Source of the DNA: Bacteriovoracaceae bacterium | Lineage (GTDB): Bacteria; Bdellovibrionota; Bacteriovoracia; Bacteriovoracales; Bacteriovoracaceae | NCBI GenBank assembly: GCA_020630335.1 | Contig: JAHDBN010000001.1 | Coordinates: 124,001-188,000 of the forward strand | Direction: 5' to 3' | Length of the DNA stretch: 64,000 nt | Made by a program: the position numbers and the translations under genes | Shown here: positions 1 through 64,000 of the stretch, piece after piece | Position numbering within the stretch: the stretch's first letter is position 1 | Layout of the letters: each line of letters opens with the position of its first letter | Notes under the pieces: generated by a model | Told to the model about the DNA's origin: nothing | Seen by the model: the letters and a program-made list of their open reading frames with translations, nothing else | The model's database searches: none

Positions 1-942
<942 letters not shown>

Positions 943-3900
943 TTAAAGTATTGGTTCTGGTTTTGCTTCTTCTAACTTTACATCTAATGCTAATGCTTGA
1001 AGCTCTTTTACTAAAACGTTAAAAGATTCAGGAAGCCCTGGCTCTAAAATCTTTTCACCCTTAACAATAGACTCATACATTCTTGTTCTACCGATAACAT
1101 CATCAGATTTAACTGTTAAAAATTCTTGAAGAGTATAAGCTGCACCGTATGCTTCTAATGCCCAAACTTCCATCTCTCCTAATCTCTGACCACCAAATTG
1201 AGCTTTACCACCCAATGGCTGCTGAGTAACTAGAGAGTATGGACCAGTTGATCTTGCATGAATTTTTTCATCAACAAGGTGATGAAGTTTCAGCATATAC
1301 ATGATTCCAACTGTAACTTGCTCAGAGAAAGCTTCACCTGTAATTCCATTGAAGAGAGTCGTTTTACCACTCTTATCAAGGTCAGCAAGTTGAAGCATAT
1401 CTTCGATATCAATTTCTTTAGCACCATCAAAAACTGGAGTAGCAAATCTAACTCCGTTTTCTAGTTGCTTACCTACTCTTAATACTTCTTTATCACTAGC
1501 TTTCTTAAGCCATTTATCTACACCTTCTTCTTTGTAGATTTTAGAAATTAAATCTCTAAGTGAGTCTACTTCTTTTTTCGCACCCATCATTGACTTAATT
1601 TTTTCACCAAGACCTCTACCAGCCCAACCAAGGTGAAGCTCTAAGAGTTGTCCAATATTCATCCGCGATGGAACCCCTAGTGGATTTAAAACAATTTCAA
1701 CAGGATCTCCGTTTGCAAGATAAGGCATATCTTCTACTGGAAGAACTCTTGAGATAACACCTTTGTTACCGTGTCTTCCGGCCATCTTATCACCAGCTTG
1801 TAATTTTCTCTTAATCGCTACATAAACAACAATTTTCTTGATTACACCTGGAGGAAGAGTGTCTCCTTTGTGAAATTTTGCAATTTCATCATTAGACTTC
1901 GCTCTAACTTTTTGAATATCATTTCTAACATCTGCAAAATATTCAGTAAGTTTACCTTCTGATTCCGCACTAAGAGGTAAGAATCCTAAAAGATCAAAAG
2001 GTACATTTTTCAATGCATCTTCAGTAATCTCTGAACCTTTTGCAATTAACTCTTGAGATCCATCTTCTGAAACTAATGCATCAACAGTTTTTTCACCCTT
2101 AAGCATTTTTACAATTTTCTTAAGAGCAAAACTCTTAATTGCATTTATTTCAATTTTTTCATCTCTTCTTATTAATTTCGTTTCTTCTTCAATAATTTCT
2201 TTAGATCTAGAATCAAGCTCGACACCTTCTCTAGTGAAAACATTAACATCAATGACTGTTCCTCTAACTGAAGAAGGAACTCTCAAAGAAGAATCTTTAA
2301 CGTCTCCAGCTTTATCACCGAAAATTGCTTTTAATAATTTTTCTTCTGGAGAAAGTTGAGTTTCACCTTTTGGTGTAATCTTACCAACTAGAATATCTCC
2401 AGCTCGAATGATTGCTCCAACTCTAATTATACCAGCAGCATCAAGATCACTAAGAGCTTCATCACTGATGTTAGGAATGTCCCTCGTAATTTCTTCTTTA
2501 CCTAATTTCGTATCTCTTGCCTCTAATTCAAAGCTCTCAATATGAATTGAAGTAAAAACATCTCTTTTTAATAAATTTTCAGAAATTAGAATTGAATCCT
2601 CGTAGTTATAACCACCCCAAGGAGTAAATGCTACAAGTACGTTCTGTCCTAAAGCAATATCTCCTAAGTGTGTAGCTGGCCCATCTGCAATAACATCACC
2701 AGTTTTTACACTATCGCCTTCTTTAACAAGGGCTTTTTGGTTCATACAAGTGTTCTGATTAGATCTTTGATATTTTAAAAGTTTATAAATATCTACTCCA
2801 GACTCTCCAGACTTTGCATCATTTCTTTGAACAACAACTCTATTCGAATCAACAAAGACAACTTTCCCTGAATTTTTGGCAAAAAGAATTGCTCCTGAGT
2901 CTTTAGCAACTTTCGCTTCAACACCTGTACCTACGATAGGTGCATCAGTAACAAGAACAGGCACTGCCTGTCTCATCATGTTTGATCCCATTAATGCTCT
3001 GTTGGCATCATCATGCTCTAAGAACGGAATCAAGCTTGTTGCAATCGAAATCATCTGCGATGGAGCAACGTCCATCATATCAATATCTTCAGAACCAACT
3101 AGTGCTAATTCACCCTCTTTACGAGCAGGAATTAGATTTCCAGAAAACTGCTTAGTTTCTACAGTATCAGCACTTGCTTGTGCGATAATTTTTCCTTCTT
3201 CTTCAAAAGCAGAATAATATTCAATCTTATCTAAGATTTTTCCTTTCTCATCTACTTTTCTATATGGAGTCTCAATAAATCCATATTCTGAAACACTTGC
3301 ATAAGTAGCAAGAGAAGTAATTAGACCAATATTCGGCCCCTCTGGAGTTTCAACTGGACACATTCTTCCGTAGTGAGTTGCATGAACATCTCGAACTTCA
3401 AACCCAGCTCTTTCTCTTGTTAAACCACCTGGGCCAAGAGCTGAAAGTCTTCTTTTATGTGTAACTTCTGATAATGGATTTGTTTGATCCATGAATTGAG
3501 AAAGTTGAGAAGAACCAAAGAATTCTTTGATTGAAGCTGCAACTGGTTTCTGATTAATCAGGTCATGTGGCATCATTCCATCTAATTCTTGGATTGCCAT
3601 TCTTTCTCTAATTGATCTTTCCATTCTAACAAGACCAACTCTAAATTGATTTTCTAATAACTCACCAACAGCTCTAACTCTTCTGTTTCCAAGGTGATCG
3701 ATATCATCGACTTTACCTTTTCCATTATTAAGATCAACTAAGTATTGAGCTGTTCTAATAATATCATCTTTAGTTAAAACAGTTTTTGAAACAGGTATGT
3801 CCATTCCAAATTTATAATTGATTTTCATACGACCAACTTTAGAAAGATCGTATTTGGTTTCATCGAAAAACAAAGAATTGAAAAGCATCTCTGCAGCTTC

Positions 3901-5067
3901 AACTGTTGGAGGCTCTCCTGGTCTTAATCTCTCAAAGATCTTAATAAGTGCTTCCTCAGAAGACCCTGTTTTATCAAGAAGAATTGTGTTTCTTACCTGA
4001 TCACCAAAGTTAACATTATCTATATATAAAACTTCTATAGTTTTAACTTTTCTACCAAGAAGATCAAAAATAGCACTCTCTGATAAAGCTTCATTTGCAG
4101 CAACAAGAACTTCACCTGTCTCATCATCGTAAATATCTTTAGCTGAAACTTTTCCTACTAAATTTGTAACATCAATTGGTATTTTTTTAATTTTTGCATT
4201 TTCTAATTTTTTCAAAGTAAGTTTTGTAATCTTCTTACCTTTTAAAACTATCGGCTTTTTAGCTTTTGGATCAATGATATCTTCAATAGCTCTTGATCCT
4301 ACTAAAAGATTGAAATCTAATTCTCTTTTGAAATCATTGTCTTTCAAGTGAATAGTTTCAGTCTTGTAAAAGAAATTTAATATTTCTTCTGTTGAATAAC
4401 CCATTGCTTTAAAAATTACTGAAGCATGGATTTTTCTTTTTCTATCAATTCTAGCGAATAAAATATTTTTGTGATCAAATTCAAAATCTAACCAAGAACC
4501 TCTATGAGGAATAATTCTTGAAGAATAAAGAATTTTCCCACTTGAGTGTTTTTTCCCTCCATCATGTTCAAAAACAATCCCTGGAGATCTATGAAGCTGG
4601 GAAACAATTACTCTTTCAGTTCCATTATAAACAAATGAACCCGTCTCAGTCATAAGTGGAATATTTCCAAGATAAATTTCTTGCTCTTTGATTGAAGAGA
4701 TTTTCTTCTCTGCATCTTCATCATCATCTTCGTTTTGCTCGAAAAATAATAATCTTACTGTAACTTTAAGTGGAGATTCATAAGACATACCTCGTGCTCT
4801 ACACTCCTTAACAGAATATTTACTGTCTTCAAGAGAATATGAAACAAACTCAAGGCAAATTGAATTATTAAAATCATAAACTGGGAAAACAGATTTAAAA
4901 ACTGCTTGTAACCCTTTATCTTCTCTATCTTCAGCTGAAATATCTTTCTGAAGAAAAGATTCATAAGAATTAACTTGAAGCTTCATTAATCCTGGAGTTT
5001 CTAAAGCATAACCACATCTTTTGAAATTTTTTCTATGCCATTGATTTTGTCCGAATACGTTGGCCAT
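943..5067 (-). CDS. rpoB: RNA polymerase beta subunit
   Basis: This 1,374-residue protein is full length for the family (E. coli beta is 1,342). The segment [18 protein letters not shown], then [13 protein letters not shown], is the rifampicin-binding region; the Asp, His, Arg and Ser positions most often mutated in resistant strains have sensitive-type residues. Further beta signatures are [34 protein letters not shown] and the C-terminal [20 protein letters not shown]. Beta forms the pincer and part of the active site and pairs with beta'. The gene lies 95 bases downstream of rplL, with a strong hairpin in the gap that may attenuate transcription into rpoBC. Start ATG at 5067; the product begins [10 protein letters not shown]. 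Confidence 0.98.
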
Positions 5068-5100
5068 ATTGATGACTCCTAATATTTAAAATTCTTAAAA

Positions 5101-5143
5101 TTACAAAATAAAAACAGGATGAAGAGTATTCTTCATCCTGTTT
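5101..5143 (-). terminator. rplL-rpoB intergenic hairpin with U-rich tail (probable attenuator)
   Basis: A perfect 13-bp inverted repeat (5112-5124 and 5131-5143, 6-base loop) is followed on the minus strand by TTATTTTGTAA. It looks like an intrinsic terminator placed between the ribosomal protein genes and rpoBC, where E. coli has a well known partial terminator. Because rpoB lacks an obvious strong promoter in the short gap, partial read-through is the likely outcome. Confidence 0.75.
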
Positions 5144-5162
5144 AGTCTAAATAATCAGTAAA

Positions 5163-5531
5163 TTACTTAAGTTCTGCTTTTGCACCAGCAGCTTCAAGCT
5201 TTTTCTTCATTTCTTCAGCTTCTTCTTTTGAAACTGCTTCTTTTAAAGTTTTAGGAGCTCCTTCTACCATTTCTTTCGCTTCTTTAAGACCAAGTCCTGT
5301 GATTGCTCTAACTTCTTTAATTACATTGATTTTCTTCGCTCCAGCTTCAACTAAAACTACATCAAATTCAGTTTTTGCTTCAGCAGCAGCGCCACCAGCA
5401 GCGCCACCAGCAACCGCAACAGGTGCAGCAGATACTCCAAATTTGTCTTCTAATTCTTTTACAAGATTTGCCAAGTCCATAACTGACATTCCTGAAATGT
5501 GATCCATTAATTGTTCATTTGTTAAACTCAT
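5163..5531 (-). CDS. rplL: 50S ribosomal protein L7/L12
   Basis: This 122-residue protein has the standard three parts: an N-terminal dimerisation helix ([20 protein letters not shown]), an Ala/Gly-rich flexible hinge at about 40-52, and the factor-binding C-terminal domain ([20 protein letters not shown] through [10 protein letters not shown]). It forms the multicopy stalk bound to L10 and recruits the GTPase translation factors. The length is normal. It lies 27 bases after rplJ, and the two are almost certainly co-translated under L10 control. Downstream is the hairpin before rpoB. Confidence 0.98.
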
Positions 5532-5558
5532 AAATATTCTCCTAAATTATTTAATTTT

Positions 5559-6143
5559 TTATTCTTTGTTTTCTTCAGTTCCAGCATCTTCAGTTTTTGT
5601 TTCTTCTGCCGGAGCTTCTTCCGCTGCTGCTTCAACAGCAACTTCTGCTTCTCCACCTTCTTTCTTCTTTTCATTAACCGCATGAAGCACTCTTGCGAAC
5701 GCTGAAATTGGTGCCATGAAAGTAGCAAGTAAAGTTCCAAGCATCTCGTCTCGAGATGGAAGTTTTGCAAGTTGCTCAACCTCAGCTGGAGTTAATGGTT
5801 TATCCATTAAAAATCCACCCTTAAAGTCAATTAACTCATTTTCTTTTCCTGCTTCGTAGATAACCTTAGCAACGCCAGGTGCATCTTCGAAAGCAAAAGC
5901 AATAGCATGTGGACCTTTTACATCTTTAAATAGGTCCTCAAGATGAGTTCCCGCTGCAGCTCTTTTAAACAAAGTATTTCTTGTTACTACAATTGATCCA
6001 TTTGCATCTCGAACTTTCTTTCGAATAGCTACTGAATCATTTGCACCAACTCCAATCATGTTTGTTAAAAACACAGCTTTGGATTTTTCGATACTTGTCT
6101 TTAGGCCTGCAACAATCTCTTCTTTTTTCGCTCTAGTAAGCAT
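5559..6143 (-). CDS. rplJ: 50S ribosomal protein L10 with acidic C-terminal tail
   Basis: L10 anchors L7/L12 dimers to the ribosome. The N-terminal domain (MLTRAKKEEIVAGLKTSIEK, VVTRNTLFKRA) and the L12-binding helix region (LPSRDEMLGTLLATFMAPIS) are standard. The protein is 194 residues, about 30 longer than the usual 165, because of an Ala/Glu-rich tail after about residue 160 (EAAAEEAPAEETKTEDAGTE). The tail has no obvious fold and resembles acidic stalk extensions of other lineages. An L10-leader-like structure lies directly upstream, so autogenous control is likely. Good ribosome-binding site (AAAGGAGG) before the ATG at 6143. Confidence 0.97.
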   Translation of the reverse strand: MLTRAKKEEIVAGLKTSIEKSKAVFLTNMIGVGANDSVAIRKKVRDANGSIVVTRNTLFKRAAAGTHLEDLFKDVKGPHAIAFAFEDAPGVAKVIYEAGKENELIDFKGGFLMDKPLTPAEVEQLAKLPSRDEMLGTLLATFMAPISAFARVLHAVNEKKKEGGEAEVAVEAAAEEAPAEETKTEDAGTEENKE

Positions 6144-6235
6144 TGTTACCTCCTTTGGTGTTATGGAGGGGAGCTTCGGCAGGACTTAAAAAATCTATTA
6201 GATTTAAGCCGGCTTTCTTCAACCCCAAATTATTA
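6144..6235 (-). promoter_or_regulatory. L10 leader-like mRNA structure upstream of rplJ
   Basis: In the 92-base rplA-rplJ gap the minus strand can fold into a long stem. GGGG (6226-6223) pairs with CCCC (6171-6168); inside, CGGC pairs with GCCG and a roughly 10-bp arm (CTTAAATCTA with TAGATTTTTTAAG) closes a short loop. The Shine-Dalgarno of rplJ follows immediately. This layout matches the autoregulatory L10 leader, in which L10(L12)4 binds and represses rplJL translation. Assignment is by position and hand folding, not by a covariance model. Confidence 0.6.
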
Positions 6236-6934
6236 TTAAATATTTAAAGCTTCAAATGTATCTAGCTTTACTCCTGGTCCCATAGTTGTACTCATTATTA
6301 AAGATTTAAGAAATACACCTTTAGAACTTGCTGGCTTAGCTTTTATGATAGCTGAAGTAATCGCGTGAAAATTTTCATAAATTTTCTCATCATCAAATGA
6401 TTTTTTACCGATAGGTACATGGATGATTCCAGTCTTATCAGTACGATATTCAACCTTCCCTGATTTTTGCTCTTTAACTGCTTTTTCAACATCTGTTGTA
6501 ACTGTTCCAAGTTTTGGGTTAGGCATTAAACCTCTTGGTCCTAAGATTCTTGCTACTCTACCAACTTTTCCCATCATATCTGGAGTTGCAATTACTCTAT
6601 CAAAGTCTAACCAACCACCTTGAATTTTCGTGATAACATCATCACTTCCAACAAGATCTGCTCCTGCAGCTTCTGCTTTATTGATATTCTCTCCAGAAGT
6701 TATCACTACAACTCTAACGTTTTTCCCTGTTCCACCAGGCATTACAATTGCACCTCTAATCATCTGATCAGCATGTCTTGGATCAACTCCAAGTCTAAAT
6801 GCTAAATCAATTGATTCATCAAACTTTGCAAAGCTTGCACTTTTACAAAGAGAGATTGCTTCTTTTGCTGAATAAGTTTTGTTCGAGTCTATCTTAGACA
6901 TCGCTTCTGTGAATTTTTTTGATCTTTTACTCAT
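6236..6934 (-). CDS. rplA: 50S ribosomal protein L1
   Basis: This 232-residue protein matches L1 in length (E. coli 234) and sequence: [16 protein letters not shown] at the start, the two-domain core with [27 protein letters not shown] (the classic L1 signature) and [21 protein letters not shown]1 binds the mobile L1 stalk of 23S rRNA and, in many bacteria, its own mRNA. It follows rplK by 57 bases; that gap contains a stem-loop with an asymmetric internal loop that could be the L1 mRNA target. ATG start at 6934. Confidence 0.98.
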
Positions 6935-6949
6935 TACTTTCCCCTCGGT

Positions 6950-6987
6950 ACAAACGGTAGTTTAAACACCTACCTCCCGTTGTTTGT
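6950..6987 (-). promoter_or_regulatory. Candidate L1 translational operator between rplK and rplA
   Basis: On the minus strand ACAAAC (6987-6982) pairs with GTTTGT (6955-6950) and GGTAG (6974-6970) pairs with CTACC (6960-6956). Seven unpaired bases (AACGGGA) sit on the 5' side only, giving two helices joined by an asymmetric purine-rich internal loop, with a 9-base apical loop. L1 recognises this general shape in rRNA and in its mRNA. The rplA start codon is 16 bases downstream. Structure seen by eye; function inferred. Confidence 0.45.
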
Positions 6988-6991
6988 TTTC

Positions 6992-7432
6992 TTATGCTTC
7001 GTATTCTTTATAATCTAATTTTAATCCCATTGATCTACATGAACCTTCAACTGTTCTTTTTGCAGCTTCTATATCAGCAGCCGATAAATCTGGCATTTTT
7101 ACTTCAGCAACTTTTGTTACTTGCTCTTCATTTATTGTTGCTTTTACTTCATGTCCTGGCTTGTTTGCTCCAGACTTAAGGTTTAAATCTTTCTTTACAA
7201 GATAAGAAGCTGGAGGTGTTTTAGTGATGAACGTAAACGATCTATCAGAATAAACTGTAATAATCGTTGGAAGAACTGTTCCAGCATCTTTTTGAGTTTT
7301 TGCATTAAAAGCTTTGCAAAAATCCATAATATTTACACCTTTCTGACCTAATGCTGGTCCAATTGGTGGAGATGGGTTCGCTTTCCCACCTGCTATTTGT
7401 AATTTAATAAATCCAACTACTTTCTTTGCCAT
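6992..7432 (-). CDS. rplK: 50S ribosomal protein L11
   Basis: This 146-residue protein is slightly longer than E. coli L11 (142). N-terminal domain [20 protein letters not shown], then [20 protein letters not shown] (the conserved Pro-rich thiostrepton-site segment), then the rRNA-binding C-terminal domain ending in the [12 protein letters not shown] stretch. L11 with 23S rRNA forms the GTPase-associated centre and is needed for RelA activation by uncharged tRNA. It lies 19 bases after nusG and precedes rplA in the standard order. Confidence 0.98.
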
Positions 7433-7451
7433 TTTTTACTCCAAAAAACTA

Positions 7452-8087
7452 TTAAGCCTTCTCTACCTGTGAAACATCTAACTCTACAGGTGTAGGCCTA
7501 CCAAATATTGATACATTAACTTTTAATTTACCTTTTTCATTTATATTCTCTACCGTTCCAACGAAAGAAGAGAATGGTCCTTCTATAACTTTAACAGAGT
7601 CACCTTCGTTAAAATTAGAAACAGACTTTTGAACTTTGAATCCATCTTTTGCCTGGCCTAGTAAAAACGCAACCTCATCATCTTTTATTGGTGAAGGTTT
7701 CGACTTATCACCACTAACAAAGCCAGTGATTTTATCAGTGTTCTTAACTAAGTGCCATGTCTTATCATTCATGATCATTTTAACAAGAAGATATCCTGGG
7801 AAGAATTTCTTCTTCATATTTCTTTTCTTACCCTTAACACTTATCGTAACGTCTTCTTCAGGAAGAAAAACTTCTGAAAAATATTCAGTCATCTTATGAT
7901 TTACAATTCTATCTACTAAAGTCTTCTTAACTCTAGCTTCGAATCCACTAAACACATGAACTACATACCACTTAAATTCAGGAGTCTCACCTTTTGAAAG
8001 AAAACTAAACTCTTGAGTTTCTTCATTCTCTTCTTGAGTTTCAACTTCTTCTTTTTCAATATCTTCTGATTTATTTTCTTCAGTCAT
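7452..8087 (-). CDS. nusG: Transcription elongation/antitermination factor NusG
   Basis: This 211-residue NusG starts with a Glu-rich extension of about 37 residues (EENKSEDIEKEEVETQEENE) not found in the E. coli protein. The NGN domain follows (KWYVVHVFSGFEARVKKTL, FFPGYLLVKMIMND), then the C-terminal KOW domain (FNEGDSVKVIEGPFSSFVG, VSIFGRPTPVELD). NusG binds the beta' clamp helices and couples polymerase to Rho or to ribosomal S10. It lies 12 bases after secE on the same strand. The acidic leader is the only oddity; it is in frame and contains no internal ATG that would start closer to the NGN domain. Confidence 0.97.
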   Translation of the reverse strand: MTEENKSEDIEKEEVETQEENEETQEFSFLSKGETPEFKWYVVHVFSGFEARVKKTLVDRIVNHKMTEYFSEVFLPEEDVTISVKGKKRNMKKKFFPGYLLVKMIMNDKTWHLVKNTDKITGFVSGDKSKPSPIKDDEVAFLLGQAKDGFKVQKSVSNFNEGDSVKVIEGPFSSFVGTVENINEKGKLKVNVSIFGRPTPVELDVSQVEKA

Positions 8088-8099
8088 ATAAACTAATTC

Positions 8100-8495
8100 C
8101 TAAACCCAACCAGGTAATAAACTTAAGCCCCAAGTAGCAAAGTAATCAAACAATCCAAGAATAAAACCGCAAATTGTTACTAGTATCATTACTTTCCAAG
8201 TCATAGATAAAGTTTCATTTCTATCTGGAAAAATTACTTTTACGATCTCTGAAAATGATTCTTTTAAAAAAGATGATGTCTTTTCATTTTTTAAAATATA
8301 AACAAATGAACCAATTGATAAAATAACAGCAACAGCTTGAGTAATTAAACCATAAGATCCTAGTTTTGATTCCAGCTCAAACCATTCTCCGATTTGTTTA
8401 AAAAATCTGATAAGAATGAAGCACAACATAATGCAAGTTATTGCGACACTTGCATTTAACCATTTCGAATTATCTTTACTTAGTTTTGTTGCCAA
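8100..8495 (-). CDS. secE: Preprotein translocase subunit SecE
   Basis: SecE clamps SecY in the inner-membrane translocon. The protein has three hydrophobic segments (about 11-30, 47-65 and 100-121 from the chosen start), as in gamma-proteobacterial three-helix SecE, with the conserved amphipathic stretch SFSEIVKVIFPDRNETLSMTWKV before the last helix. Start choice: the open frame extends to a TTG at 8507, but GGAGG at 8505-8501 overlaps that codon and sits five bases before a second in-frame TTG at 8495, which fits much better (product MATKLSKDNSKW, 131 residues). nusG follows by 12 bases. No tRNA-Trp precedes it directly; that tRNA lies about 2 kb away. Confidence 0.93.
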   Translation of the reverse strand: MATKLSKDNSKWLNASVAITCIMLCFILIRFFKQIGEWFELESKLGSYGLITQAVAVILSIGSFVYILKNEKTSSFLKESFSEIVKVIFPDRNETLSMTWKVMILVTICGFILGLFDYFATWGLSLLPGWV

Positions 8496-8579
8496 AAGTT
8501 CCTCCAAAAAGACATTAAACCTATCTTAAACATAGATATATCTGCCTTTAAAAATGCTTTTCTAAATATAGAAACTAAA

Positions 8580-8585
8580 ATTATA
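8580..8585 (-). promoter_or_regulatory. Candidate -10 element for the secE-nusG-ribosomal operon
   Basis: A perfect TATAAT on the minus strand, preceded by ACTGTA, lies about 85 bases before the secE start in the divergent gap with xth. The -35 region is poor (GTCTTT at 17 bases), so this is only a likely promoter. Confidence 0.4.
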
Positions 8586-8672
8586 TACAGTTTTAAATGC
8601 GAAAAGACGAATGTTATTTACGGTGCGGTGCATTTATTCAACATGAGTATCTGAGCATATCATCAATATTAT

Positions 8673-9452
8673 ATGGAAAAAATTAATATAATTAGCTGGA
8701 ATGTAAATGGAATCAGAGCCGTGTGCAGAAAAGGATTTCTTGGTTGGGCGAGCAGAGTAAAGGCCAATACTATCTGTTTGCAAGAGGTTAAGGCACATTT
8801 AGAAGATATTCCACTAGAGATAAAAGAAAATAAAAAATTTAGTTTCGCATCGCACGAAGCTCAGAAAAAAGGGTATTCGGGTGTTTTAAGCATGAGCAAG
8901 AATGCCCCTATAGAGACTGAGATTGGAATTAAAAAAAAGAAATTTAAATCTGAAGGAAGAACCTTAATTCACTTTTATGATAAATTTATATTGTTTAACT
9001 GTTATTTTCCTAACGGTCGCCGTGATCATTCTAGGGTGGATTACAAGCTCGAGTATTCTGAAGAAATTAGAAAGTATGCAAAAAAATTAGAAAAAAAACA
9101 CAATAAACCAATAATTGTATGTGGAGATTTTAATACTGCTCACAAGGAAATTGATTTAAAAAATCCAAAAACAAATAAAAATACAACTGGGTTTCTCCCA
9201 AGAGAGCGAGAATGGATTGATAAATTTATTAAAAGTGGGTTCAGAGATTGCTTTCGTGAATTACATCCTGAAAAAAAAGATGTTTATAGTTGGTGGAGCT
9301 ACAGAGGAGATTGTAGGAAAAAAAATGTAGGATGGAGAATCGATTATTTTTTTGTTTCAGAATCTCTTATGCCTCATGTGAAAAAATGTGAATACTTACC
9401 CAAAGTAGAAGGATCAGATCATTGCCCAATCAGAATAACTTTAGAAATTTAA
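8673..9452 (+). CDS. xth: Exodeoxyribonuclease III
   Basis: This 259-residue EEP-superfamily nuclease has the exonuclease III/AP-endonuclease motifs in order: ISWNVNGIRA (7-16), LQEVKA with metal-binding Glu38, the CGDFNTAHKEIDL motif, an MGXR-like WWSYRGDCRKKNVGWRIDYF region and the terminal GSDHCPI with the catalytic Asp249-His250 pair. It cleaves at abasic sites and trims 3' ends in base excision repair. The length is typical (about 255-270). It is transcribed away from secE and overlaps the next gene by 31 bases. xth is not usually found next to secE, so this looks like an insertion on the opposite strand within the tuf-tRNA-secE neighbourhood. Confidence 0.93.
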   Translation: MEKINIISWNVNGIRAVCRKGFLGWASRVKANTICLQEVKAHLEDIPLEIKENKKFSFASHEAQKKGYSGVLSMSKNAPIETEIGIKKKKFKSEGRTLIHFYDKFILFNCYFPNGRRDHSRVDYKLEYSEEIRKYAKKLEKKHNKPIIVCGDFNTAHKEIDLKNPKTNKNTTGFLPREREWIDKFIKSGFRDCFRELHPEKKDVYSWWSYRGDCRKKNVGWRIDYFFVSESLMPHVKKCEYLPKVEGSDHCPIRITLEI

Positions 9453-10507
9453 AAAATTTATTAACCAAACATTGGGAAGTGTTTTTTTTCTTAGCTGGTT
9501 TTGTATTTGATATTTTCACACTTGGTGAAATCGATGAGACATGGAACATTACCTCGCAATCACTTTATCTTTTTCTTGCCAGCGTCCTTCTTTATTTTGA
9601 ATTCAAAACAATTAATCCTGAAAAAATTAGAAATTCAAAAGTCTGGAGTTTCTTTATTAAATACTATGACGGGATTTTTCATTTTCTGATAGGAAGTTTA
9701 ATTAGTGTCTTTACTCTTTTTTATTTTAAAAGTACTTCATTTGTAACCTCTTTTATTTTTATTGCATTTATTCTTTTTATTATGATTGCAAATGAATTAC
9801 CTATATTTGTAAGACTAGGTCGAATCTTTAAATCATTTTTACTAGGCTTATGTACCTGTTCATTTTTTACCTATATAGTCCCTCTTTTAATGAAAGAAAT
9901 TGGAAGAACTCCTTTCTTTATAGGGATTGTAACTTCTTTAACGTTGTTATTTTTTGTGTATTTGATTTATTCTAAATTTTCAGAAGACAAAGTTTTTAAT
10001 CATTTTCTCCTACCTTCATTCGGAGCATGTTTTTTATTTCTTTCTCTTTATATCTTTAAAATTCTTCCCCCTGTACCTTTAGCCATTAAAGATATTGGAG
10101 TTTATCAAAAAATAGAAAAAATTGATGGGCAGTACAATTGCTATCATCAAAGGATTTGGTGGCAGTTTTGGAAAAAAGGTGATCAGGATTTTTATCTGAA
10201 TAAAAAATCTCGGGTTCATGTTTTCTTTACTCTTTACTCTCCTTCTAATTTTTCTGACTCAGTAATTGTTCGCTGGAGCAAGAGATCGAAAAAAGGATGG
10301 ATTAAGTATGACGATATCCCTATTAAAATAACTGGTGGTCGAAAAAAAGGTTTTAGAGGTATTGCTTATAAAGAGAAAATTGTTTCGGGGGAATGGAAGG
10401 TTAGTGTTAGAAGTAAAGATCTGCGAGAAATTGGAAGAATAAAAATTAATGTTTATCCTGAGGAATTTAGGGATCCGCTGGTTGTTTTGTCTAAGGATGT
10501 TTTTTGA
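9422..10507 (+). CDS. Multi-pass membrane protein with C-terminal DUF2914-like domain
   Basis: A 361-residue protein. After a short polar N-terminus come about seven hydrophobic segments (residues about 18-225, e.g. WEVFFFLAGFVFDIFTLG, TSFIFIAFILFIMIANELPIF). The last ~130 residues are a soluble beta-rich domain with GWIKYDDIPIKITGGRKKGFRG and GEWKVSVRSKDLREIGRIK, the pattern of DUF2914. DUF2914 has no established function; fusion to a membrane region is common in Proteobacteria. The frame opens at TTG 9422, inside xth, with AAGGA about 11 bases upstream; the KHWEVFFFLAGF segment lies about 15 residues in, so no later start is credible except GTG at 9479. The stop lies just before the tRNA-Trp gene, which is read in the opposite direction. 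Confidence 0.75.
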   Translation: MPNQNNFRNLKNLLTKHWEVFFFLAGFVFDIFTLGEIDETWNITSQSLYLFLASVLLYFEFKTINPEKIRNSKVWSFFIKYYDGIFHFLIGSLISVFTLFYFKSTSFVTSFIFIAFILFIMIANELPIFVRLGRIFKSFLLGLCTCSFFTYIVPLLMKEIGRTPFFIGIVTSLTLLFFVYLIYSKFSEDKVFNHFLLPSFGACFLFLSLYIFKILPPVPLAIKDIGVYQKIEKIDGQYNCYHQRIWWQFWKKGDQDFYLNKKSRVHVFFTLYSPSNFSDSVIVRWSKRSKKGWIKYDDIPIKITGGRKKGFRGIAYKEKIVSGEWKVSVRSKDLREIGRIKINVYPEEFRDPLVVLSKDVF

Positions 10508-10511
10508 AAAA

Positions 10512-10588
10512 TGGCGGGTGCAGAGGGATTCGAACCCCCAACCTACTGATTTGGAATCAGCCGCTCTACCAATTGGAGCTATACACCC
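10512..10588 (-). tRNA. trnW: tRNA-Trp (anticodon CCA)
   Basis: On the minus strand the acceptor GGGTGTA pairs with TGCACCC, followed by discriminator G and an encoded CCA (10514-10512). The anticodon arm GCTGA-TTCCAAA-TCAGT gives anticodon CCA, and the T arm contains GGTTCGAATCC. The 77-base gene includes CCA. In many bacteria tRNA-Trp lies between tuf and secE on the same strand. Here both flanks keep that strand and order (tuf at 14.5-15.7 kb, secE at 8.1-8.5 kb), but protein genes on both sides separate them. Confidence 0.97.
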
Positions 10589-10608
10589 TATAATTAGATT
10601 GTCTTAAT

Positions 10609-10636
10609 AAGATACTTTCTGAACGTTTACTGTCAA
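10609..10636 (-). promoter_or_regulatory. Promoter of tRNA-Trp
   Basis: On the minus strand a perfect TTGACA (10636-10631) is followed after 16 bases by TATCTT (10614-10609). The tRNA 5' end is about 20 bases downstream. This sigma-70-type promoter means the tRNA is now expressed on its own rather than with tuf. Confidence 0.7.
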
Positions 10637-10676
10637 CTATTTTTAATTTTTTCATGGATTATGCCGATCATTACAG

Positions 10677-12491
10677 GTGATAAAATATTTAATTATTGTC
10701 ATTTCAGGAGTTTCTTTTTTATCAATGTCTCAGGACTATTTGAAAAAGGATACTCTAATATCTCGGTCTCAGTATCTTATTAAGAAAAGTAAAACAGAAA
10801 ATCTAGACTCAAGAGAAACTTGTAATATTGTTAAAACAATCACACCTCCTTTTCAAACCTCAGGTAAATACCAACAAGGTGATAAAGTATATGAAAATCT
10901 TCGTGATGAAAATTCAAACATTAAAGCGAGACTTCCAGTTGGATCCTTGATTAAAACTTCTAATCTTTTATCAGATGAGATTGAAAAGGAACTCATTACT
11001 ATTCAGCAAGAAAAAATTAAACTTGCAGATTATCATTTTAGAAATATTCCTGAATATAAAAATCACAGAGAAGTTTTTCTAAAACACCTAAATCTTGATG
11101 ATATTTCATCCATTCAAACTTTAGGAGTAAAGTTTCTCAATCTTGATCAAAACTCAAAAAAGCTTTTCAGGCCTTTTGAATTACTTAAGAATAGTTTCTC
11201 ATCAAGTGAGAAAATTAAAAAATCTCAGAAAAATCTTTCTAGACTTGGAAGAGTAAGGGTAAATGTCGTTCTTTCAAATAAAAAAATTATTGATCAACTC
11301 TCAAGAATACATCCAAGTAAAAAACACGTGAACTTTACGAAACTCACAGGATCAGATGACCGACCAATTAGTTATCAAGGTGAAGATGGTTTTTTAGATC
11401 CAAACTCCTTAGGTTTATACAAAACAGGAGGTAATGTTTTTTATGTTAAAAGAAGTACTGCCTTATTCAAAACAACATGGAACGATGGAGTAGAAGAGAA
11501 TCTTGAAGGTAGTATTTTAAAATTTAAAGTTGATTTTGATTCAAATAAAAATCTTTTTTATTATCAAGCCAGGGAATGTTGTTTTAGAGAAAACACCTCT
11601 CAAGGAACAAAGAAAGTATGCCATCTTAATAAATATCTTTTTGATGTAGAAAATAAAGATATTAATGTTTCTTCAGAAAAATGGATAGATCTTACTGATC
11701 CTTGTTGCCAAGGGAATCTCTTGAATTCACTTGAAGTATTACCCCAATCTCAATATAAAAATTTTTTAAAAGTACTTGATCTTTTAAAGAGTAATGGTGA
11801 AGTAGTTAACTACGGCGATCTTGATTCTTCTCTTTTACTAGCGAAAGATTTAGCACAGAAGTCAACTCGTTTTACTTCTTCAGGTAATAAGAAAAAAGAA
11901 AAATATTCAACTATTCTAGATGATGATCTTTTAAAAATCCCTCTTCATAACCCAAGAATATTAAATATAAAAAACAAATCACGAGAAATACTTGATGGTC
12001 CTTTTAATACTTTTAATTACTCTCCTCATGAAGGAAAAAATGAATTAAATGATACTTGGGCAAAGCCTATTTCTGCTTGTGCTTTTTTACAAGTTGCTAA
12101 GAAGTGGCAAGATACTAAATGCTCAAAAGGAAAAAATCTATGCAGAATAGGTTTTGGGCATGTTTATCATCCTAGTCATTTATCCTATTTTCCTGATCGC
12201 AGTAGCACTCCTCATGAATCTCACTCAAGTGGAGAATGTTTTGATTTTAGACCTTTTACCAATAGTCCTGATCACGCTTTTGGGCCTATGGATCACAGAT
12301 ATCAAACTTATAATAGAAAACTCACTAAAGAATTTATAAACCTTTTAAAAGAATCTGGTGTTAAAGATATTGTTTTTAATGACTCTAAAATTAAGAATAC
12401 TCGATATGTAGATGGCCATCATAATCATATTCATGCTTGTTTTAAGCAAACTGATCCTGATATAAAAAAAACATGCAATAATGGCCTTTAA
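10677..12491 (+). CDS. Predicted exported LAS-type metallopeptidase (M15/M74-like)
   Basis: A 604-residue protein with an N-terminal hydrophobic segment (IKYLIIVISGVSFLSMSQ) typical of export. The long middle (about 30-440) has no family I recognise. The C-terminal ~150 residues contain SHSSGECFDFRPF (His516 and Asp523, the SxHxxGxxxD zinc motif of D-Ala-D-Ala metallopeptidases) and DGHHNHIHACF (His584/His586, the HxH zinc ligand motif, closest to MepA-type HDHHFH). This suggests a periplasmic or secreted murein or peptide hydrolase. Several cysteine pairs (CCF, DPCCQG) suit an exported protein. Start: GTG at 10677 is the only codon giving a complete signal segment; no clear Shine-Dalgarno is seen. 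Its stop directly abuts the stop of the convergent lipoprotein gene. In a predatory bacterium a role in self or prey wall remodelling is possible but inferred. Confidence 0.7.
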   Translation: MIKYLIIVISGVSFLSMSQDYLKKDTLISRSQYLIKKSKTENLDSRETCNIVKTITPPFQTSGKYQQGDKVYENLRDENSNIKARLPVGSLIKTSNLLSDEIEKELITIQQEKIKLADYHFRNIPEYKNHREVFLKHLNLDDISSIQTLGVKFLNLDQNSKKLFRPFELLKNSFSSSEKIKKSQKNLSRLGRVRVNVVLSNKKIIDQLSRIHPSKKHVNFTKLTGSDDRPISYQGEDGFLDPNSLGLYKTGGNVFYVKRSTALFKTTWNDGVEENLEGSILKFKVDFDSNKNLFYYQARECCFRENTSQGTKKVCHLNKYLFDVENKDINVSSEKWIDLTDPCCQGNLLNSLEVLPQSQYKNFLKVLDLLKSNGEVVNYGDLDSSLLLAKDLAQKSTRFTSSGNKKKEKYSTILDDDLLKIPLHNPRILNIKNKSREILDGPFNTFNYSPHEGKNELNDTWAKPISACAFLQVAKKWQDTKCSKGKNLCRIGFGHVYHPSHLSYFPDRSSTPHESHSSGECFDFRPFTNSPDHAFGPMDHRYQTYNRKLTKEFINLLKESGVKDIVFNDSKIKNTRYVDGHHNHIHACFKQTDPDIKKTCNNGL

Positions 12492-12989
12492 TTATTCGTA
12501 ACTTTTTCGGCATGAACTACTAAGTAATTTTTTGTCTTTTTTTTCAAAAGAAAACTTTACATTTTTTTGATTTTCTTTATTTAAAAATATGCTCGTTACA
12601 TCATCATGCTTGTTTCTAGTGAAAGAGAAATCTCTTCTATTTAAGCCAAAGAAACCTTTCGCTAAGATTGCTTTTACAGATGAAAAACCAGACTTAAGTC
12701 GTTGATCTACAACTCTTTGGACTAGTAAAGAGCCATTAGAAGTTTCTTTAAAAGAATATGCTATATGTTCTAATTCAAAGTTTTTATTACTATCTTGATA
12801 TTCAAAAGTGCACACATAAAGAATGTTTTCCGTATCTATTATTTTTTCAAATAATTCTGAATATGATCTAGTGAGATATACTTTTTTAGTTGTTGTCGTA
12901 ACATTGATCTTTGTCGTTTCTTCAGCTTCACAACCTATAAAGCACAAGAGCAATATTAAGAAAAGAGTTTTAATTAAGTGAATCTTCAC
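12492..12989 (-). CDS. Small lipoprotein with C-terminal cysteine (Cys-pair family, member A)
   Basis: This 165-residue protein has a lipoprotein signal peptide (MKIHLIKTLFLILLLCFIGC, lipobox Cys20), a Thr-rich linker, then a beta-rich domain. Cys60 follows the strand ILYVC and Cys160 lies five residues before the end (SSSCRKSYE), which suggests one disulfide bridging the domain ends. No known domain is recognised. The start overlaps the end of the upstream lipoprotein gene by 20 bases, so they form an operon. The layout is shared with the products at 12970-13491, 13629-14318 and 24615-24998. Confidence 0.75.
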   Translation of the reverse strand: MKIHLIKTLFLILLLCFIGCEAEETTKINVTTTTKKVYLTRSYSELFEKIIDTENILYVCTFEYQDSNKNFELEHIAYSFKETSNGSLLVQRVVDQRLKSGFSSVKAILAKGFFGLNRRDFSFTRNKHDDVTSIFLNKENQKNVKFSFEKKDKKLLSSSCRKSYE

Positions 12990-13491
12990 AATATCTCACT
13001 GCATTTATTTGATTTTTATTATTTCCAAATGATAGGCTTGCAATCTCTAGATCACTTTTATTATCATAAAAGCTTAATCCTCTTTTAGTATCTATGACAA
13101 AATCAGATCTTCTTGGAAACATAAACCATCTAATCTTCTTTGGTGAAGTAGTGGCTGCTCTTGACAAGGTTCCTAAATTATTTTTATCAGCTATTCTTCT
13201 ATGTAAAGAAATGTGTTTCTTTAGCCCTCTTAGCTGAACAGAGTAAGTAAAAAGAACAAGCCGGTTTTGTAAAGATCTATCATTTTTCTTTTCAGACCCC
13301 TCTTCACATATTGCAACGAATCTTTCACTAGGTGAGCGCTGAGCAACCATTTCAAATAGTCTTACACCTTGAAGCTTCCTATTTCTTTGGCTATTAAGTG
13401 AATTGTCTACTCTTACAGAATTAGCGTTATTGCCATCACTCCCACAAGAAATCAGAAGAGCAGTGAATAAAGTTAAAATTATTTTTTTCAT
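12970..13491 (-). CDS. Small lipoprotein (Cys-pair family, member B)
   Basis: This 173-residue protein has signal MKKIILTLFTALLISC with lipobox Cys16 followed by GSDGNN (Gly at +2, compatible with outer-membrane sorting). The body is basic and beta-rich. Cys62 lies in ERFVAIC and Cys168 is six residues from the end (VRYCEDSLN), the same end-to-end cysteine layout as its neighbours. Function unknown. Purine-rich GAAAAGGAA precedes the ATG. The terminator of the upstream lipoprotein gene separates it from member C, so A and B form their own transcription unit. Confidence 0.75.
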   Translation of the reverse strand: MKKIILTLFTALLISCGSDGNNANSVRVDNSLNSQRNRKLQGVRLFEMVAQRSPSERFVAICEEGSEKKNDRSLQNRLVLFTYSVQLRGLKKHISLHRRIADKNNLGTLSRAATTSPKKIRWFMFPRRSDFVIDTKRGLSFYDNKSDLEIASLSFGNNKNQINAVRYCEDSLN

Positions 13492-13574
13492 ATTTTTTCC
13501 TTTTCTTTATTTTAACAAATAAAGAAAAAATAAACTTCTTAGTTTATCTTATTTACAGACTTGTTAAAATTTTA

Positions 13575-13604
13575 AACAAAAAAAGCCCTCTAAAAAGAGG
13601 GCCT
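13575..13604 (-). terminator. Intrinsic terminator after lipoprotein gene 13629-14318
   Basis: GCCCTC (13602-13597 on the minus strand) pairs with GAGGGC (13590-13585) around a TTTTTA loop, followed by TTTTTTTGTTTAAA. It is a strong rho-independent terminator for the minus strand. Confidence 0.9.
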
Positions 13605-13628
13605 TTATATTTTTATTTTTTGTTTTTC

Positions 13629-14318
13629 TTATTTTAAAGAAGATTCAAAACACTGAACTTTTGTTGTACTTTTTTGATTCTTTTCAAATTGAGGGAAACC
13701 AACCCAATGAGCATCTAAAGTATCAATATAATCTTGACCTTTTTCTTCATCAAATCCTTCTCCAACTTTAATCGTATTTTCACCAAGACTTAAGATAATT
13801 CCTTCTTCTCCCTTATCATTTACACCTTCGGAAAAGTCTTCTTTGCTAACCTTTGTCTTAACTTTAAAAGTCTTTGTTTTCTTACCTCTTTTAACAAATT
13901 TTGTATTTTCAAGATCTAAAGTTCTAAAGAAAATCTTAGCTCTTCTTCTTTTTCCAAAAATACTTTTGTTTTTGAAACTAATTAATACATAATCTTCTTG
14001 AGTATCTCTACCATCTGTAAAATCAGTTCTTAATTTACAATGATAAAGGTATGTTTCATCTTTTTCTTCTTTTTGAAACTTTTTAATAAATGGTTCGATA
14101 TCTGCAACAACTGTAACTACTTCTTTCTCTCCTGTTTCAGCATCTGTAGCTGTATTATTTGTATCAATCTCATTCTCACTTCTTGTATCAGGTGTTGTCA
14201 TATCCACTACTTCATCACTTACCTTGCTATCACCTTGATCAATTTTAGTAACCTTACTACTTTTATTTCCACAACTTGCTAAACCTAATGCTAAAAGTAC
14301 TATTAAAATGTTTTTCAT
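13629..14318 (-). CDS. Lipoprotein with acidic linker (Cys-pair family, member C)
   Basis: This 229-residue protein has signal MKNILIVLLALGLASC with lipobox Cys16 and GNKSS after it. An acidic, Thr/Asp-rich unstructured linker follows (about 20-70), then a basic beta-rich domain with Cys94 (TYLYHC) and Cys223 (KVQCFESSLK, seven residues from the end). Lys/Arg-rich strands (FGKRRRAKIFFRTL) stand out. No known family is recognised. It is transcribed alone between two intrinsic terminators. Confidence 0.75.
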   Translation of the reverse strand: MKNILIVLLALGLASCGNKSSKVTKIDQGDSKVSDEVVDMTTPDTRSENEIDTNNTATDAETGEKEVVTVVADIEPFIKKFQKEEKDETYLYHCKLRTDFTDGRDTQEDYVLISFKNKSIFGKRRRAKIFFRTLDLENTKFVKRGKKTKTFKVKTKVSKEDFSEGVNDKGEEGIILSLGENTIKVGEGFDEEKGQDYIDTLDAHWVGFPQFEKNQKSTTKVQCFESSLK

Positions 14319-14424
14319 AATCTATCCTTTGTTAAAATTATTAACTTTTAATTTTCTATATAAATTCTATCTCCAGATAATGATCTGAAAGAGAAAGGAT
14401 GAATTTTTTATAATGAATGTAAAA

Positions 14425-14460
14425 AAAATAAACAAAAAAAGGGCCTCATTTGAGGCCCTT
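14425..14460 (-). terminator. Intrinsic terminator of tuf
   Basis: GGGCCTCA/TGAGGCCC (14458-14441, 8-bp stem with 2 loop bases) is followed on the minus strand by TTTTTTTGTTTATTTTTTTT. This is a very strong rho-independent terminator 30 bases after the tuf stop. Confidence 0.93.
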
Positions 14461-14490
14461 TATATAATAAAACTCTGTAATTCTAGCTAC

Positions 14491-15681
14491 TTACTCAATA
14501 ATCTCTGAAACAGTACCAGCACCAATAGTTCTACCACCTTCTCTAATCGCAAATCTTAATCCTTTCTCCATTGCAATTGGAGTGATCAATTCTGCTGTAA
14601 AGCTAGTGTTATCTCCTGGCATAATCATCTCTGTTCCTGCTGCCAACTCGATTGAACCTGTAACGTCTGTTGTTCTGAAATAAAATTGTGGTCTATATCC
14701 CTTAAAGATTGGTGTGTGTCTTCCACCCTCTTCTTTAGTTAGAATATATACTTCACACTTAAATTTCTTATGTGGCTTAACTGATCCTGGCTTAATTAAA
14801 CACTGACCTCTTTGGATATCTTCTCTCTTTGTACCTCTAAGAAGAACACCTACGTTATCCCCTGCTCTACCTTCATCAAGAAGCTTTCTAAACATCTCAA
14901 CTCCAGTAACTGTAGTTGTTGTAGACTCTTTGATTCCAATAATCTCAATCTCTTCACCAACTTTTACGATCCCTCTTTCTACTCTACCTGTAACAACTGT
15001 ACCTCTACCTGAAATAGAGAAAACATCCTCTACTGGCATTAAGAAATCTTTATCAATATCTCTTTCTGGTGTTGGAATATACTCATCAACCTTAGCCATT
15101 AGTTCTAAGATCTTAGTTTTTCCAATATTTTCATCTCTTCCCTCTACTGCTGCTAGAGCTGATCCAGAAACGATAGGAATATCATCTCCTGGGAAGTCAT
15201 AAGAAGATAAAAGCTCTCTAACTTCCATCTCTACTAACTCTAATAACTCTTCATCATCAACCTGATCTACTTTGTTTAAGAAAACAACGATCGCTGGAAC
15301 ACCAACCTGTCTAGCAAGAAGGATGTGCTCTCTAGTTTGTGGCATAGGTCCGTCTGCTGCGTTAACAACAAGGATTGCACCATCCATCTGAGCTGCACCT
15401 GTAATCATGTTCTTTACATAATCGGCGTGACCTGGACAGTCTACGTGAGCGTAATGTCTGTTAGCTGTTTCATACTCTACGTGTGCTGTATTAATTGTGA
15501 TCCCTCTAGCTTTTTCTTCTGGAGCTGAATCGATATCTGCATAAGACTTAGCTTCAAGCCCTGAAGCTTCTGCTAAAGTCATTGTGATTGCTGCTGTTAA
15601 AGTTGTTTTACCGTGGTCGACGTGACCAATTGTTCCGATATTTACGTGTGGTTTAGATCGGTCGAATTTTTCTTTTGCCAT
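14491..15681 (-). CDS. tuf: Translation elongation factor Tu
   Basis: This 396-residue protein is nearly identical in layout to other EF-Tu proteins. The GTPase G motifs are all present: GHVDHGKTT (about 19-27), [17 protein letters not shown] and the SGSALAA motif. The effector loop [13 protein letters not shown] and the C-terminal domains 2 and 3 follow, ending [10 protein letters not shown]. It delivers aminoacyl-tRNA to the ribosomal A site. It stands alone with its own promoter and terminator, not in a str operon, so it corresponds to the tufB position upstream of tRNA-Trp and secE. SD CAGGAGAG precedes ATG 15681. Confidence 0.98.
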
Positions 15682-15719
15682 TTTACTCTCCTGTATAACG
15701 TTTCAATAAATTATGAAAA

Positions 15720-15748
15720 ATTATCACTAAAATCCTCTCTACTGACAA
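15720..15748 (-). promoter_or_regulatory. Promoter of tuf
   Basis: On the minus strand TTGTCA (15748-15743), a 17-base spacer and GATAAT (15725-15720) form a strong sigma-70-type promoter about 40 bases before the tuf start. Confidence 0.75.
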
Positions 15749-15800
15749 GAATTTTACTAGCTAAATAATATTGTATTTCTTAATATGACAGATTATTAGC

Positions 15801-15875
<75 letters not shown>

Positions 15876-15945
15876 GTATGAAATTCCTAGTCTTTATAAT
15901 TTTCAAGAAAAATATTAGTATATTTATATAATACTAGGATTTTAG

Positions 15946-17631
15946 ATGTCAGAAATTATTCATGTTGGTTTAGGAAAAGAAGAAATCACGCCAGATGTGA
16001 CTGATGCTATATTTCTTGGATTCGCTAGGCCTAATCAAAAATCTTTAAATATTAAAGAGAAACTTCATGCTCGCTCATTAATCTTTAAGAATAGTGATAC
16101 TTACTGGATATATTCTAATTCAGAGATTTGTTTTATTACAAATAAGCTTTATCAAGAAGTTTATAAAAAATTAAAAGAACATGATTATTTCAAAGATCTT
16201 AAAAGAGACCAGCTGACTCTTTGTGCTCAACATACTCATTCTTCTCCGGGAGGATATGATGAGTATGCTATTTATAATATTCCAAACAAAGGTTTAATTC
16301 CAAAAGTTTTAGATCGCTTAACCGATGGGATCGTCTCATCTATTATTCAAGCTTATCGTGACCTAAAACCTGCAAATTTAGAATACAAGGAAGGTTTTTT
16401 TCAAGACGAAGATGTTTCTTTTAATAGAGTTTTAAATGCTTATATAAGAAATCCTGAAGTCTCTAATAAAAATATTAATAAAAAAGAAGCTGCTCCTAAA
16501 AAAGTTCAAATGTTAGTTATAACTAGAGAGGGAAAAAAATCATTTATTAATTGGTTTCCTGTGCATGGGACTTCTATTGGAAGTACTAATAGAGATATTC
16601 ATCCTGATAATAAGGGTATGGCTTCAAAATTCTCAGAAGAACAAGAAAACTTAGAACTCGCAGTTTTCTCTCAAGAATGTTCCGGAGACATTTCTCCTAA
16701 TTATATTAAAGAAAATGCAAAACATAGAGGGTTTAGAGGCAAATTCAAAAATGATTTTAAATCAGCTGATTTCAACGGTAGCTTGCAATCTAAAAAAGCC
16801 CTAGAAATATTAAACTCTAATCAGGGTTTTAAACTTGGGAGTTTTATTGACTCTGATATTATGTATTTAAATTTTGGAAAGCTCTCCTTTAATGAAGATG
16901 TGAAGACAACTTCTGGCGCACTTGGTGTTTCTTTTTTAATTGGATGTCCCTCTGATGGAAGAGCATTTAGTGATTTATTAGGATTCTTTCTAAAATATAT
17001 AGTTATTTTTTTAAATTCATTTTATCTTTTAAAAAGCTATTTGTTTAATAAGGAAAGATATCAAAGGAAAAAGTTATACTATAAGCTTCAGGCACCTAAA
17101 GTGGTGGTTCTGGCAACTGGAAAAAGAGAGTTTTTATCTGACTCTAAATCTTGGCTCCTGAAAATTCTTAAACTTGCCGATCCCTTAATGGGTGAATTTT
17201 CTAATCAGTACTTTAAAGGTGCTCTTAATGAAAATAGTTGGCTACAAGAAATTCTACCAGTTCAATTTAGCACCTTAGGAGAACTGCTCATTGTTTCTTT
17301 ACCTTTTGAGCCTACAACCATTGCTGGCTTAAGAATAAAAAAAGCTCTTGAAAAAGAAATTCAGCATACAAGTATTAGCCAAATCATAATCAATCCATAT
17401 TCAAATTCTTATTGTGGATACGTTACTACACCTGAAGAGTACGAAGCTCAAACTTACGAAGGTGGACATACACTTTATGGTAAATATACATTGCCTTGCA
17501 TTCAAAATGAGCTTGTTAAAATTTTTAGAATTTACATAAAAAGAGAAGAAAAAAGACAACTCGACAAATCAACTCTTCCTCCTACGTTTTCACCTAGCGA
17601 ACTAAGCAAAAGAACTAATGAATTCCTTTAA
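15946..17631 (+). CDS. Neutral/alkaline ceramidase homologue without signal peptide
   Basis: This 561-residue protein has the neutral ceramidase catalytic framework. Zinc-site AQHTHSSPGG is at 94-103 and FPVHGTS has His207. SGDISPN contains Ser250, matching the catalytic Ser of the NxGDxSPN motif. Near the C-terminus are LPFEPTTIAG (Glu) and YCGYVTTPEEYEAQTYEGG (Tyr), the remaining metal-site segments. The family hydrolyses ceramide to sphingosine and fatty acid and is usually exported. Here a TAG stop lies directly before ATG 15946 in the same frame, so no signal peptide is possible. The segment at about 345-370 (LLGFFLKYIVIFLNSFYLL) is hydrophobic and replaces sequence not typical of the family, so the protein may be membrane-attached. 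The C-terminal immunoglobulin-like domain of secreted ceramidases appears to be missing. Confidence 0.88.
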   Translation: MSEIIHVGLGKEEITPDVTDAIFLGFARPNQKSLNIKEKLHARSLIFKNSDTYWIYSNSEICFITNKLYQEVYKKLKEHDYFKDLKRDQLTLCAQHTHSSPGGYDEYAIYNIPNKGLIPKVLDRLTDGIVSSIIQAYRDLKPANLEYKEGFFQDEDVSFNRVLNAYIRNPEVSNKNINKKEAAPKKVQMLVITREGKKSFINWFPVHGTSIGSTNRDIHPDNKGMASKFSEEQENLELAVFSQECSGDISPNYIKENAKHRGFRGKFKNDFKSADFNGSLQSKKALEILNSNQGFKLGSFIDSDIMYLNFGKLSFNEDVKTTSGALGVSFLIGCPSDGRAFSDLLGFFLKYIVIFLNSFYLLKSYLFNKERYQRKKLYYKLQAPKVVVLATGKREFLSDSKSWLLKILKLADPLMGEFSNQYFKGALNENSWLQEILPVQFSTLGELLIVSLPFEPTTIAGLRIKKALEKEIQHTSISQIIINPYSNSYCGYVTTPEEYEAQTYEGGHTLYGKYTLPCIQNELVKIFRIYIKREEKRQLDKSTLPPTFSPSELSKRTNEFL

Positions 17632-17671
17632 TTAAATATTGTTTAAACTTATAGATAAGAGTCTATATCTT

Positions 17672-17680
17672 TGTTATAAT
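17672..17680 (+). promoter_or_regulatory. Extended -10 promoter of the greA-recG cluster
   Basis: TGTTATAAT at 17672-17680 is a perfect extended -10 (TGnTATAAT), 17 bases before the next ATG. No good -35 is present, as expected for extended -10 promoters. It is the only promoter-like site seen before the five-gene plus-strand run. Confidence 0.5.
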
Positions 17681-17697
17681 AAGTTTTTGGAATATTA

Positions 17698-18207
17698 ATG
17701 AATAAATTTTTAATAACCCTTTTTTTATTTTTTAGTTTGACCCTTCTAGCTGAAGATTTGTCATGTAATAGAATTGCTTACGTGAATTATCAAAAAATTT
17801 TAGTCGACTCAAGTTCTACTATAAAAGGTGATGGCCTTAAATACTTGCTTGATAAAGATCCTATTGCAAAGTCTTACTTAGAAACTTATCAACAAAACAC
17901 TCTCCCTTCTTGGAAAACAGCATTTATTAATACCTTTGGTGTCGCCCTTGCTGCTGTTGGTATATTTACCAACGGAGATTCTGGAATTACCCATAGGAAC
18001 GTATTGGTTGGTGCAGGGTTGAGTGTTATAGGTATTAACTATTTTATTAGTAGAAATAAATATAAAAAAAATGAAGAAAACCTCATGATGTCTATTAGAG
18101 AATATAATAAAAGAAATACTCCTAAGATATATTTCTCTCCAAGTGGGAAGACAGGAAGTGTTTTAAAAAACTGGAAGTTTGGATTTCAAATAGCGAGGAG
18201 TTTTTAA
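17698..18207 (+). CDS. Unknown exported protein with internal membrane segments
   Basis: This 169-residue protein has a signal peptide (MNKFLITLFLFFSLTLLA), then LSCNRIAYVNYQKI, a small helical part, and two further hydrophobic segments (about 80-93 and 100-116: AFINTFGVALAAVGIF, VLVGAGLSVIGINYFI). A basic, hydrophilic C-terminus follows. No family is recognised. Its stop overlaps the next start (TAATG), so it is coupled to the zinc-ribbon gene and lies at the head of the greA-recG operon. Confidence 0.65.
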   Translation: MNKFLITLFLFFSLTLLAEDLSCNRIAYVNYQKILVDSSSTIKGDGLKYLLDKDPIAKSYLETYQQNTLPSWKTAFINTFGVALAAVGIFTNGDSGITHRNVLVGAGLSVIGINYFISRNKYKKNEENLMMSIREYNKRNTPKIYFSPSGKTGSVLKNWKFGFQIARSF

Positions 18208-18491
18208 TGGAAACAAAATGTTGGAAATGCCAGAAATCAATAAACTTCGATGGTATAAAAGTAATGCGTACAGATGAGTGTGAAAGTTGTTATACCGATT
18301 TAAGAGTATGTAAAATGTGTGAGTTCTATGATCTTCATTCTTATAATGAATGTAGAGAAAGCATGGCCACAAGAATTGTAAATAAAGAGAAAGCAAATTT
18401 CTGTGACTACTTTAAATTAGGAGTCCCAGGAGGAAATAATAAAGAAGACCTTTTGAAAGCTGCAGAAGCATTGTTTAAAAAACAAGGATAA
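18207..18491 (+). CDS. Small cysteine-rich zinc-ribbon-like protein
   Basis: This 94-residue soluble protein has eight cysteines in metal-site spacing: CWKC (5-8), CESC, CKMC, then two single Cys (YNEC, NFCDYF). The segment CKMCEFYDLHSYNEC followed by KANFCDYFKLG is characteristic of a small family seen in Leptospira and delta-proteobacterial genomes whose function I do not know. It probably binds one or two zinc ions. Start and stop couple it tightly to the upstream membrane protein and to greA, which begins four bases after its stop. Confidence 0.75.
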   Translation: METKCWKCQKSINFDGIKVMRTDECESCYTDLRVCKMCEFYDLHSYNECRESMATRIVNKEKANFCDYFKLGVPGGNNKEDLLKAAEALFKKQG

Positions 18492-18495
18492 AAAA

Positions 18496-18966
18496 ATGAA
18501 TTTTCCTATGACTATTCCTGGCAAAGAATCTCTACAAAAAGAATTAGATGAACTAATTAAAGTTGATAGAGAAAATATAAAAGTCGCCATCGCTGAAGCA
18601 AGAGCTCTTGGCGATCTAAAAGAAAATGCTGAATACCATGCGGCAAAAGAGAAACAATCACACATAGAAGGCCGAATTGCTGAACTTCAAAATAAAATTG
18701 CAAAAGCGAAAGTTGTTGATGTTTCTAAATTATCTGGAAGCAAAGTAGTTTTTGGAGCAACTGTTACTATCTTTGATCATGAAAAAAATACTTCTACTAC
18801 CTTTCAACTTGTTGGAGAGGATGAAGCAATGGAGCATAAAGATAAAATCTCTTATATCTCCCCTCTTGGAAAATCTCTAATCGGTAAAGAAGCTGGTGAT
18901 GAAATCACTGTAAAGGCACCGAAAGGAGATATCATTTATGAATTAGAAAATGTCGAATACATCTAA
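18496..18966 (+). CDS. greA: Transcription elongation factor GreA
   Basis: This 156-residue protein has the GreA coiled coil with the acidic tip motif DLKENAEYHAAKEKQSHIEGR (the conserved Asp and Glu that stimulate RNA cleavage in the polymerase secondary channel). The FKBP-like C-terminal domain follows (ISYISPLGKSLIGKEAGDEI, VKAPKGDIIYELENVEYI). GreA rescues backtracked RNA polymerase. AAGGA lies about 9 bases before the ATG. Its end overlaps the recG start by 17 bases, implying translational coupling. Confidence 0.97.
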   Translation: MNFPMTIPGKESLQKELDELIKVDRENIKVAIAEARALGDLKENAEYHAAKEKQSHIEGRIAELQNKIAKAKVVDVSKLSGSKVVFGATVTIFDHEKNTSTTFQLVGEDEAMEHKDKISYISPLGKSLIGKEAGDEITVKAPKGDIIYELENVEYI

Positions 18967-20986
18967 ACTTCTATGGAATTCTCCCATTGAAGAGCTGTAT
19001 AAAGGTAAGAAATTACCTAAAAGTATAAGTCTTCTTAAAGAAGCCAATATTCATACTCTTAGAGATCTTTCATGGATATTTCCTACTAAATTTTATCATG
19101 TTCATAAAAACCCTTATCCTGAAAGTACTAATGATGGAGATTACGTAAGAGTAAATGGTTTTCTTAAGAATATAAAAACTCGTCCAATTTTTAGAAAGAG
19201 AATGAGATTTTTTCAAGTCTCTGGAACTCTAGAAACTCAGAATGGCGACTTTTCTTTGATTTGGTTTAATACTTATCCCAATTTAAAAGAAAAAATTGAA
19301 AACTATTTTTCTGAGAGTACAGTTGTAACACTTGAAGGAACAGTCTCTACCAATGGTCCATGGACACAAATAGCTAATCCCACATTTAAGCAACAAGGCG
19401 ATGATACTGTTTTAACTTATCCAACAGTAAATAAGGTGAGAGGAAGTTTTATTGAAAAGATGATACAAAAAATCCCTCATGAATTATGGGAAGAACTCCC
19501 TGAGTTAAAATTTCACCAGGTATCTTTAGCTCAATCTTTAAAATCTTTACATCAGATTGGTGATATTAGTTATAACGATGACTATATTGATAGAATTAAA
19601 TACGAAGAATTTTTTCTTGAACAATTAAAAATTGCTTTAAGAAAAGATAGCAAGGAAGAACAGTCTCAACCCCCTTTGAAGTTTTCTAAGAAATTACTAG
19701 AAAAAAGCCTAGATATTTTTCCTTATCCTTTAACTGTAGATCAAAAGCTATGCTTTGATGAAATCATTAAAGATCTTGAATCCACTTACCCTTTATCAAG
19801 GTTAGTCCAAGGGGATGTTGGTTGTGGAAAAACTAGTGTCGCAATTCTCGCAATGAAAGCTGTATATGAGTTAGGGTTTCAAGTTGCTTTTATGGCCCCG
19901 ACTGAAAATTTAAGTTATCAACACTTCCAAAACCTTATTAATTACTTCCCAGAAGAAAAAATTGCATTTTTATCATCTTCAGTCAGTGCTAAAGAGAAAA
20001 AAATCATTTATCAAAAAATTAAAGAAAATGAAGCAAGAGTGATTATTGGCACTCACAGTTTATTTCAGGATAAATTAGAATATCATAATTTAAGATTAAC
20101 GATTATTGATGAACAGCATAAGTTTGGTGTAGATCAAAGAATTCAATTTTTGAATAAGTGCACCGTTCCAAATTGCTTATTAATGAGTGCTACACCTATT
20201 CCAAGAACTCTAAGTCTTACCCAGTATGGTGATTTAGATATTAGTATTATTAAAGAAATGCCTGCTCATAAAAAAGGATTTAAAACAAGAATTGTAAATT
20301 CTGAGAACATGTCTAAGTTCTTAAGTTTTTTAAAGACACGTTTAGATTTAAATGAGCAAGCATATGTCGTTTTACCCAATATTGATAAAACTGAATTTCG
20401 TAGCACTTATTCAATTGAAGAAGTTCATGAGCAGTATAAGAAGTTTTTTCCTGAAACTAATATCGCTATATTACATGGCCGTTTAGATTCTGATGAGCAA
20501 AAGTCCATAATCCATGATTTTAGAGAAAATAAGATTCAACTTCTAATTAGCACAACTGTTGTTGAGGTAGGAATACATGTTTCGAATGCTACTTTAATGA
20601 TTATTTATCATCCAGAATACTTTGGCTTAAGCTCTCTTCATCAATTACGAGGACGTGTAGGAAGAGATAAACTTCAAGGCTTTTGTTTCCTTATTATCAC
20701 CAATAAACTAGGTCCTCAACAAAACCAAAGGTTAAGCTTTTTTGAAAAAGAGAACGATGGTTTTAAAATTGCTGAGGAAGATTTACTTTATAGAGGGGAA
20801 GGAAATCTTTTTGGAAAAACTCAATCTGGTGCATCAAACTCTAGAAAAATCTCTAATTTGTTAGAAGATATTGTTATTTTTAATAAAGTTATAGAAGATT
20901 TCAAAGACTTTAATAAATCAGACTTTTTAAATCACATTCATTTTTATAATCTAAAAGAAGATAAATATATAGGACACTTAATATGA
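18950..20986 (+). CDS. recG: ATP-dependent DNA helicase RecG
   Basis: This 678-residue helicase has a wedge/OB domain at about 40-170 and a superfamily 2 motor: GDVGCGKTSVAI (Walker A), APTENLSYQH (motif Ia), IIDEQHKFGV (DEQH box), SATPIPRTL (motif III), TTVVEVGIHV and QLRGRVGRDK (motif VI), then the RecG C-terminal hook. RecG regresses stalled replication forks and remodels Holliday junctions. The length is normal (E. coli 693). It overlaps greA at the start and shares ATGA with the next gene. It is among the shorter RecG proteins: the N-terminus lacks the long helical extension some have. Confidence 0.95.
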   Translation: MSNTSKLLWNSPIEELYKGKKLPKSISLLKEANIHTLRDLSWIFPTKFYHVHKNPYPESTNDGDYVRVNGFLKNIKTRPIFRKRMRFFQVSGTLETQNGDFSLIWFNTYPNLKEKIENYFSESTVVTLEGTVSTNGPWTQIANPTFKQQGDDTVLTYPTVNKVRGSFIEKMIQKIPHELWEELPELKFHQVSLAQSLKSLHQIGDISYNDDYIDRIKYEEFFLEQLKIALRKDSKEEQSQPPLKFSKKLLEKSLDIFPYPLTVDQKLCFDEIIKDLESTYPLSRLVQGDVGCGKTSVAILAMKAVYELGFQVAFMAPTENLSYQHFQNLINYFPEEKIAFLSSSVSAKEKKIIYQKIKENEARVIIGTHSLFQDKLEYHNLRLTIIDEQHKFGVDQRIQFLNKCTVPNCLLMSATPIPRTLSLTQYGDLDISIIKEMPAHKKGFKTRIVNSENMSKFLSFLKTRLDLNEQAYVVLPNIDKTEFRSTYSIEEVHEQYKKFFPETNIAILHGRLDSDEQKSIIHDFRENKIQLLISTTVVEVGIHVSNATLMIIYHPEYFGLSSLHQLRGRVGRDKLQGFCFLIITNKLGPQQNQRLSFFEKENDGFKIAEEDLLYRGEGNLFGKTQSGASNSRKISNLLEDIVIFNKVIEDFKDFNKSDFLNHIHFYNLKEDKYIGHLI

Positions 20987-21390
20987 TTAAAATTTCTTTT
21001 ATAAAAGCTCCTAATTCTCAATACCTTGGAGATAGGACTGTTGAAACAAATTTTTCAACACTAGGAAATTCAGGAGTGTTTTGTGTACTCAAAGAAGACC
21101 TTTTTCTTCCTTTAATCAATCTAGAACTAAAAGACGGGTCTCTCGAATTCAAAACTAATTATGAACAAAAGGTTCAATTCCAAAGCAAAGAAAGAATTTT
21201 AGATTTTCCTTTTAAATTAAAAAAAAATGACACTTTAAGCTTTGGCTCTTTCGAAATTTTAATTAAAGATATTGCTACTTCTAAAGAAAAAACTCCTTAT
21301 AAAGAAATTCTTAGAAACAACTTTGAAACTATCAAAAAAGATGAGAATAAATTTAAACTAGTTAAAGAGTTACAAAACCTCTCATCTTAG
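20983..21390 (+). CDS. Unknown small protein, possibly FHA-like fold
   Basis: This 135-residue soluble protein is predicted largely beta in its first ~95 residues, with segments LINLELKDGSLEFKT and LKKNDTLSFGSFEILIKDI that resemble the strand-turn pattern of forkhead-associated or YscD-like small beta domains, though the SxxH phosphothreonine motif is absent. A charged helical tail of about 35 residues follows. It is translationally coupled to recG (ATGA overlap), so it is very likely a real gene. Function unknown; FHA-like is a weak guess. Confidence 0.6.
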   Translation: MIKISFIKAPNSQYLGDRTVETNFSTLGNSGVFCVLKEDLFLPLINLELKDGSLEFKTNYEQKVQFQSKERILDFPFKLKKNDTLSFGSFEILIKDIATSKEKTPYKEILRNNFETIKKDENKFKLVKELQNLSS

Positions 21391-21442
21391 TATCACTTTG
21401 ACTCCAAATGTATAATTTTTCCTTACCTTGCTTTTTTTCATT

Positions 21443-21470
21443 TTGTAATAATTGATTTCTGTACTATTGT
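21443..21470 (+). promoter_or_regulatory. Candidate promoter for the 42-residue peptide gene
   Basis: TTGTAA (21443-21448), 16 bases, TATTGT (21465-21470), about 50 bases before the small gene. Only moderate matches to consensus. Confidence 0.3.
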
Positions 21471-21518
21471 ATTAAGCAACAAAGGGAATCAATCCCAAAC
21501 CAAACATAGGAGTTGTTC

Positions 21519-21647
21519 ATGGTAAAAAAAATCGCAATTATCTTTTTAATTTCTTTTAGCACACAAGTATTTTCTGGTGGGAAAGGCGGATTCGGAATTA
21601 TACCTGCAGATCCTCCAGGGAAAGCTCTTCCTTATAATAATAACTAA
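21519..21647 (+). CDS. 42-residue predicted exported peptide
   Basis: ATG at 21519 preceded by AGGAG at 21508-21512 (six-base spacing). The product is 42 residues: MVKKIAIIFLISFSTQVFS is a textbook signal peptide with a small residue before the predicted cut, leaving a 23-residue Gly/Pro-rich peptide (GGKGGFGIIPADPPGKALPY, then NNN). There is no cysteine, so no lipidation or disulfide. Its last four bases overlap the stop of the convergent gene. It is too short for most gene callers, but the strong ribosome-binding site, clean signal peptide and otherwise empty gap support it. Function unknown; a peptide signal, toxin or envelope micro-component are all possible. Confidence 0.6.
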   Translation: MVKKIAIIFLISFSTQVFSGGKGGFGIIPADPPGKALPYNNN

Positions 21648-22831
21648 GGATTTATCAAAGGTGCGAAGAGTCTATTCATCGCAGAGGCAAGTTGAGATTT
21701 TTTATACTCTTGATGACTAGACTCACCTACTGTATTAATTTCATGACTTTCTTTATCTGTAATTTGTACTTCGTAGGGATAGAAAAACTTTAGATCTTTA
21801 GCAATGTTTGAGGTGTCTAAAGTATTTAATTTAGAAAGAAAGTCTTTATCCTTTGTTTCTTTTTTTAAAAGATCAAACTGAAAGTAAAATGGATTCGTAT
21901 AGCTTATCAACTGTCTACATGTAAAATGTATGGCTTTATATTCCTCTAAGGTATGCTTGTTTTTATTTTTTTTTATTATCTCTAGTGGGTTCAAGGCGAT
22001 CATTTTTTCTATATATTCATTTCTTTCTTCTTCCCCCTGGACTTCTCTTAAGATCTCTTCATGCTTTATTTTGAAAGCAGGAAAATCAACTATCGTATTA
22101 TGAGATCGACTCGGTTTAATATTATGAGGCGTTATTATATGTTCTTCATGTAAAAAATTAACAACTCTAAGACAATCATATTTTGATTCGGTAATTATTC
22201 TTATTCCAATTCTATCAAATAATTCTTCTGCCACATTTTCTTTTTTATGTAATAATTTAATAACAACACTTTCTCTCGTTTTTTTTGATTTTGTCTGAAA
22301 CTCAACAATTGGAATTTTTTTATTTGAAGATTTCAAATAAAGTTTATCTCCTATCCTATCTAAAAACCTATAATATCTATCAAAAATTTGAGTCTGAATA
22401 ATATTAAAATAATTCTGTCTTAAATCTTTATCTACATGAATGAGTGTGTGCATAACTTTGAGTATGATTCCGGCCCATATTCCTAGTTCTGAGTTTTGCT
22501 CTCTTTTAGATCCTGATAATAAAAAAAGCTCTACTACATTTGTAATCCCAGTAATAGTTGAAGGGATTTCAAGATCTAGTCCATCAGGGTTACCTTCCTT
22601 TAGAAAATTTTTTCTTAAAAAAAGCATTGCTTCCTGAAACTGACCAAACATTTCAGCATACTCAATAGGATTATTGATATCTATCCCATAACCATTTAAG
22701 AAGTTTATAACATCACTTGCACTTTTAAACTCCGTCAGAAAGCTTTTAGAATCAATAACTGATTGATTATTTAGAATGACTTCTAAAGCATCAAAGTTTA
22801 AAGAGTTCTTTTCATGTAGTTTGCTTTTCAT
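21644..22831 (-). CDS. RelA/SpoT-synthetase-like protein (TIGR04552-type)
   Basis: This 395-residue protein resembles the (p)ppGpp synthetase fold in its second half. NVAEELFDRIGIRIITESKY (about 199-218) matches the FDELFDVRAVRIVAE segment of RelA, including the metal-binding Asp (206). EYKAIHF (297-303) matches the YxSIH motif. YEVQI (353-357), followed by GESSHQEYK (369-377), matches EVQIRT...GVAAHWRYK. The basic run TKSKKTRESVVIKLLHKK lies where RelA has its ATP-binding loop. There is no HD hydrolase, TGS or ACT domain. The N-terminal ~170 residues are helical and unrecognised. I recall such proteins as an uncharacterised delta-proteobacterial family. Whether it makes an alarmone is inference. 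It is transcribed alone, divergent from pgpA with only 49 bases between. Confidence 0.7.
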   Translation of the reverse strand: MKSKLHEKNSLNFDALEVILNNQSVIDSKSFLTEFKSASDVINFLNGYGIDINNPIEYAEMFGQFQEAMLFLRKNFLKEGNPDGLDLEIPSTITGITNVVELFLLSGSKREQNSELGIWAGIILKVMHTLIHVDKDLRQNYFNIIQTQIFDRYYRFLDRIGDKLYLKSSNKKIPIVEFQTKSKKTRESVVIKLLHKKENVAEELFDRIGIRIITESKYDCLRVVNFLHEEHIITPHNIKPSRSHNTIVDFPAFKIKHEEILREVQGEEERNEYIEKMIALNPLEIIKKNKNKHTLEEYKAIHFTCRQLISYTNPFYFQFDLLKKETKDKDFLSKLNTLDTSNIAKDLKFFYPYEVQITDKESHEINTVGESSHQEYKKSQLASAMNRLFAPLINP

Positions 22832-22880
22832 TAGAGCATCATTATTAGATAATGAAATACATTTAACAAGTGAATAGAAA

Positions 22881-23336
22881 ATGACAACTTACCAAAAAAT
22901 ATTACTGAGTTTTTTTTATTCTGGTTACTCACCTAAAATGCCAGGAACAATAGGCTCTATTGCTGCACTTCCTTTAGTTTACCTATTCTGGAATTTTTTA
23001 AATACTGGCATTAGCACCATTTTTTTTGTTGCCCTACTAACTCATTCATTCAGAGTCATCTCAAAGGTAAACTTAGATTCCAAAGATCCATCTTGGATTG
23101 TCATCGATGAGGTTTTAGGAATTTTCTTAGGAATGATATGTTTATTTTCCTTTCAATGCTCATTTCTAAATATTCTTATTTTATTCATAAGTTTTAGGGT
23201 TTTTGATATCTTGAAACCTCCATTCGTATCAACATTTGATAAAATGAACTTCCCTGAGGCCATTATTATTGATGATCTTGTTGCAGGAATTTACGCAGGA
23301 ATAACTTCCTTTATCCTTATTTCTTATTTAAACTAA
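22881..23336 (+). CDS. pgpA: Phosphatidylglycerophosphatase A
   Basis: This 151-residue inner-membrane protein has the PgpA pattern: YSGYSPKMPGTIGSIAALP at 14-32, WIVIDEVLGIFLG, FRVFDILKP and EAIIIDDLVAGIYAG, with hydrophobic helices between. The acidic DE and DD motifs are the probable metal and catalytic residues. It removes the terminal phosphate of phosphatidylglycerophosphate to give phosphatidylglycerol. The length is normal for the family (about 150-170). It lies divergent from the RelA-like gene and 121 bases before recA. Confidence 0.92.
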   Translation: MTTYQKILLSFFYSGYSPKMPGTIGSIAALPLVYLFWNFLNTGISTIFFVALLTHSFRVISKVNLDSKDPSWIVIDEVLGIFLGMICLFSFQCSFLNILILFISFRVFDILKPPFVSTFDKMNFPEAIIIDDLVAGIYAGITSFILISYLN

Positions 23337-23396
23337 ATAAAAATAAAATATTTGATAAAAGTGTTTCGTTTCGGAAATATTTTGTTTACTACTCTT

Positions 23397-23415
23397 ATAC
23401 GTATTGTTAGCGTAT
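23397..23415 (+). promoter_or_regulatory. Inverted repeat ATACG-N9-CGTAT upstream of recA
   Basis: ATACG (23397-23401) and CGTAT (23411-23415) form a 5-9-5 inverted repeat directly before a TATAAT (23416-23421 region) and about 45 bases before recA. Its location suits an SOS-type operator. It does not match the TTACN3GTAA LexA box known from Bdellovibrio, so the regulator is unknown. Confidence 0.35.
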
Positions 23416-23457
23416 ATTATAATTGCTTTCAAATTTATACATCCAAGGAGAACAAGC

Positions 23458-24561
23458 ATGGGAACTAGTACTTTTGAAAATTCACCAGAAAAAAAGAAGG
23501 CCTTAGAGTTAGCTCTAGGTTCAATTGAAAAACAATTCGGTAAAGGCGCCATCATGAAGTTAGATGGTGAGGCACAAAAAAACATTCCTGCCATTTCTAC
23601 AGGGTCACTTCAAATCGATCTTGCTTTAGGGATTGGTGGAATTCCTCAAGGAAGGATTATTGAAGTTTATGGACCAGAATCCTCAGGTAAAACAACATTA
23701 ACATTACATATCGCAGCTGAGTGTCAAAAAAGCGGAGGAACAGTAGCATTCATTGATGCTGAACACGCTCTTGATCCTCAATATGCAAGTAAGCTTGGAG
23801 TAGATATTCCAAACACTTTAATTTCTCAACCTGATAATGGTGAGCAAGCATTAGAAATTGCAGATGCTCTTGTCAGATCAGGTGCTGTAAATTTACTTAT
23901 TGTAGATTCAGTTGCAGCACTAACTCCTAGAGCTGAAATAGAAGGTGACATGGGAGATGCTCACATGGGCCTTCAAGCAAGATTAATGTCTCAAGCATTG
24001 AGAAAGCTTACAGGCTCAATTTCTAAATCAAATTGTACTGTAATTTTTATTAACCAGTTAAGAATGAAAATTGGAGTAATGTTTGGAAATCCAGAAACAA
24101 CAACTGGTGGAAATGCACTTAAATTTTATTCTTCAGTAAGAATTGATATTAGAAGAATTGGAGCTCTTAAAAACGGTGAAGATATAGTTGGAAACAGAAC
24201 AAGAGTAAAGATTGTTAAGAATAAGGTTGCTCCTCCGTTTAAAAAAGTTGAGTTTGATATTATGTATGGAGAGGGAATCTCGAAAACTGGATCACTTCTA
24301 GATATGGCAGTAGAAGAAAAAATTGTTGAGAAAGCAGGAGCTTGGTATTCATTTGAAGGAACAAAAATTGGACAAGGTAGAGAGAATTCAAAAGCTTTCT
24401 TAGCAGAAAACAATGATGTTTTTGAAAAAATTAAAAAGCTTGTACTTATGAAGCACGATCTTATTCCTAATGAGAAGATTGTAGAAACTAATAAAAATGA
24501 GCCAATGGCTAAAGCAGCTAAAGAAAAAGCTACAAAGAAAACTAGTAAGAAGCTTCAATAA
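23458..24561 (+). CDS. recA: Recombinase RecA
   Basis: This 367-residue protein runs from ATG 23458. The frame is open upstream to 23404, but AAGGAG at 23445-23450 and the family's usual N-terminus ([20 protein letters not shown]) fix this start. Walker A GPESSGKT is at 72-79; [55 protein letters not shown] (L2 loop) and the lysine-rich tail [16 protein letters not shown] follow. RecA forms the strand-exchange filament and triggers LexA cleavage. Unusually, a small secreted-protein gene on the other strand separates recA from recX. A strong terminator follows. Confidence 0.98.
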
Positions 24562-24587
24562 AAAATTATTAAAATTTTTAATTTTAT

Positions 24588-24615
24588 AAGCCAGTCGAAA
24601 GACTGGCTTTTTTAT
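24588..24615 (+). terminator. Intrinsic terminator of recA
   Basis: AAGCCAGTC (24588-24596), loop GAAA, GACTGGCTT (24601-24609), then TTTTTATT on the plus strand: a 9-bp stem with a GNRA-type tetraloop 27 bases after the recA stop. Confidence 0.93.
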
Positions 24616-24998
24616 TAGATATTTCTATAACAAAGCATTTCAAGGGAATGATCCATTATAACCCCTTCCCCGTCTTCGCTATTTTCTGAGAATTTTAAAA
24701 GGGCCAAAGGTTGTTGTTCGTGTTTTTCAGTAAAAGTAAAAATAAGATAGGCATCTTCTTTTCCTTCTCCTGCTATAAGTTCAGTATTTTCAAAAATAAA
24801 GAAAATATTGGAAATTTCTTTTTCTAGCTCCATCTCATCATTATAAAGTTTCACACTACCTTCTGGTGTTCCAAATCCAGTATCACTAAAGCTAAATTCA
24901 TAGGTTTTTCCAGAAGCTTCTAAGCATGTAAAAGAGTACTCACCTGCATTTGAAAAAGCTAAGCTTGATAGGCATAAAACTAATAATAAAAACTTCAT
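24615..24998 (-). CDS. Small secreted protein (Cys-pair layout, member D)
   Basis: This 127-residue protein has a signal peptide (MKFLLLVLCLSSLAFSNA, likely cleaved near 18). The mature part is acidic and beta-rich, with Cys25 right after the first strand (GEYSFTC) and Cys123 five residues from the end (MLCYRNI). That end-to-end Cys pair repeats the layout of the three lipoproteins at 12.5-14.3 kb, although this one is not a lipoprotein. No known family is recognised. It sits between recA and recX on the opposite strand. Confidence 0.7.
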   Translation of the reverse strand: MKFLLLVLCLSSLAFSNAGEYSFTCLEASGKTYEFSFSDTGFGTPEGSVKLYNDEMELEKEISNIFFIFENTELIAGEGKEDAYLIFTFTEKHEQQPLALLKFSENSEDGEGVIMDHSLEMLCYRNI

Positions 24999-25078
24999 AT
25001 ATCTCCAATTTAAAACCTATTTAAACCAAATATAAAAAAGCTTGTAAATAAAGCAATCCTTATAACAACTATCATCAA

Positions 25079-25094
25079 ACCAGTTTTTACTGGT
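25079..25094. repeat. Short inverted repeat ACCAGT-TTTT-ACTGGT
   Basis: A perfect 6-bp inverted repeat with a four-base loop in the gap between the small secreted gene and recX. No U-tract follows on either strand, so it is more likely an operator-like site than a terminator. Nothing else is seen in this 167-base gap. Confidence 0.3.
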
Positions 25095-25165
25095 CGCGTT
25101 ATTTTAAATACAAAATATAATCTAACACTTCTTTTTCTATTCTTTGCTCTCTACTATTATATTTT

Positions 25166-25666
25166 ATGGATTTGAAAGCGGCTAAACTTGTAGCAACAAA
25201 GCTTTTAGCTGCAAGGGATTATTCATCTAAAGAGTTAATTAAAAAGCTTATTGCTCGTGGATATTCTTTAGAGACTTCTGAAAAAATAACAAAAGAATTT
25301 CAAGATTTTGGTTATATAAATGATCAGCAGTATCTTAACGGAAGAATTCGTTATTACGCTAAATCTAAAAAATCTCCTTTTTATATTCAACAGAAAATTA
25401 AATCGATTGGATTCAACGTAAGTATTGAAATGATTAATGATGTTTTTGATGATTTAGAACTCTCTATAGAGCATGATCTTTTCTACCATCTAAATAAAAA
25501 ATTTAAATATGATAAATCTTCATGGGATTCATTGGATTATTCTGAGAAATCAAAAGAAAAAGCCAAACTCATGAGGCATTTAATATCAAAAGGTTATAGT
25601 CATTTTGATATAAACAGCTTGATTGAAAAAGTAAAAGGAGAACAAAATGAAAGCTCTAATTTCTAG
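25166..25666 (+). CDS. recX: RecX-like regulatory protein
   Basis: This 166-residue all-helical protein has RecX repeats: AAKLVATKLLAARDYSSKELIKKLIARGY at the start, then FGYINDQQYLNGRIRYYAKSKKSPFYIQQKIKSIG (the typical three-helix repeat) and a final helix set (KAKLMRHLISKGYSHFDINSLI). RecX binds the groove of the RecA filament and inhibits or disassembles it. The position 0.6 kb after recA supports the call. There is no clear Shine-Dalgarno before the ATG. Its end overlaps the next gene by 20 bases. Confidence 0.85.
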   Translation: MDLKAAKLVATKLLAARDYSSKELIKKLIARGYSLETSEKITKEFQDFGYINDQQYLNGRIRYYAKSKKSPFYIQQKIKSIGFNVSIEMINDVFDDLELSIEHDLFYHLNKKFKYDKSSWDSLDYSEKSKEKAKLMRHLISKGYSHFDINSLIEKVKGEQNESSNF

Positions 25667-27296
25667 CATATTAATAATTATTTGCATTTCATGCTCAAAA
25701 TCTAAAAAAGCAAATTTTGATAATCAACTCAATGTTCCTCTTTCTAGTAATATAAGCTCTCTTGATCCCGCGATTGCCTTTGATGCAATATCATATGCAG
25801 TTCTTGGTCAAGTATATGAAACTCTTTATGAATATGATTATAATTCAGAAAAACCAAAAATTATTCCACTTTTGGCTGAAAGCTTACCTCTTATTTCAGA
25901 TGATCAATTAACATATACTTTTAAAATTAAGAAAAACATTTTTTATCACTCTCATCCTAGCATTTCTAAAGAAAGAACTGTTAAAGCTCAAGATTTTGTT
26001 AATCAAATCAAAAGACTCGCTTACACCCCTCTTAAGGGACAAGGATTTTTCTTGTTTGAAGGAAAAGTAAAAGGAATAGATGACTTTAAGAAAAATACTA
26101 AGAATTTTAATGATCTACTTTCTAAAAGTATTCAAGGAGTTAAAGTTATAAACGACCATGAATTTAGCATTGAGTTAGTAAAGCCATATCCTCAGATGCT
26201 TTATGCAATGACTATGATATTTACAACACCGCTGCCAGAAGAAACTCTTAGAGCTACAAACAATTTAATCGATTCTTATGAAATAGGTACTGGCCCATAT
26301 ACTCTCAAAACATTTAAAAGATCTCATAAGGTTGTTCTTGAAAAATTCGAGAGTTATCATGATAAAAGATTTCCAAAAATAAAAACAATTCACCTGCCAT
26401 TCATGAAAGAATCTCAAACTCAATGGCTAAACTTTCTTAATAAGAAAATTGATTTCTTTGGTTTAGGTAAGGATCATTACAATTTAGCTTTAAATAAAAA
26501 AGGATTTCTAAAGGATAAGTATCAAGATAAAGGTTTAAAGCTTGTGAAATCATCTTCTTTAACTTACTGGTGGTTTGCTTATAATATGAAAGATTCTATT
26601 TTTTCTAAAAATAAAAACCTTCGCTTAGCATTTGCACATGCAATTGATCGTAAAAAATTCATAGAGCTTTTTACAAATAATACTGGTGAACTAGCAAATT
26701 CAATCTATCATCCTTTTCTTTTTGGTTATGATAAAAACCAAAAACCTGGATTTTCTCACGATATAGAAAAAGCGAAATTCTTTCTTGAGAAAGCAGGTTT
26801 TAAAAATGGGAAAGGCTTAAAGCCAATTACTATGGATTTAAGAAGTTCAAATAGTGAGTCTCTTCAACAAGGTGAATTTATAAAAAATCAATTATCTAAA
26901 ATTGGTGTAAATATTAATATTCAAACGAATACTTTTAGTGCTTTTTTGAGAAAAGCTAGAGAGGGAAAACTTCAATTTTGGTTGGATGGCTGGCATCTAG
27001 ACTATCCAGATAGTGAAAATATTCTTCAACTTTTAAGTAATAGTAATCACCCTCCTGGTGTTAATTCTACATATTATAATAGTCCAAAATTTGAAGAACT
27101 ATTTAGCCAACTTAAGATCACTCCTGACGGTCAGAAAAAACAAAATCTTATGAAGCAAATCGAAGCAATTATCCAAGAAGATCAAGTATGGTCAATGTTA
27201 TTTTATTCAAGAAGTATTAAGCTATACAATGATAGGGTTAAAAATTATAAGCCTTCTCCTTTAATAAATAATTTCTTTAAACATTTAAGTTTATAG
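25647..27296 (+). CDS. Oligopeptide-binding lipoprotein (ABC transporter solute-binding family 5)
   Basis: This 549-residue protein has lipobox ICISC (Cys16) and the family-5 solute-binding fold: LDPAIAFDAISYAVLGQVYETLYEYD, IIPLLAESLPLISDDQLTYTFKIKKNIFYH, EIGTGPYTLKTFKR and AFAHAIDRKKFIE, ending with YNDRVKNYKPSP. It would bind oligopeptides or similar solutes at the membrane for an OppBCDF-type importer. No permease or ATPase genes are adjacent, so it is an orphan binding protein coupled to recX by a 20-base overlap, an odd partner. Peptide import would suit an organism living on prey protein, but that is inference. Confidence 0.9.
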   Translation: MKALISSILIIICISCSKSKKANFDNQLNVPLSSNISSLDPAIAFDAISYAVLGQVYETLYEYDYNSEKPKIIPLLAESLPLISDDQLTYTFKIKKNIFYHSHPSISKERTVKAQDFVNQIKRLAYTPLKGQGFFLFEGKVKGIDDFKKNTKNFNDLLSKSIQGVKVINDHEFSIELVKPYPQMLYAMTMIFTTPLPEETLRATNNLIDSYEIGTGPYTLKTFKRSHKVVLEKFESYHDKRFPKIKTIHLPFMKESQTQWLNFLNKKIDFFGLGKDHYNLALNKKGFLKDKYQDKGLKLVKSSSLTYWWFAYNMKDSIFSKNKNLRLAFAHAIDRKKFIELFTNNTGELANSIYHPFLFGYDKNQKPGFSHDIEKAKFFLEKAGFKNGKGLKPITMDLRSSNSESLQQGEFIKNQLSKIGVNINIQTNTFSAFLRKAREGKLQFWLDGWHLDYPDSENILQLLSNSNHPPGVNSTYYNSPKFEELFSQLKITPDGQKKQNLMKQIEAIIQEDQVWSMLFYSRSIKLYNDRVKNYKPSPLINNFFKHLSL

Positions 27297-27542
27297 GCTT
27301 ATTTTAAGATTAGAGAGTAATTTAAAATCTAGAAGCGATAGATATAAACTTTTGTTTTCCGTTTTCATAAACTTTCCTTTTAAAAAGTACTCTTGATTTA
27401 GCTTGAAATCATAGCTTGATTGTAAATAGATTTTTTTTATCGCTAAGCCATTATAGAATCCAGAAAAATCAAACTCATAGTAAGTAAGTCCATATCTCTT
27501 TTTAAGGCCAACGCATAACGACAAAACGTACAATATTTTCAT
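27291..27542 (-). CDS. Unknown small protein
   Basis: The open frame runs from 27614, but a TTGACA promoter for rpoZ covers that region and a second ATG at 27542 (MKILYVLSLCVGLKKRYGL) gives an 83-residue product, which I prefer. The sequence alternates hydrophobic and polar residues (YEFDFSGFYNGLAIKKIYL, EYFLKGKFMKTENKSLYLSLLDFK), suggesting a small beta-barrel such as an OB-like fold. No family is recognised and the ribosome-binding site is weak. Its stop overlaps the convergent binding-protein gene by 6 bases. It could be a spurious frame. Confidence 0.4.
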   Translation of the reverse strand: MKILYVLSLCVGLKKRYGLTYYEFDFSGFYNGLAIKKIYLQSSYDFKLNQEYFLKGKFMKTENKSLYLSLLDFKLLSNLKISL

Positions 27543-27598
27543 ACTTACTGGAATGCAATCTTCATGTATACATAGAGTCCTCAAATGGCTGAAATTAC

Positions 27599-27627
27599 TT
27601 GACAGCAATGGCAAAAAATTTTATTTG
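27599..27627 (+). promoter_or_regulatory. Promoter of rpoZ
   Basis: A perfect TTGACA (27599-27604), 17 bases, then TATTTG (27622-27627), about 32 bases before the rpoZ ATG. Confidence 0.55.
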
Positions 27628-27659
27628 TTAAGTCTTAAATTCTTTTAAAAAGGTATAGA

Positions 27660-27872
27660 ATGGCTAGAGTAACGATTGAAGACTGTTTAGAAAAAGTTGA
27701 AAATAGATACGAACTTGTACATTTAACAGCAAAAAGAGTTAAGCAACTTAAAGATGGAGATCAGGCGACTCTTCATACTAAAAATAAAGATGTTGTTACT
27801 GCACTTAGAGAGATTGCTGCTGGAAAAGTTAAGCACTCTGAGATCAGTGAATATGACGAAGAAGAATTCTAA
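27660..27872 (+). CDS. rpoZ: RNA polymerase omega subunit
   Basis: This 70-residue protein has the omega signature: [30 protein letters not shown], then [17 protein letters not shown] and an acidic C-terminus. Omega binds the beta' C-terminal region, helps assembly and forms part of a ppGpp site in Proteobacteria. The usual partners gmk and spoT are absent; an ADP-ribosylglycohydrolase-like gene begins three bases after its stop. Confidence 0.95.
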
Positions 27873-27875
27873 AAA

Positions 27876-28946
27876 ATGCCTATATATTGGATTAATGGAT
27901 TAATCTGTTTACTTTTTTCACTCCCAATTTACTCGAATATTAAAAAATCAGAAGCTATGCTTCTTGGAAGCCTATATGGCGATGCCCTTGGTGGCCCTTT
28001 AGAGTTTTCTAAAAGAAAGAAAAATTCATTATATTTTCAAGCTTACAAAAAGGGAAAATCTCCATTTGCTGCGTGGACTGACTTTGCTGAACCTGGAAGC
28101 ATCACTGATGATTCTAGGCATAAAATCATTTTTTTTAATACTATAAAAAAATACAAGAAAATTTCTAAATCTAATATTGCAAGAAGTTATATAGATTATT
28201 CTAAAGTAAAAGATAAGTACTTTCCTCTTAGGAAGAAATGGTTAAATGAATACTCCCAAGCAGCCTCTTGGGTTCTAGATCTAAAGACTCGTCATAAAAA
28301 ACCTCCTGAGACACTTTTTAATTCAGTAGCAAATGTTTCAGGCCAAATGTTCTTTATTCCTCTTGCTGCTTTTTATCCGAACCAACCTCTTCAAACTTAT
28401 TTAAAATGCTTTGAATCAAATTGGTTAGATCAATCAGGTGCGAAAGATTTTAATTGTATGATTATCGCTGGCATTTCTTCTTTGCTAAAAGAAAGATCTT
28501 CTATGCATGATTATATCAAAACTATTAAATCTATAGATCCATTTAAGCTAAACAATTCTATTTATACAAAAAGAAAAATTTCTTTTTTTTTAGATCAAAT
28601 ACTTACTTTAGTTTCAAAGAATTATTCCTCTCGTAAGAATAGAAAAGAACTAAAAAGAATTTTAAATATACAGTATGGATGGGAAGATCACGTAGCTTTT
28701 TCGATAGTAACCTTTTATCTCCTAAAATATCCTAAACATCCACAAAGAGCTATAAATGAGATTATTGAGTTTAAATGGGATACTGATACATATCTACAAT
28801 TAGCTTGTGCAATAATTGGAGCAATTCACGGAAAAGATTTTTTTCCAATAAAAGAAAGAAATCTTCTCATTCAAAATCTAAAAAAAGATTACGATCTGTC
28901 TTTTGAAGATTGGCTCTTACTTCTTCCTGGGAAAAGCGATTTTTAA
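27876..28946 (+). CDS. Probable exported ADP-ribosylglycohydrolase family protein
   Basis: This 356-residue protein has DraG/ARH family motifs: LLGSLYGDALGGPLEF (29-44), GSITDDSRH (74-82, the acidic metal motif, usually TDDT) and WDTDTYLQLACAIIGAIHG (301-319, corresponding to DxDTxxxxxGxxxG). These Asp residues coordinate two magnesium ions in enzymes that remove ADP-ribose. About 27 extra N-terminal residues (MPIYWINGLICLLFSLPIYS) precede the usual family start and look like a signal peptide, so the enzyme may act in the periplasm or outside, which is uncommon. It starts three bases after rpoZ and overlaps the convergent lon gene by 30 bases. The second metal motif lacks the usual DAD, so activity is not certain. 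Confidence 0.8.
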   Translation: MPIYWINGLICLLFSLPIYSNIKKSEAMLLGSLYGDALGGPLEFSKRKKNSLYFQAYKKGKSPFAAWTDFAEPGSITDDSRHKIIFFNTIKKYKKISKSNIARSYIDYSKVKDKYFPLRKKWLNEYSQAASWVLDLKTRHKKPPETLFNSVANVSGQMFFIPLAAFYPNQPLQTYLKCFESNWLDQSGAKDFNCMIIAGISSLLKERSSMHDYIKTIKSIDPFKLNNSIYTKRKISFFLDQILTLVSKNYSSRKNRKELKRILNIQYGWEDHVAFSIVTFYLLKYPKHPQRAINEIIEFKWDTDTYLQLACAIIGAIHGKDFFPIKERNLLIQNLKKDYDLSFEDWLLLLPGKSDF

Positions 28947-31436
28947 TACTTCATCAAAATGTTTTACAGGATAAAACTTTAAGCCCTTACGGTGACGTTC
29001 TGGGACTTCTTTTAAATCTTTTTTATTATTAAAAGGAAGTATGATTTCTTTTAGCCCTGCTCTTTTAGCAGCTAATACTTTTTCTTTTATCCCACCAACG
29101 GGCAAAACCTTACCTGTTAAGCTTAACTCTCCAGTCATTCCCAGAGTTGTTCTTATCTTTTTATTATTAGCAAGGCTATATAAAGCTAGAGCCATTGTAA
29201 TACCTGCACTTGGTCCGTCTTTAGGTGTTGCTCCTGCAGGAAGATGTAAATGAACTTCATGACTTGCAAGAAAATCTTCTTCTTCTTCTGAATTTTCTTT
29301 TTTCTTTTTAGAAGTTTTCTTTTTCTTTTCTTTAATTTCATCTTCTTGAAGAATAGATTTCACATAACTATAAGCAAGATTAGCTGATTCATTCATCACA
29401 TCACCTAACTGTCCAGTTAATTTAAAACCTTTACCTAATAATGGTATTGATTCAACTTGGAGTATATCTCCTCCGTAAGCTGTCCATGCTAATCCTGTTA
29501 CAATTCCTGGACTAAGCGTTTTTTCAAGTTTTTCTGATGAAAATCTTTTTGGCCCAAGATACTTCTCAAGAGAAGAAATTTCAGGAGAAAACTTTTTAGA
29601 CTTTTTAGATTTTCTTTTTACTTTTTCTAAAACAGCTATTCTACAAAGCTTTGCTACTATTTGCTCTAAACTTCTAACTCCAGCTTCTCTTGCATAATCA
29701 TGAATGAGTTGTTTTATAACTGTTGTTTTTAATTGAAAGTCTTCTTTTTTCAATCCATGTTTTTTTAATTGCTTTGGTATAACCCACTTATTTGCGATAA
29801 TGACTTTCTCTTCTAATGTGTAACCACTTAACGTTATAAGCTCCATTCTATCCAATAAAGCTTCAGGGATTTCACCTACATAATTAGCAGTTGCAACAAA
29901 TAATACTTTTGATAAATCAAATGGAACATCAAGGTAATTATCAATAAATGTTTTGTTTTGCTCAGGGTCTAAAACTTCAAGAAGAGCTGATGCTGGATCT
30001 CCTTGATAAGATTGTCCTAATTTATCAATCTCATCTAACATCAAGACTGGATTATTTACTTCGACTCTTTTTAAAGCTTGCAATAATTTACCTGGCATAG
30101 CACCAACATAAGTTTTTCTATGCCCTTTAATTTCAGCCTCATCTCTCATGCCACCAAGGCTAAATCTATAAAACTTTCTTCCTAGAGCTTTAGCGATACT
30201 TTTACCCATTGAAGTCTTACCAACACCAGGAGGCCCTGCTAAACAAAGAATTGTCCCATCGTAATCATTTTTTATTTTTCTCACTGCTAAGAACTCTAAA
30301 ATTCTTTGCTTTGCTTTTTCTAAACCATAATGATCTTTACTTAAGATTTTTTCAGCTTCATCTATATCGATATCTTTTTCTGAGCTTTTGTCCCATGGAA
30401 GATCTACTATCCAATTAAGATATGTCCTTGTGACATTATACTCTGGTGAAGTTTCTGGGATGTTTTGAAGCCTTTCTAGCTCTTCTTTGGCAACTTTTAG
30501 AACATCTTCTGGAATATCTCTTGTTTCTAGTTCTTCTTGAATTCTTTTTACTTCTTTAGATTTATCATCATCATCAAGGCCTAACTCTCCTCTAATGATT
30601 TTTAATTGTTCTTTAAGATAATATTCTCTTTGGTATTTATTTACTTTATCATTTACCTCATCAGTGATTTTCTTTTGAATATCAGCAACATCTTTTTCTC
30701 TTCTTAGATAAACTAAAAGTTTTGCAAATCTTTTCTTAACAACAAGTGTTTCAACAAAATCTTGTGCTTCTAAAATATCAAGCGATAAAGAAAATGCAAC
30801 TAAATCTGCTAATGCTCCAGGAGATGGAGAATTAAGCATTGCAAGTTTCATTTCTTCATTAAAATAAGGATTGATTTCACTTAGTTTTTTTACCTGATTA
30901 ATTACTGACCTTGTATAGGCATCTAATTCTTCATCATGATTTAAAATATCATCATAAACTTCTGGTTTTGCTATAATAAGTTTCTCATCAGAAACAAACT
31001 TTTTAGCTCTATATCTTTTTAATCCATGAACTAATAAGTTTACTGATCCATCAGGTAATTTTAATTTTTTTACAACCTTACAAATAACTCCAACTTTATA
31101 TAAATCTTTCGATTTTATAGAATCTAAATCTTCTTCATCAAAGACATCTGCTTCAAATTCAATACTAGGATTAAATTCTTTATTCTCAGAATCATCTTCC
31201 TCTTCAGATCTTTCTTCTTCTTTATACTTAACGAGGTTAAGAGAAATATAACCAACCTTTCCGACGTAATCATCAAGCTCTGAAGTATATTTTTCTTCAG
31301 ACATTACTACTGGTGCAATCATACCAGGATAAATAGGTGTATTCAGAATAGGAATAACAACAACTTCACTTGGGAGTTTTCCTTCTAAATCTTTAGGACT
31401 GTCATAATTAATTTTAATAGTCGTACTATCACTCAT
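28917..31436 (-). CDS. lon: ATP-dependent protease Lon
   Basis: This 839-residue protein has the LonN substrate domain, a helical region, AAA+ motifs (GPPGVGKTSMGKSIA, VLMLDEIDKLG) and the serine-lysine protease domain with PKDGPSAGI (Ser743) and GGIKEKVLAAKRAG (Lys786). Lon degrades misfolded and regulatory proteins in the cytoplasm. It is longer than E. coli Lon (784) because of charged insertions: EEERSEEEDDSENKE in the N-domain, KRKSKKSKKF, and KEKKKKTSKKKKENSEEEED just before the protease domain. It follows the UvrA-like gene by 45 bases. Confidence 0.96.
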   Translation of the reverse strand: MSDSTTIKINYDSPKDLEGKLPSEVVVIPILNTPIYPGMIAPVVMSEEKYTSELDDYVGKVGYISLNLVKYKEEERSEEEDDSENKEFNPSIEFEADVFDEEDLDSIKSKDLYKVGVICKVVKKLKLPDGSVNLLVHGLKRYRAKKFVSDEKLIIAKPEVYDDILNHDEELDAYTRSVINQVKKLSEINPYFNEEMKLAMLNSPSPGALADLVAFSLSLDILEAQDFVETLVVKKRFAKLLVYLRREKDVADIQKKITDEVNDKVNKYQREYYLKEQLKIIRGELGLDDDDKSKEVKRIQEELETRDIPEDVLKVAKEELERLQNIPETSPEYNVTRTYLNWIVDLPWDKSSEKDIDIDEAEKILSKDHYGLEKAKQRILEFLAVRKIKNDYDGTILCLAGPPGVGKTSMGKSIAKALGRKFYRFSLGGMRDEAEIKGHRKTYVGAMPGKLLQALKRVEVNNPVLMLDEIDKLGQSYQGDPASALLEVLDPEQNKTFIDNYLDVPFDLSKVLFVATANYVGEIPEALLDRMELITLSGYTLEEKVIIANKWVIPKQLKKHGLKKEDFQLKTTVIKQLIHDYAREAGVRSLEQIVAKLCRIAVLEKVKRKSKKSKKFSPEISSLEKYLGPKRFSSEKLEKTLSPGIVTGLAWTAYGGDILQVESIPLLGKGFKLTGQLGDVMNESANLAYSYVKSILQEDEIKEKKKKTSKKKKENSEEEEDFLASHEVHLHLPAGATPKDGPSAGITMALALYSLANNKKIRTTLGMTGELSLTGKVLPVGGIKEKVLAAKRAGLKEIILPFNNKKDLKEVPERHRKGLKFYPVKHFDEVLKIAFPRKK

Positions 31437-31481
31437 AAATATTCCTCGTTTATAGCGAATGTTTAATAGTCATAGGATAAT

Positions 31482-34067
31482 TCACCCAAGAAAACTTGTC
31501 TCTATCTTTCCTGAAGGGGAAATTTTTAACTCATAATCAGCATAATTACTAAATACTTCATGATGATCAATTAAGCATACGGAATTGCCTTGATCCACTA
31601 GATTTCGAAGAAATTTAGCTATTGCTGGAAGTTCTGCTTGGGATATACCAAAAGATAGATTTTCAAGAATAATAAACTGATTATTTTGCTTCTTGATTAA
31701 CTTAGAGAGTAAATAAATTCTTTGTTTTTCTCCACCCGAAAGAGAAGAAATTTTTCGATCTAAAGATAAGTAATCTAAATTTAATTTTTTAAAATACTCA
31801 TAAATTTTTTTAAATTTTGGTGTTAGTGGGATTCGATCAAGAATTTTACCCATGGGCGAACTTAACGCTTCATAAATAGTTTGAGATCCATCATTAACTT
31901 CTGCATACTCTGGCTTGATTCCTTTGGCATCACATTCATCACAAACTAGCCGTATATCATCCATATAAGGCATTTCTACTAATTCGTAACCACTACCCTG
32001 GCACTTATTACATTGACCTAATTTAGAGTTCGAAGAAAAGTGGCCAGCTTCAAAACCTGATATTTTAGAAAGCTCCAAATTGGCGTAATACTTTCTAACA
32101 TTCCCAGATAAATCAGTTAAGCTTCCTACGCTTGATCTACTAGTAAAACGATTTAAATTTGCATCGATAGTAATTATTCCATCTGGTAAGTTCTTAGGTG
32201 AACTTTTTATAATACTTTTCTCTAATAGTTTATTACCTAAATATTCAGAGTGTAATTGATAGTTTAAATCGTTTGCAAAAATATTTTTTAAATAAGTAGT
32301 TTTCCCTGATCCTGTTTCACCTTTAACTAAGCAAAAAGAATTATTGGGAATCTTGGAGCTAGAATAGCTTCTGTTAAATACATCAAACTTATTACATACA
32401 AAGAATTCTTTGCTCTTATTTCTTTTAATCACTTCATTTTTTAACTTTTTACTCTTTTTAAACTTACCTTCATAAACAATTTTTCCACCTTGAGGTCCAG
32501 CTCCTGGCCCAAGTAAAAACAAGTGATCAGAAGCCTGTGCTAGTGTTTCAGAATGTTCAACTAAGACAACAGTATTTCCTTGATCTTTTATTTTCTTCAA
32601 TCTTTTAACTAAAAGTTTTTGCTGATTTTTATCAAGACCAACACTGGGCTCATCAAACACAAATAAGCTTCCAGTTCCCTCAAAAGAAAGATACTTAACA
32701 AGTTGTATCCTCTGATACTCTCCTGCTGAGAGAGTTTTAGTTTTTCTTGATATATTTAAATGTCCTAAGCCAATATCTATTGATGATTCAAGAATAAGTT
32801 TTATTTTTTTCAATAAAAGTTCAGAACTTTCATTGTTTGGTTTGATTTTAAGAATTGATTTAAGAAGCTCCTCAATATTCATCTTATAAGTGTTAGTAAT
32901 GCTAATTTTTTTATCTATTCTAAAATTATGATAATTTTTGTTAATTCTAGTCGTTAAACATTCATTGCAAGGTTCTTCTACTTGTATTTTCTTTAAGATC
33001 ACTCTAATGCCAGGCTTATATTTTTTTCTATTTAAATATTTTTCTATTTTGTTAAAACCAGTCCATCCCCCTGATCCTTCATAAAAATTTTTTTCAAACT
33101 CTTTTTGGATTTTTTTTATAGGAATCGAAGTAGAGATTTTTTTCTTTTTTAGAACTTTTTTGAATTCATTTTCCATCGAAGAGAATCTATTCATTCTAAA
33201 AAGAAGTACTCCTTCTTTATCGATACTTAAAGATTCATCAAATAAGCGATCTTTTGATATTACTAAATTGGCTCCAAAGCCCTTGCACTTAGGACAAGCT
33301 CCCTCTGCATTGAATGGAGAAAAATAATTTTCTGATATTTTTTCTTGTCCCTCGTAATCACATTTAGAACAACTTTTAGATTTAAGGTAATGAAACCTTT
33401 TTAGATCTTCATTGTTTACTTTATAAAAAATCTCCACTTCTTCTTTTATGGAAGTATTAAGTTTTTTTATACTCTTCCCTTTAACTCTTAAGATTTCCCA
33501 ATAAGAATCTTGGAGATCAAAGTCTCTAATTTCACCATCTTGATTACATGTCCGAGGAGGCAAAATGCCTTTTCCTAAAATCTTTATAAAAGATTTTCTT
33601 TTTATAAAAAAATGAATTCTATCAGTGTCTTTAATTTTTTCACTCTTTAAAAACTGCTCTGAGAGATCTTGCTTAAATAATTTAATATCATGATCTGGGC
33701 AATACTCTTCAGAGAGATTATAAAATAAGCTTTGAATTAAATGAGTTACTCCAAGGCTATCAGAAACCGTAGTTCGAGATCCCTTAACAGGATTAATTTG
33801 CTGGAGCCCAAAAACAGGAAGCACAGGTGCAACTCTATCTACATCTATACTTGCAGGTTTCTGACTAAAAAATCGTAGATTATTAGGATAACAATTCATT
33901 AGCCTTCTTTTAGATTCTGCTAAAAGAGTGTGATACGCTAAAGAGGTTTTCCCTGAACCCGAAGGACCCATGAAACAGGTAATTTCTCCTATTGGTATCT
34001 TTAGAGATAAATTTTTTAAATTGTTTACCCGGACACCTTCAAGGTGGATATAATTTTTTTTAGCCAT
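31482..34067 (-). CDS. UvrA paralogue with degenerate second ATPase site
   Basis: This 861-residue protein follows the UvrA plan but is shorter than canonical UvrA (about 940). First ATPase: GPSGSGKTSLAYHTLLAES, zinc module CSKCDYEG...CPKCKGFG, signature LSAGEYQRIQL and intact Walker B LFVFDEPSVGLD. Second ATPase: KGETGSGKTTYL, zinc module CNKCQGSG...CDECDAKG, signature LSGGEKQRIYL, but Walker B reads FIILENLSFGIS: the normal Asp-Glu pair is Glu802-Asn803, so hydrolysis at this site is doubtful. It is probably a UvrA2-like paralogue in damage tolerance or drug response rather than the main excision-repair UvrA. It lies 24 bases after rpsI, apparently in the rplM-rpsI transcript. Confidence 0.85.
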   Translation of the reverse strand: MAKKNYIHLEGVRVNNLKNLSLKIPIGEITCFMGPSGSGKTSLAYHTLLAESKRRLMNCYPNNLRFFSQKPASIDVDRVAPVLPVFGLQQINPVKGSRTTVSDSLGVTHLIQSLFYNLSEEYCPDHDIKLFKQDLSEQFLKSEKIKDTDRIHFFIKRKSFIKILGKGILPPRTCNQDGEIRDFDLQDSYWEILRVKGKSIKKLNTSIKEEVEIFYKVNNEDLKRFHYLKSKSCSKCDYEGQEKISENYFSPFNAEGACPKCKGFGANLVISKDRLFDESLSIDKEGVLLFRMNRFSSMENEFKKVLKKKKISTSIPIKKIQKEFEKNFYEGSGGWTGFNKIEKYLNRKKYKPGIRVILKKIQVEEPCNECLTTRINKNYHNFRIDKKISITNTYKMNIEELLKSILKIKPNNESSELLLKKIKLILESSIDIGLGHLNISRKTKTLSAGEYQRIQLVKYLSFEGTGSLFVFDEPSVGLDKNQQKLLVKRLKKIKDQGNTVVLVEHSETLAQASDHLFLLGPGAGPQGGKIVYEGKFKKSKKLKNEVIKRNKSKEFFVCNKFDVFNRSYSSSKIPNNSFCLVKGETGSGKTTYLKNIFANDLNYQLHSEYLGNKLLEKSIIKSSPKNLPDGIITIDANLNRFTSRSSVGSLTDLSGNVRKYYANLELSKISGFEAGHFSSNSKLGQCNKCQGSGYELVEMPYMDDIRLVCDECDAKGIKPEYAEVNDGSQTIYEALSSPMGKILDRIPLTPKFKKIYEYFKKLNLDYLSLDRKISSLSGGEKQRIYLLSKLIKKQNNQFIILENLSFGISQAELPAIAKFLRNLVDQGNSVCLIDHHEVFSNYADYELKISPSGKIETSFLG

Positions 34068-34091
34068 AGGTAAAACGTAAAAAGAAAAGTT

Positions 34092-34496
34092 CTATCTTTT
34101 CGAGAATTGGAAAGATTTCCTTGCTCCAGCAAGACCGTATTTCTTTCTCTCAACTTTTCTAGCGTCTCTAGTAAGAAATCCAGCTTTCTTTAATTCTGGA
34201 CGATGAGCTGCATTTATTTTTTCTAAAGCTCTAGAGATCCCAAGTCTTATAGCTCCCGCCTGACCTGTAGAACCGCCACCTTTAACGTTAATATTAACGT
34301 CATATTGGCCATTAAGCTCTAATAAATTCATTGGTTGATCAACTACGTATCTACTTGTTGCTTTTGGAAAATAATTTTCAAATTCTCTTTTATTGATAGT
34401 TATTTTTCCAGTTCCTTGTTTAACGTAAACTCTAGCTATTGAAGATTTTCTTCTTCCGACTGCTTGTGCAAGGTAAGTGTTTGTAGTTGTATTCAT
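34092..34496 (-). CDS. rpsI: 30S ribosomal protein S9
   Basis: This 134-residue protein has the S9 core ([39 protein letters not shown]) and the basic tail ending [11 protein letters not shown], whose last Arg reaches the P-site tRNA. The length is normal. It follows rplM by 13 bases in the universal rplM-rpsI pair. Confidence 0.98.
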
Positions 34497-34509
34497 ATAT
34501 TAATTCCTA

Positions 34510-34974
34510 TTATTTTGTTTCGTATCTATTTGCTGGTTTAAAAGTCTCAGGATTTTGTGCTTCATGAGTATGCTCTGGACCAACAAAGATTTTCAACTTC
34601 TTTAATTGTTTTCTACCAAGAGAATTCTTAGGAAGCATTCCTTTTACAGCATGCTCAAGAATCGTTTCTGGTTTTCTTTTGAATTGCTCTCTAGCAGTTC
34701 TATCTTTAATCCCACCAACGTAACCTGTGTGCCAGTAGTATTTCTTTTTATCTAACTTATTTCCAGTAAATCTAATTTTTTCACAATTAGTAACAACAAC
34801 GAAATTCCCTGAATCAATATTAGGTGTATATTTAGGATTATTTTTCCCTCTTAAAATGTCTGCAATCTGTGTAGCAAGTCTTCCTACTACTTGATTATCT
34901 GCATCTATATGGAACCATTTTGCTGAATCAACTGACTCTTGATTCGTTAAATTTGTTGTCTTCTGGATAAACAT
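34510..34974 (-). CDS. rplM: 50S ribosomal protein L13
   Basis: This 154-residue L13 has the family signatures KWFHIDADNQVVGRLATQIADILRGK, HTGYVGGIKDRTA and HAVKGMLPKNSLGRKQLKKLKIFVGPEH. It is an early-assembly 23S rRNA-binding protein. It begins its own transcription unit, with a good promoter upstream, followed by rpsI. Confidence 0.98.
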   Translation of the reverse strand: MFIQKTTNLTNQESVDSAKWFHIDADNQVVGRLATQIADILRGKNNPKYTPNIDSGNFVVVTNCEKIRFTGNKLDKKKYYWHTGYVGGIKDRTAREQFKRKPETILEHAVKGMLPKNSLGRKQLKKLKIFVGPEHTHEAQNPETFKPANRYETK

Positions 34975-35014
34975 ATTAGCCTCAATAAAATATAAATTAA
35001 GTTTAAGTTATGAA

Positions 35015-35043
35015 TATATAATAGTTATGAGGATTTAAGTCAA
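35015..35043 (-). promoter_or_regulatory. Promoter of rplM-rpsI
   Basis: On the minus strand TTGACT (35043-35038), 17 bases, TATATA (35020-35015), about 40 bases before rplM. Confidence 0.65.
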
Positions 35044-35067
35044 TATTTTGAATAAATTAACGCTGTG

Positions 35068-37881
35068 CTAAAAGAACCCAATACTTAATCTAAACTCCCC
35101 AGGGCTTTCTTTTCCAGCAATAGTTGTTCTTCTTTTTAGCTTGAAGCCATAATCAACATCAATTGTTCCTACAGGCGTTACATATTTAAGAGAAAGCCCA
35201 GCAGAAGTTCTAAGATCTAAGGGCCTATAATTATTAACTTGGATATTTCCAGCATCAAAAAATAGACCCATTACAATACTTTCACCAAGAACGTATCTAG
35301 GTTCAAATTTAAAATTGGTCATGAATGCTTTGTTATCAATAATGATATTACTTATATCATTAGAGGAATCAATCATGTTGATTTCTCTTTCTTTAAACCC
35401 CCTGACTAAATCAGCTCCGCTGAGTCTAAACACTTTAATACTTGGAATAAATCCAGTGCTTTCACTAAAGCTAGGCTTTAGATCAGTCGCATGATTTGTC
35501 TGGACACCGAAAGATAAAGAGGAAGCCAAATAAAATTTACTAGTAATAGGAAGATAGAATTTAGATCGAGAAACAAACTTTCCGAAGCTCACTTCTGGAT
35601 CACAGTTAGCTGCGACGAAGCTACAACTATTATCACCTTTTTGAGAACCAAGAAAAGATTTCGCTATTTCATAAGATAATTGAAGCCAAAATCCTGATTT
35701 AGGAAAAACAGGGTTATCTCTATAATCAATAACAATACTTGGAGTAAAACTTCCAATCTGAAATGCGCCCTCATCGCTTGGGCCATTGAGGTTTGGACTC
35801 GCATTAAATTGCTCAATACTCTCAAAAGAATAAGTTCCAGTTAAACCAAAGTGTCTTCCAAAATCTCTCTTAATAGAATTTGATACTCTGAAAATATCCG
35901 CATCAAAATCAAACAACCTAGATCTTGAATAACTTAGAGTTGTAAAGTTATCCCAATACGATTTGAAAATATCAGGATAAGAATAAGAACTTTTTAAAGA
36001 ATATTCTAAGAATTTGTTTTTCTGCCTCTTTGGATGATTGTCTAAATCCTCCAAACTCAATCGATAGTTAACTCCTGCTTGGATATCTAGGGTTTGATTT
36101 AAGCCTAGCAAGTTTTCTCTTGTAAATCTTGTTCCAAGTTTTAAACCTAAATCAGTTCTGAAACCTGGAGCAATTTCTAATGAGCCAAAGTTTTTCTCCT
36201 CTAACTTAATAGCAATAACTGCCTTTTTATCTCTTCCTCTACTTTTAGAGTCCAAGATTTCTGTTCTTATACTTTTGAACAAATTCAGATTGCTAATGCG
36301 TCTTCTTACTTCTTGCATTGCTTCAGGTGTTAGCATCTCCTTTTTAAGGCTAGATAAACTTCTTTCCAAAACAGAGTTTTTAGTTTTCTCTAGTCCTATA
36401 AAAATAAATTTTTCGATTTCATACTTTGAAGACCTATTAACTTGTATGAAAAGATTAACTGTTCGATTATTATTTGAATATTCAACAATTTCATTATCGT
36501 CACTAACAATTCTGGAGTAAAAATATCCTTCAGCAAGCATTTTCTTTTTTAGTTCTTTTAAATTTTCGGAAAAAATTATTGGGTTAAAAAAATCACCTTC
36601 TTTTAAGTCAAATATTTCATATTCTTTTTCTAAGTCATTCTTTTTTTCATCAACAACTCTTATGCTTCCGACTTTAGTCTGATCACCTTCCTCTATTTCT
36701 ATTTGAACACTCGCTTTACTTTGATTCATCAGAAGTCTTGCTTTTGAAGAGAGAAATCCATTTTGTATATATAAATTTTTAATTGATTTTATGAATTGTT
36801 GATAATCCTTTTCTTCCCATATTCCCTTTTTACTTAAATCCGATGATATCTCATCAAAAATATCCTTAAGCTTCTGAGTTGAGAAAAATTTATTACCTCT
36901 GATTGACATGTTTTTCAGCTTTAATCTCTCTGCTTTCTTCAAAATAATTTTCTTATGAATTAAACTCTCATCACTTTGATCTACTTCAGAAACAATTTCA
37001 AACCTTCTATTTGCGTATCCTTTTTTATCTAAAAAATCAGCTATTAGTCTTCTTATAGAAATTTCCGAATATTTCCTACTGCCTCCTGAAAAGTACTTTC
37101 TGATCTTTTTGTATACAGATTTTTTAACTATCTCATTATTCTCATCTTCAAAATCGAATGAAACTCTTCTTAAATCGCCACACTCCACTCTATACCTATC
37201 ACCTTCAAGCTTGACATTTAACTCTGAGAAGTAGAAACCTAAATCCTTTAGAACCTTCTGAGTTTCCTCTGTTAATCTTATCATACGGTTTTTATCATAA
37301 GGTTTTTCTATCAAACCTCCCAATACTGTCTGTACTCTTGATTTTGCAAAATTATTATCACAAGAGTATGAAATATCTTTTATAAATTTCTGAATACCTT
37401 TCTCTATTTTATAATGAACTAATAAGCCATCTTTATATTTTTCTTTAACAAAACTCACCTTGCTGTTTTTATAACCTTTCGTCTTAAGAAACTTTTCAAT
37501 AGACTGAATATCTTTTTTTAAAACAGCTATATTTTCGTAGGTGTTTTTTTCTAGGAATAAATTTCTTTCTATTTGTTTTCGAAGAGATCTTTTAATGCCT
37601 GAAATTTTTATTTTTTTAACCTTGGCTCGCTCATTAATATCTAAATACAATACTTTTTCATTCAATTTGAAATGAAATTTTTTGTAATTACTTTTCGAGT
37701 AAAACATTTCAAAGACTCTGAGAAAATCTTTTTCATTTTGGTACTGTCGCACTAAGTTTTTTTTATTTTTTCCAAAATATTTGCATGTATCTTTCCCCAT
37801 ACAATTGATAACTACTTTTTGAACTTCAATTGAAGATGAAAACAAACTCATTGATAAAAATAAAAAATACAATATTTTCAT
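35068..37881 (-). CDS. Large TamA-like Omp85 outer-membrane protein
   Basis: This 937-residue protein has a signal peptide (MKILYFLFLSMSLFSSS), a long periplasmic part (about 20-570) with repeated POTRA-like units (KVKKIKISGIKRSLRKQIE, LKLKNMSIRGNKFFSTQKL, KYEIEKFIFIGLEKTKNSVLE), and a C-terminal 16-strand barrel. The barrel carries the Omp85 VRGF motif (ADLVRGFKE) and ends KYVTPVGTIDVDYGFKL...FRLSIGFF, with a terminal aromatic. E. coli TamA has three POTRA domains in 577 residues; here five or six seem to fit. BamA is the other option, but the preceding tamB-like gene (stop/start overlap TAATG) favours a translocation and assembly module role. Confidence 0.85.
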   Translation of the reverse strand: MKILYFLFLSMSLFSSSIEVQKVVINCMGKDTCKYFGKNKKNLVRQYQNEKDFLRVFEMFYSKSNYKKFHFKLNEKVLYLDINERAKVKKIKISGIKRSLRKQIERNLFLEKNTYENIAVLKKDIQSIEKFLKTKGYKNSKVSFVKEKYKDGLLVHYKIEKGIQKFIKDISYSCDNNFAKSRVQTVLGGLIEKPYDKNRMIRLTEETQKVLKDLGFYFSELNVKLEGDRYRVECGDLRRVSFDFEDENNEIVKKSVYKKIRKYFSGGSRKYSEISIRRLIADFLDKKGYANRRFEIVSEVDQSDESLIHKKIILKKAERLKLKNMSIRGNKFFSTQKLKDIFDEISSDLSKKGIWEEKDYQQFIKSIKNLYIQNGFLSSKARLLMNQSKASVQIEIEEGDQTKVGSIRVVDEKKNDLEKEYEIFDLKEGDFFNPIIFSENLKELKKKMLAEGYFYSRIVSDDNEIVEYSNNNRTVNLFIQVNRSSKYEIEKFIFIGLEKTKNSVLERSLSSLKKEMLTPEAMQEVRRRISNLNLFKSIRTEILDSKSRGRDKKAVIAIKLEEKNFGSLEIAPGFRTDLGLKLGTRFTRENLLGLNQTLDIQAGVNYRLSLEDLDNHPKRQKNKFLEYSLKSSYSYPDIFKSYWDNFTTLSYSRSRLFDFDADIFRVSNSIKRDFGRHFGLTGTYSFESIEQFNASPNLNGPSDEGAFQIGSFTPSIVIDYRDNPVFPKSGFWLQLSYEIAKSFLGSQKGDNSCSFVAANCDPEVSFGKFVSRSKFYLPITSKFYLASSLSFGVQTNHATDLKPSFSESTGFIPSIKVFRLSGADLVRGFKEREINMIDSSNDISNIIIDNKAFMTNFKFEPRYVLGESIVMGLFFDAGNIQVNNYRPLDLRTSAGLSLKYVTPVGTIDVDYGFKLKRRTTIAGKESPGEFRLSIGFF

Positions 37882-40800
37882 TACTTAAAAGTCCACCTAA
37901 ACTTAACATCTGCTCCAAAGGATTGAGTTGGAGCTGCACCTGTTTGATTCTCATCTAATGTATTTTCATAAACACCTTCTAATAAAACTTTATCACTTAT
38001 CTTATAGTCAATATCTACTTTTGTTGTTTGGCCTGAATCTCCAAGTACAGTACTTGATAAATCGATATTCATTTTGTCTGTTATTTTTCTACTAAGTTTT
38101 ACATTCGTCGCCGTTCTAACATTCGATCCAGGTGCACCACTTCCTTGAACTCTTCCACTTAGATATGATGTGTTTGAATCTAGTACTTTTGTATTTACAT
38201 TTAAAGTTAATCCTAAAGTTTTCTTTAAAGTTTCGTTTATTTTGAGTTGATTAAATAAAAAACTTCCTACTCCAGCACTTGCCAACCCTTCTCTTTGATC
38301 ATCTGTTAGGTCTTGATTAGCTGACTCATCAGCATAACCAAATGCCAATAAAGAAAGAATGCTTGATCGTTCTAAAAAAGGTTCAGAGTTGAACTCAAAA
38401 GATAAATTTTCAACTTCTCCATAAGAAGAAATTCCTAATTTATAATCAGAAATTAATGATTCACCTTCATATTCAATATTAGGATTTGTAAAATCACTTT
38501 CATCATCAAAACGAATAGATAGTTTTTTTGTTAAAATTTCATTATTATTTAAAAATATAAAGTTCTCATCTTGCCTTCTTGTGTAAATATCTCCTTGTAA
38601 TTTAAAATCTGTTAACGGGCCTAACACTCTTAATTTTCCATAGAGTTGCTTCTCTACTATTGAGTTTTTTACAAATAAAGGTTTACTTAGCTTGGTATCA
38701 ATATTCATCTCGAACCAAGACTTTTCTTTTTCTTCTTTGTTTTCAGGTAAGAACTTTACTCCTTGAGTAGTAAACCCTTCTTCATTTTCGATGAATTTTT
38801 CAAACTCATCAAGAACCTTACCACCCTCAATTTCTAAGACTCCATTAATTATAAATGGAGGTTTTTTTGAAATAGCTGATCCTTTACCATTCAAGAACAC
38901 ATAGCTTTGTTCATTGATGTTAATTTTTGCTTGATCAAATTCATATTTAATATTCATTTTGGGATTACTACTTATATTCGCAGAACCATTCATGCTGAAA
39001 TGACCATCACCAAATTTACTTTTAAATTTTTTAATTTTAAAAAAGTTGTTATCCAACTCAACATCAAACTCTCCTTGCTTTATCCCATCTGGCCATGAAA
39101 TATTTCCAAGATTAAACCTTGATGATTTCAATTTTAAGTTTGATTGAACTTTTTGCTTTTTTCCTTTGAGTATATGTTTTAATGAAAGTGGCCCATTGAA
39201 GTCAATAAAGCTATCCATTATTTTAGACAACTTCAAAGACTCGATTTCACCCTTTGTCGAAATTTCATAGCCAGTTGATATATGCCCACTTCCTTTAGAA
39301 GTTAGTATCGTTTTATCAAGAGATGTAAATGCTAAATCCCAATTTTTAATAAAACCATTTTCTATCAAAACTTTCTTTGGTTTTGAAATCTTCAAATCTA
39401 TTTCTTCGTGATCAAAAGAAAAACTTCTAATATCACCATCAAGAGTTAAGCTTTCAAATTGTTCTAAATTAAAATTTAAAAACAAATCAGCTTTGCACTC
39501 ACCTTTAAGATAAGGATGATTAAGATCATAAGTGCTAAATAAATTAAAAACATAATGCCATTTATCTATATCAACTTTAAAGTTTAACTCTGAGCTGCTT
39601 GGAATTCCTTCGTCAAAAACCTTTCCCTTTAACTCTAATAAATCATTTCCAAAAGAAGAGTCAACTAAGTATTCTCCGTTTAGATAATCAATCTTCATTT
39701 TTGAAGAAGGAAATTTTTCCATTAGCATTTTGCTATTAAGTAATTTTAAGTCAAAGTTAAACTTTTCTTGATTCTTATCCATTATTCCTTTAAGTGTGAA
39801 ACTTAAATTTGAAGAAAACCCTGGATTTAAATACCTATAAAAACTTAAGTCATTTGTAGTATAATTAGTACTTGAAAAGTTAAAACTCAACTCATCTAAA
39901 GAATCTATGTAGTTCATGCTACCTAAAACTTTTGCAGAACCATTTGATCCTAGAATTCTATTCATTTTCAAATTCATATCAGAAAAAACAAAATCAATCT
40001 CTGAGTAAGTAAAATCTTGCAAGAAGAATGATAGATTATCTGACTTAACTTTCCCTTTTATTTCTAACAAAGGTAAATCAACCTTCCCTGAAATATTGTA
40101 AACACCTCGAACTTTGCCTTTTGTATAATCCCAATAATATTTGGGAATACTCGTAATTACTGGATAATGTGACTTTTTAATATCTTCTATTGAGAAATCT
40201 ACAAAATTAAATTTCCCATCAACATCTAAGCTCTCCATATCGACCAAAGCTCTCCCAGAGTATCTTCCTGTTCCAAGTCTTCCTTTTAGATCGTTAAAAG
40301 CTATAGTGTTTTCTCCTAAATTAATAAGGATTTTTGATTGAACTTCTCCTAAAGCGAATTCAGCAAAATTAAATTCTTTTGAATTTCCCTTCATTGATAT
40401 CTTGGTTTTTTCAACTGTTCCTGAAACATTTATGTCAAACTCAGAACTCCCCAAGACAGGAAAATCTAAAATATGATAAACATCATTAAAATTAACTTTC
40501 GTAGATGGTGACTTTATAGACACTTCATCTGGAGAAATATGGCCGACTACTTTCGCTGGAGAACCCGCTTGATTAATAAGCGCACTCAGGTCTAATCTTT
40601 CATTGGAATTATTGTAACTAAACAAGCCATTGTTTAAAGATATTTTTTTAAACTTTAATATTTCTCCATCTACATCAAGTGCTAGATCATAAAAAACTGA
40701 ATCAATGATTTCTACTAAAACCTTACCCTCCGGAATCGTAAGTTTAATTTTCCCACTCACCAAGCCCTTTAGTTTACTTTCGACCGTTGGTATTACTTTT

Positions 40801-41906
40801 AATGCCTGATACAGAGGAACTTTTTTTAATGATAAGTTTAAACCTTTTGGAAAAACTCCTTTTTCGGATTTTTTAAAAATCAGTTGTGATTCATTAAAGA
40901 AAACTTCATGACCAGAATTATTTAAAATTGCTTTATCTAAAAATAATGAATGATTAGAATATCTATAATCAATAAGACCTTTTTCTACATTAGAGTATTT
41001 TGATAAAAACTTATTTAAAACCAAGCCCCCTGAAATATCAGGGTTCTCCAGGCTTCCTATAATTTTAGAACTCATTTTTATTAATCCACTCAGTCCATGA
41101 TCTTTAATGATCTCAGATGGAATTACTTCTTCTGCTATAAATTCAGATGTCGCATTTAATTTCAAAGAAGGATCTTTAGATGCTATATTATTCACGAGTC
41201 CATCTAGTTTTAAGTAGCTGAAATCTTTTTTTGCAAGAATTTTTTTAATGCTAAGATTTTTCTTATCAAGTTTTGCTTCAATCTTTAATAAATTTGCTGA
41301 GATTTTATCTGAGTAGTATAGATCTTTCGCGACTACGTTTATATGAAATCTTTCTTTTCTTGACTCAAACTCTCCTTGTTCTACATAAACTTCTTTTTTT
41401 TCTCCTAGCCTAATTAAAATATTCTTTAATTCTGCGCCATATAAATAAATATCATCATTTACTTTTAAGCCATTTGTTAAATCTTTAAGTATTTTTTCTA
41501 CCTTAAGATCTAAGGGTTTCTCTTCTTTGGATTTTTTTATCTCTGGTATCACAACAACACCATCTTCCAGGGAGACCAATGAAAGACTTAGGTCTTCATC
41601 ATATCTATTAGTAAAAAATCCAAGACTCGCTTCTAAGGATTTCGAAGAAATTTTTAAAGAATCGATGTCAGTTACTTTTGCTTGGAATTCAAAATCCTTA
41701 AATTTGATTTTAAATGGGAACCCACTCAGTTCAATTGAAGAAAAATCAATCCTTTGTATTTTATCTGACTTTATAGAAGAAGATATCTTTGTCTTAACCC
41801 ATGAAGTAAAGTAGGGACTTTCAATAATATTTGCAAGAACACTATAAAAAAGGCCTATTCCAATAAGAAGAAAACTAAAAAATAAGACAACTCTTTTTTC
41901 TTCCAC
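37881..41906 (-). CDS. tamB: TamB-like inner-membrane-anchored translocation protein
   Basis: This 1,341-residue AsmA-like protein has one N-terminal membrane anchor (VVLFFSFLLIGIGLFYSVLA), then a very long run of short beta strands typical of the hydrophobic groove of TamB, and the conserved C-terminal DUF490/TamB region (IEYEGESLISDYKLGISSYG, SILSLLAFGYADES, LGLTLNVNTKVLDSNTSYLSG, ending GADVKFRWTFK). TamB spans the periplasm with TamA and takes part in outer-membrane protein and phospholipid transport. The start is GTG at 41906, overlapping the upstream stop (TAGTG), and the stop overlaps the Omp85 start. Confidence 0.9.
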   Translation of the reverse strand: MEEKRVVLFFSFLLIGIGLFYSVLANIIESPYFTSWVKTKISSSIKSDKIQRIDFSSIELSGFPFKIKFKDFEFQAKVTDIDSLKISSKSLEASLGFFTNRYDEDLSLSLVSLEDGVVVIPEIKKSKEEKPLDLKVEKILKDLTNGLKVNDDIYLYGAELKNILIRLGEKKEVYVEQGEFESRKERFHINVVAKDLYYSDKISANLLKIEAKLDKKNLSIKKILAKKDFSYLKLDGLVNNIASKDPSLKLNATSEFIAEEVIPSEIIKDHGLSGLIKMSSKIIGSLENPDISGGLVLNKFLSKYSNVEKGLIDYRYSNHSLFLDKAILNNSGHEVFFNESQLIFKKSEKGVFPKGLNLSLKKVPLYQALKVIPTVESKLKGLVSGKIKLTIPEGKVLVEIIDSVFYDLALDVDGEILKFKKISLNNGLFSYNNSNERLDLSALINQAGSPAKVVGHISPDEVSIKSPSTKVNFNDVYHILDFPVLGSSEFDINVSGTVEKTKISMKGNSKEFNFAEFALGEVQSKILINLGENTIAFNDLKGRLGTGRYSGRALVDMESLDVDGKFNFVDFSIEDIKKSHYPVITSIPKYYWDYTKGKVRGVYNISGKVDLPLLEIKGKVKSDNLSFFLQDFTYSEIDFVFSDMNLKMNRILGSNGSAKVLGSMNYIDSLDELSFNFSSTNYTTNDLSFYRYLNPGFSSNLSFTLKGIMDKNQEKFNFDLKLLNSKMLMEKFPSSKMKIDYLNGEYLVDSSFGNDLLELKGKVFDEGIPSSSELNFKVDIDKWHYVFNLFSTYDLNHPYLKGECKADLFLNFNLEQFESLTLDGDIRSFSFDHEEIDLKISKPKKVLIENGFIKNWDLAFTSLDKTILTSKGSGHISTGYEISTKGEIESLKLSKIMDSFIDFNGPLSLKHILKGKKQKVQSNLKLKSSRFNLGNISWPDGIKQGEFDVELDNNFFKIKKFKSKFGDGHFSMNGSANISSNPKMNIKYEFDQAKININEQSYVFLNGKGSAISKKPPFIINGVLEIEGGKVLDEFEKFIENEEGFTTQGVKFLPENKEEKEKSWFEMNIDTKLSKPLFVKNSIVEKQLYGKLRVLGPLTDFKLQGDIYTRRQDENFIFLNNNEILTKKLSIRFDDESDFTNPNIEYEGESLISDYKLGISSYGEVENLSFEFNSEPFLERSSILSLLAFGYADESANQDLTDDQREGLASAGVGSFLFNQLKINETLKKTLGLTLNVNTKVLDSNTSYLSGRVQGSGAPGSNVRTATNVKLSRKITDKMNIDLSSTVLGDSGQTTKVDIDYKISDKVLLEGVYENTLDENQTGAAPTQSFGADVKFRWTFK

Positions 41907-42460
41907 TAAAAACCTTTTCTCAATTTCTCTAAGGTTTTCCTTGCTTTAAAATCACTTGTAAGAACAAAGTCTAAGAAATTATATATATTTTCGTTTTCAA
42001 AACTCGTTACATATAACTCCCCGACATCACTGTAAAACTTTTTTCCTGGATCTTTTAAGTCGAATTTTTCTATTTCTATCTTTGTCTCCAATATCGCTAA
42101 AATTTTTCTAATAATATAAATTTCGGTATTTTTAAGTGCCATTTCTTTTAATTCTAAAAAAATAGGTTTTTCTAAATCACTTTCCAGTACTGAAATATAT
42201 TTTATGTTTTCAAATAGGCACTTTTCTAATTCAGAAGTGTTGAGAGTTAATAAGTTTTTATAAAAAGTATAAGTATAATATTTCGTTAATACTTTTTTGG
42301 TTCCAACTTTTTTTAAATCTAAAGATAGATTAACAAAATTTCGATACTTCAATGAATAAACGAAGAGTTCATCTAAACATGATAGAATTCCCTCTATATT
42401 TAACAAGCCAGAAAGCTTCTCTAACTCAGATAATTTCTCTGAAAGATAATGATTTTCCAT
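41906..42460 (-). CDS. Unknown helical protein coupled to tamB
   Basis: This 184-residue soluble, mostly helical protein (ENHYLSEKLSELEKLSGLLNI, TFYKNLLTLNTSELEKCLFE) has no signal peptide and no motif I recognise. Its stop overlaps the GTG start of tamB, so the two are translationally coupled. It sits 36 bases after accC. Lys, Leu and Glu dominate the composition. A cytoplasmic accessory role to the tam genes is possible only by position. Confidence 0.6.
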   Translation of the reverse strand: MENHYLSEKLSELEKLSGLLNIEGILSCLDELFVYSLKYRNFVNLSLDLKKVGTKKVLTKYYTYTFYKNLLTLNTSELEKCLFENIKYISVLESDLEKPIFLELKEMALKNTEIYIIRKILAILETKIEIEKFDLKDPGKKFYSDVGELYVTSFENENIYNFLDFVLTSDFKARKTLEKLRKGF

Positions 42461-42496
42461 TGTTATTATTATAACAATCTATATAAAAATTTGTTC

Positions 42497-43828
42497 TTAT
42501 GTCATTTTAAGAAAATTTGTCGAGTATTTTCCTGACTTAAAAAGTTCATGTTTTAAAATGTTTTGGTGAAGGGATATATTAGTATCTACCCCACCTATAA
42601 TCATTTCAGAAATAGCCCTTTGCATTTTAGCAATGCATTTTTCTCTGGTATTTGCTTTTACTATCACTTTTGAAATCATTGAATCATAAAAATGCGGAAT
42701 TTTATAACCAGTATAAATATAATCATCTACTCTGACACCTAAGCCACCTGGCCTGTGATAATGATCAATTTGCCCAGGTGAAGGAATAAAGGTTTTAGGG
42801 TTTTCGGCATTTATTCGACACTCCATTGAATGTCCATCAAATTTGATATCCTTTTGAGAAAATTCTAATTTCTCACCATTCGCTATCTTTATTTGCATTG
42901 AGACCAAATCTATTCCTGTTACCATTTCTGTAACAGGGTGTTCTACCTGTATCCTTGTATTCATTTCGATGAAATAAAACTTTTTATCATCTAAGTCATA
43001 GAGAAATTCTACTGTTCCAACTGAATTATAATTCACTTTTTTCGATAATTTTAATGCCGCCTCACAAATTTCTTCTCTTTGCTCTGGACTTAATATTTGT
43101 GAAGGAGATTCTTCAATTAATTTTTGATAATTTCTCTGGATAGTGCAATCTCTCTCTCCTAGATGAATCACATTTCCAAAATGATCTCCTGCAATTTGAA
43201 CTTCTATATGTCTTGGGTTCTTTATATATTTTTCAATAAAAAGTGTGTCATCTCCGAAAGCTAACAAAGATTCTTTTTTTAATTTTTCAACTTTTCCTTC
43301 TATTCCTTCTATTGATTCAAGGATTTGCATTCCTTTCCCACCGCCACCAGCTGATGCTTTAATCAAAAGAGGAAAACCTAGTTTTTCTAAAGATTCTTTA
43401 AAGTTTTTATTAACTTCATTGATTTCGAAGGTTTCTAGTACTGGTAGGCCTGCTTCTTTAGCTATTTTTTTAGATTCAATCTTACTACCCATTTTTTCAA
43501 TAATTTGATAATCAGGGCCTATAAAATTGACCCCACAATCAGTACACATTTTTGCAAAATCTGTATTTTCAGAAAGAAAGCCATAACCTGGATGTATTGC
43601 ATCTGCATTTGTTATCTCTACGGCCGAAAGAATCGCCTGAGGGTTCAAGTAACTTTTTAATGCTTGAGGTGGCCCTATACAAACTGATTCATCTGCCATT
43701 TTTACGTGCAAAGAATTCTCATCTGTCGTTGAATGAATACTTACGGTTTCAATTCCCAGTTCTTTACAAGATCGAATCACTCTAATTGCGATCTCTCCTC
43801 TATTAGCAATTAATACCTTTTTAATCAT
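42497..43828 (-). CDS. accC: Acetyl-CoA carboxylase, biotin carboxylase subunit
   Basis: This 443-residue ATP-grasp enzyme starts KKVLIANRGEIAIRVIRSC and includes HPGYGFLSENTDFAKMC, the glycine-rich ASAGGGGKGMQI ATP loop, the GERDCTIQRNYQKLIEESPS motif and EMNTRIQVEHPVTEMVTGIDLV with the catalytic Glu and Arg. It carboxylates biotin on AccB in the first step of fatty-acid synthesis. Length normal (E. coli 449). It follows accB by 9 bases. accA and accD are not in the window. Confidence 0.97.
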   Translation of the reverse strand: MIKKVLIANRGEIAIRVIRSCKELGIETVSIHSTTDENSLHVKMADESVCIGPPQALKSYLNPQAILSAVEITNADAIHPGYGFLSENTDFAKMCTDCGVNFIGPDYQIIEKMGSKIESKKIAKEAGLPVLETFEINEVNKNFKESLEKLGFPLLIKASAGGGGKGMQILESIEGIEGKVEKLKKESLLAFGDDTLFIEKYIKNPRHIEVQIAGDHFGNVIHLGERDCTIQRNYQKLIEESPSQILSPEQREEICEAALKLSKKVNYNSVGTVEFLYDLDDKKFYFIEMNTRIQVEHPVTEMVTGIDLVSMQIKIANGEKLEFSQKDIKFDGHSMECRINAENPKTFIPSPGQIDHYHRPGGLGVRVDDYIYTGYKIPHFYDSMISKVIVKANTREKCIAKMQRAISEMIIGGVDTNISLHQNILKHELFKSGKYSTNFLKMT

Positions 43829-43837
43829 TCTAATGCT

Positions 43838-44254
43838 CTATGCTTTTTTAATTTTGAATAACTTTTGATCAAACTCAACAAAGTTTTCATTTTCTACTAA
43901 TATGGCTTCGATGATTCCATCACTATCAGCTTCAATTTCATTCATTATTTTCATCGCTTCTAGTATACAAAGTGTTTCACCTTTAGAAACTTTCTGCCCT
44001 ACTTTTACAAATGGTGGTTCTCCTGGAGATGAAGAAGAATAAAAAGTTCCTACAAAAGGAGCTTTGATAAAATCCCCTATATCTTCCTTCTTGGATACAT
44101 TTTCTTGCGAACTAATGTTCCTAGGTATCATTGTTGTTGAGTTAGCATAAGGAAAAGCAATGGAAATTTTTTCTTCCTTATTCTCATAACTTATCGAGCT
44201 AAGATTTTCTTCTTTTGCCAAATCAATAATTTTTTTAATATTTTCTAAATTCAT
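43838..44254 (-). CDS. accB: Biotin carboxyl carrier protein of acetyl-CoA carboxylase
   Basis: This 138-residue protein has an N-terminal helical region, a Pro/Ser linker, then the biotinyl domain with the biotin-accepting Lys102 in EAMKIMNEIEAD and the BCCP thumb segment GTFYSSSSPGEPPFVKVGQ. It carries carboxybiotin between AccC and the carboxyltransferase. It starts directly after the efp stop codon. Confidence 0.97.
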   Translation of the reverse strand: MNLENIKKIIDLAKEENLSSISYENKEEKISIAFPYANSTTMIPRNISSQENVSKKEDIGDFIKAPFVGTFYSSSSPGEPPFVKVGQKVSKGETLCILEAMKIMNEIEADSDGIIEAILVENENFVEFDQKLFKIKKA

Positions 44255-44821
44255 CTATTCTTTCACTCTTTCAACGTAATCAGAACTTCTTGTATCTATT
44301 TTTAAAAGTTCTCCTACTTTAATAAAAAGAGGTACATTTACCTGAAGACCTGTTTCCAAGATAGCTTTCTTTAATCCTCCTGAAGCAGTGTCTCCTTTTA
44401 AACCAGGATCTGTTTCAGAAACCCTAAGCTGAACAAAGTTTGGTAATTCAATAGAAATAGGTCTTTCATTATAAAAAAGAACATCTACTCTCATACTTTC
44501 TTGCATAAAGTTTTTAGCGTCACCTACAACATCATGATTAATATTTATAGATTCAAATGTTTTTTGATCCATGAAATTGTATCCATCACCATCTGCATAG
44601 GTAAACTCCATTTCTCTTTCATCTAAATCTGGCTTTGCAAAAGTATCAACTCCAGATTTGTATGTTTTCTCTAAAAGCTGACCTGTTTCTAAGTTTTTCA
44701 GTTTAGCCTTTACGAACGCAGACCCTTTTCCTGGATTAGTATGCTGAAAATCAACAATAACAAATGGCTTTCCATCTATTTCTAGTTTTAAATTTTTTCT
44801 AAAATCTGAAGTCTTAAACAT
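44255..44821 (-). CDS. efp: Translation elongation factor P
   Basis: This 188-residue protein has three beta-barrel domains and the tip loop NPGKGSAF, with Lys32 in the position lysylated by EpmA in E. coli. FVQLRVSETDPGLKGDTASGG in the last domain is characteristic. EF-P relieves ribosome stalling at polyproline. It lies 9 bases after aroQ and next to accB. A Lys tip predicts an EpmA/EpmB-type modification, not rhamnosylation; those genes are not in the window. Confidence 0.97.
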   Translation of the reverse strand: MFKTSDFRKNLKLEIDGKPFVIVDFQHTNPGKGSAFVKAKLKNLETGQLLEKTYKSGVDTFAKPDLDEREMEFTYADGDGYNFMDQKTFESININHDVVGDAKNFMQESMRVDVLFYNERPISIELPNFVQLRVSETDPGLKGDTASGGLKKAILETGLQVNVPLFIKVGELLKIDTRSSDYVERVKE

Positions 44822-44830
44822 TTTCCATCC

Positions 44831-45259
44831 TTATTTCTTAGATAAAAGCATTTTAATTGCCCAATAATAGGCATCTTTTCCTAGTCCACCCATTATGAAA
44901 TCTACCGATCCCGCAGTCAACATTTTATGCCTAAACTCTTCTCTAGCATGGGTATTCGTCAAATGAACTTCAAATTTGGGAATCTTTAAGATTTCCAAGG
45001 CGTCTCTTATACTCACACTTGTATGTGAGTAACCTCCTGGGTTAATAATCAAAGCATCAAATGACGATTCAATTAAGTCTTGAATTGCTTCTATGATTTC
45101 TGCTTCTGAATTAGATTGAATCCATGAAAGCTCAACTTTATCATCTATAGTTTTTTTATTTGTCTCTTGAATAATATTCTCTAAACTCATCTCGCCATAA
45201 GCAGGATCTCTTAATTCCAAGAGGTTTAAGTTCGGTCCATTAATTATTTTTATTTTCAT
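44831..45259 (-). CDS. aroQ: 3-dehydroquinate dehydratase, type II
   Basis: This 142-residue enzyme has the type II motifs: INGPNLNLLELRDPAYG (Asn, Arg and the catalytic Tyr in the lid), QSNSEAEIIEAIQ, IINPGGYSHTSVSIRDAL and KFEVHLTNTHAREEFRH with the catalytic His. It dehydrates 3-dehydroquinate in the shikimate pathway. Length typical (about 145). aroQ-efp-accB-accC is a common order in bacteria. Confidence 0.96.
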   Translation of the reverse strand: MKIKIINGPNLNLLELRDPAYGEMSLENIIQETNKKTIDDKVELSWIQSNSEAEIIEAIQDLIESSFDALIINPGGYSHTSVSIRDALEILKIPKFEVHLTNTHAREEFRHKMLTAGSVDFIMGGLGKDAYYWAIKMLLSKK

Positions 45260-45285
45260 TTTTATCTACTAGCAAAAATATTTGC

Positions 45286-46188
45286 TCACGTTAAGGAAAA
45301 CTTTGCTCTAATGATTGCTGCTCTATTTTTAATCGCCTCATGGAATGCTAAGAACTTTTTTTCTAAGTTTTTTTCATCGATTACAGTTCCATAAAGAATT
45401 CTATGTATTTTTTTCTTTTTCTCTAAAGACTTATGATCATCGGGGGTTGTTTCTAAAATTTTATCTATTAAATCCAAGGCCTTATCAAAGTGCTTTTGAG
45501 ACATATAGATATCTACCATTGTATGAGTCATGATTGGTGACTCTAAACTTAAATCATCTTTTATTTCTACTGCCTTTTCTTGTTTGAATGAATTTACAGT
45601 CTCTATAATATCTTCTTCAATCACCTCTTCTTTTTCTTGAGAGCTAATCTTTTTCATGTTCCAAGAATCAAACTCATCAGATTTTAAATTTATAGATGAA
45701 TCAATTTCACTTTCTTTCCAGTCTTCTATGTTTGATTCTTTATTTTCTTTTCCATCTATTAAATATTTTTCTCTAGCATAAAGATTACTTTCAAGCTCAA
45801 TCACTTTTTCTTCTACTTCTTCATCTTGTGGGCTCATAAAAAGAATATACTTATAAGATTTCAAGGCCTCTTCATGCTTTTTTAAATTGTAACAAGAGTC
45901 TGCATATATTTTTTGAAGCTTTATATTATCTGGAGAACTTTGAACATAAGGCCTTAAAACATTATAGCTTTTACTAAACTCTTCTTGATCTAAATAGCAA
46001 TGAGCCAAGACAACATGTCCAAGTAAATAATCTCTATTATATTTCAAACCTTCTTTTAAAACTTGAATCGCATCGTTTAACATCCCTGCTTTTCTATAAC
46101 TTTCTGCAAGTGGGGCAAACACTCTACTTTTAGGATTTTTTTCATACTGATTTAAGTATTTAGATAACATGACATTTCTTGATGACAT
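45286..46188 (-). CDS. TPR repeat protein downstream of pilQ
   Basis: This 300-residue soluble protein has at least four tetratricopeptide repeats in the first ~135 residues (PLAESYRKAGMLNDAIQVLKEGLKYN, AHCYLDQEEFSKSYNVLRPY, ADSCYNLKKHEEALKSYKYIL), an acidic linker, and one more repeat near the end (MVDIYMSQKHFDKALDLIDKILETTPDD). No signal peptide. It starts 3 bases before the pilQ stop region ends and is clearly in the pil transcript. Probably a protein-protein adaptor; the partner is unknown. Confidence 0.8.
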   Translation of the reverse strand: MSSRNVMLSKYLNQYEKNPKSRVFAPLAESYRKAGMLNDAIQVLKEGLKYNRDYLLGHVVLAHCYLDQEEFSKSYNVLRPYVQSSPDNIKLQKIYADSCYNLKKHEEALKSYKYILFMSPQDEEVEEKVIELESNLYAREKYLIDGKENKESNIEDWKESEIDSSINLKSDEFDSWNMKKISSQEKEEVIEEDIIETVNSFKQEKAVEIKDDLSLESPIMTHTMVDIYMSQKHFDKALDLIDKILETTPDDHKSLEKKKKIHRILYGTVIDEKNLEKKFLAFHEAIKNRAAIIRAKFSLT

Positions 46189-46190
46189 CT

Positions 46191-47942
46191 TTAATCGATG
46201 ACCTCAGCAAAGTCTGCGTTCTTTTGATTTATTATTCTTGGTGTAATGAATACCATTAATTCTTTTCTTCTTTTTTGAGGGTTATAACCATTACTAAAGA
46301 GCCAACCAATAATTGGAATTTTTCTAAGTAAAGGCACTCCACTTTGCTCTCTAGACTCTGAAGTTTGATAAATTCCTCCTATCACAATAGTTGAACCATT
46401 ATCAACAACTACATTTGTCTTAACTGCATTCTCAGTCTTATCAGGAGGTGCTTCTCCTGATTGGGTGGTAAAACTTTCTTTTTTAAGATCAATATCAAGT
46501 TCTATCGAGCCATCTTGAGATACAAGAGGAGTAACATTTAAAACTAGATCTGCACTTATAGGCTGATAATCTGTTTCAATAGCACCATCTATTGTGATGT
46601 TCGTTCTATAAGAAGTTTGATCAGAAGTTGAAATTGTTGCTGTTTTTTTATTCTTTGTTACTATTCGAGGCGAAGTAATTATTTTAGCTTTTCTTTCAGT
46701 TTCTAATAATCTCAGATTAAAATCTAAATTTAAAAGTCTTTTATAGACACTTACAGTTCCTCCCAGCAAACCATTTCCAAGGGATGCGGAGTTGAAATCA
46801 AAAATTGCACTCCCTCTACCTGGTCCTGCATTTGGTCTTGCTTGATACTTACCTGTAACTCCACTATTAAGCCCAAACTCTTTATCCAAACTCTCATTAA
46901 CTTCAACAATCCTAGCTTCAATCAAAACTTGTGGCACACGAGTATCTAGTAAATCTATAATCTTAGTCATCTTGTTAATGTTTTCAGCTGTATCTCTAAC
47001 AATAACTTTATGAGATCTCTTATCCATTGAAAGAGTCCCTTTACCTTTAGTTTGAAACTGTCGTATATTTTCAGCTATATCTTCAAGATCACCATGATTA
47101 ATTGTAAAGATTCTGGTTTCTATTGGATCTTCTTCTTTTAATAAATCACCATCATCCATATTCTTTTTTGCATTAGCTAAAAACTTTTCTTTAGTTATGA
47201 TTTTTAAAACATTTCCATGTTTTTCAGCTACTAGCTCATTAACACTCAAAATAGAATCCAGCGCCTCATCCCAAGGAACATTGTTCATACTCAAAGAAAT
47301 GCTTGATCTCTTGCTAACAGAATCACTCATAATAATATTAAAACCAGAAGTCTCTGCTATTAAATTCATCACATCAACCAAAGGTGCATCTTTTACATTT
47401 ATACTAATTGGACTCCCAATATATCTTTTTTCCCCAGACTGAGTAAGATTTGAGATGACATCATAGGTTGCTGCCCCTTGATCTATTGGAGCTTCAGCGT
47501 AACTTTCTTCTTGATAAACAGGTGCAGCAGCTGGTGCGTCAATAACACCATCTTGAAAAGCTCCAAATCTATTTTCTATTAAAAGCTCTACTTTATCTCC
47601 ACTTTTTTCAATTCTTGATTGAACATTTTCTCTTAACTGAACCACTACTTTTATTGAATCACTATTCTCTTTTTTAGCGCTTACATAGACAGTTGATCCT
47701 GAAAACTCTGAAGTATTAATTGGCCTTAATGTTTGAGAACTTGCACTCACTCCACTTAAATTTAAAACAATCTGCTTGTTTGAAGGAACATCTGATTTAT
47801 TTATCTGAAAATCTCCAGTGCTTACAAATGTTAACCTGCTCACATCACCCGTTTGCCTAAAAGACATATTAGTAATTTGTGCACCAAAAAAATTAGCTGA
47901 AAAAATTATGCTCGATAAAATTAATAGATTTTTAAACATCAC
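46191..47942 (-). CDS. pilQ: Type IV pilus secretin PilQ
   Basis: This 583-residue protein has a signal peptide, one AMIN domain (about 25-125), a secretin STN-like domain (INVKDAPLVDVMNLIAETSGFNIIMSD), N0/N1 repeats (FTINHGDLEDIAENIRQF, VIVRDTAENINKMTKIIDLLDTRVPQVLIEARIVEV) and the C-terminal secretin gate region (VPLLRKIPIIGWLF). It forms the outer-membrane pore for pilus fibres. It is short for the family because there is only one AMIN domain. Confidence 0.95.
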   Translation of the reverse strand: MMFKNLLILSSIIFSANFFGAQITNMSFRQTGDVSRLTFVSTGDFQINKSDVPSNKQIVLNLSGVSASSQTLRPINTSEFSGSTVYVSAKKENSDSIKVVVQLRENVQSRIEKSGDKVELLIENRFGAFQDGVIDAPAAAPVYQEESYAEAPIDQGAATYDVISNLTQSGEKRYIGSPISINVKDAPLVDVMNLIAETSGFNIIMSDSVSKRSSISLSMNNVPWDEALDSILSVNELVAEKHGNVLKIITKEKFLANAKKNMDDGDLLKEEDPIETRIFTINHGDLEDIAENIRQFQTKGKGTLSMDKRSHKVIVRDTAENINKMTKIIDLLDTRVPQVLIEARIVEVNESLDKEFGLNSGVTGKYQARPNAGPGRGSAIFDFNSASLGNGLLGGTVSVYKRLLNLDFNLRLLETERKAKIITSPRIVTKNKKTATISTSDQTSYRTNITIDGAIETDYQPISADLVLNVTPLVSQDGSIELDIDLKKESFTTQSGEAPPDKTENAVKTNVVVDNGSTIVIGGIYQTSESREQSGVPLLRKIPIIGWLFSNGYNPQKRRKELMVFITPRIINQKNADFAEVID

Positions 47943-47986
47943 GATCTCATCCTTAAGTATCTTTATTAACTATAATTTTAAGAAAA

Positions 47987-48439
47987 TTATCGTGAAATAG
48001 GAATAACTGTTTCTATATATTCTTTTTGGCCATATACATTAGTAATTTCCTCAACAAATATTAGGCCTTTTTTGAGTATTTGCTTAAGAGTAATATCTCT
48101 TCCCGCAAGCTTCATCCCTTCCGTCATAGTAACTAACTCTCTACCTCTTTTACCATTTTTAACCAAAGCTCTTTTATTGTTACTAGCAAGTATTATCGCT
48201 TTTACTTCAATTTTACTTAAATTAAGTTTTAAACCTTCAGATTTTCTATTTTTCTTAGATAATTTTTTCTTCACTTTTGATGTTTTTTTACTTGAAGATT
48301 CTTCTTCTAATCCATCAAAGTCTGGAGATTCAAAAGGATCTCTCATATCTACAGACTCATCAAAATCTAATATTTCTTCAAAGTCATCTTGAGAGCTTAT
48401 TGAAAAAGATAACAATAATAAAAAAATTAAATATTTCAT
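47987..48439 (-). CDS. pilP: Type IV pilus lipoprotein-like PilP
   Basis: This 150-residue exported protein has signal MKYLIFLLLLSFSISS, an acidic then Lys-rich linker (DFEEILDFDESVDMRDPFESP, SKKTSKVKKKLSKKNRK) and the PilP beta domain (LNLSKIEVKAIILASNNKRALV, EGMKLAGRDITLKQILKKGLIFVEE). There is no lipobox Cys, unlike many PilP. It overlaps pilO by 4 bases and links PilNO to PilQ. Confidence 0.88.
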   Translation of the reverse strand: MKYLIFLLLLSFSISSQDDFEEILDFDESVDMRDPFESPDFDGLEEESSSKKTSKVKKKLSKKNRKSEGLKLNLSKIEVKAIILASNNKRALVKNGKRGRELVTMTEGMKLAGRDITLKQILKKGLIFVEEITNVYGQKEYIETVIPISR

Positions 48440-49038
48440 CTCTTCTTCCTATTTTTGTCTTCAGTTTCTGCCACGCTACTATAATGAAAAGTTTCAATTA
48501 CAGCTTTAAAGTCAACAAGTACATGCTTTCCAGATTTTTTTAAAGTTTTATTCTGAACCTTCAAAGAATCTATATTAAATATTCTATCTAGTTTTTTTAT
48601 TTTCTCAAAAAATACTAAAAACTGTAAAAAAGTTCCCTTACCCTTGAACTCAATTCCATTTGTAATATAAAGTCCATCATGATTTTCTTTCTCGTATTTT
48701 GGTTTAAAAGAAATATCTCTAATATTCAGATCTCTCGCAACGGATGATAATTCTTCTAATATCACAGTCTTATCACTAATTGGTGGAATCAACTTACTTA
48801 CTTTATCTAAGTTGCCTTTTGCTTCCAAAACTTTTTTTTGCAACTCATCAACAGATCCCTTACTCACAGATTTGATTTTCTTTATATCTTCTTGAATGGA
48901 ATTATTATTGTTATTAATTTCTATGATTTCACTATCTAATTCTTCCATTCGTTTGCTTTTTTCATTATAAAAGCCATAAAACTCCCATAAACCAAAAATT
49001 AAAATAATAAATGGTAAAAACTTAAAAAGCGCTTTCAA
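48436..49038 (-). CDS. pilO: Type IV pilus inner-membrane protein PilO
   Basis: This 200-residue protein has one N-terminal membrane helix (FKFLPFIILIFGLWEFYGF), a coiled coil (about 30-75) and a C-terminal ferredoxin-like domain (LEELSSVARDLNIRDISFKPKYE, GTFLQFLVFFEKIKKLDRIFNIDSLKV). It pairs with PilN. ATGA overlaps with pilN and pilP show translational coupling. Confidence 0.9.
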   Translation of the reverse strand: MKALFKFLPFIILIFGLWEFYGFYNEKSKRMEELDSEIIEINNNNNSIQEDIKKIKSVSKGSVDELQKKVLEAKGNLDKVSKLIPPISDKTVILEELSSVARDLNIRDISFKPKYEKENHDGLYITNGIEFKGKGTFLQFLVFFEKIKKLDRIFNIDSLKVQNKTLKKSGKHVLVDFKAVIETFHYSSVAETEDKNRKKR

Positions 49039-49637
49039 AACTTCACCACCTTAGAACTTATATTAAATTCTTCAACTCTTCTCTTTGATGGCTTCAACGT
49101 TTTTGTAACATAATTATCTAATTTTGCTTTCTTGTTTAAAAAAACCGACTCATTTAAATTTTTTAAAAACTTATTAATGCTTAAGAAAGATAAAGCATAG
49201 CCATTGATTTTAAGTTTTTCATTCTTAAGACTTATCTCTAAAATCCAAACATCTCTAGGTATATTCTCAGAAATATACTTCATTAACTTCATAGGATTAT
49301 TCTTTCTATCAAAAACTTCTGAAACAATTTTACTTTTTTCTGAAAATTCTTTTTCTTTTTTTTCTAAATCTTCTAACTTTGCTCTTTCTTTTTCTATTCC
49401 TCTTATCGATCCTTTAAGTTTTCCTCCAGCTAATCTCAAAGAAGAAACTTCTTCTTCTTTCTTAGTTATCTTCTTTCCCCATATATCTTCTAAAATAAAC
49501 TGAGGGCCAAAACCTATAAGGGCACACAAAGCAAGTAAAGAGATATTCAATCCACTATCTTTAACACTTGAACCAAGACTTCCAGCAAGGCTAGATTTCT
49601 TTGCACTCTCGTTATAATTTAAGTTAATCTTGATCAA
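49035..49637 (-). CDS. pilN: Type IV pilus inner-membrane protein PilN
   Basis: This 200-residue protein starts MIKINLNYNESAKK, the PilN motif whose INLL-like start binds the groove of PilM. One membrane helix follows (LNISLLALCALIGFGPQFIL), then a coiled coil and a ferredoxin-like domain (LMKYISENIPRDVWILEISLK). It lies between pilM (8-base gap) and pilO. Confidence 0.9.
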   Translation of the reverse strand: MIKINLNYNESAKKSSLAGSLGSSVKDSGLNISLLALCALIGFGPQFILEDIWGKKITKKEEEVSSLRLAGGKLKGSIRGIEKERAKLEDLEKKEKEFSEKSKIVSEVFDRKNNPMKLMKYISENIPRDVWILEISLKNEKLKINGYALSFLSINKFLKNLNESVFLNKKAKLDNYVTKTLKPSKRRVEEFNISSKVVKF

Positions 49638-49645
49638 TCTTACTC

Positions 49646-50713
49646 CTAATCAAAATTTCTCAACGCTAGACCTAAGCACACCGCTCCTGAGTAAGTTAAA
49701 TACTCAATAAGTCCTTCGCTTATATTGCTTTTATTTGCTAACCCAATTTTTCTTAAAGGATCCAACGTTTCTACTGAAATATCTAATACCTCAATTAAGC
49801 CTTCGACTATTCCCGGCTGTCTCAAGCTTCCCCCAGTTATGAAGCAATGCCTAATTCTATCTTCAGAGTTTGAGTTCGTATAAAAATTAACAGCATCTCC
49901 AACCATCCGAACAATTTTATCTGAGATTTTTTTTATCGCTGCTAAAACTTCATCAGGATACTTAGTACCAGTAACACCTATTTTTTTTAAATCTTCAGCC
50001 TGATTAAAATCTAAGCCTACTTCTTTTTGAATTTCTTCTGTTGCATTCACTCCACCAATAAGTAAAGTTTTCACCAAAAGAGGCATTCCATTTCTATAAA
50101 CTATAATCTTTGTACTTTGCGCACCAAAATCAATTAGCAATGTTCCTTCTTTATACTCATGAAGATAATCACTATAATTGTATTCAAAAATATTTATTAA
50201 AGATAAAACTTGTAAATCAATAACCTTAGCTTTTAACCCAGCAGAATTTAACAATTCCATATACTGAGTAATCTCTTGATTCTTGGCTGCAGCCATTATG
50301 ACATCACGATTAATATCATTAGTTTTATCCATTATATGCAATGAAATCTCAGCACTATCAATGCCAAAAGGAATAAACTGTTCTGCTTCCCAATTAACAT
50401 GATCTTCAATATCATCAATTGGTCCTTCTGGAGATTTCATTGTTTTCACAACACAACCACTACCACTTAAGCCAATACAAGCTTCCTTGGATTTAATATT
50501 TCCTTCAGCCAGAGAAGATCTTATTTGTTCAACAATTTGTGCTCTATCGTTGATTTCTTCTTCCAATATTGCTGATTCAGTCAAAGGTGCAAAAGAAAAA
50601 GACTTTAAAACAAATTGATTTTTCTTAGATTCTTTAAGTGATGCAATCTTTACAGCACTTTGGCCTATATCTAATCCAAAAATTGATGATTTATTAATTA
50701 ATCCAGAAAACAC
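49646..50713 (-). CDS. pilM: Type IV pilus assembly ATPase-like PilM
   Basis: This 355-residue actin/FtsA-like cytoplasmic protein starts with IFGLDIGQSAVKIASLK (phosphate 1 motif) and has VNWEAEQFIPFGIDSAEISL, LIDFGAQSTKIIVYRNG (phosphate 2) and ITGGSLRQPGIVEGL (adenosine motif). It binds the PilN N-terminus at the inner-membrane platform. Start of the pilMNOPQ run. Confidence 0.95.
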   Translation of the reverse strand: MFSGLINKSSIFGLDIGQSAVKIASLKESKKNQFVLKSFSFAPLTESAILEEEINDRAQIVEQIRSSLAEGNIKSKEACIGLSGSGCVVKTMKSPEGPIDDIEDHVNWEAEQFIPFGIDSAEISLHIMDKTNDINRDVIMAAAKNQEITQYMELLNSAGLKAKVIDLQVLSLINIFEYNYSDYLHEYKEGTLLIDFGAQSTKIIVYRNGMPLLVKTLLIGGVNATEEIQKEVGLDFNQAEDLKKIGVTGTKYPDEVLAAIKKISDKIVRMVGDAVNFYTNSNSEDRIRHCFITGGSLRQPGIVEGLIEVLDISVETLDPLRKIGLANKSNISEGLIEYLTYSGAVCLGLALRNFD

Positions 50714-50773
50714 ATTCTTCCTTTTATATCTCTAAATTATAAACTAGGTATTTCTAAAACAAAAATTTTTAGT

Positions 50774-51535
50774 TTAGCCAAAAAGAGAAATAAGTTTATT
50801 TTCAAGAAAGTTCGGATACAAAATCTGAATACTTGATACAATTAGTATGGCTGGCCCAAAAGGAACGGGCTTATCAATTTTAGAAATTTTTCCAAAAATT
50901 AAATAAGCAAATGTAATAAAAATGCCAAGAATACAACTCAAAGTAATTGTATGAAAAATATTAATAGGCCCCAAGTAAATACCTATTACTCCAAATAAAA
51001 CGATATCTCCTCCGCCTAGTCCGATTTGCCCGCGATACTTTTCATAGATAAGACTAAATAAAAACAAAGGAACAAAACCGACAGCTCCACCAATCAACCA
51101 ATGCGTCCAAGAATATTTAAAAATCACTAAAGATAAAAATAATGCTCCAATTACTAGATTTATTCCATGAGGAAGAATGAAATGTTTAATATCTATGAAA
51201 AATTGACAAATATATAAACTGAAAACAGCAAACAGTGTCATCATTAATAAGTAATCATAAGAAAAATTTTTATACAAATAGAGCGCTAAGAAACCTGTCG
51301 TTATTTCAATAAATGGATATAAAAAAGAAATTTTCTTTTTACAATTTTTGCATTTCCCTTTCAAGAAAATAAAACTTAAAACTGGAATATTTTCTTTCCA
51401 ACTCACCATTTTTTTACAATTAGGACAATTAGATCTTTTAAAAACAATATCTTCTTCTCTAGGTATTCTATAAATTATCACGTTTAAAAAACTTCCAATT
51501 AATAATCCAAAAATAAATACAAATGCTTCTATCAT
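50774..51535 (-). CDS. pilD: Prepilin peptidase/methyltransferase PilD
   Basis: This 253-residue polytopic enzyme has the N-terminal methylase-associated zinc motif (CPNC at 37-40, CKNC at 62-65) and the two catalytic aspartates: IDIKHFILP (Asp115; the usual LPD reads LPH here) and GLGGGDIVLFG (Asp177). It cleaves the leader of PilA and pseudopilins before Phe and methylates the new N-terminus. It overlaps the ABC permease gene by 4 bases and lies before pilM. Confidence 0.93.
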   Translation of the reverse strand: MIEAFVFIFGLLIGSFLNVIIYRIPREEDIVFKRSNCPNCKKMVSWKENIPVLSFIFLKGKCKNCKKKISFLYPFIEITTGFLALYLYKNFSYDYLLMMTLFAVFSLYICQFFIDIKHFILPHGINLVIGALFLSLVIFKYSWTHWLIGGAVGFVPLFLFSLIYEKYRGQIGLGGGDIVLFGVIGIYLGPINIFHTITLSCILGIFITFAYLIFGKISKIDKPVPFGPAILIVSSIQILYPNFLENKLISLFG

Positions 51536-52275
51536 TTAAATTCTCTATTGCTAAAAATAATTAAATTAATAAAAAATATTGCCAGGGCGTAACTTAAGCC
51601 ATGAGCAAAAACATAACCAAACCCATCAAAACTAAAAGATTTCTCTCCTAGTACGTTGATAATGTTTAAGTTAAAAAAATCTGGTAATAAAAAGTTAAAA
51701 GAAGACAATAAATTTTTCACTACTCCTTCAGGGAAATACTTAGAATTTTGAATTGATTTAAAAAGATTTGAAAAAAAATAAAGACTAAGTACTAAACAAA
51801 AAGAAATATAAGAGTTTACAAAAAAAGAAAACAAATTAGATATTCCATAAACAAGAATCGCAGTTACAAATATAAAAACACTTACACAAAAGAAGTTTGA
51901 GATACTAAAACCTACAAACCAAGCATAAAGCATGTACAAAGAAATACTAATAATTACTTGATTTGAAAAAAGTATCCCTAAAGAGCTAAAACTATGTGAA
52001 AGATAAAACTTAGTTCTACTAATTCCTTGCCCTAAAAGAAAATGAAGAGTTCCATCTTGCTCTTCTTTTTTCATGTAACTTGATCCTATTAATGCTGCTT
52101 TAGAAATTATAAAAAAAGTTAAAAAAGAAAATCCTAAATCTAGAATTGTCTTATCTACTGTTTTATATGTAACCAATGAAGTTATGAAAACAAAAAAAGT
52201 TATAAACAAAATCCCAAGCAAGGCTAAGTAAAAATGATTACTTCTAATATAATTCGTAAAAAAAAGCTTACTCAT
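51532..52275 (-). CDS. ABC-2 type permease in the pilus cluster (PilI-like position)
   Basis: This 247-residue protein has six hydrophobic segments (about 17-37, 47-65, 93-112, 120-147, 150-165, 222-240) and the polar Lys/Glu-rich stretch MKKEEQDGTLHFLLGQGIS characteristic of ABC-2 permeases. It overlaps the ATPase gene upstream and pilD downstream. The position corresponds to pilI of Myxococcus xanthus, which with PilH and PilG is needed for pilus assembly there. Substrate unknown. Confidence 0.8.
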   Translation of the reverse strand: MSKLFFTNYIRSNHFYLALLGILFITFFVFITSLVTYKTVDKTILDLGFSFLTFFIISKAALIGSSYMKKEEQDGTLHFLLGQGISRTKFYLSHSFSSLGILFSNQVIISISLYMLYAWFVGFSISNFFCVSVFIFVTAILVYGISNLFSFFVNSYISFCLVLSLYFFSNLFKSIQNSKYFPEGVVKNLLSSFNFLLPDFFNLNIINVLGEKSFSFDGFGYVFAHGLSYALAIFFINLIIFSNREFK

Positions 52276-52873
52276 ACTTATTTATTTTTCCATTTTTTAT
52301 TGTATAAACCTTATCACTTATTTCTTTTATATGCTCAGAAAGATGACTAGATATTAAAAAACTTTTACCTTCATTTCTTTGTTTAAGTATTATTTCTTTC
52401 ATTTTCTCAATTGATACCTTATCTACTCCGGAAAAAGGCTCATCTAAAAGAATCAATTTGTTTTTCCCAAAAACTACTATCAAAAAAACAAGTTTTTGCA
52501 TCATTCCTTTTGAGAGTTCTGAAATCCTTTTGTTTTGAGGGATGGAAAAATTTTCAAGAACCTCAGATACTAACTTACTTTTCTTGTTTAGGATTAATGA
52601 AGTACATTCACTTACCTTTAATGATTTATAAAACCTTAATTTCTCAGGGAGATAGTTCACTTGATAAGATAAAAAATTTTTCTCTTTATCTACTTTAATT
52701 AACCCTGATATTACCTTTAACAAAGTGCTTTTCCCCGCACCATTTGAGCCCAAAAGACCAATAATCTCTTTATCTTTTATTTCCAAGGAAAGGTTATCTA
52801 AAACTTTTTGAACTCCTCCTCTCTTGGATATAGGATAAGTCTTGGAAATGTTATTTAGATTTAGCACATTCAT
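52268..52873 (-). CDS. ABC transporter ATPase in the pilus cluster (PilH-like position)
   Basis: This 201-residue ATPase has Walker A GLLGSNGAGKSTLLKVISG (about 39-57), signature region ISELSKGMMQKLVFLIVV, Walker B KLILLDEPFSGVD and H-loop SSHLSEHIKEI. It is short for the class but complete. It overlaps the permease by 8 bases. Its 5' end overlaps the divergent gene at 52842 by 32 bases. Position matches pilH of Myxococcus. Confidence 0.88.
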   Translation of the reverse strand: MNVLNLNNISKTYPISKRGGVQKVLDNLSLEIKDKEIIGLLGSNGAGKSTLLKVISGLIKVDKEKNFLSYQVNYLPEKLRFYKSLKVSECTSLILNKKSKLVSEVLENFSIPQNKRISELSKGMMQKLVFLIVVFGKNKLILLDEPFSGVDKVSIEKMKEIILKQRNEGKSFLISSHLSEHIKEISDKVYTIKNGKINKYE

Positions 52874-53456
52874 TTTTTTTACTCTTGCACTTTATTTTAA
52901 AGTAAATATTTCTCTTCCGGAAATTAAAAAGGAAAATAATTTTCGTTTTTCTAGAATTACGAAGAGTTTGATTGGAAATTTTAATAAATCACTTGCGAGC
53001 TTTGTATGGATTAAAACTATCCTTGACTCTGATGATCATCATCACAAAGATAAAGACAAACCATGGGAGTTTTATAGATTTCAACTTATAAGTGATCTTT
53101 ATCCACTTTTTTTTGAAAACTATGAGTTTTCACCTCTTTTTTTATCTGTCGTCCGAAACCACCCAGACAGTGCTTCAATTTTATTTGATAAAGGAATTCA
53201 CTATTTTCCTAACAAGACAAATTTAAATCTTTTTGCTGCATACCATTTTTTAAGTGAAAGAAATGATAAAGATAAAGCTTATAAAATCCTAAACAGAATA
53301 ATGGAAGAAAATAAAAACCTAAATTCTATGGCCACAAGTATTTATTATTCACTTAAATCAAAAAAAATGAGTAAGAAATTTTTATCTCGAGAAATTCTAA
53401 ATAGAGTGAAAGACCCTATACTTAGAAAATTTATATTAAAAAAAATTAATCAATAA
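52842..53456 (+). CDS. Membrane-anchored TPR-like protein at the pilG position
   Basis: This 204-residue protein has an N-terminal hydrophobic helix (LFRFSTFIFFTLALYFKV) then a helical domain with TPR-like spacing (LSVVRNHPDSASILFDKGIHYFPNKTNLNLFAAYHFLSERND, KAYKILNRIMEENKNLNSMAT). A striking run DSDDHHHKDKDKPW is at about 61-74. No family is recognised. The TTG start at 52842 has AGGA six bases upstream; an ATG at 52848 is the alternative. It is read opposite to the ABC ATPase, and their 5' ends overlap. It meets pilA convergently with a 4-base gap. In Myxococcus pilG lies here, but on the same strand as its neighbours. Confidence 0.65.
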   Translation: MEMLFRFSTFIFFTLALYFKVNISLPEIKKENNFRFSRITKSLIGNFNKSLASFVWIKTILDSDDHHHKDKDKPWEFYRFQLISDLYPLFFENYEFSPLFLSVVRNHPDSASILFDKGIHYFPNKTNLNLFAAYHFLSERNDKDKAYKILNRIMEENKNLNSMATSIYYSLKSKKMSKKFLSREILNRVKDPILRKFILKKINQ

Positions 53457-53460
53457 ACGA

Positions 53461-53973
53461 TTACCAACCAACTTGTATATGATCAAACTTTTTAACTTCG
53501 TTAACTGTCCATTGATCAGTCTTGCCATCAACATTTGAAATATTCCCAGCAGCTGCTGCTTTAAAAGATCCAGCCTCAGCACTTGACTCTGGTAATGTTG
53601 GAGCGGCTCTTCCACCCAAACTTTTTTTCCCAACGAAAAAACTCACACCTTCTCCTCCTCCAGTACAAGCTGATGATAAATCTTCATTATCTGCACTCGG
53701 AGTTAAGAAACCTGTCGTATAAAATAAGTTTTTGAGTTCAGCTTCTGAAGGCTTATAACCCATAAAATCTAAACAAGTATGATACATTCCATACTCACCA
53801 TAAAAAGTAACTTCAGCGTTATACATTGCACTTAAAGAACCTTTCGCTTCTACAGTTCTTACCTTCGCTTGATTATTCATTAAACCTGGGACAAACATTG
53901 CTGCCAAGATTCCAATAATTGCAACTACAACCATGAGTTCAATAAGAGTAAAACCTTTATTACTTATTTTCAT
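53461..53973 (-). CDS. pilA: Type IV major pilin PilA-like
   Basis: This 170-residue prepilin starts MKISNKGFTLIELMVVVAII: a short leader ending in Gly7, then mature Phe8 and Glu at +5, followed by the hydrophobic alpha-1 helix. The globular part has Cys pair CLDF/SSACTGG and ends in DQWTVNEVKKFDHIQVGW, with a pilin-like C-terminal strand. It has its own promoter and lies apart from pilBTC by about 90 bases. Confidence 0.92.
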   Translation of the reverse strand: MKISNKGFTLIELMVVVAIIGILAAMFVPGLMNNQAKVRTVEAKGSLSAMYNAEVTFYGEYGMYHTCLDFMGYKPSEAELKNLFYTTGFLTPSADNEDLSSACTGGGEGVSFFVGKKSLGGRAAPTLPESSAEAGSFKAAAAGNISNVDGKTDQWTVNEVKKFDHIQVGW

Positions 53974-53994
53974 ACTTAAATCTCCAATAGATTA

Positions 53995-54000
53995 ATTATA
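53995..54000 (-). promoter_or_regulatory. -10 element of pilA
   Basis: A perfect TATAAT on the minus strand preceded by ATG, 22 bases before the pilA ATG, so the leader is short. The -35 is weak (TATGAT at 17 bases). No GG-N10-GC sigma-54 element is seen, unlike pilA of many Proteobacteria. Confidence 0.5.
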
Positions 54001-54064
54001 CATTAGATTAAAAAAAATCATAGAAATACAAATAGTTTATTATTTTAATATTTTGACAATTTTA

Positions 54065-55291
54065 TCAGGCAACTCCACTTGCTCCAGCGAAGATCGGCAT
54101 ATACATTGCTGCTAAAACTCCACCAACGAGTACCGCCAATACTACAATTAATATAGGTTCTATTAATTGAGTCATAGATTGAACACTTCCTTCTACTTCA
54201 ACTTCAAATACTTTCGAAACTTTCTTAAGCATTTCATCTAAATTTCCTGTACTTTCTCCCACGTTTATCATTTGAGTAATAAGGTCAGGGAAATAAGTAA
54301 TTCTCCCAAGTGGTGCGGCTAAAGTTCGTCCACTCACTACAGAAGCCCTTACTCTTTTTATATCTCTAGAAATGATAGAATTTTCTACTGTATCAGCACA
54401 AACCTCTAATGCATCAACAATTGAAATCCCAGAGCTGATCATAGTTGCTAAAGTTTGAGAGAATGAACTTAGATTCCCTTTTATAATTACATTTCCCAAT
54501 ACAGGAATTTGCAAGATTGCTTTATCAAATATTCTACGACCATCTTCAGTTTTTCTTAAAAAATAATAAGCTCCAAAAAAGAATGCTATCGAACCAATAA
54601 TAAGTTTAAAAATATTCTCTCTGAAAAAATCTGAAATATTAATAACAACTTGAGTAATCCAAGGAATCTCTTGTTGGTTTTCTTCTAGCATCGAAACAAA
54701 CTGCGGAACGACAAAAGTCATTAAACCAACAAATACTATGACTCCAATAAAAGAAACTATCGCCGGATACATCATCGCTGATTTAATCTTTTTTCTAAGA
54801 GCCATTTTCTTTTCTAAGAAATCATCTAATTTATTTAAGATCTCATCTAATATACCTGCTACTTCACCTGCTTTTATTAATTGACAGTAAAGTTTACTAA
54901 AGTTTTTATCTTCCTGCATAGAATCACTTAGAGTTTGCCCTTCACTAATTCTTCTGGAAATTCTAAGTAAAGATTTTCTAAGATATGGATTCTTTTCTTG
55001 TTTTTGTAAAATTTCAATAGATTGTAATATTGGAACACCTGCATTTACTAGAGTGGCTAATTGCTTTGTGAATCGTCCAATATCTTTTTCTGAAAATCCT
55101 GATGATATATTTAAATCTGCTAACAAATCAGAGATGTTCATTTCTGAAAAAATATTTGGCTTAGCTAGTTTTTTTGCTCTTATTCCTTTTCTTCGAAGTA
55201 ATCTTTTCGCATCTTTTTGATCATTTGCTTCTATCGAACCAATAACCCTAGTTCCTGTTTTATCGAATCCCTCGTATTTAAACTCAACCAT
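54065..55291 (-). CDS. pilC: Type IV pilus platform protein PilC
   Basis: This 408-residue inner-membrane protein has the duplicated GspF/PilC domain: EKDIGRFTKQLATLVNAGVPILQSIEIL in the first and GNLSSFSQTLATMISSGISIVDALEV in the second, with three membrane helices (about 170-195, 220-245, 375-398). It is the rotor at the base of the pilus. It overlaps pilT by one base. Confidence 0.95.
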   Translation of the reverse strand: MVEFKYEGFDKTGTRVIGSIEANDQKDAKRLLRRKGIRAKKLAKPNIFSEMNISDLLADLNISSGFSEKDIGRFTKQLATLVNAGVPILQSIEILQKQEKNPYLRKSLLRISRRISEGQTLSDSMQEDKNFSKLYCQLIKAGEVAGILDEILNKLDDFLEKKMALRKKIKSAMMYPAIVSFIGVIVFVGLMTFVVPQFVSMLEENQQEIPWITQVVINISDFFRENIFKLIIGSIAFFFGAYYFLRKTEDGRRIFDKAILQIPVLGNVIIKGNLSSFSQTLATMISSGISIVDALEVCADTVENSIISRDIKRVRASVVSGRTLAAPLGRITYFPDLITQMINVGESTGNLDEMLKKVSKVFEVEVEGSVQSMTQLIEPILIVVLAVLVGGVLAAMYMPIFAGASGVA

Positions 55292-56511
55292 TACGATGCC
55301 TTCTTCACTTTTTCCAAGCCAAAATGTTTTAATAACTCTTCGGGTTTGTTCGAATATGCAATTGCATCTTCTCTTGAAATAAATCCTTTCTCATAAGATC
55401 CAATCAAGGATTGATTCATAGTCACAATACCCGATTGATCTTGACCTATCTGCATTTGAGAATAGATTTGATGAATTTTATCTTCTCTTATTAAATTTCT
55501 AATCGCTAAATTAGGAACTAAGATCTCTTGGCTTAATTGTCTTCCGCCTCCAATTTTAGGTACAAGTTGTTGAGCAACAACACCTTGAAGAACAAATGAA
55601 AGTAAGTTTCTAATTTGATCTTGCTTATCTGATGGAAAAACATTTACGATCCTGTTGATTGTTTGAACAGTTGAATTCGTATGTAAAGTTCCAAAAACTA
55701 AATGTCCTGTTTCTGCAATCGTTAATGCTGCTTCTATTGTTTCTTGATCCCTAAGTTCCCCAACCAAAATAATATCAGGGTCTTGTCTTAGTAAACTTTT
55801 TAAACCATTTTTAAAACTAAAAGAATCAGCTCCTATTTCTCTTTGGTTCACAATACAACCTTTATGCTTATGAACAAATTCAATAGGATCTTCTAAGGTA
55901 ATAATATGTCCATTATGTGTTTGGTTTAACTGATCTATAATTGAAGCCAAGGTTGTTGATTTACCAGAACCTGTTGGCCCCGTCACAAGAATTAAACCAT
56001 TTAGAGCTGAGGTAATATCTAGTAAAACTTTTGGTAACCCAAGCGCATCAAAGTCAGGCACAACTGAAGGTATTAATCGAAAAGCTGCTGAAAGTTTTCC
56101 TTGTGCATAAAACACATTAACTCTAAATCTTGCAAGATTTCTTACACCAAAAGAAAAATCAATCTCTAAGTTTTTTTCTAGCTCTGCTTTTTGCTTATCA
56201 CTTAAAACTTGATAAATAATTTTCCTACAAACTTTTTCAGTTAACGGTGTTACTTTTATTCTAACAATATCACCATCTATTCTTAAAGCAGGTGCAGCTC
56301 CTGCGCTCAAATGTAAATCCGATGCACCTTGATCAACCATTAGTTTAAAAAGTTGTTGTATTTTTATTGCATCAATTTCTGTAGTTGTTGCTCTTTGAGT
56401 AATCGTTGGATCACTATCTAAGATAGTGGTGGCATCCATAGAAGAACTTGGATTATCTAATATAGTTGTTACATCTACTTTAGAAGGTATTTTTTTATTT
56501 TCTTCACTCAT
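55291..56511 (-). CDS. pilT: Pilus retraction ATPase PilT with N-terminal extension
   Basis: This 406-residue ATPase has the PilT core: KLMVDQGASDLHLSAGAAPALRIDG, Walker A GPTGSGKSTTLAS, Walker B/Asp box IILVGELRDQETIEAALTIAETGHLV and the AIRNLIREDKIHQIYSQMQIG retraction motif. About 48 extra residues precede the core and contain TTILD twice (VTTILDNPSSSM, ATTILDSDP). They have no fold that I recognise. It powers pilus retraction and lies between pilB and pilC. Confidence 0.95.
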   Translation of the reverse strand: MSEENKKIPSKVDVTTILDNPSSSMDATTILDSDPTITQRATTTEIDAIKIQQLFKLMVDQGASDLHLSAGAAPALRIDGDIVRIKVTPLTEKVCRKIIYQVLSDKQKAELEKNLEIDFSFGVRNLARFRVNVFYAQGKLSAAFRLIPSVVPDFDALGLPKVLLDITSALNGLILVTGPTGSGKSTTLASIIDQLNQTHNGHIITLEDPIEFVHKHKGCIVNQREIGADSFSFKNGLKSLLRQDPDIILVGELRDQETIEAALTIAETGHLVFGTLHTNSTVQTINRIVNVFPSDKQDQIRNLLSFVLQGVVAQQLVPKIGGGRQLSQEILVPNLAIRNLIREDKIHQIYSQMQIGQDQSGIVTMNQSLIGSYEKGFISREDAIAYSNKPEELLKHFGLEKVKKAS

Positions 56512-56520
56512 AATCTTTTC

Positions 56521-58194
56521 CTAAATTATATCAGCTGATGAACTTAACACAGCTTCTTCTAATGATATCAATCCTTGAGCAACCTTCATTAAGGCACTCA
56601 TCCTTAGCGTTCTCATTCCTTCATATATTGCTCTTTGCTTAATTTCATCAGTTGATGCTCCGTTAAGAACTAAAGATTTTATTCCCGGAGTAACTTCTAA
56701 AATTTCATGAATAGCAACTCTTCCTTTATTTCCAGTCTGATTACAATGATCACACCCTTTTCCTTTGTATATTTTCACTTTTGCTGCTGACAGTGCTTCT
56801 AATCCACAAGCAACAAGTTCATCACTTGTGCTTTTAACTTCTTCTTTACAGTTCTCGCATATTTTCTTGCATAATCTTTGAGCTGTAATAACACTTAATG
56901 AAGAAACAACTAAGAATGGTTCAACTCCTAAGTTTAATAACCTAGTTACTGTTGATGCTGCATCGTTAGTATGTAAGGTCGAAAAAACAAAATGTCCTGT
57001 AAGAGCTGCTTCTACTGCCATTTCTCCTACTTCTGTATCTCGAATTTCTCCAACCATTATAATGTCTGGATCTTGTCTTAAAAAAGATTTTAAAGCTTTA
57101 GCAAAATCAAAACCTATGTCTTTTCTAATATTCACCTGATTGATCCCTTCTAGATTAAATTCACAAGGATCTTCCGCAGTTGAGATATTAGTATTAATGG
57201 TATTTAACTCCATTAATGCCGAATAAAGAGTCGTTGTCTTCCCACTACCCGTTGGCCCCGTTACAAGTGCCATTCCATAAGGTTTTTTAATTCCCGATTT
57301 AAAAATTTCTAATTGCTTCTCAGTAAATCCAAGTTTAGTCATATCCAACTCAAGACTTGAAGAGTCTAACAAACGCAAGACAATTTTCTCTCCAAAAAGT
57401 GTTGGAATGCTAGAAACTCGGTAATCAATTGTTCTGCCAGCTATTCCAATCTTCATTCTTCCATCTTGAGGAAGTCTTTTTTCAGAAATATCTAGCTTTG
57501 CCATAATTTTAAATCTTGAAATCATTGCAAGAGATAATGCCTTCGGAGGACTGCTAATCTCCACAAGTGAGCCATCAATCCTAAATCTTATTCTAAATTT
57601 TTTCTCATAAGGTTCTACATGTATATCAGAAGCTCCTCTATAAAAAGCATCGGCGAGGATATGATTAACCAAAGAAACCACATCACTTGTAATATTGTCT
57701 AATACTTGTTTTTCATCTTCCTGCACTTCTGTTTCATCAATTTCTTCAATTGAATCAACTAACTCTTTAACTGAAACTTTGACTCTAGAATAAAGTTTTT
57801 CCCATGTAGAAATATTAGTTAAAACTATTTCGCATGGCTTTCCTAAAATCTCCATGCATTCTTTTAGGTTTTCTTTTGCGTTGGGATCAAATGAAGTAAG
57901 TATGATTTTATTGGAAACTTCATTGACAGGAATAAGTCTATATTTGGTTACAACTTTTTTCTGCAAGACAGAAAGTTGTTCACTTGAAATTTCATCCTCA
58001 TTAATTTTTAAAATAGTTAGCCCATTAGCCTCAGCCATTAAATGCATAAACCTGTTTTCATCAAAGTTTTCCAAGTCGTGCAAATAAAACTCAGCAAAGG
58101 GATCATTCTTATGAGTAACATCAATCTTCTTCAACTCTTTTTGAGTTGCCATCCCTGTGGAACTTATCAATGAAGAAAATTGTTCGTTTAACAT
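56521..58194 (-). CDS. pilB: Pilus extension ATPase PilB
   Basis: This 557-residue GspE-family ATPase has the N-terminal MshEN-like domain (about 1-140), then the core with GPTGSGKTTTLYSALMELN (Walker A), IIMVGEIRDTEVGEMAVEAALTGHFVFSTLHTNDA and a zinc-binding module (CKKICENCKE...CDHCNQTG). It powers pilus extension. It starts the pilB-T-C run, 68 bases after ribF. SD AGAGG precedes the ATG. Confidence 0.95.
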   Translation of the reverse strand: MLNEQFSSLISSTGMATQKELKKIDVTHKNDPFAEFYLHDLENFDENRFMHLMAEANGLTILKINEDEISSEQLSVLQKKVVTKYRLIPVNEVSNKIILTSFDPNAKENLKECMEILGKPCEIVLTNISTWEKLYSRVKVSVKELVDSIEEIDETEVQEDEKQVLDNITSDVVSLVNHILADAFYRGASDIHVEPYEKKFRIRFRIDGSLVEISSPPKALSLAMISRFKIMAKLDISEKRLPQDGRMKIGIAGRTIDYRVSSIPTLFGEKIVLRLLDSSSLELDMTKLGFTEKQLEIFKSGIKKPYGMALVTGPTGSGKTTTLYSALMELNTINTNISTAEDPCEFNLEGINQVNIRKDIGFDFAKALKSFLRQDPDIIMVGEIRDTEVGEMAVEAALTGHFVFSTLHTNDAASTVTRLLNLGVEPFLVVSSLSVITAQRLCKKICENCKEEVKSTSDELVACGLEALSAAKVKIYKGKGCDHCNQTGNKGRVAIHEILEVTPGIKSLVLNGASTDEIKQRAIYEGMRTLRMSALMKVAQGLISLEEAVLSSSADII

Positions 58195-58262
58195 AATACC
58201 TCTAGAATATTTATCGGATAAAATTTAAAGGAACTTAAGATATAAACCCAGAAAGGTATTAC

Positions 58263-59198
58263 CTATAATTTTTCATTAAAGTATGATTTTGCTTGATGAA
58301 CATCTTGTTGTATTTGATTAATTAACTCATTTACTGATGAGTACTTATTTTCTTCCCTGATAAAACTCATGAACAAGACCTCTAAGTTTTCACCATAAAT
58401 ATCTTCATTAAAATCAAAAATATTTGTCTCTACAATTCTTTCTTTAGAATCTTTGAAAGTCGGTTTTGTTCCTATGTTCGTAATCGAATGATATATCATA
58501 TTTTCATATTTTACTTTAGAAACATATACACCATTCAAGGGAATCATTCTATTGTTCTTGAATTTAATATTTGCAGTAGGGAATCCTATTTTTTTTCCTC
58601 TCCCATCACCTTTTATAACAATCCCAGATAAAGAAAAATTTCTGCCTATTAATTTACTCGCTTCCTCAACTCTTCCCTTGTCGAGATGATTTCTGATCTC
58701 GGTAGAACTAATCACTTTTCCATCTACTGCATATGAATCGCAAGAATCAAAACTTACTTCCAAATTGTTTTCTTTAATGTATTTTCTTAGATTCTCAACT
58801 CCACCTGATTTCTCTGATCCAAATGAAAAATCATGGCCAAGAAGTATATAAGAGATTTTTTGATGACAGAAAATGTATTCCCTAAGAAATTCTTCGGGAG
58901 ATTTTGTAGAGAAATCTCGGTTAAAAGGAAGCTCTACTAGGTAATCAATTTCTAATTCTGTAAGGTTTTTTCTTTTTTCTTCATAACTGCAAAGCAACTT
59001 TAATGTAGAGGGTGCTATGACTTCTCTGGGGTGTGGAAAAAAAGTAATCACAACTGAGATACCATCTTTTGACCTAGAAGTTTTGACTAGTTTCTCTAAG
59101 ACATATTTATGTCCTAGGTGAACACCATCATAATTTCCTATCGCAAGAAATATCTCTTTATTAGGTTCTATTTCTCTAAGACTCTGAACTATCTTCAT
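58263..59198 (-). CDS. ribF: Bifunctional riboflavin kinase/FMN adenylyltransferase
   Basis: This 311-residue protein has the N-terminal adenylyltransferase (IGNYDGVHLGHKYVLEKL, with HxGH-type HLGH; ITFFPHPREV; ISSTEIRNHLDKGRVEEASKLIGR) and the C-terminal riboflavin kinase (GDGRGKKIGFPTANIK, NGVYVSKVKYEN, ETNIFDFNEDIYG). It makes FMN and FAD. Length normal. It overlaps the batD end by 23 bases. Confidence 0.96.
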   Translation of the reverse strand: MKIVQSLREIEPNKEIFLAIGNYDGVHLGHKYVLEKLVKTSRSKDGISVVITFFPHPREVIAPSTLKLLCSYEEKRKNLTELEIDYLVELPFNRDFSTKSPEEFLREYIFCHQKISYILLGHDFSFGSEKSGGVENLRKYIKENNLEVSFDSCDSYAVDGKVISSTEIRNHLDKGRVEEASKLIGRNFSLSGIVIKGDGRGKKIGFPTANIKFKNNRMIPLNGVYVSKVKYENMIYHSITNIGTKPTFKDSKERIVETNIFDFNEDIYGENLEVLFMSFIREENKYSSVNELINQIQQDVHQAKSYFNEKL

Positions 59199-60810
59199 TG
59201 TTTAAACTTTTATTAATAATACCTTCTACTTCATTAAAGTATTTTTTATTAAAAGTCACATCTATTTTCTTCTTATTTTTGCTATATTTCGCTAAGGAGT
59301 GAGAATCTAGTAATGTTAAAAAATACATCTTAGCGTCGCTACTAAGCTCAGAGTTCTTAACTTTAAGCCTAGCATTTTCTGATTTTTCATTCATTCCATC
59401 TAGGTAACGATAAACGTTGGCATAATTAAAGTTTTTACCTGAAAGATTTTTAAATCTCCTATTTTCTAAAAAATTTAAAAATGTCTTTTTATCAAAAAAT
59501 ATTAATAGAAAAAAGATAACGCTCAAAAGCATGAGTATTACGTTTATAGATTTATGAATACTAGAAAAAAGAGATTTCTTATTGGACTTTATATAAGGAC
59601 CCAATATATTTCTATCAAAATCAAATTTAATTGGATTTATTGTACTTACTTTTTCACCATTTGATCTAACAGCTCCTCCCCTAACAATAATAGCTGGAAA
59701 TTTAACCTCGCTAAACTCATAACTCTTTGTTTCTGGATTAAAAAAACTAAACTTAAGATTCTTAGCTTTTTGATCATGATTAAACTTAGGTAGAAAAGTA
59801 TAAGTAAAAGTTTTAGTTGCCGTTAAATCATGGTTCATTTGCAATTTAGAATCACTTTCAAATTTTTCAAATTTTTCATTGTTTAAAAAGTCTGGTGCTT
59901 GATAAGATTCTAAGTTCCCTGGGCCAGATACACTAAATTTAATTTCAATAGGTTCATTCACTAATACTTTTTCTTTGTTCACAGATAAAGTGAAAGTATG
60001 CTTTCCTACTAAACCTGTAAAACTTTTATCTCTACCTTCAATAGGGAGATCTTTTGAACTGATTTCAACTTCTGAACTTGCATAGTTCTTTTTTCTTCTT
60101 TCTCTAAATCCAAAACCAAAGCCTCTAAAAGGATCTGCGCCACCTCGAACAGGATAAATCACCTGAGCAATCATTGGATCAATTATCGCTTTAGATTTAT
60201 CTGTATACAAAACAGAGCTATACAGAAGTATTTTCATATACTTCTCACCACCAATTTTAACCATTTCTTTTTTCTGAGCTTCTTTTCTAAATCTTTTTAA
60301 AAAACCTTCAAGTTTAGGAAAGGCCAAGATGTTGTAATTACTAACTTCAACTTTGTAATAAAGGTTATAATCTAGTTTTATTTGTTCATTTTTATAAAGA
60401 TCTTTCTTAGAAACATCTGCTCTAATAAATATGTTCTTGTCACTTTGCACTGCTTTCACAACTTCTATTTCGACCTCATTATGAAGATCAGTTTTACCTT
60501 TTACTACTGTATGAATGTTTTTTATAAGAGCTCTACCTTTTTTCAGAGGCCTGAAAGAGTAATTAAAAATATACTCATCTCTTCTCTGTGTTCTTCCATT
60601 TATGACTGTAATATTTGAAGAATACCCTCCTTCACTTTTAGCCACCTGCTCAAGATTTTCGAGGTTAAAATTAATTTCGGGTTTCTCATCTGATGAAACT
60701 TTTACTTTAATATCAAAGATTTCTCCAACTCCTACTTTTCCAGGTGCTTCCACTCTAAGTTCAGCTGAAAACAAAGAAAAGCTAATAAGAAACATTATTA
60801 TATACTTCAC
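59176..60810 (-). CDS. batD: BatD-like periplasmic protein
   Basis: This 544-residue protein has a signal peptide (KYIIMFLISFSLFSA), several beta-sandwich repeats (LRVEAPGKVGVGEIFDIKVKVS, FIRADVSKKDLYKNEQIKLDYNLYY, LSVNKEKVLVNEPIEIKFSVSGPG) and one late membrane helix (INVILMLLSVIFFLLIFF). This is the BatD layout of oxygen-tolerance (Bat) operons. Start: the frame opens at TTG 60816, but GTG 60810 overlaps the batB stop as TAGTG and has AGGAG at the right distance, so I prefer it. Confidence 0.88.
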   Translation of the reverse strand: MKYIIMFLISFSLFSAELRVEAPGKVGVGEIFDIKVKVSSDEKPEINFNLENLEQVAKSEGGYSSNITVINGRTQRRDEYIFNYSFRPLKKGRALIKNIHTVVKGKTDLHNEVEIEVVKAVQSDKNIFIRADVSKKDLYKNEQIKLDYNLYYKVEVSNYNILAFPKLEGFLKRFRKEAQKKEMVKIGGEKYMKILLYSSVLYTDKSKAIIDPMIAQVIYPVRGGADPFRGFGFGFRERRKKNYASSEVEISSKDLPIEGRDKSFTGLVGKHTFTLSVNKEKVLVNEPIEIKFSVSGPGNLESYQAPDFLNNEKFEKFESDSKLQMNHDLTATKTFTYTFLPKFNHDQKAKNLKFSFFNPETKSYEFSEVKFPAIIVRGGAVRSNGEKVSTINPIKFDFDRNILGPYIKSNKKSLFSSIHKSINVILMLLSVIFFLLIFFDKKTFLNFLENRRFKNLSGKNFNYANVYRYLDGMNEKSENARLKVKNSELSSDAKMYFLTLLDSHSLAKYSKNKKKIDVTFNKKYFNEVEGIINKSLNNEDSSES

Positions 60811-62498
60811 TACCAATCTCTCCTTTGCTTAAACCCTTTATCTTTTGTTTTTGTGTTCATAAACTTTTTTTGCATATTATTATCTTCATCAACTAATTGT
60901 TTTAAAACTGTTGGCAAGTTTTTCATCTTACTCTCTTTCTTTTTACCTTCACCATCTTTATCTTTGGATTTTTTCATTTTATCTTCTTTGCCTTCTTTCT
61001 CATTTTTTTGATCTTTACCTTTTTGATCCTTGCTATTTTTCTTGTCTCCCTCCTTCCCTTCTTTTTGATCTTTGTCATTTTTCTTATTGTCTTTTTTTTG
61101 TTTCTTCTTCTTCTTTTTCTTAAGTGCCAGCATCGTGTTTTCACGAACTTTGTTTTTTAAATCTTCATATTCCTCTCCACTTTTATCTTCTAAGTACTTA
61201 TCTAACTCCTTAAGTTTGCCAATAGCATTTTTAAGTTTATTTTCTTTTAAATCTAAACTTGACCAATTAAAGAAATCTTCCTTGTTTCCTTCTTTTATCT
61301 CTTTTAAATTTTCTTTATAAATCTTTCTGGCTTGATCATTTTTATCAAGACGCAAGTACAAACTTGCTAAATCCATTTTTTCTTCCTGCGACAAACCTTT
61401 TTCTTTCCATTTTTTCAAATATTTTTTTTCTTTTTTCTCAAACTTCTCCATTTCTTTTTTCTTTGCCATCTTAGAGGCTGGATCAAAGTTTTGAGCATTT
61501 GCATCAGTGCTGATTAAAAAGAACATACCTGCTAGAATATAAGGATTAAAAGATGAGAATATAAAACCCAACATTAGTAAAACAACTCCAGGAACCAATA
61601 GATATTGAGTTAAAACAGGTTTAGTGCTTACTCTTCCTTTAACACTTTTTTGTTGATCTGAAGCATCAAAAAAACTTAAAATTTCATTTGTAGGTAATGA
61701 GTATGTTGAAGCAACCCAGGTTTTGGAATATTTAGAAAGGCTAGAAATTTTTTCTAAAGATTCTCTATCCAGCTTCGTAATTACTTTTTTACCATTTCTT
61801 TCTTTAAAACCTCTTGAAACTCCTCTTCTATCTCTAAGAGGAATATTAGAACCTTTCTCAGTTCCAATTCCTACTACTGCGAGATTAATAGAATCAGAAA
61901 TTTTTAAATCAAGCTCATCTGAACTTTCTGCATCAGTTAAAACTAAAACGTTTCCACCATCAGACCCATTGGTTCTTAAATACTGCTCCGTTTCTTTTAT
62001 TGCTTTAACAATACTACTTCCTCCACCTAGCGCTATTTTATCTGAGATCCCAGAGATTCTAGCATCAAGTAAGTCTTGATCATTTGTAAAAGGGACAATT
62101 CTTTTAGAATTATCTGAAAACAATACAACTGAAATCTTATGGCCAATAGAATTTTTTACAAAATGTCTTGCTATAAAAGACGCCTTAGATAATCTATTCG
62201 GCCTAACATCATCAGCTAACATACTTAATGAATTATCAATTAATAATACTGTTTTCTGTTCTTTAACATCATCTTCTCTAGATTCTTCTTTCCCTCTCAA
62301 ATCGAGCAAAGAAAGCAATAACAAGCCCAAACCTATTGTTTTAAAAAAACTTGAAACAATTGAAAATTTTGATCTCTTAAAAAACCAATGATCTCTTACC
62401 CATCTAAAAAAACGACCTTCTTCCTTGAAACTAAAAAAGCTAAACAATAAAAAAACAATAATTACTAAGAGTAAATATTGCTTGTAAACAAAATTCAA
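60810..62498 (-). CDS. batB: BatB-BatC fusion: von Willebrand A domain with TPR and lysine-rich tail
   Basis: This 562-residue membrane protein has two N-terminal helices, a VWA domain with a MIDAS motif (LLIDNSLSM, about 87-95; LVLTDAESSDE), and a third helix (VLLMLGFIFSSFNPYILAGMFFLI). After it come TPR-like helices (KMDLASLYLRLDKNDQARKIYKENLKEI) and a very long Lys/Asp/Glu low-complexity tail (KKKKKKQKKDNKKNDKD...). In other genomes VWA BatB and TPR BatC are often separate. The stop overlaps batD. Confidence 0.88.
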   Translation of the reverse strand: MNFVYKQYLLLVIIVFLLFSFFSFKEEGRFFRWVRDHWFFKRSKFSIVSSFFKTIGLGLLLLSLLDLRGKEESREDDVKEQKTVLLIDNSLSMLADDVRPNRLSKASFIARHFVKNSIGHKISVVLFSDNSKRIVPFTNDQDLLDARISGISDKIALGGGSSIVKAIKETEQYLRTNGSDGGNVLVLTDAESSDELDLKISDSINLAVVGIGTEKGSNIPLRDRRGVSRGFKERNGKKVITKLDRESLEKISSLSKYSKTWVASTYSLPTNEILSFFDASDQQKSVKGRVSTKPVLTQYLLVPGVVLLMLGFIFSSFNPYILAGMFFLISTDANAQNFDPASKMAKKKEMEKFEKKEKKYLKKWKEKGLSQEEKMDLASLYLRLDKNDQARKIYKENLKEIKEGNKEDFFNWSSLDLKENKLKNAIGKLKELDKYLEDKSGEEYEDLKNKVRENTMLALKKKKKKKQKKDNKKNDKDQKEGKEGDKKNSKDQKGKDQKNEKEGKEDKMKKSKDKDGEGKKKESKMKNLPTVLKQLVDEDNNMQKKFMNTKTKDKGFKQRRDW

Positions 62499-63451
62499 AA
62501 AGCCTCCCTTAAGAAAAACTTTCTCAATACTTCCGCTGCAAAAAACAATAAAAACCCAATAAAAAAATATTTATAATAAAACTCTTCATAGACTCTTTGA
62601 TTGTTAACTTTAATTTTTGTTCTTTCTAACTTATCAATCTCAGACAAGATTCTTTTTAAAGCTGATTTATCTTGCGCCTTAAAACTCTTTGCACCTGTTA
62701 GATCTGAAATCTTTTTTAAAGTTTTAAAATCAAAAGAACCTCCAGGTATTCGTTGAAAACCGCCCCAGCCTATTGGTATACGTGCATTAGAGTCACTTCC
62801 AAGGCCTATAGTATAAATCTTTATTCCAAATTTCTTAGCTTGCTCTGCTGCTTTAATTGGTGTTAAATTTCCAACGTTACTAGCTCCATCCGTTAATAAG
62901 ATAACTACTTTCTTTTTAGTTTCACTTGCTTGTGACCTCGCAACAGCTAAACCAATAGCATCTCCTATATTAGTTCCAGATCCTAGAAACCCAATTTTTA
63001 TATCAGAAATATATTTTGTAATAAGCTCAGTGTCTGTTGTTAAAGGAAGTAAGGTAAAAACTTTCTCTGAAAATAAAATAACTCCAATCCTATCGTTTGG
63101 TTTTAGTTTCGCAAACTCTTCAAGCTTTTCCTTAGCCACTGCCAATCTATCAGGTTTCAAGTCTCTTGCTTCCATAGACTTTGAAACATCTACTACCAAA
63201 AAAATGTCTTTTACATCTTTAGTATTGCTTGAATAACTTAAAGGTTTTCTTGGAAAAGACATTGCATAAGAAATATACAAAATCCCTATTACCCCAATAA
63301 CATAAATAATTACTTTAAGAGAAAATTTAAAAGAATCTTTTCTCTCACTTCCAAGCACCAGCCCTTTATGAAAGACTCTCCAAAAACTCAAGCTCCAGGC
63401 TACAAGCAAGAGCAATCCCAAAATAGAAAAATATATTGATTTATATTCCAT
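62495..63451 (-). CDS. batA: BatA von Willebrand factor A membrane protein
   Basis: This 318-residue protein has two N-terminal membrane helices (YFSILGLLLLVAWSLSFW, FSLKVIIYVIGVIGILYISYAM), a VWA domain with a complete MIDAS (FLVVDVSKSM at about 87-96, GSGTNIGDAIGLAV with Thr, VILLTDGASN) and a C-terminal helix. The ATGA overlap with batB places it in the same operon. The Bat proteins form an inner-membrane complex, suggested to act in stress tolerance. Confidence 0.92.
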   Translation of the reverse strand: MEYKSIYFSILGLLLLVAWSLSFWRVFHKGLVLGSERKDSFKFSLKVIIYVIGVIGILYISYAMSFPRKPLSYSSNTKDVKDIFLVVDVSKSMEARDLKPDRLAVAKEKLEEFAKLKPNDRIGVILFSEKVFTLLPLTTDTELITKYISDIKIGFLGSGTNIGDAIGLAVARSQASETKKKVVILLTDGASNVGNLTPIKAAEQAKKFGIKIYTIGLGSDSNARIPIGWGGFQRIPGGSFDFKTLKKISDLTGAKSFKAQDKSALKRILSEIDKLERTKIKVNNQRVYEEFYYKYFFIGFLLFFAAEVLRKFFLREAF

Positions 63452-64000
63452 TTCTAAAACGACTAAAAGCCAACCTCACCTCATTTAATTCTTCATCAGA
63501 CCATTTTTCTTGGTACTGATATTTATTAATAATTTTGAAAAAAAAGGATGAGTCTGCACTGAACATTTTCATCCATTTATTTTTATTATGATAGATACTT
63601 TCAAAATCATCTCTCTTTTTAGCTTTTGAGAAAGTTTCTCTCCAATACCTTTCTTCTTTTTTCCTTTTTTTTGATGATCTTCTTTTCTTAGAAGTTGCCA
63701 ACCACCAAGAAGAGCCAATTAAGATAAGCAGTAATAAAGAAATTAATATATATTTAGCAGTGTTCTTACTAATGGAACTTGTTTGTTCTGGATCTCTAGA
63801 ATAAAAATGAAAGCCTCTTTTTTCATTAATTTTTTCTTTACTAAATCTTTCAAGGTTATTTACTTTTATTTTTAAATTATCATCTTCTGATTTTAGAAAA
63901 ATCTCATCTTTATTAACTATATTTTCATAAATTCCTTTAAGCTTTATTTCGTTTTTAGCTAGATCTACACCTCTAATTTCAACAATATGAATGAAACCTA
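63441..64000 (-). CDS. Membrane protein upstream of batA, C-terminal part (cut by window edge)
   Basis: The minus-strand frame stays open to the right edge, so at least 186 residues are visible. They begin GFIHIVEIRGVDLAKNEIKLKGIYEN and contain one membrane helix (KYILISLLLLILIGSSWWL) followed by a basic cytoplasmic part (ATSKKRRSSKKRKKEERYWRE) and a helical C-terminus (KWSDEELNEVRLAFSRF). A TTG at 63701 has been read as a start but lies right after the helix, so it is internal. In Bat operons a small membrane protein of DUF4381 type often sits here; this one is of that general kind, but the sequence is not decisive. Confidence 0.75.
   Translation of the reverse strand, partial: GFIHIVEIRGVDLAKNEIKLKGIYENIVNKDEIFLKSEDDNLKIKVNNLERFSKEKINEKRGFHFYSRDPEQTSSISKNTAKYILISLLLLILIGSSWWLATSKKRRSSKKRKKEERYWRETFSKAKKRDDFESIYHNKNKWMKMFSADSSFFFKIINKYQYQEKWSDEELNEVRLAFSRFRNGI

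Follow-up and report, generated by a model that had tools for sequence, protein, structure and literature searches.

How should a homolog of the neutral ceramidases be understood when it is found in a bacterium that gives it no evident means of leaving the cell, and on whose lipids would such an enzyme act? The question is raised by an open reading frame in a 64,000-nucleotide stretch of the genome of a member of the Bacteriovoracaceae (contig JAHDBN010000001.1, positions 124,001 to 188,000 of the forward strand; hereafter, the window). The initial annotation, made from the letters of the window, described a ceramidase homolog that could not be secreted and that carried an unusual hydrophobic insertion, and it proposed that the enzyme could turn over or remodel ceramides internally rather than attack a host. 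In the literature that we searched, nothing relevant was found on a ceramidase in either Bdellovibrio or Bacteriovorax. Here, we examine the gene and its product, the genes that accompany its relatives across the order (129 genomes), and the fate of the locus in the window species. The features discussed are collected in table 1.

Table 1. Positions of the features of the ceramidase locus and of the putative sphingolipid synthesis genes
Feature	Position	Strand	Basis
tRNA-Thr(GGT), conserved left flank, with a counterpart at this position in three sister genomes	15801..15875	+	
Shine-Dalgarno-like AGGA (15936-15939) and in-frame TAG (15943-15945) abutting the ATG	15936..15945	+	read from the sequence
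Neutral-ceramidase-family hydrolase ORF, 561 aa, without signal peptide or C-terminal domain	15946..17631	+	ORF reading, PF04734 search, fold match
Predicted nucleophile Ser250 in SGDISPN	16693..16695	+	alignment to the P. aeruginosa enzyme (PaCD); S or T in 73 of 75 homologs
Hydrophobic helix, residues 345-370 (modeled helix 343-367), no insertion	16978..17055	+	hydropathy, model, alignment
Insertion that distinguishes the short clade, residues ~391-431, with helices at 404-411 and 413-423	17116..17238	+	alignment; DSSP
Right conserved flank: 169-aa ORF, 94-aa ORF, greA	17698..18966	+	
Serine palmitoyltransferase candidate, Zn-dehydrogenase and divergent GNAT-like ORF	own-genome locus L042 (C35:26000-44000): 8619-9872, 9973-11214, 11257-12345	-, -, +	

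The gene, its product and its clade

The start of the gene is fixed by its immediate context. The Shine-Dalgarno-like AGGA lies six bases 5' of the ATG, and because an in-frame TAG abuts that ATG, an N-terminal extension, and with it a signal peptide, is excluded, as the initial annotation had argued; the ceramidase domain itself begins at residue 6 in a search with PF04734. The score in that search was 305.4 bits against a cut-off of 32.1 (E 9e-91), and the neutral ceramidases of Pseudomonas aeruginosa (PaCD, or CerN) and of humans were matched at E values of 1e-57 and 5e-43, respectively. The assertion that the active-site segments are all present was confirmed by alignment to PaCD: H96, H98, R161, H207, S250, E455, Y492 and Y504 align with H97, H99, R160, H204, S250, E411, Y448 and Y460 of the Pseudomonas enzyme (whose S250 is residue 274 in precursor numbering), and conservation at these eight positions, which are catalytic or bind zinc, extends to 73-75 of 75 homologs. 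At position 250, the residue is S in 49 of the homologs, T in 24 and M in two. An AlphaFold model of the protein (pLDDT 89.6) matches the PaCD structure (2zws) with a Z score of 48.0 over 467 residues at 30% identity, and human ASAH2 (4wgk) with a Z score of 44.0. The open reading frame is a genuine and intact gene of the neutral-ceramidase family.

The protein shares its fold and its zinc and catalytic residues with PaCD, and its fold and catalytic residues with human ASAH2. However, PaCD is secreted and possesses a C-terminal domain, whereas the window protein has neither and carries in addition an insertion peculiar to its clade (residues ~391-431); PF04734 was the only domain found in the domain search, and the structural alignment covers residues 1-511 only of 2zws. 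ASAH2, unlike the window protein, is extracellular or membrane-anchored and also has the C-terminal domain. Assignment to the canonical secreted class (NCBIfam equivalog NF041649) was rejected on the score of 194.7 bits against a cut-off of 1200, as well as on the absent signal peptide, the absent C-terminal domain and the position of the protein in the tree. On balance, the product is probably a zinc amidase that has the neutral-ceramidase fold and resides in the cytosol; its substrate is suggested by homology and by the neighboring genes of its relatives.

The hydrophobic segment was in part misread in the initial annotation. Residues 345-370 are indeed hydrophobic (Kyte-Doolittle mean 1.89 in a 19-residue window), but the corresponding columns hold 33-56 residues in all of the 75 homologs examined, the secreted ones included, and related copies from the Bacteriovoracaceae are equally or more hydrophobic there (up to 2.14). 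The segment is a variable part of the fold that has become more hydrophobic in this group, and not an insertion; in the model, its helix likely faces the membrane. The true insertion is the one at residues ~391-431, a region that spans 39-46 amino acids in the short forms versus 7-11 in the secreted, long clade of the same 75-homolog alignment.

The absence of an export signal is a trait of the family and not a peculiarity of the window species. Short ceramidases are carried by 22 of the 129 genomes of the order (one more weak match, in G063, was left out of this count), and no signal peptide is present in 20 of the 21 readable copies. The exceptional copy, L027, is a second, secreted ceramidase with a normal signal peptide; its genome, G058, holds both this long form and a short signal-less one (L022). 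Among the best 80 relatives outside the order, the short forms (~520-605 aa), carried by Bacteroidota, Bdellovibrionota, Myxococcota and others, are without a signal peptide save for one (L104), whereas the long forms (~630 aa or more) mostly have one, two spirochete proteins excepted. In the phylogenetic tree, the long forms and L027 make up a single clade (100/100 support, branch 0.69), and the window protein and all the short forms fall outside it.

Partner genes of the short ceramidases

Clustering of the genes that surround the ceramidases revealed a recurrent neighbor, a PLP protein of ~385 aa belonging to the alanine-racemase N-terminal family. Its sole sequence match in the PDB is a D-threonine aldolase, and the top PDB folds for its model are beta-hydroxyaspartate aldolase and D-threonine aldolases (TM 0.75-0.79). 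Within the family, Lys48 of the motif RxA[TS]KS is invariant. The predicted fold and the conserved lysine are thus common to this protein, D-threonine aldolase and BhcC, at an identity of 12-17% to the characterized aldolases; the scores of 38-46 bits against the BhcC model stand against a cut-off of 690, and with none of the specific family models does the score attain the cut-off. The partner so appears to form a separate, D-threonine-aldolase-like subfamily.

This aldolase-like gene occurs in 31 of the 129 genomes, namely in 18 of the 22 with a ceramidase versus 13 of the 107 without, and a flavin oxidase of either the GMC or the ALO type is found in 20 of the 22 versus 15 of the 107; these figures should be taken as counts, since P values for co-occurrence ignore shared ancestry. 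Orthologs of the GMC oxidoreductase are present in 24 genomes of the order (the G077 copy being a fragment at a contig end) and those of the ALO-type FAD oxidase in 11 (the G092 and G116 copies being fragments). No genome among the 129 has both, and all 31 of the aldolase genomes have exactly one (22 GMC and nine ALO). Serine palmitoyltransferase was found in none of the 11 ALO-bearing genomes.

The clusters also include an aldehyde dehydrogenase (ALDH) and sometimes a sphingomyelinase-like gene, the product of which has only sphingomyelinase C enzymes as its PDB matches and scores 54 bits, below the cut-off, against TIGR03395. Their arrangement varies. At L128, the ceramidase, the aldolase and the ALO oxidase follow one another with a 4-base overlap at each junction; at L048, ALDH, GMC and aldolase form a run next to the ceramidase; and at L051 the order is ALO, aldolase, an exported sphingomyelinase-like protein and the ceramidase. 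Ceramidases of the secreted type are found near an ALO-aldolase pair in Massilia (L169) and beside ALDH and GMC genes in Chitinimonas (L157), and of 50 ceramidase-bearing genomes spread over many phyla, 28 contain a strong match to the aldolase somewhere. In G066, an APH/choline-kinase-like phosphotransferase that possibly acts on a head-group amine adjoins the aldolase (L045, 3814-4827, minus strand).

The locus and putative sphingolipid synthesis in the window species

In the three sister genomes G066, G067 and G068, the locus reads tRNA-Thr, aldolase, ceramidase, ALDH, a 152-aa ORF, GMC, a large ORF, the 169-aa ORF, the 94-aa ORF and greA, with extra ORFs between the tRNA-Thr and the aldolase in G066. 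In the window, the ceramidase stands alone between the tRNA-Thr and the 169-aa ORF. The flank genes identify G066 as the closest genome (72-87% identity versus 57-78%), and the loss of the partners, on both sides of the ceramidase, is therefore most simply assigned to the lineage of the window itself. The rest of the window genome (the assembly being 98% complete) yielded no aldolase, GMC, ALO or sphingomyelinase-like gene, so the pairing of a flavin oxidase with a PLP aldolase (SphCD-type), which is present in 18 of the 22 ceramidase genomes of the order, is absent from it; the aldehyde dehydrogenases of this genome are distant ones (26-32% identity). With these partner genes missing, the pathway cannot run in the window species as it would in its relatives.

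Some other features of the neighborhood may be recorded here. By their appearance, the window contains nusG/secE-like ORFs (7452-8507), a tRNA-Trp (10512-10588) and EF-Tu (14491-15681), all on the minus strand. The genes nusG, secE, tRNA-Trp and EF-Tu are usually contiguous in bacteria; in the window, tRNA-Trp and EF-Tu lie ~4 kb apart, with lipoprotein-like ORFs and others in between, and tRNA-Thr lies next to EF-Tu on the opposite strand. A scan for promoters and terminators near the ceramidase gene was uninformative.

A search for serine palmitoyltransferase, which the initial annotation had put forward as a check of its proposal, yielded one alpha-oxoamine synthase candidate in the window genome. 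Its top PDB match is the serine palmitoyltransferase of Sphingobacterium (342 bits, versus 281 for the next type), and it scores 442 bits with NF047600 versus 392 bits with the glycine acetyltransferase model, both values lying below the curated cut-offs. We regard it as a good candidate for a serine palmitoyltransferase. The adjacent Zn-dehydrogenase is unlikely to be the threonine dehydrogenase of a kbl-tdh pair (104 bits against a cut-off of 458). A GNAT-like gene adjoins the serine palmitoyltransferase-type synthase in most of the order, as the coordinates of both gene searches reveal, and is a candidate ceramide synthase; the ORF had no confident match to any Pfam or NCBIfam model. The presence of the synthase candidate makes the cell's own ceramides a plausible substrate in the window species.

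Breakdown of ingested lipids or remodeling of the cell's own

The internal turnover of own or prey-derived ceramides that the initial annotation proposed agrees with the absence of secretion and with the synthase candidate. As the general function of the family, turnover or remodeling of the cell's own sphingolipids is nonetheless a tentative reading, to which we would give somewhat less than even weight. In its favor are the candidate synthase with its adjoining GNAT-like gene, the retention of the ceramidase while its catabolic partners disappeared, and the sphingophosphonolipids produced by a relative, B. stolpii, the serine palmitoyltransferase of which has been studied (PMC6148460). But serine palmitoyltransferase is found in just 10 of the 22 ceramidase genomes versus 61 of the 107 others, and the idea that the ceramidase tracks the synthesis of sphingolipids was rejected at the level of the order. 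The 12 ceramidase genomes without the synthase include G068, G024 and G095 (99-100% completeness), and two of the sisters, G067 (94% complete) and G068 (99%), are among those that have the one without the other. Since the ceramidase follows the degradative enzymes and not the synthase, the breakdown of ingested sphingolipids is the better reading for the family.

The gene content of the clusters suggests how such a breakdown could proceed. The ceramidase would probably dock on the membrane from within the cell, by the region of its hydrophobic helix, and release the fatty acid of ceramide-type lipids; in some relatives, a sphingomyelinase-like enzyme outside the cell may act before it. The flavin oxidase, whether GMC or ALO, would oxidize the sphingoid base at its C1 alcohol, and an aldehyde dehydrogenase would then yield the 2-amino-3-hydroxy acid, which the D-threonine-aldolase-like PLP enzyme could cleave into glycine and a fatty aldehyde. 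The latter would be converted to a fatty acid, again by an aldehyde dehydrogenase. When C1 of (2S,3R)-sphinganine becomes a carboxylate by oxidation, C2 takes on the D configuration that D-threonine aldolases require, and this adds to the consistency of the scheme with a partner of that type. We consider it reasonably probable, from what the sequences tell us, that in most of the relatives the ceramidase is the first step of such a cytosolic module and that the window species has lost the later genes.

A parallel exists in P. aeruginosa, where it was proposed that SphC oxidizes and SphD cleaves sphingosine to glycine and an aldehyde, under co-regulation with the ceramidase (PMC3900636); sphBC are required for sphingosine metabolism, and SphC works in the periplasm (PMC11893366). 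The SphR regulon of that species (cerN together with sphBCD, which encode a cytochrome c, a flavin oxidoreductase and a threonine-aldolase-like PLP enzyme) brings together the same kinds of enzyme, ceramidase, flavin oxidase and PLP aldolase, that are linked in the order, although the resemblance of SphC and SphD to the order's partners is one of described enzyme class only. The order's module differs in that it is apparently cytosolic, employs oxidases of the GMC or ALO type, in many cases comprises an ALDH and lies in one gene cluster with the ceramidase, and the window species keeps the ceramidase only. The fold and chemistry are already known; no cytosolic, clustered form with two interchangeable oxidases was found in the literature searched, from which subscription journals were largely missing. 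More tentatively, and with slightly more doubt than belief, we suggest that these clusters represent a widespread and hitherto undescribed cytosolic route of sphingolipid breakdown (in Bdellovibrionota, Bacteroidota and others) that would combine a short ceramidase, C1 oxidation by GMC or ALO plus ALDH, and a new D-threonine-aldolase subfamily, would involve no sphingosine phosphate, and from which the window ceramidase would have been freed, to act instead on ceramides made by the cell itself.

The deep split of the short clade from the secreted ceramidases, its 39-46-residue insertion and the many carriers that have no recognizable ceramide synthesis gene could also be accommodated by an amidase that reuses the neutral-ceramidase fold for some other N-acylated lipid, such as an N-acyl amino acid lipid. 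We think this unlikely: the zinc and catalytic residues are unaltered, the partners fit the chemistry of sphingoid bases, and the sphingomyelinase-like neighbor points to sphingolipids. It is also quite improbable that the window ceramidase is a decaying remnant of the lost module. All its partners are gone from the locus, and its identity to the G066 copy (59%) is below that of the flank genes (72-87%); the G066 ceramidase (L045, 5950-7688, plus strand) is itself disrupted, in two overlapping frames, through a real loss or an assembly fault, while the aldolase, ALDH and GMC genes beside it are open. Yet the reading frame and the catalytic residues of the window gene are intact, and the gene outlasted two deletions that took its neighbors on either side. 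Its nonsynonymous divergence of 0.27-0.31 per site against a synonymous one of 0.66-0.67, although indicative only since the latter is near saturation, points to purifying selection, and its branch in the tree (0.45) is close to those of the module-bearing sisters (0.38-0.39). Export without a classical signal peptide, for an attack on prey lipids outside the cell, might be imagined because members of the order are predators or relatives of predators and other bacteria do secrete ceramidases, but it is most improbable when the order's ceramidases consistently lack a signal and the sole secreted paralog (L027) has a normal signal peptide.

Breakdown of ingested sphingolipids thus remains the better reading for the family, and for the window species, in which the module has been lost, own-lipid remodeling is a possible one. 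An intact and presumably working ceramidase has been kept there, ceramide is probably made and the partners have disappeared, which suggests, with modest confidence, that the enzyme has shifted to own-lipid remodeling; it would probably act on own or ingested ceramides, the base being returned to synthesis.

The degradation of sphingoid bases by bacteria is unsettled: in Pseudomonas, an aldolase route has been proposed, with genetic support for the genes of the first oxidation only (PMC11893366). The clusters described here supply candidate enzymes for each of the steps, reveal two interchangeable oxidases within compact operons, one with three overlapping genes, and explain why the ceramidase would be free of a signal peptide. 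The window species would be a natural case in which the first enzyme of the route has been kept and the rest lost.

Follow-up and report, generated by a model that had tools for sequence, protein, structure and literature searches.

A UvrA paralogue between rpsI and lon

The window analysed here is a 64,000-nucleotide stretch of DNA from a Bacteriovoracaceae bacterium. The genes that concern us lie side by side on its minus strand:

28917..31436, minus strand: lon, 45 nt downstream of the UvrA paralogue; NCBIfam cut-off exceeded
31482..34067, minus strand: UvrA paralogue (P0001), open reading frame with an ATG start, 861 aa
34092..34496, minus strand: rpsI (ribosomal protein S9), ending 24 nt upstream of the UvrA paralogue; NCBIfam cut-off exceeded
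34510..34974, minus strand: rplM (ribosomal protein L13), preceding rpsI; NCBIfam cut-off exceeded

The predicted structure of the 861-residue protein (pLDDT 85.1) has UvrA 3uwx as its best Foldseek match (E 1.2e-61, TMq 0.80); fold comparison gave Z 36.1 for both Ecm16 and a trimmed T. maritima UvrA, and Z 35.2 over 803 residues for full-length 2r6f, which places the protein in the UvrA superfamily fold. It is not the sole UvrA of its genome. A canonical uvrA is found at G000:C31:278433-281102 (1113.8 bits against a cut-off of 729.8), uvrB is also present, and the two UvrA proteins are 30% identical. The gene at 31482-34067 therefore encodes a paralogue, as an earlier note on this DNA had proposed, naming a second, canonical uvrA as the thing to look for. 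Its product falls short of the UvrA equivalog cut-offs (TIGR00630, 385.5 against 729.8 bits; NF001503, 399.5 against 1147 bits).

The same note had placed the gene with the L13-S9 genes and next to lon, and the coordinates bear this out. Co-transcription of the paralogue with rplM-rpsI is plausible. A scan of the minus strand from 31200 to 35300 found no terminator-like sites, and a candidate terminator between rpsI and the paralogue was discarded: the window has a weak A/U hairpin there (z -0.05), which is absent in two folded relatives, both of the window's genus and identical to each other in that region. rpsI precedes the paralogue in 83 of 89 loci, on the same strand in all 80 that were measured and no more than 150 nt away in 73 of those 80. 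This placement could suggest that the protein has its target on the ribosome or rRNA, as ABC-F and ABCE1 proteins do, a proposal we regard as very improbable. The rplM-rpsI-X order is found without the paralogue in 15 of 20 loci read, so gene position tells little about function; two carriers from one genus (L192 and L194) have no rpsI within 2.7 kb upstream of the paralogue; the genes ahead of rplM encode an Omp85 protein and TamB, not translation proteins; and ABC-F and ABCE1 folds match at Z 21.3 at best, far below the 36.1 of UvrA-type folds. Proximity to lon was also dropped as a sign of a functional link, since the adjacency is not steady: among the 19 loci listed, the two genes adjoin directly in two, both from the window's genus, and are separated by one gene in one, by two in five and by three in nine, with lon beyond reach in two.

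Distribution of the paralogue and composition of the sets

The paralogue is carried by 98 of the 129 genomes of its order, and a class-level search covered the same 129 genomes as the order-level one, all from one family. In a sample of 290 genomes from the phylum, 80 match at E 1e-150, of which 74 belong to this family and six to others; these six score 523-575 bits, have frames of 924-958 aa, and have both Walker B pairs intact in the five that were read. Three of the 89 copies examined are shorter than 770 aa, giving a full-length set of 86; nine of the 98 matching genomes, with partial matches, lie outside the 89, and L030, which is without its N-terminus, is included in the 86 and excluded from A2. 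The comparators leave out L039, which is a paralogue, as well as two tandem UvrAs, one partial sequence and three frames that were too long. A class II-like set (our own label) comprises 70 proteins among the matches listed; its search patterns included signature II and not Walker B, so its conservation of signature II is not independent.

One composite ATP site is kept and the other is degenerate

The ATP sites of UvrA are composite, according to the accessible part of PMC6486640, so the degenerate one here is the distal site, which combines ATP-binding domain II with signature domain I. Judged by its motifs, the intact site is the proximal one, formed by ATP-binding domain I and signature II. 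In the list below, counts refer to the 86 full-length paralogues unless comparators are named.

Proximal site:
33942..33968, minus strand: Walker A I, G34-S42; GSGK in 86/86
33798..33800, minus strand: Q-loop I, Gln90; Gln in 86/86
32634..32666, minus strand: Walker B I, LFVFDEPSVGL; Asp-Glu in 86/86
32553..32555, minus strand: H-loop I, His505; His in 86/86
31719..31742, minus strand: signature II, LSGGEKQR; LSGGE in 86/86

Distal site:
32709..32732, minus strand: signature I, LSAGEYQR; S.GE in 48/86, lost in 38/86
32298..32321, minus strand: Walker A II, GETGSGKT; consensus G..G.GK[ST] in 61/86
32160..32162, minus strand: Q-loop II, Ala636 in place of Gln; Gln in 0/86, and in 98/99 comparators
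31644..31676, minus strand: degenerate Walker B II, FIILENLSFGI, with Glu802 and Asn803; the canonical UvrA has LYVLDEPTTGL here
31563..31565, minus strand: H-loop II, His835; His in 3/86, all from the window's genus, and lost in 83

The positions of Gln90 and Ala636 are what we take to be the Q-loops. All 86 copies, which share one ancestor and are not independent, retain the proximal site's key residues, whereas none keeps the catalytic Glu of the distal site. The second-site Walker B Asp-Glu pair that the earlier note reported as lost has indeed gone: LDE has become LEN, with Asp replaced by Glu and the catalytic Glu by Asn. Position 802 is Glu in 72 relatives, Asp in nine, Thr in three and Ser in two; position 803 is Asn in 79, Asp in six and Ser in one. 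All 99 comparators have the Asp-Glu pair. The change is thus conserved in relatives, which that note had wished to see checked, and with the Glu present in none of the 86 copies but in all 99 comparators, and the gene in 98 of 129 genomes, neither a sequencing error nor chance explains it. The loss of the Q-loop Gln (Ala636) is a further change that the note did not mention.

The claim that the remaining motifs persist holds for Walker A I and II, signature II and the zinc cysteines; signature I in the window's species is LSAGE rather than LSGGE, a mild change. Similarly, the description of one active and one dead site stands in so far as one site is intact and one degenerate, but the degenerate one is the composite distal site, and "dead" overstates the case in the window's species, which retains Lys589 of Walker A, His835 of the H-loop and a near-consensus signature I. 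Its distal site may therefore bind nucleotide without hydrolysing it. The note's further suggestion, a repurposed UvrA, is a possible reading. In some other members of the order the distal motifs have eroded further. Walker A II or signature I is lost in 40 of the 86 paralogues: of these two parts of a single composite site, 46 copies keep both, 23 have lost both and 17 keep just one. Joint decay of the pair does not reach significance, with five and four changes and only two independent pairs.

A consensus site paired with one lacking the catalytic Glu, seen here in 86/86 and 0/86 copies respectively, is one mark of a degenerate-site ABC protein, and ABC exporters such as Pdr5, TAP, CFTR and ABCB11 likewise have one consensus and one degenerate composite site. 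In Pdr5, as in the paralogue, the Walker B Glu is replaced by Asn, and the H-loop, Walker A and opposite signature are also changed (PMC7756269, in its accessible part). These exporters are membrane transporters, whereas the paralogue is a soluble DNA-repair-type ATPase. The main text of that review does not mention UvrA, and a limited literature search on UvrA paralogues, degenerate sites and predatory bacteria, mostly outside subscription journals, showed no report of this family or of a degenerate-site UvrA among the papers listed; this absence of earlier reports is weak evidence.

Selection and descent

Full-length paralogue frames are 34-61% identical to the window protein, and dN/dS is 0.028-0.053 in the four of seven pairs where dS could be estimated, dS exceeding 1.7 in three of those four. 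By this measure the gene is under purifying selection. Its presence is patchy, with eight changes on the marker tree, at least five of them on well-supported branches; the count gives no direction, and the tree is a fast one in which long branches meet, with five of 106 loci omitted for lack of sequence. Since the genomic slot is the same, we infer repeated loss within the order rather than gain. The gene's absence from part of the order implies that its job is dispensable. Patchiness, a broken copy in one genome (G048, L195) and the continuing erosion of the distal motifs might together suggest a decaying relic without function, but this is scarcely credible for a gene with such low dN/dS, a proximal site kept in 86 of 86 copies and full-length frames at this level of divergence.

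The paralogue is not a recent duplicate of the order's own UvrA, a grouping that is rejected (AU p 0.00036). The long separate history that this implies argues against a regulatory role in which the protein would pair with canonical UvrA in mixed dimers and its degenerate distal site would alter scanning or residence on DNA. Such dimers could draw on the shared fold and on a canonical UvrA in the same genome, and UvrA works as a dimer (PMC6486640, accessible part), yet on balance we think them decidedly unlikely. A 98/98 branch puts the second UvrA of other Bdellovibrionota (L234-L238) on the paralogue's side of the tree. It differs in having both Walker B pairs intact in the five read, UvrA_inter recognised in two of two tested and scores over the TIGR00630 cut-off in three of three tested; in five of six genomes rpsI sits on another contig, and in the remaining one it is 130 kb distant.

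Spread on plasmids was rejected, with no match to the paralogue among 72,556 plasmid records at E 1e-60. A role as a defence gene was rejected, because canonical UvrA has the same best PADLOC matches, mad3 and mad8, and scores higher with them, so the matches are generic.

Zinc modules and a diverged UvrB-interaction domain

Three further parts of the protein bear on its contacts with DNA and UvrB:

33360..33701, minus strand: Cys123-Cys236, zinc module 1 (our own assignment) with a diverged equivalent of the UvrB-interaction domain
32997..33239, minus strand: insertion domain, Pfam UvrA_DNA-bind, residues 277-357; 27/29 members at E 0.01
31932..32012, minus strand: zinc module 3, Cys686-Cys712; four Cys in 86/86

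Among the 86 copies, the ligand positions of module 1 are kept in 86 (Cys123), 80 (His126), 86 (Cys233) and 81 (Cys236), and all eight cysteines of zinc modules 2 and 3 are present in the window protein. Between the flanking Cys columns of module 1 the paralogues have 112-127 residues, against a median of 0 in the class II-like set. Pfam UvrA_inter does not match the window protein at E 0.01, and of the 39 families matched in 29 paralogues it is not in the top 25, where the lowest-ranked family occurs in two members, so at most two of the 29 can carry it; it is found in five of six controls, the sixth being class II-like. Global profile comparison with hhalign still relates the UvrB-interaction domains, at a probability of 90-94 and with the zinc cysteines included. 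As far as profiles can tell, the domain is kept as a module that has diverged past its Pfam model. The failed match suggests that contact with UvrB may have been lost. The UvrA_DNA-bind score is 23.0 for the window protein and 17.4 for the same genome's canonical UvrA, both under the cut-off of 23.2; from these domains the paralogue would be expected to bind DNA.

These features bear on whether the paralogue could be an alternative UvrA that continues to serve nucleotide excision repair as a sensor, recognising other lesions and loading UvrB through the diverged domain. The ligands of zinc module 1 persist and some 120 residues still occupy the place of the UvrB-interaction domain, unlike in class II proteins, zinc module 3 is intact throughout, and the genome has uvrB. 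We nevertheless consider this unlikely, given that UvrA_inter goes unrecognised in at least 27 of 29 members, that a canonical UvrA is at hand, and that both ATP sites are said to be necessary for UvrA function (PMC6486640, accessible part).

With class I UvrA (TIGR00630/PRK00349) the paralogue shares the fold, domain order, two ABC modules, zinc ligands and, in most members, the insertion domain; it differs in its degenerate distal site, its unrecognised UvrA_inter and its lack of the conserved C-terminal Gly-rich positions. The class II UvrA-like proteins (D. radiodurans UvrA2, Ecm16 and DrrC) are likewise UvrA paralogues apparently outside UvrB loading, and Ecm16 ties for best structural match. 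Ecm16 and UvrA2, however, are without the UvrB-binding domain and zinc module 1 (PMC10192343, accessible part), positions that the paralogue family keeps, and the 70 class II-like comparators among the matches listed keep both Walker B Asp-Glu pairs. We therefore reject class II membership on the retention of module 1 and the intervening domain; the tree grouping is also rejected (AU p 0.0175, in a test made with the tree already in view), less strongly than that with the order's own UvrA.

Discussion

We propose, with a probability of about 0.58, that the gene encodes a lineage-specific UvrA paralogue, an ABC ATPase that binds DNA and hydrolyses ATP at a single site in each monomer. In favour we count the presence of canonical uvrA and of uvrB at other loci, the kept proximal and lost distal site, the states of Walker A II and signature I across the copies, the low dN/dS, the UvrA fold, the rarity of UvrA_inter beside UvrA_DNA-bind in 27 of 29 members, and the residual hydrolysis of distal-site mutants described below; against it we count the sub-threshold UvrA_DNA-bind score of the window protein, the hhalign relation between UvrB-interaction domains, the weak ATP binding described for the proximal site, the common ancestry of the 86 copies, the few independent changes behind the joint decay, the high dS in three of the four pairs and the gene's absence from part of the order. 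A cellular role can be suggested from these features. The proximal site lies beside the DNA groove; ATP bound there would close the paralogue on DNA, and slow hydrolysis would release it. The distal site would serve as a fixed strut with nucleotide bound in species that keep Walker A II and signature I, including the window's, and would be empty in species without them. With no normal UvrB loading, the paralogue would bind and hold DNA, probably distorted, rather than start excision; alternatively, it may hand DNA to another partner during growth.

The roles of the two unlike ATP sites of the UvrA monomer have been studied by point mutants (PMC6486640). In the accessible part of that work, distal-site mutants lack the burst and retain slow hydrolysis at rates that vary with DNA, and a distal Walker B mutant still binds nucleotide. 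The distal site is described there as tight-binding and fast, the proximal as binding ATP weakly, and both as required, so the proximal site alone may not make a useful motor.

More tentatively, and with less confidence than in the DNA-binding ATPase as such, we suggest that the paralogue represents a UvrA branch no longer engaged in excision repair, which has become a one-stroke nucleic-acid clamp, with its distal site fixed or empty, a new partner engaged through the diverged UvrB-interaction module, and expression with ribosomal proteins in growth. If so, it would be, within the literature searched, the first DNA-repair-type ABC ATPase with the exporter-like design of one active and one degenerate site, and the species series would show a distal site decaying piecemeal while the proximal site stays fixed. 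The pattern observed carries the degenerate-site design over from exporters in membranes to a soluble ATPase of the UvrA type. A distal-site change fixed across the order, in a gene under purifying selection, offers a natural experiment on the reason for UvrA's two ATP sites: its graded states, from a site that may bind but should not hydrolyse to one of which little is left, make the division of labour between the sites directly testable.

A divergent UvrA paralogue beside a canonical uvrA

The paralogue is encoded by a single ORF in the window:

31482-34067, minus strand: uvrA' ORF, 861 aa

UvrA models cover most of its length, with a score far under the cut-off (385.5 vs 729.8 bits). The window's genome (2.36 Mb in 39 contigs, 98.35% complete) also encodes uvrB (1021.3 bits) and, as the earlier note had proposed checking, a second, canonical uvrA (G000:C31:278433-281102, 1113.8 bits); the two UvrA proteins are 30% identical. 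The second Walker B motif reads FIILENLSFGI in the paralogue and LYVLDEPTTGL in the canonical copy, such that the Asp is replaced by Glu802 and the catalytic Glu by Asn803. The canonical UvrA (L001:1492-4224) has itself lost most Cys residues of zinc module 1 as we assigned it (the alignment shows SPAT and CADT); its DNA-binding insertion domain scores 17.4, under the cut-off of 23.2.

A search with a profile of 29 relatives (A2) covered 129 genomes of the order, every one from a single family; 98 of them, in 29 of 48 genera, carry the gene, and one more has a fragment where a contig ends (L217). A sample of 290 genomes from the phylum gave 80 matches, 74 from this family and six from other families, the latter of UvrA length and with lower scores. 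We fetched 89 copies, 86 of them full length; site counts rest on these 86, which are non-independent descendants of a single ancestor.

One complete and one degenerate ATP site

The ATP sites of UvrA are composite: one study describes a proximal site formed by ATP-binding domain I and signature domain II, and a distal site formed by ATP-binding domain II and signature domain I (PMC6486640). At the proximal site, all 86 copies have Walker A GSGK, the Walker B Asp-Glu, the H-loop His, LSGGE and the Q-loop Gln; the flanks are less fixed (Walker B Pro in 80/86, D-loop Gly in 78/86). At the distal site, no copy has the catalytic Glu (Asn in 79, Asp in six, Ser in one) or the Q-loop Gln; the Walker B Asp is kept in nine copies and the H-loop His in three, all from the window's genus. 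The earlier note's claim that the second site has lost its Walker B Asp-Glu pair is thus borne out, and the change is conserved in relatives; indeed, the replacement residue is conserved in its own right. By contrast, both Walker B motifs carry Asp-Glu in each of the 99 comparators (24 canonical, five second UvrAs of other Bdellovibrionota, and 70 that we label class II-like). Among the 86 copies of the paralogue, 46 retain intact Walker A II together with intact signature I and 23 have lost both; 15 keep Walker A II alone and two keep signature I alone. Our test for joint decay of these two motifs had only two independent pairs.

Zinc modules 2 and 3 have all eight of their Cys residues in 86/86 copies. 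For module 1, by our own assignment, the counts are C123 in 86, H126 in 80 (Cys in the remaining six), C233 in 86 and C236 in 81, and the stretch of 112-127 residues between the outer two positions sits where UvrA has its UvrB-interaction domain. Pfam UvrA_inter has no match in the window protein and falls outside the 25 commonest of 39 families among the 29 profile members; it matches five of six controls, the sixth being class II-like. Global profile comparisons still link the domains, if weakly, with an hhalign probability of 90-94; between second and canonical UvrAs it is 99.9. The insertion-domain model UvrA_DNA-bind matches 27/29 members. Judged from sequence, the paralogue pairs a complete composite site with a degenerate one, keeps its zinc ligands and has a diverged UvrB-interaction module; most copies also retain the DNA-binding insertion domain.

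An AlphaFold2 model, built from an alignment of the window protein with 44 sequences from related loci, has a mean pLDDT of 85.1 and a pTM of 0.77, falling to a mean pLDDT of 50-52 at residues 171-190. Its best structural matches are UvrA and Ecm16: Foldseek returned 3uwx (E 1.2e-61, TMq 0.80), and VIA gave Ecm16 (Z 36.1, 2.7 Å, 580 residues), Thermotoga maritima UvrA without residues 117-399 (Z 36.1, 2.5 Å, 581 residues) and full-length 2r6f (Z 35.2, 4.1 Å, 803 residues), compared with Z of at most 21.3 for ABC-F and ABCE1 proteins.

Origin, selection and loss

The paralogues form one group (with 19 rows, and with 10 rows at support 100/100). A 98/98 branch places them on one side together with the second UvrA of other Bdellovibrionota (five rows), which lies nearest to the paralogue on the tree and, in all five sequences read, has two intact Walker B pairs. 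All six such genomes searched outside this order have two UvrAs (L234-L238, L239-L245). Grouping the paralogue with the order's own canonical UvrA was rejected (AU p 0.00036), and with class II less strongly (AU p 0.0175); the groups tested were chosen with the tree already in view, and its long branches are a reason for caution.

In four of seven close pairs, those with estimable dS (0.36, 1.74, 1.94, 2.36), dN/dS is 0.028-0.053, so selection maintains the gene where it occurs; dS is saturated in the other three. Its presence changes eight times on the marker tree, at least five of them on well-supported branches, and we read these changes as losses. The copy at L195 (G048) is split in two frames and lacks Walker B I together with the last part of signature I, reflecting either gene disruption or faulty assembly.

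Gene neighbourhood

The usual order is tamB, an Omp85 gene, rplM, rpsI, uvrA', one to three genes, and lon; lon directly follows uvrA' in the window and in two same-genus loci read. We found rpsI in 83/89 loci, always on the gene's strand (80/80 measured) and within 150 nt in 73/80 (24 nt in the window). In three of the six loci without it, the uvrA' copy starts at or close to the edge of its contig (L030, L142, L168); rpsI is absent from about 1 kb upstream in L145 and more than 2.7 kb in L192 and L194, from one genus. Of the 31 genomes in which uvrA' was believed to be missing, 24 yielded rpsI, and we read 20 of these loci. In 15, rpsI leads directly into the next conserved gene; the other five comprise one unrelated insert, two rearrangements, one uvrA' fragment and one contig edge. 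The slot is therefore steady and the absence clean. Because the gene order stays the same where uvrA' is missing, its position is by itself a poor guide to function.

In many genera (L120-L138 and others) the uvrA'-lon interval encodes a protein of about 240 aa (no Pfam match in L121, the one tested), a matrixin-family protease and an AMIN-domain protein; the window and two other loci read of its genus have none of these. A 356-aa ADP-ribosylglycohydrolase-family ORF (27876-28946; PF03747, 84.7 bits) overlaps the lon 3' end by 30 nt on the opposite strand. The Omp85-family gene before rplM (35068-37881; 206.9 vs the BamA cut-off of 297.15), which adjoins tamB, may be TamA-like or BamA-like. 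At 34077-34105, across the stop codon of rpsI, lies a weak A/U-rich hairpin that includes a T run; it is no better than shuffles and does not form in two same-genus relatives.

Discussion

As reported for UvrA, function needs both ATP sites, the distal being the tighter and faster; distal-site mutants, whether in Walker A or B, show no burst and hydrolyse ATP slowly, nucleotide binding persists in Walker B mutants, and the authors' model has DNA affinity rise on ATP binding (PMC6486640). We propose that the paralogue would act as a permanent distal mutant, cycling ATP at the proximal site only, and would hold DNA without loading UvrB. We put the probability that it is a UvrA-derived DNA-binding ABC ATPase with one hydrolysing site at about 0.58, a figure lowered because the published distal and proximal kinetics partly oppose this reading. 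The earlier suggestion of a repurposed UvrA with one active and one dead site stands in outline; the degenerate site can now be named as the distal one, nucleotide binding is possibly retained in the window's species, and any repurposed function is a prediction.

ABC exporters with a degenerate site share this design. The closest is Pdr5, in which the Walker B Glu is Asn, and the H-loop, Walker A and opposite signature are changed (PMC7756269). Class II UvrAs such as Ecm16 differ from the paralogue in missing the UvrB-binding domain and zinc module 1 (PMC10192343), and our class II-like comparators keep both sites. Among the matches listed in a search of open-licence papers, none described a UvrA bearing a degenerate site. 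By its motifs, the paralogue is a real, conserved UvrA variant whose distal ATP site is degenerate.
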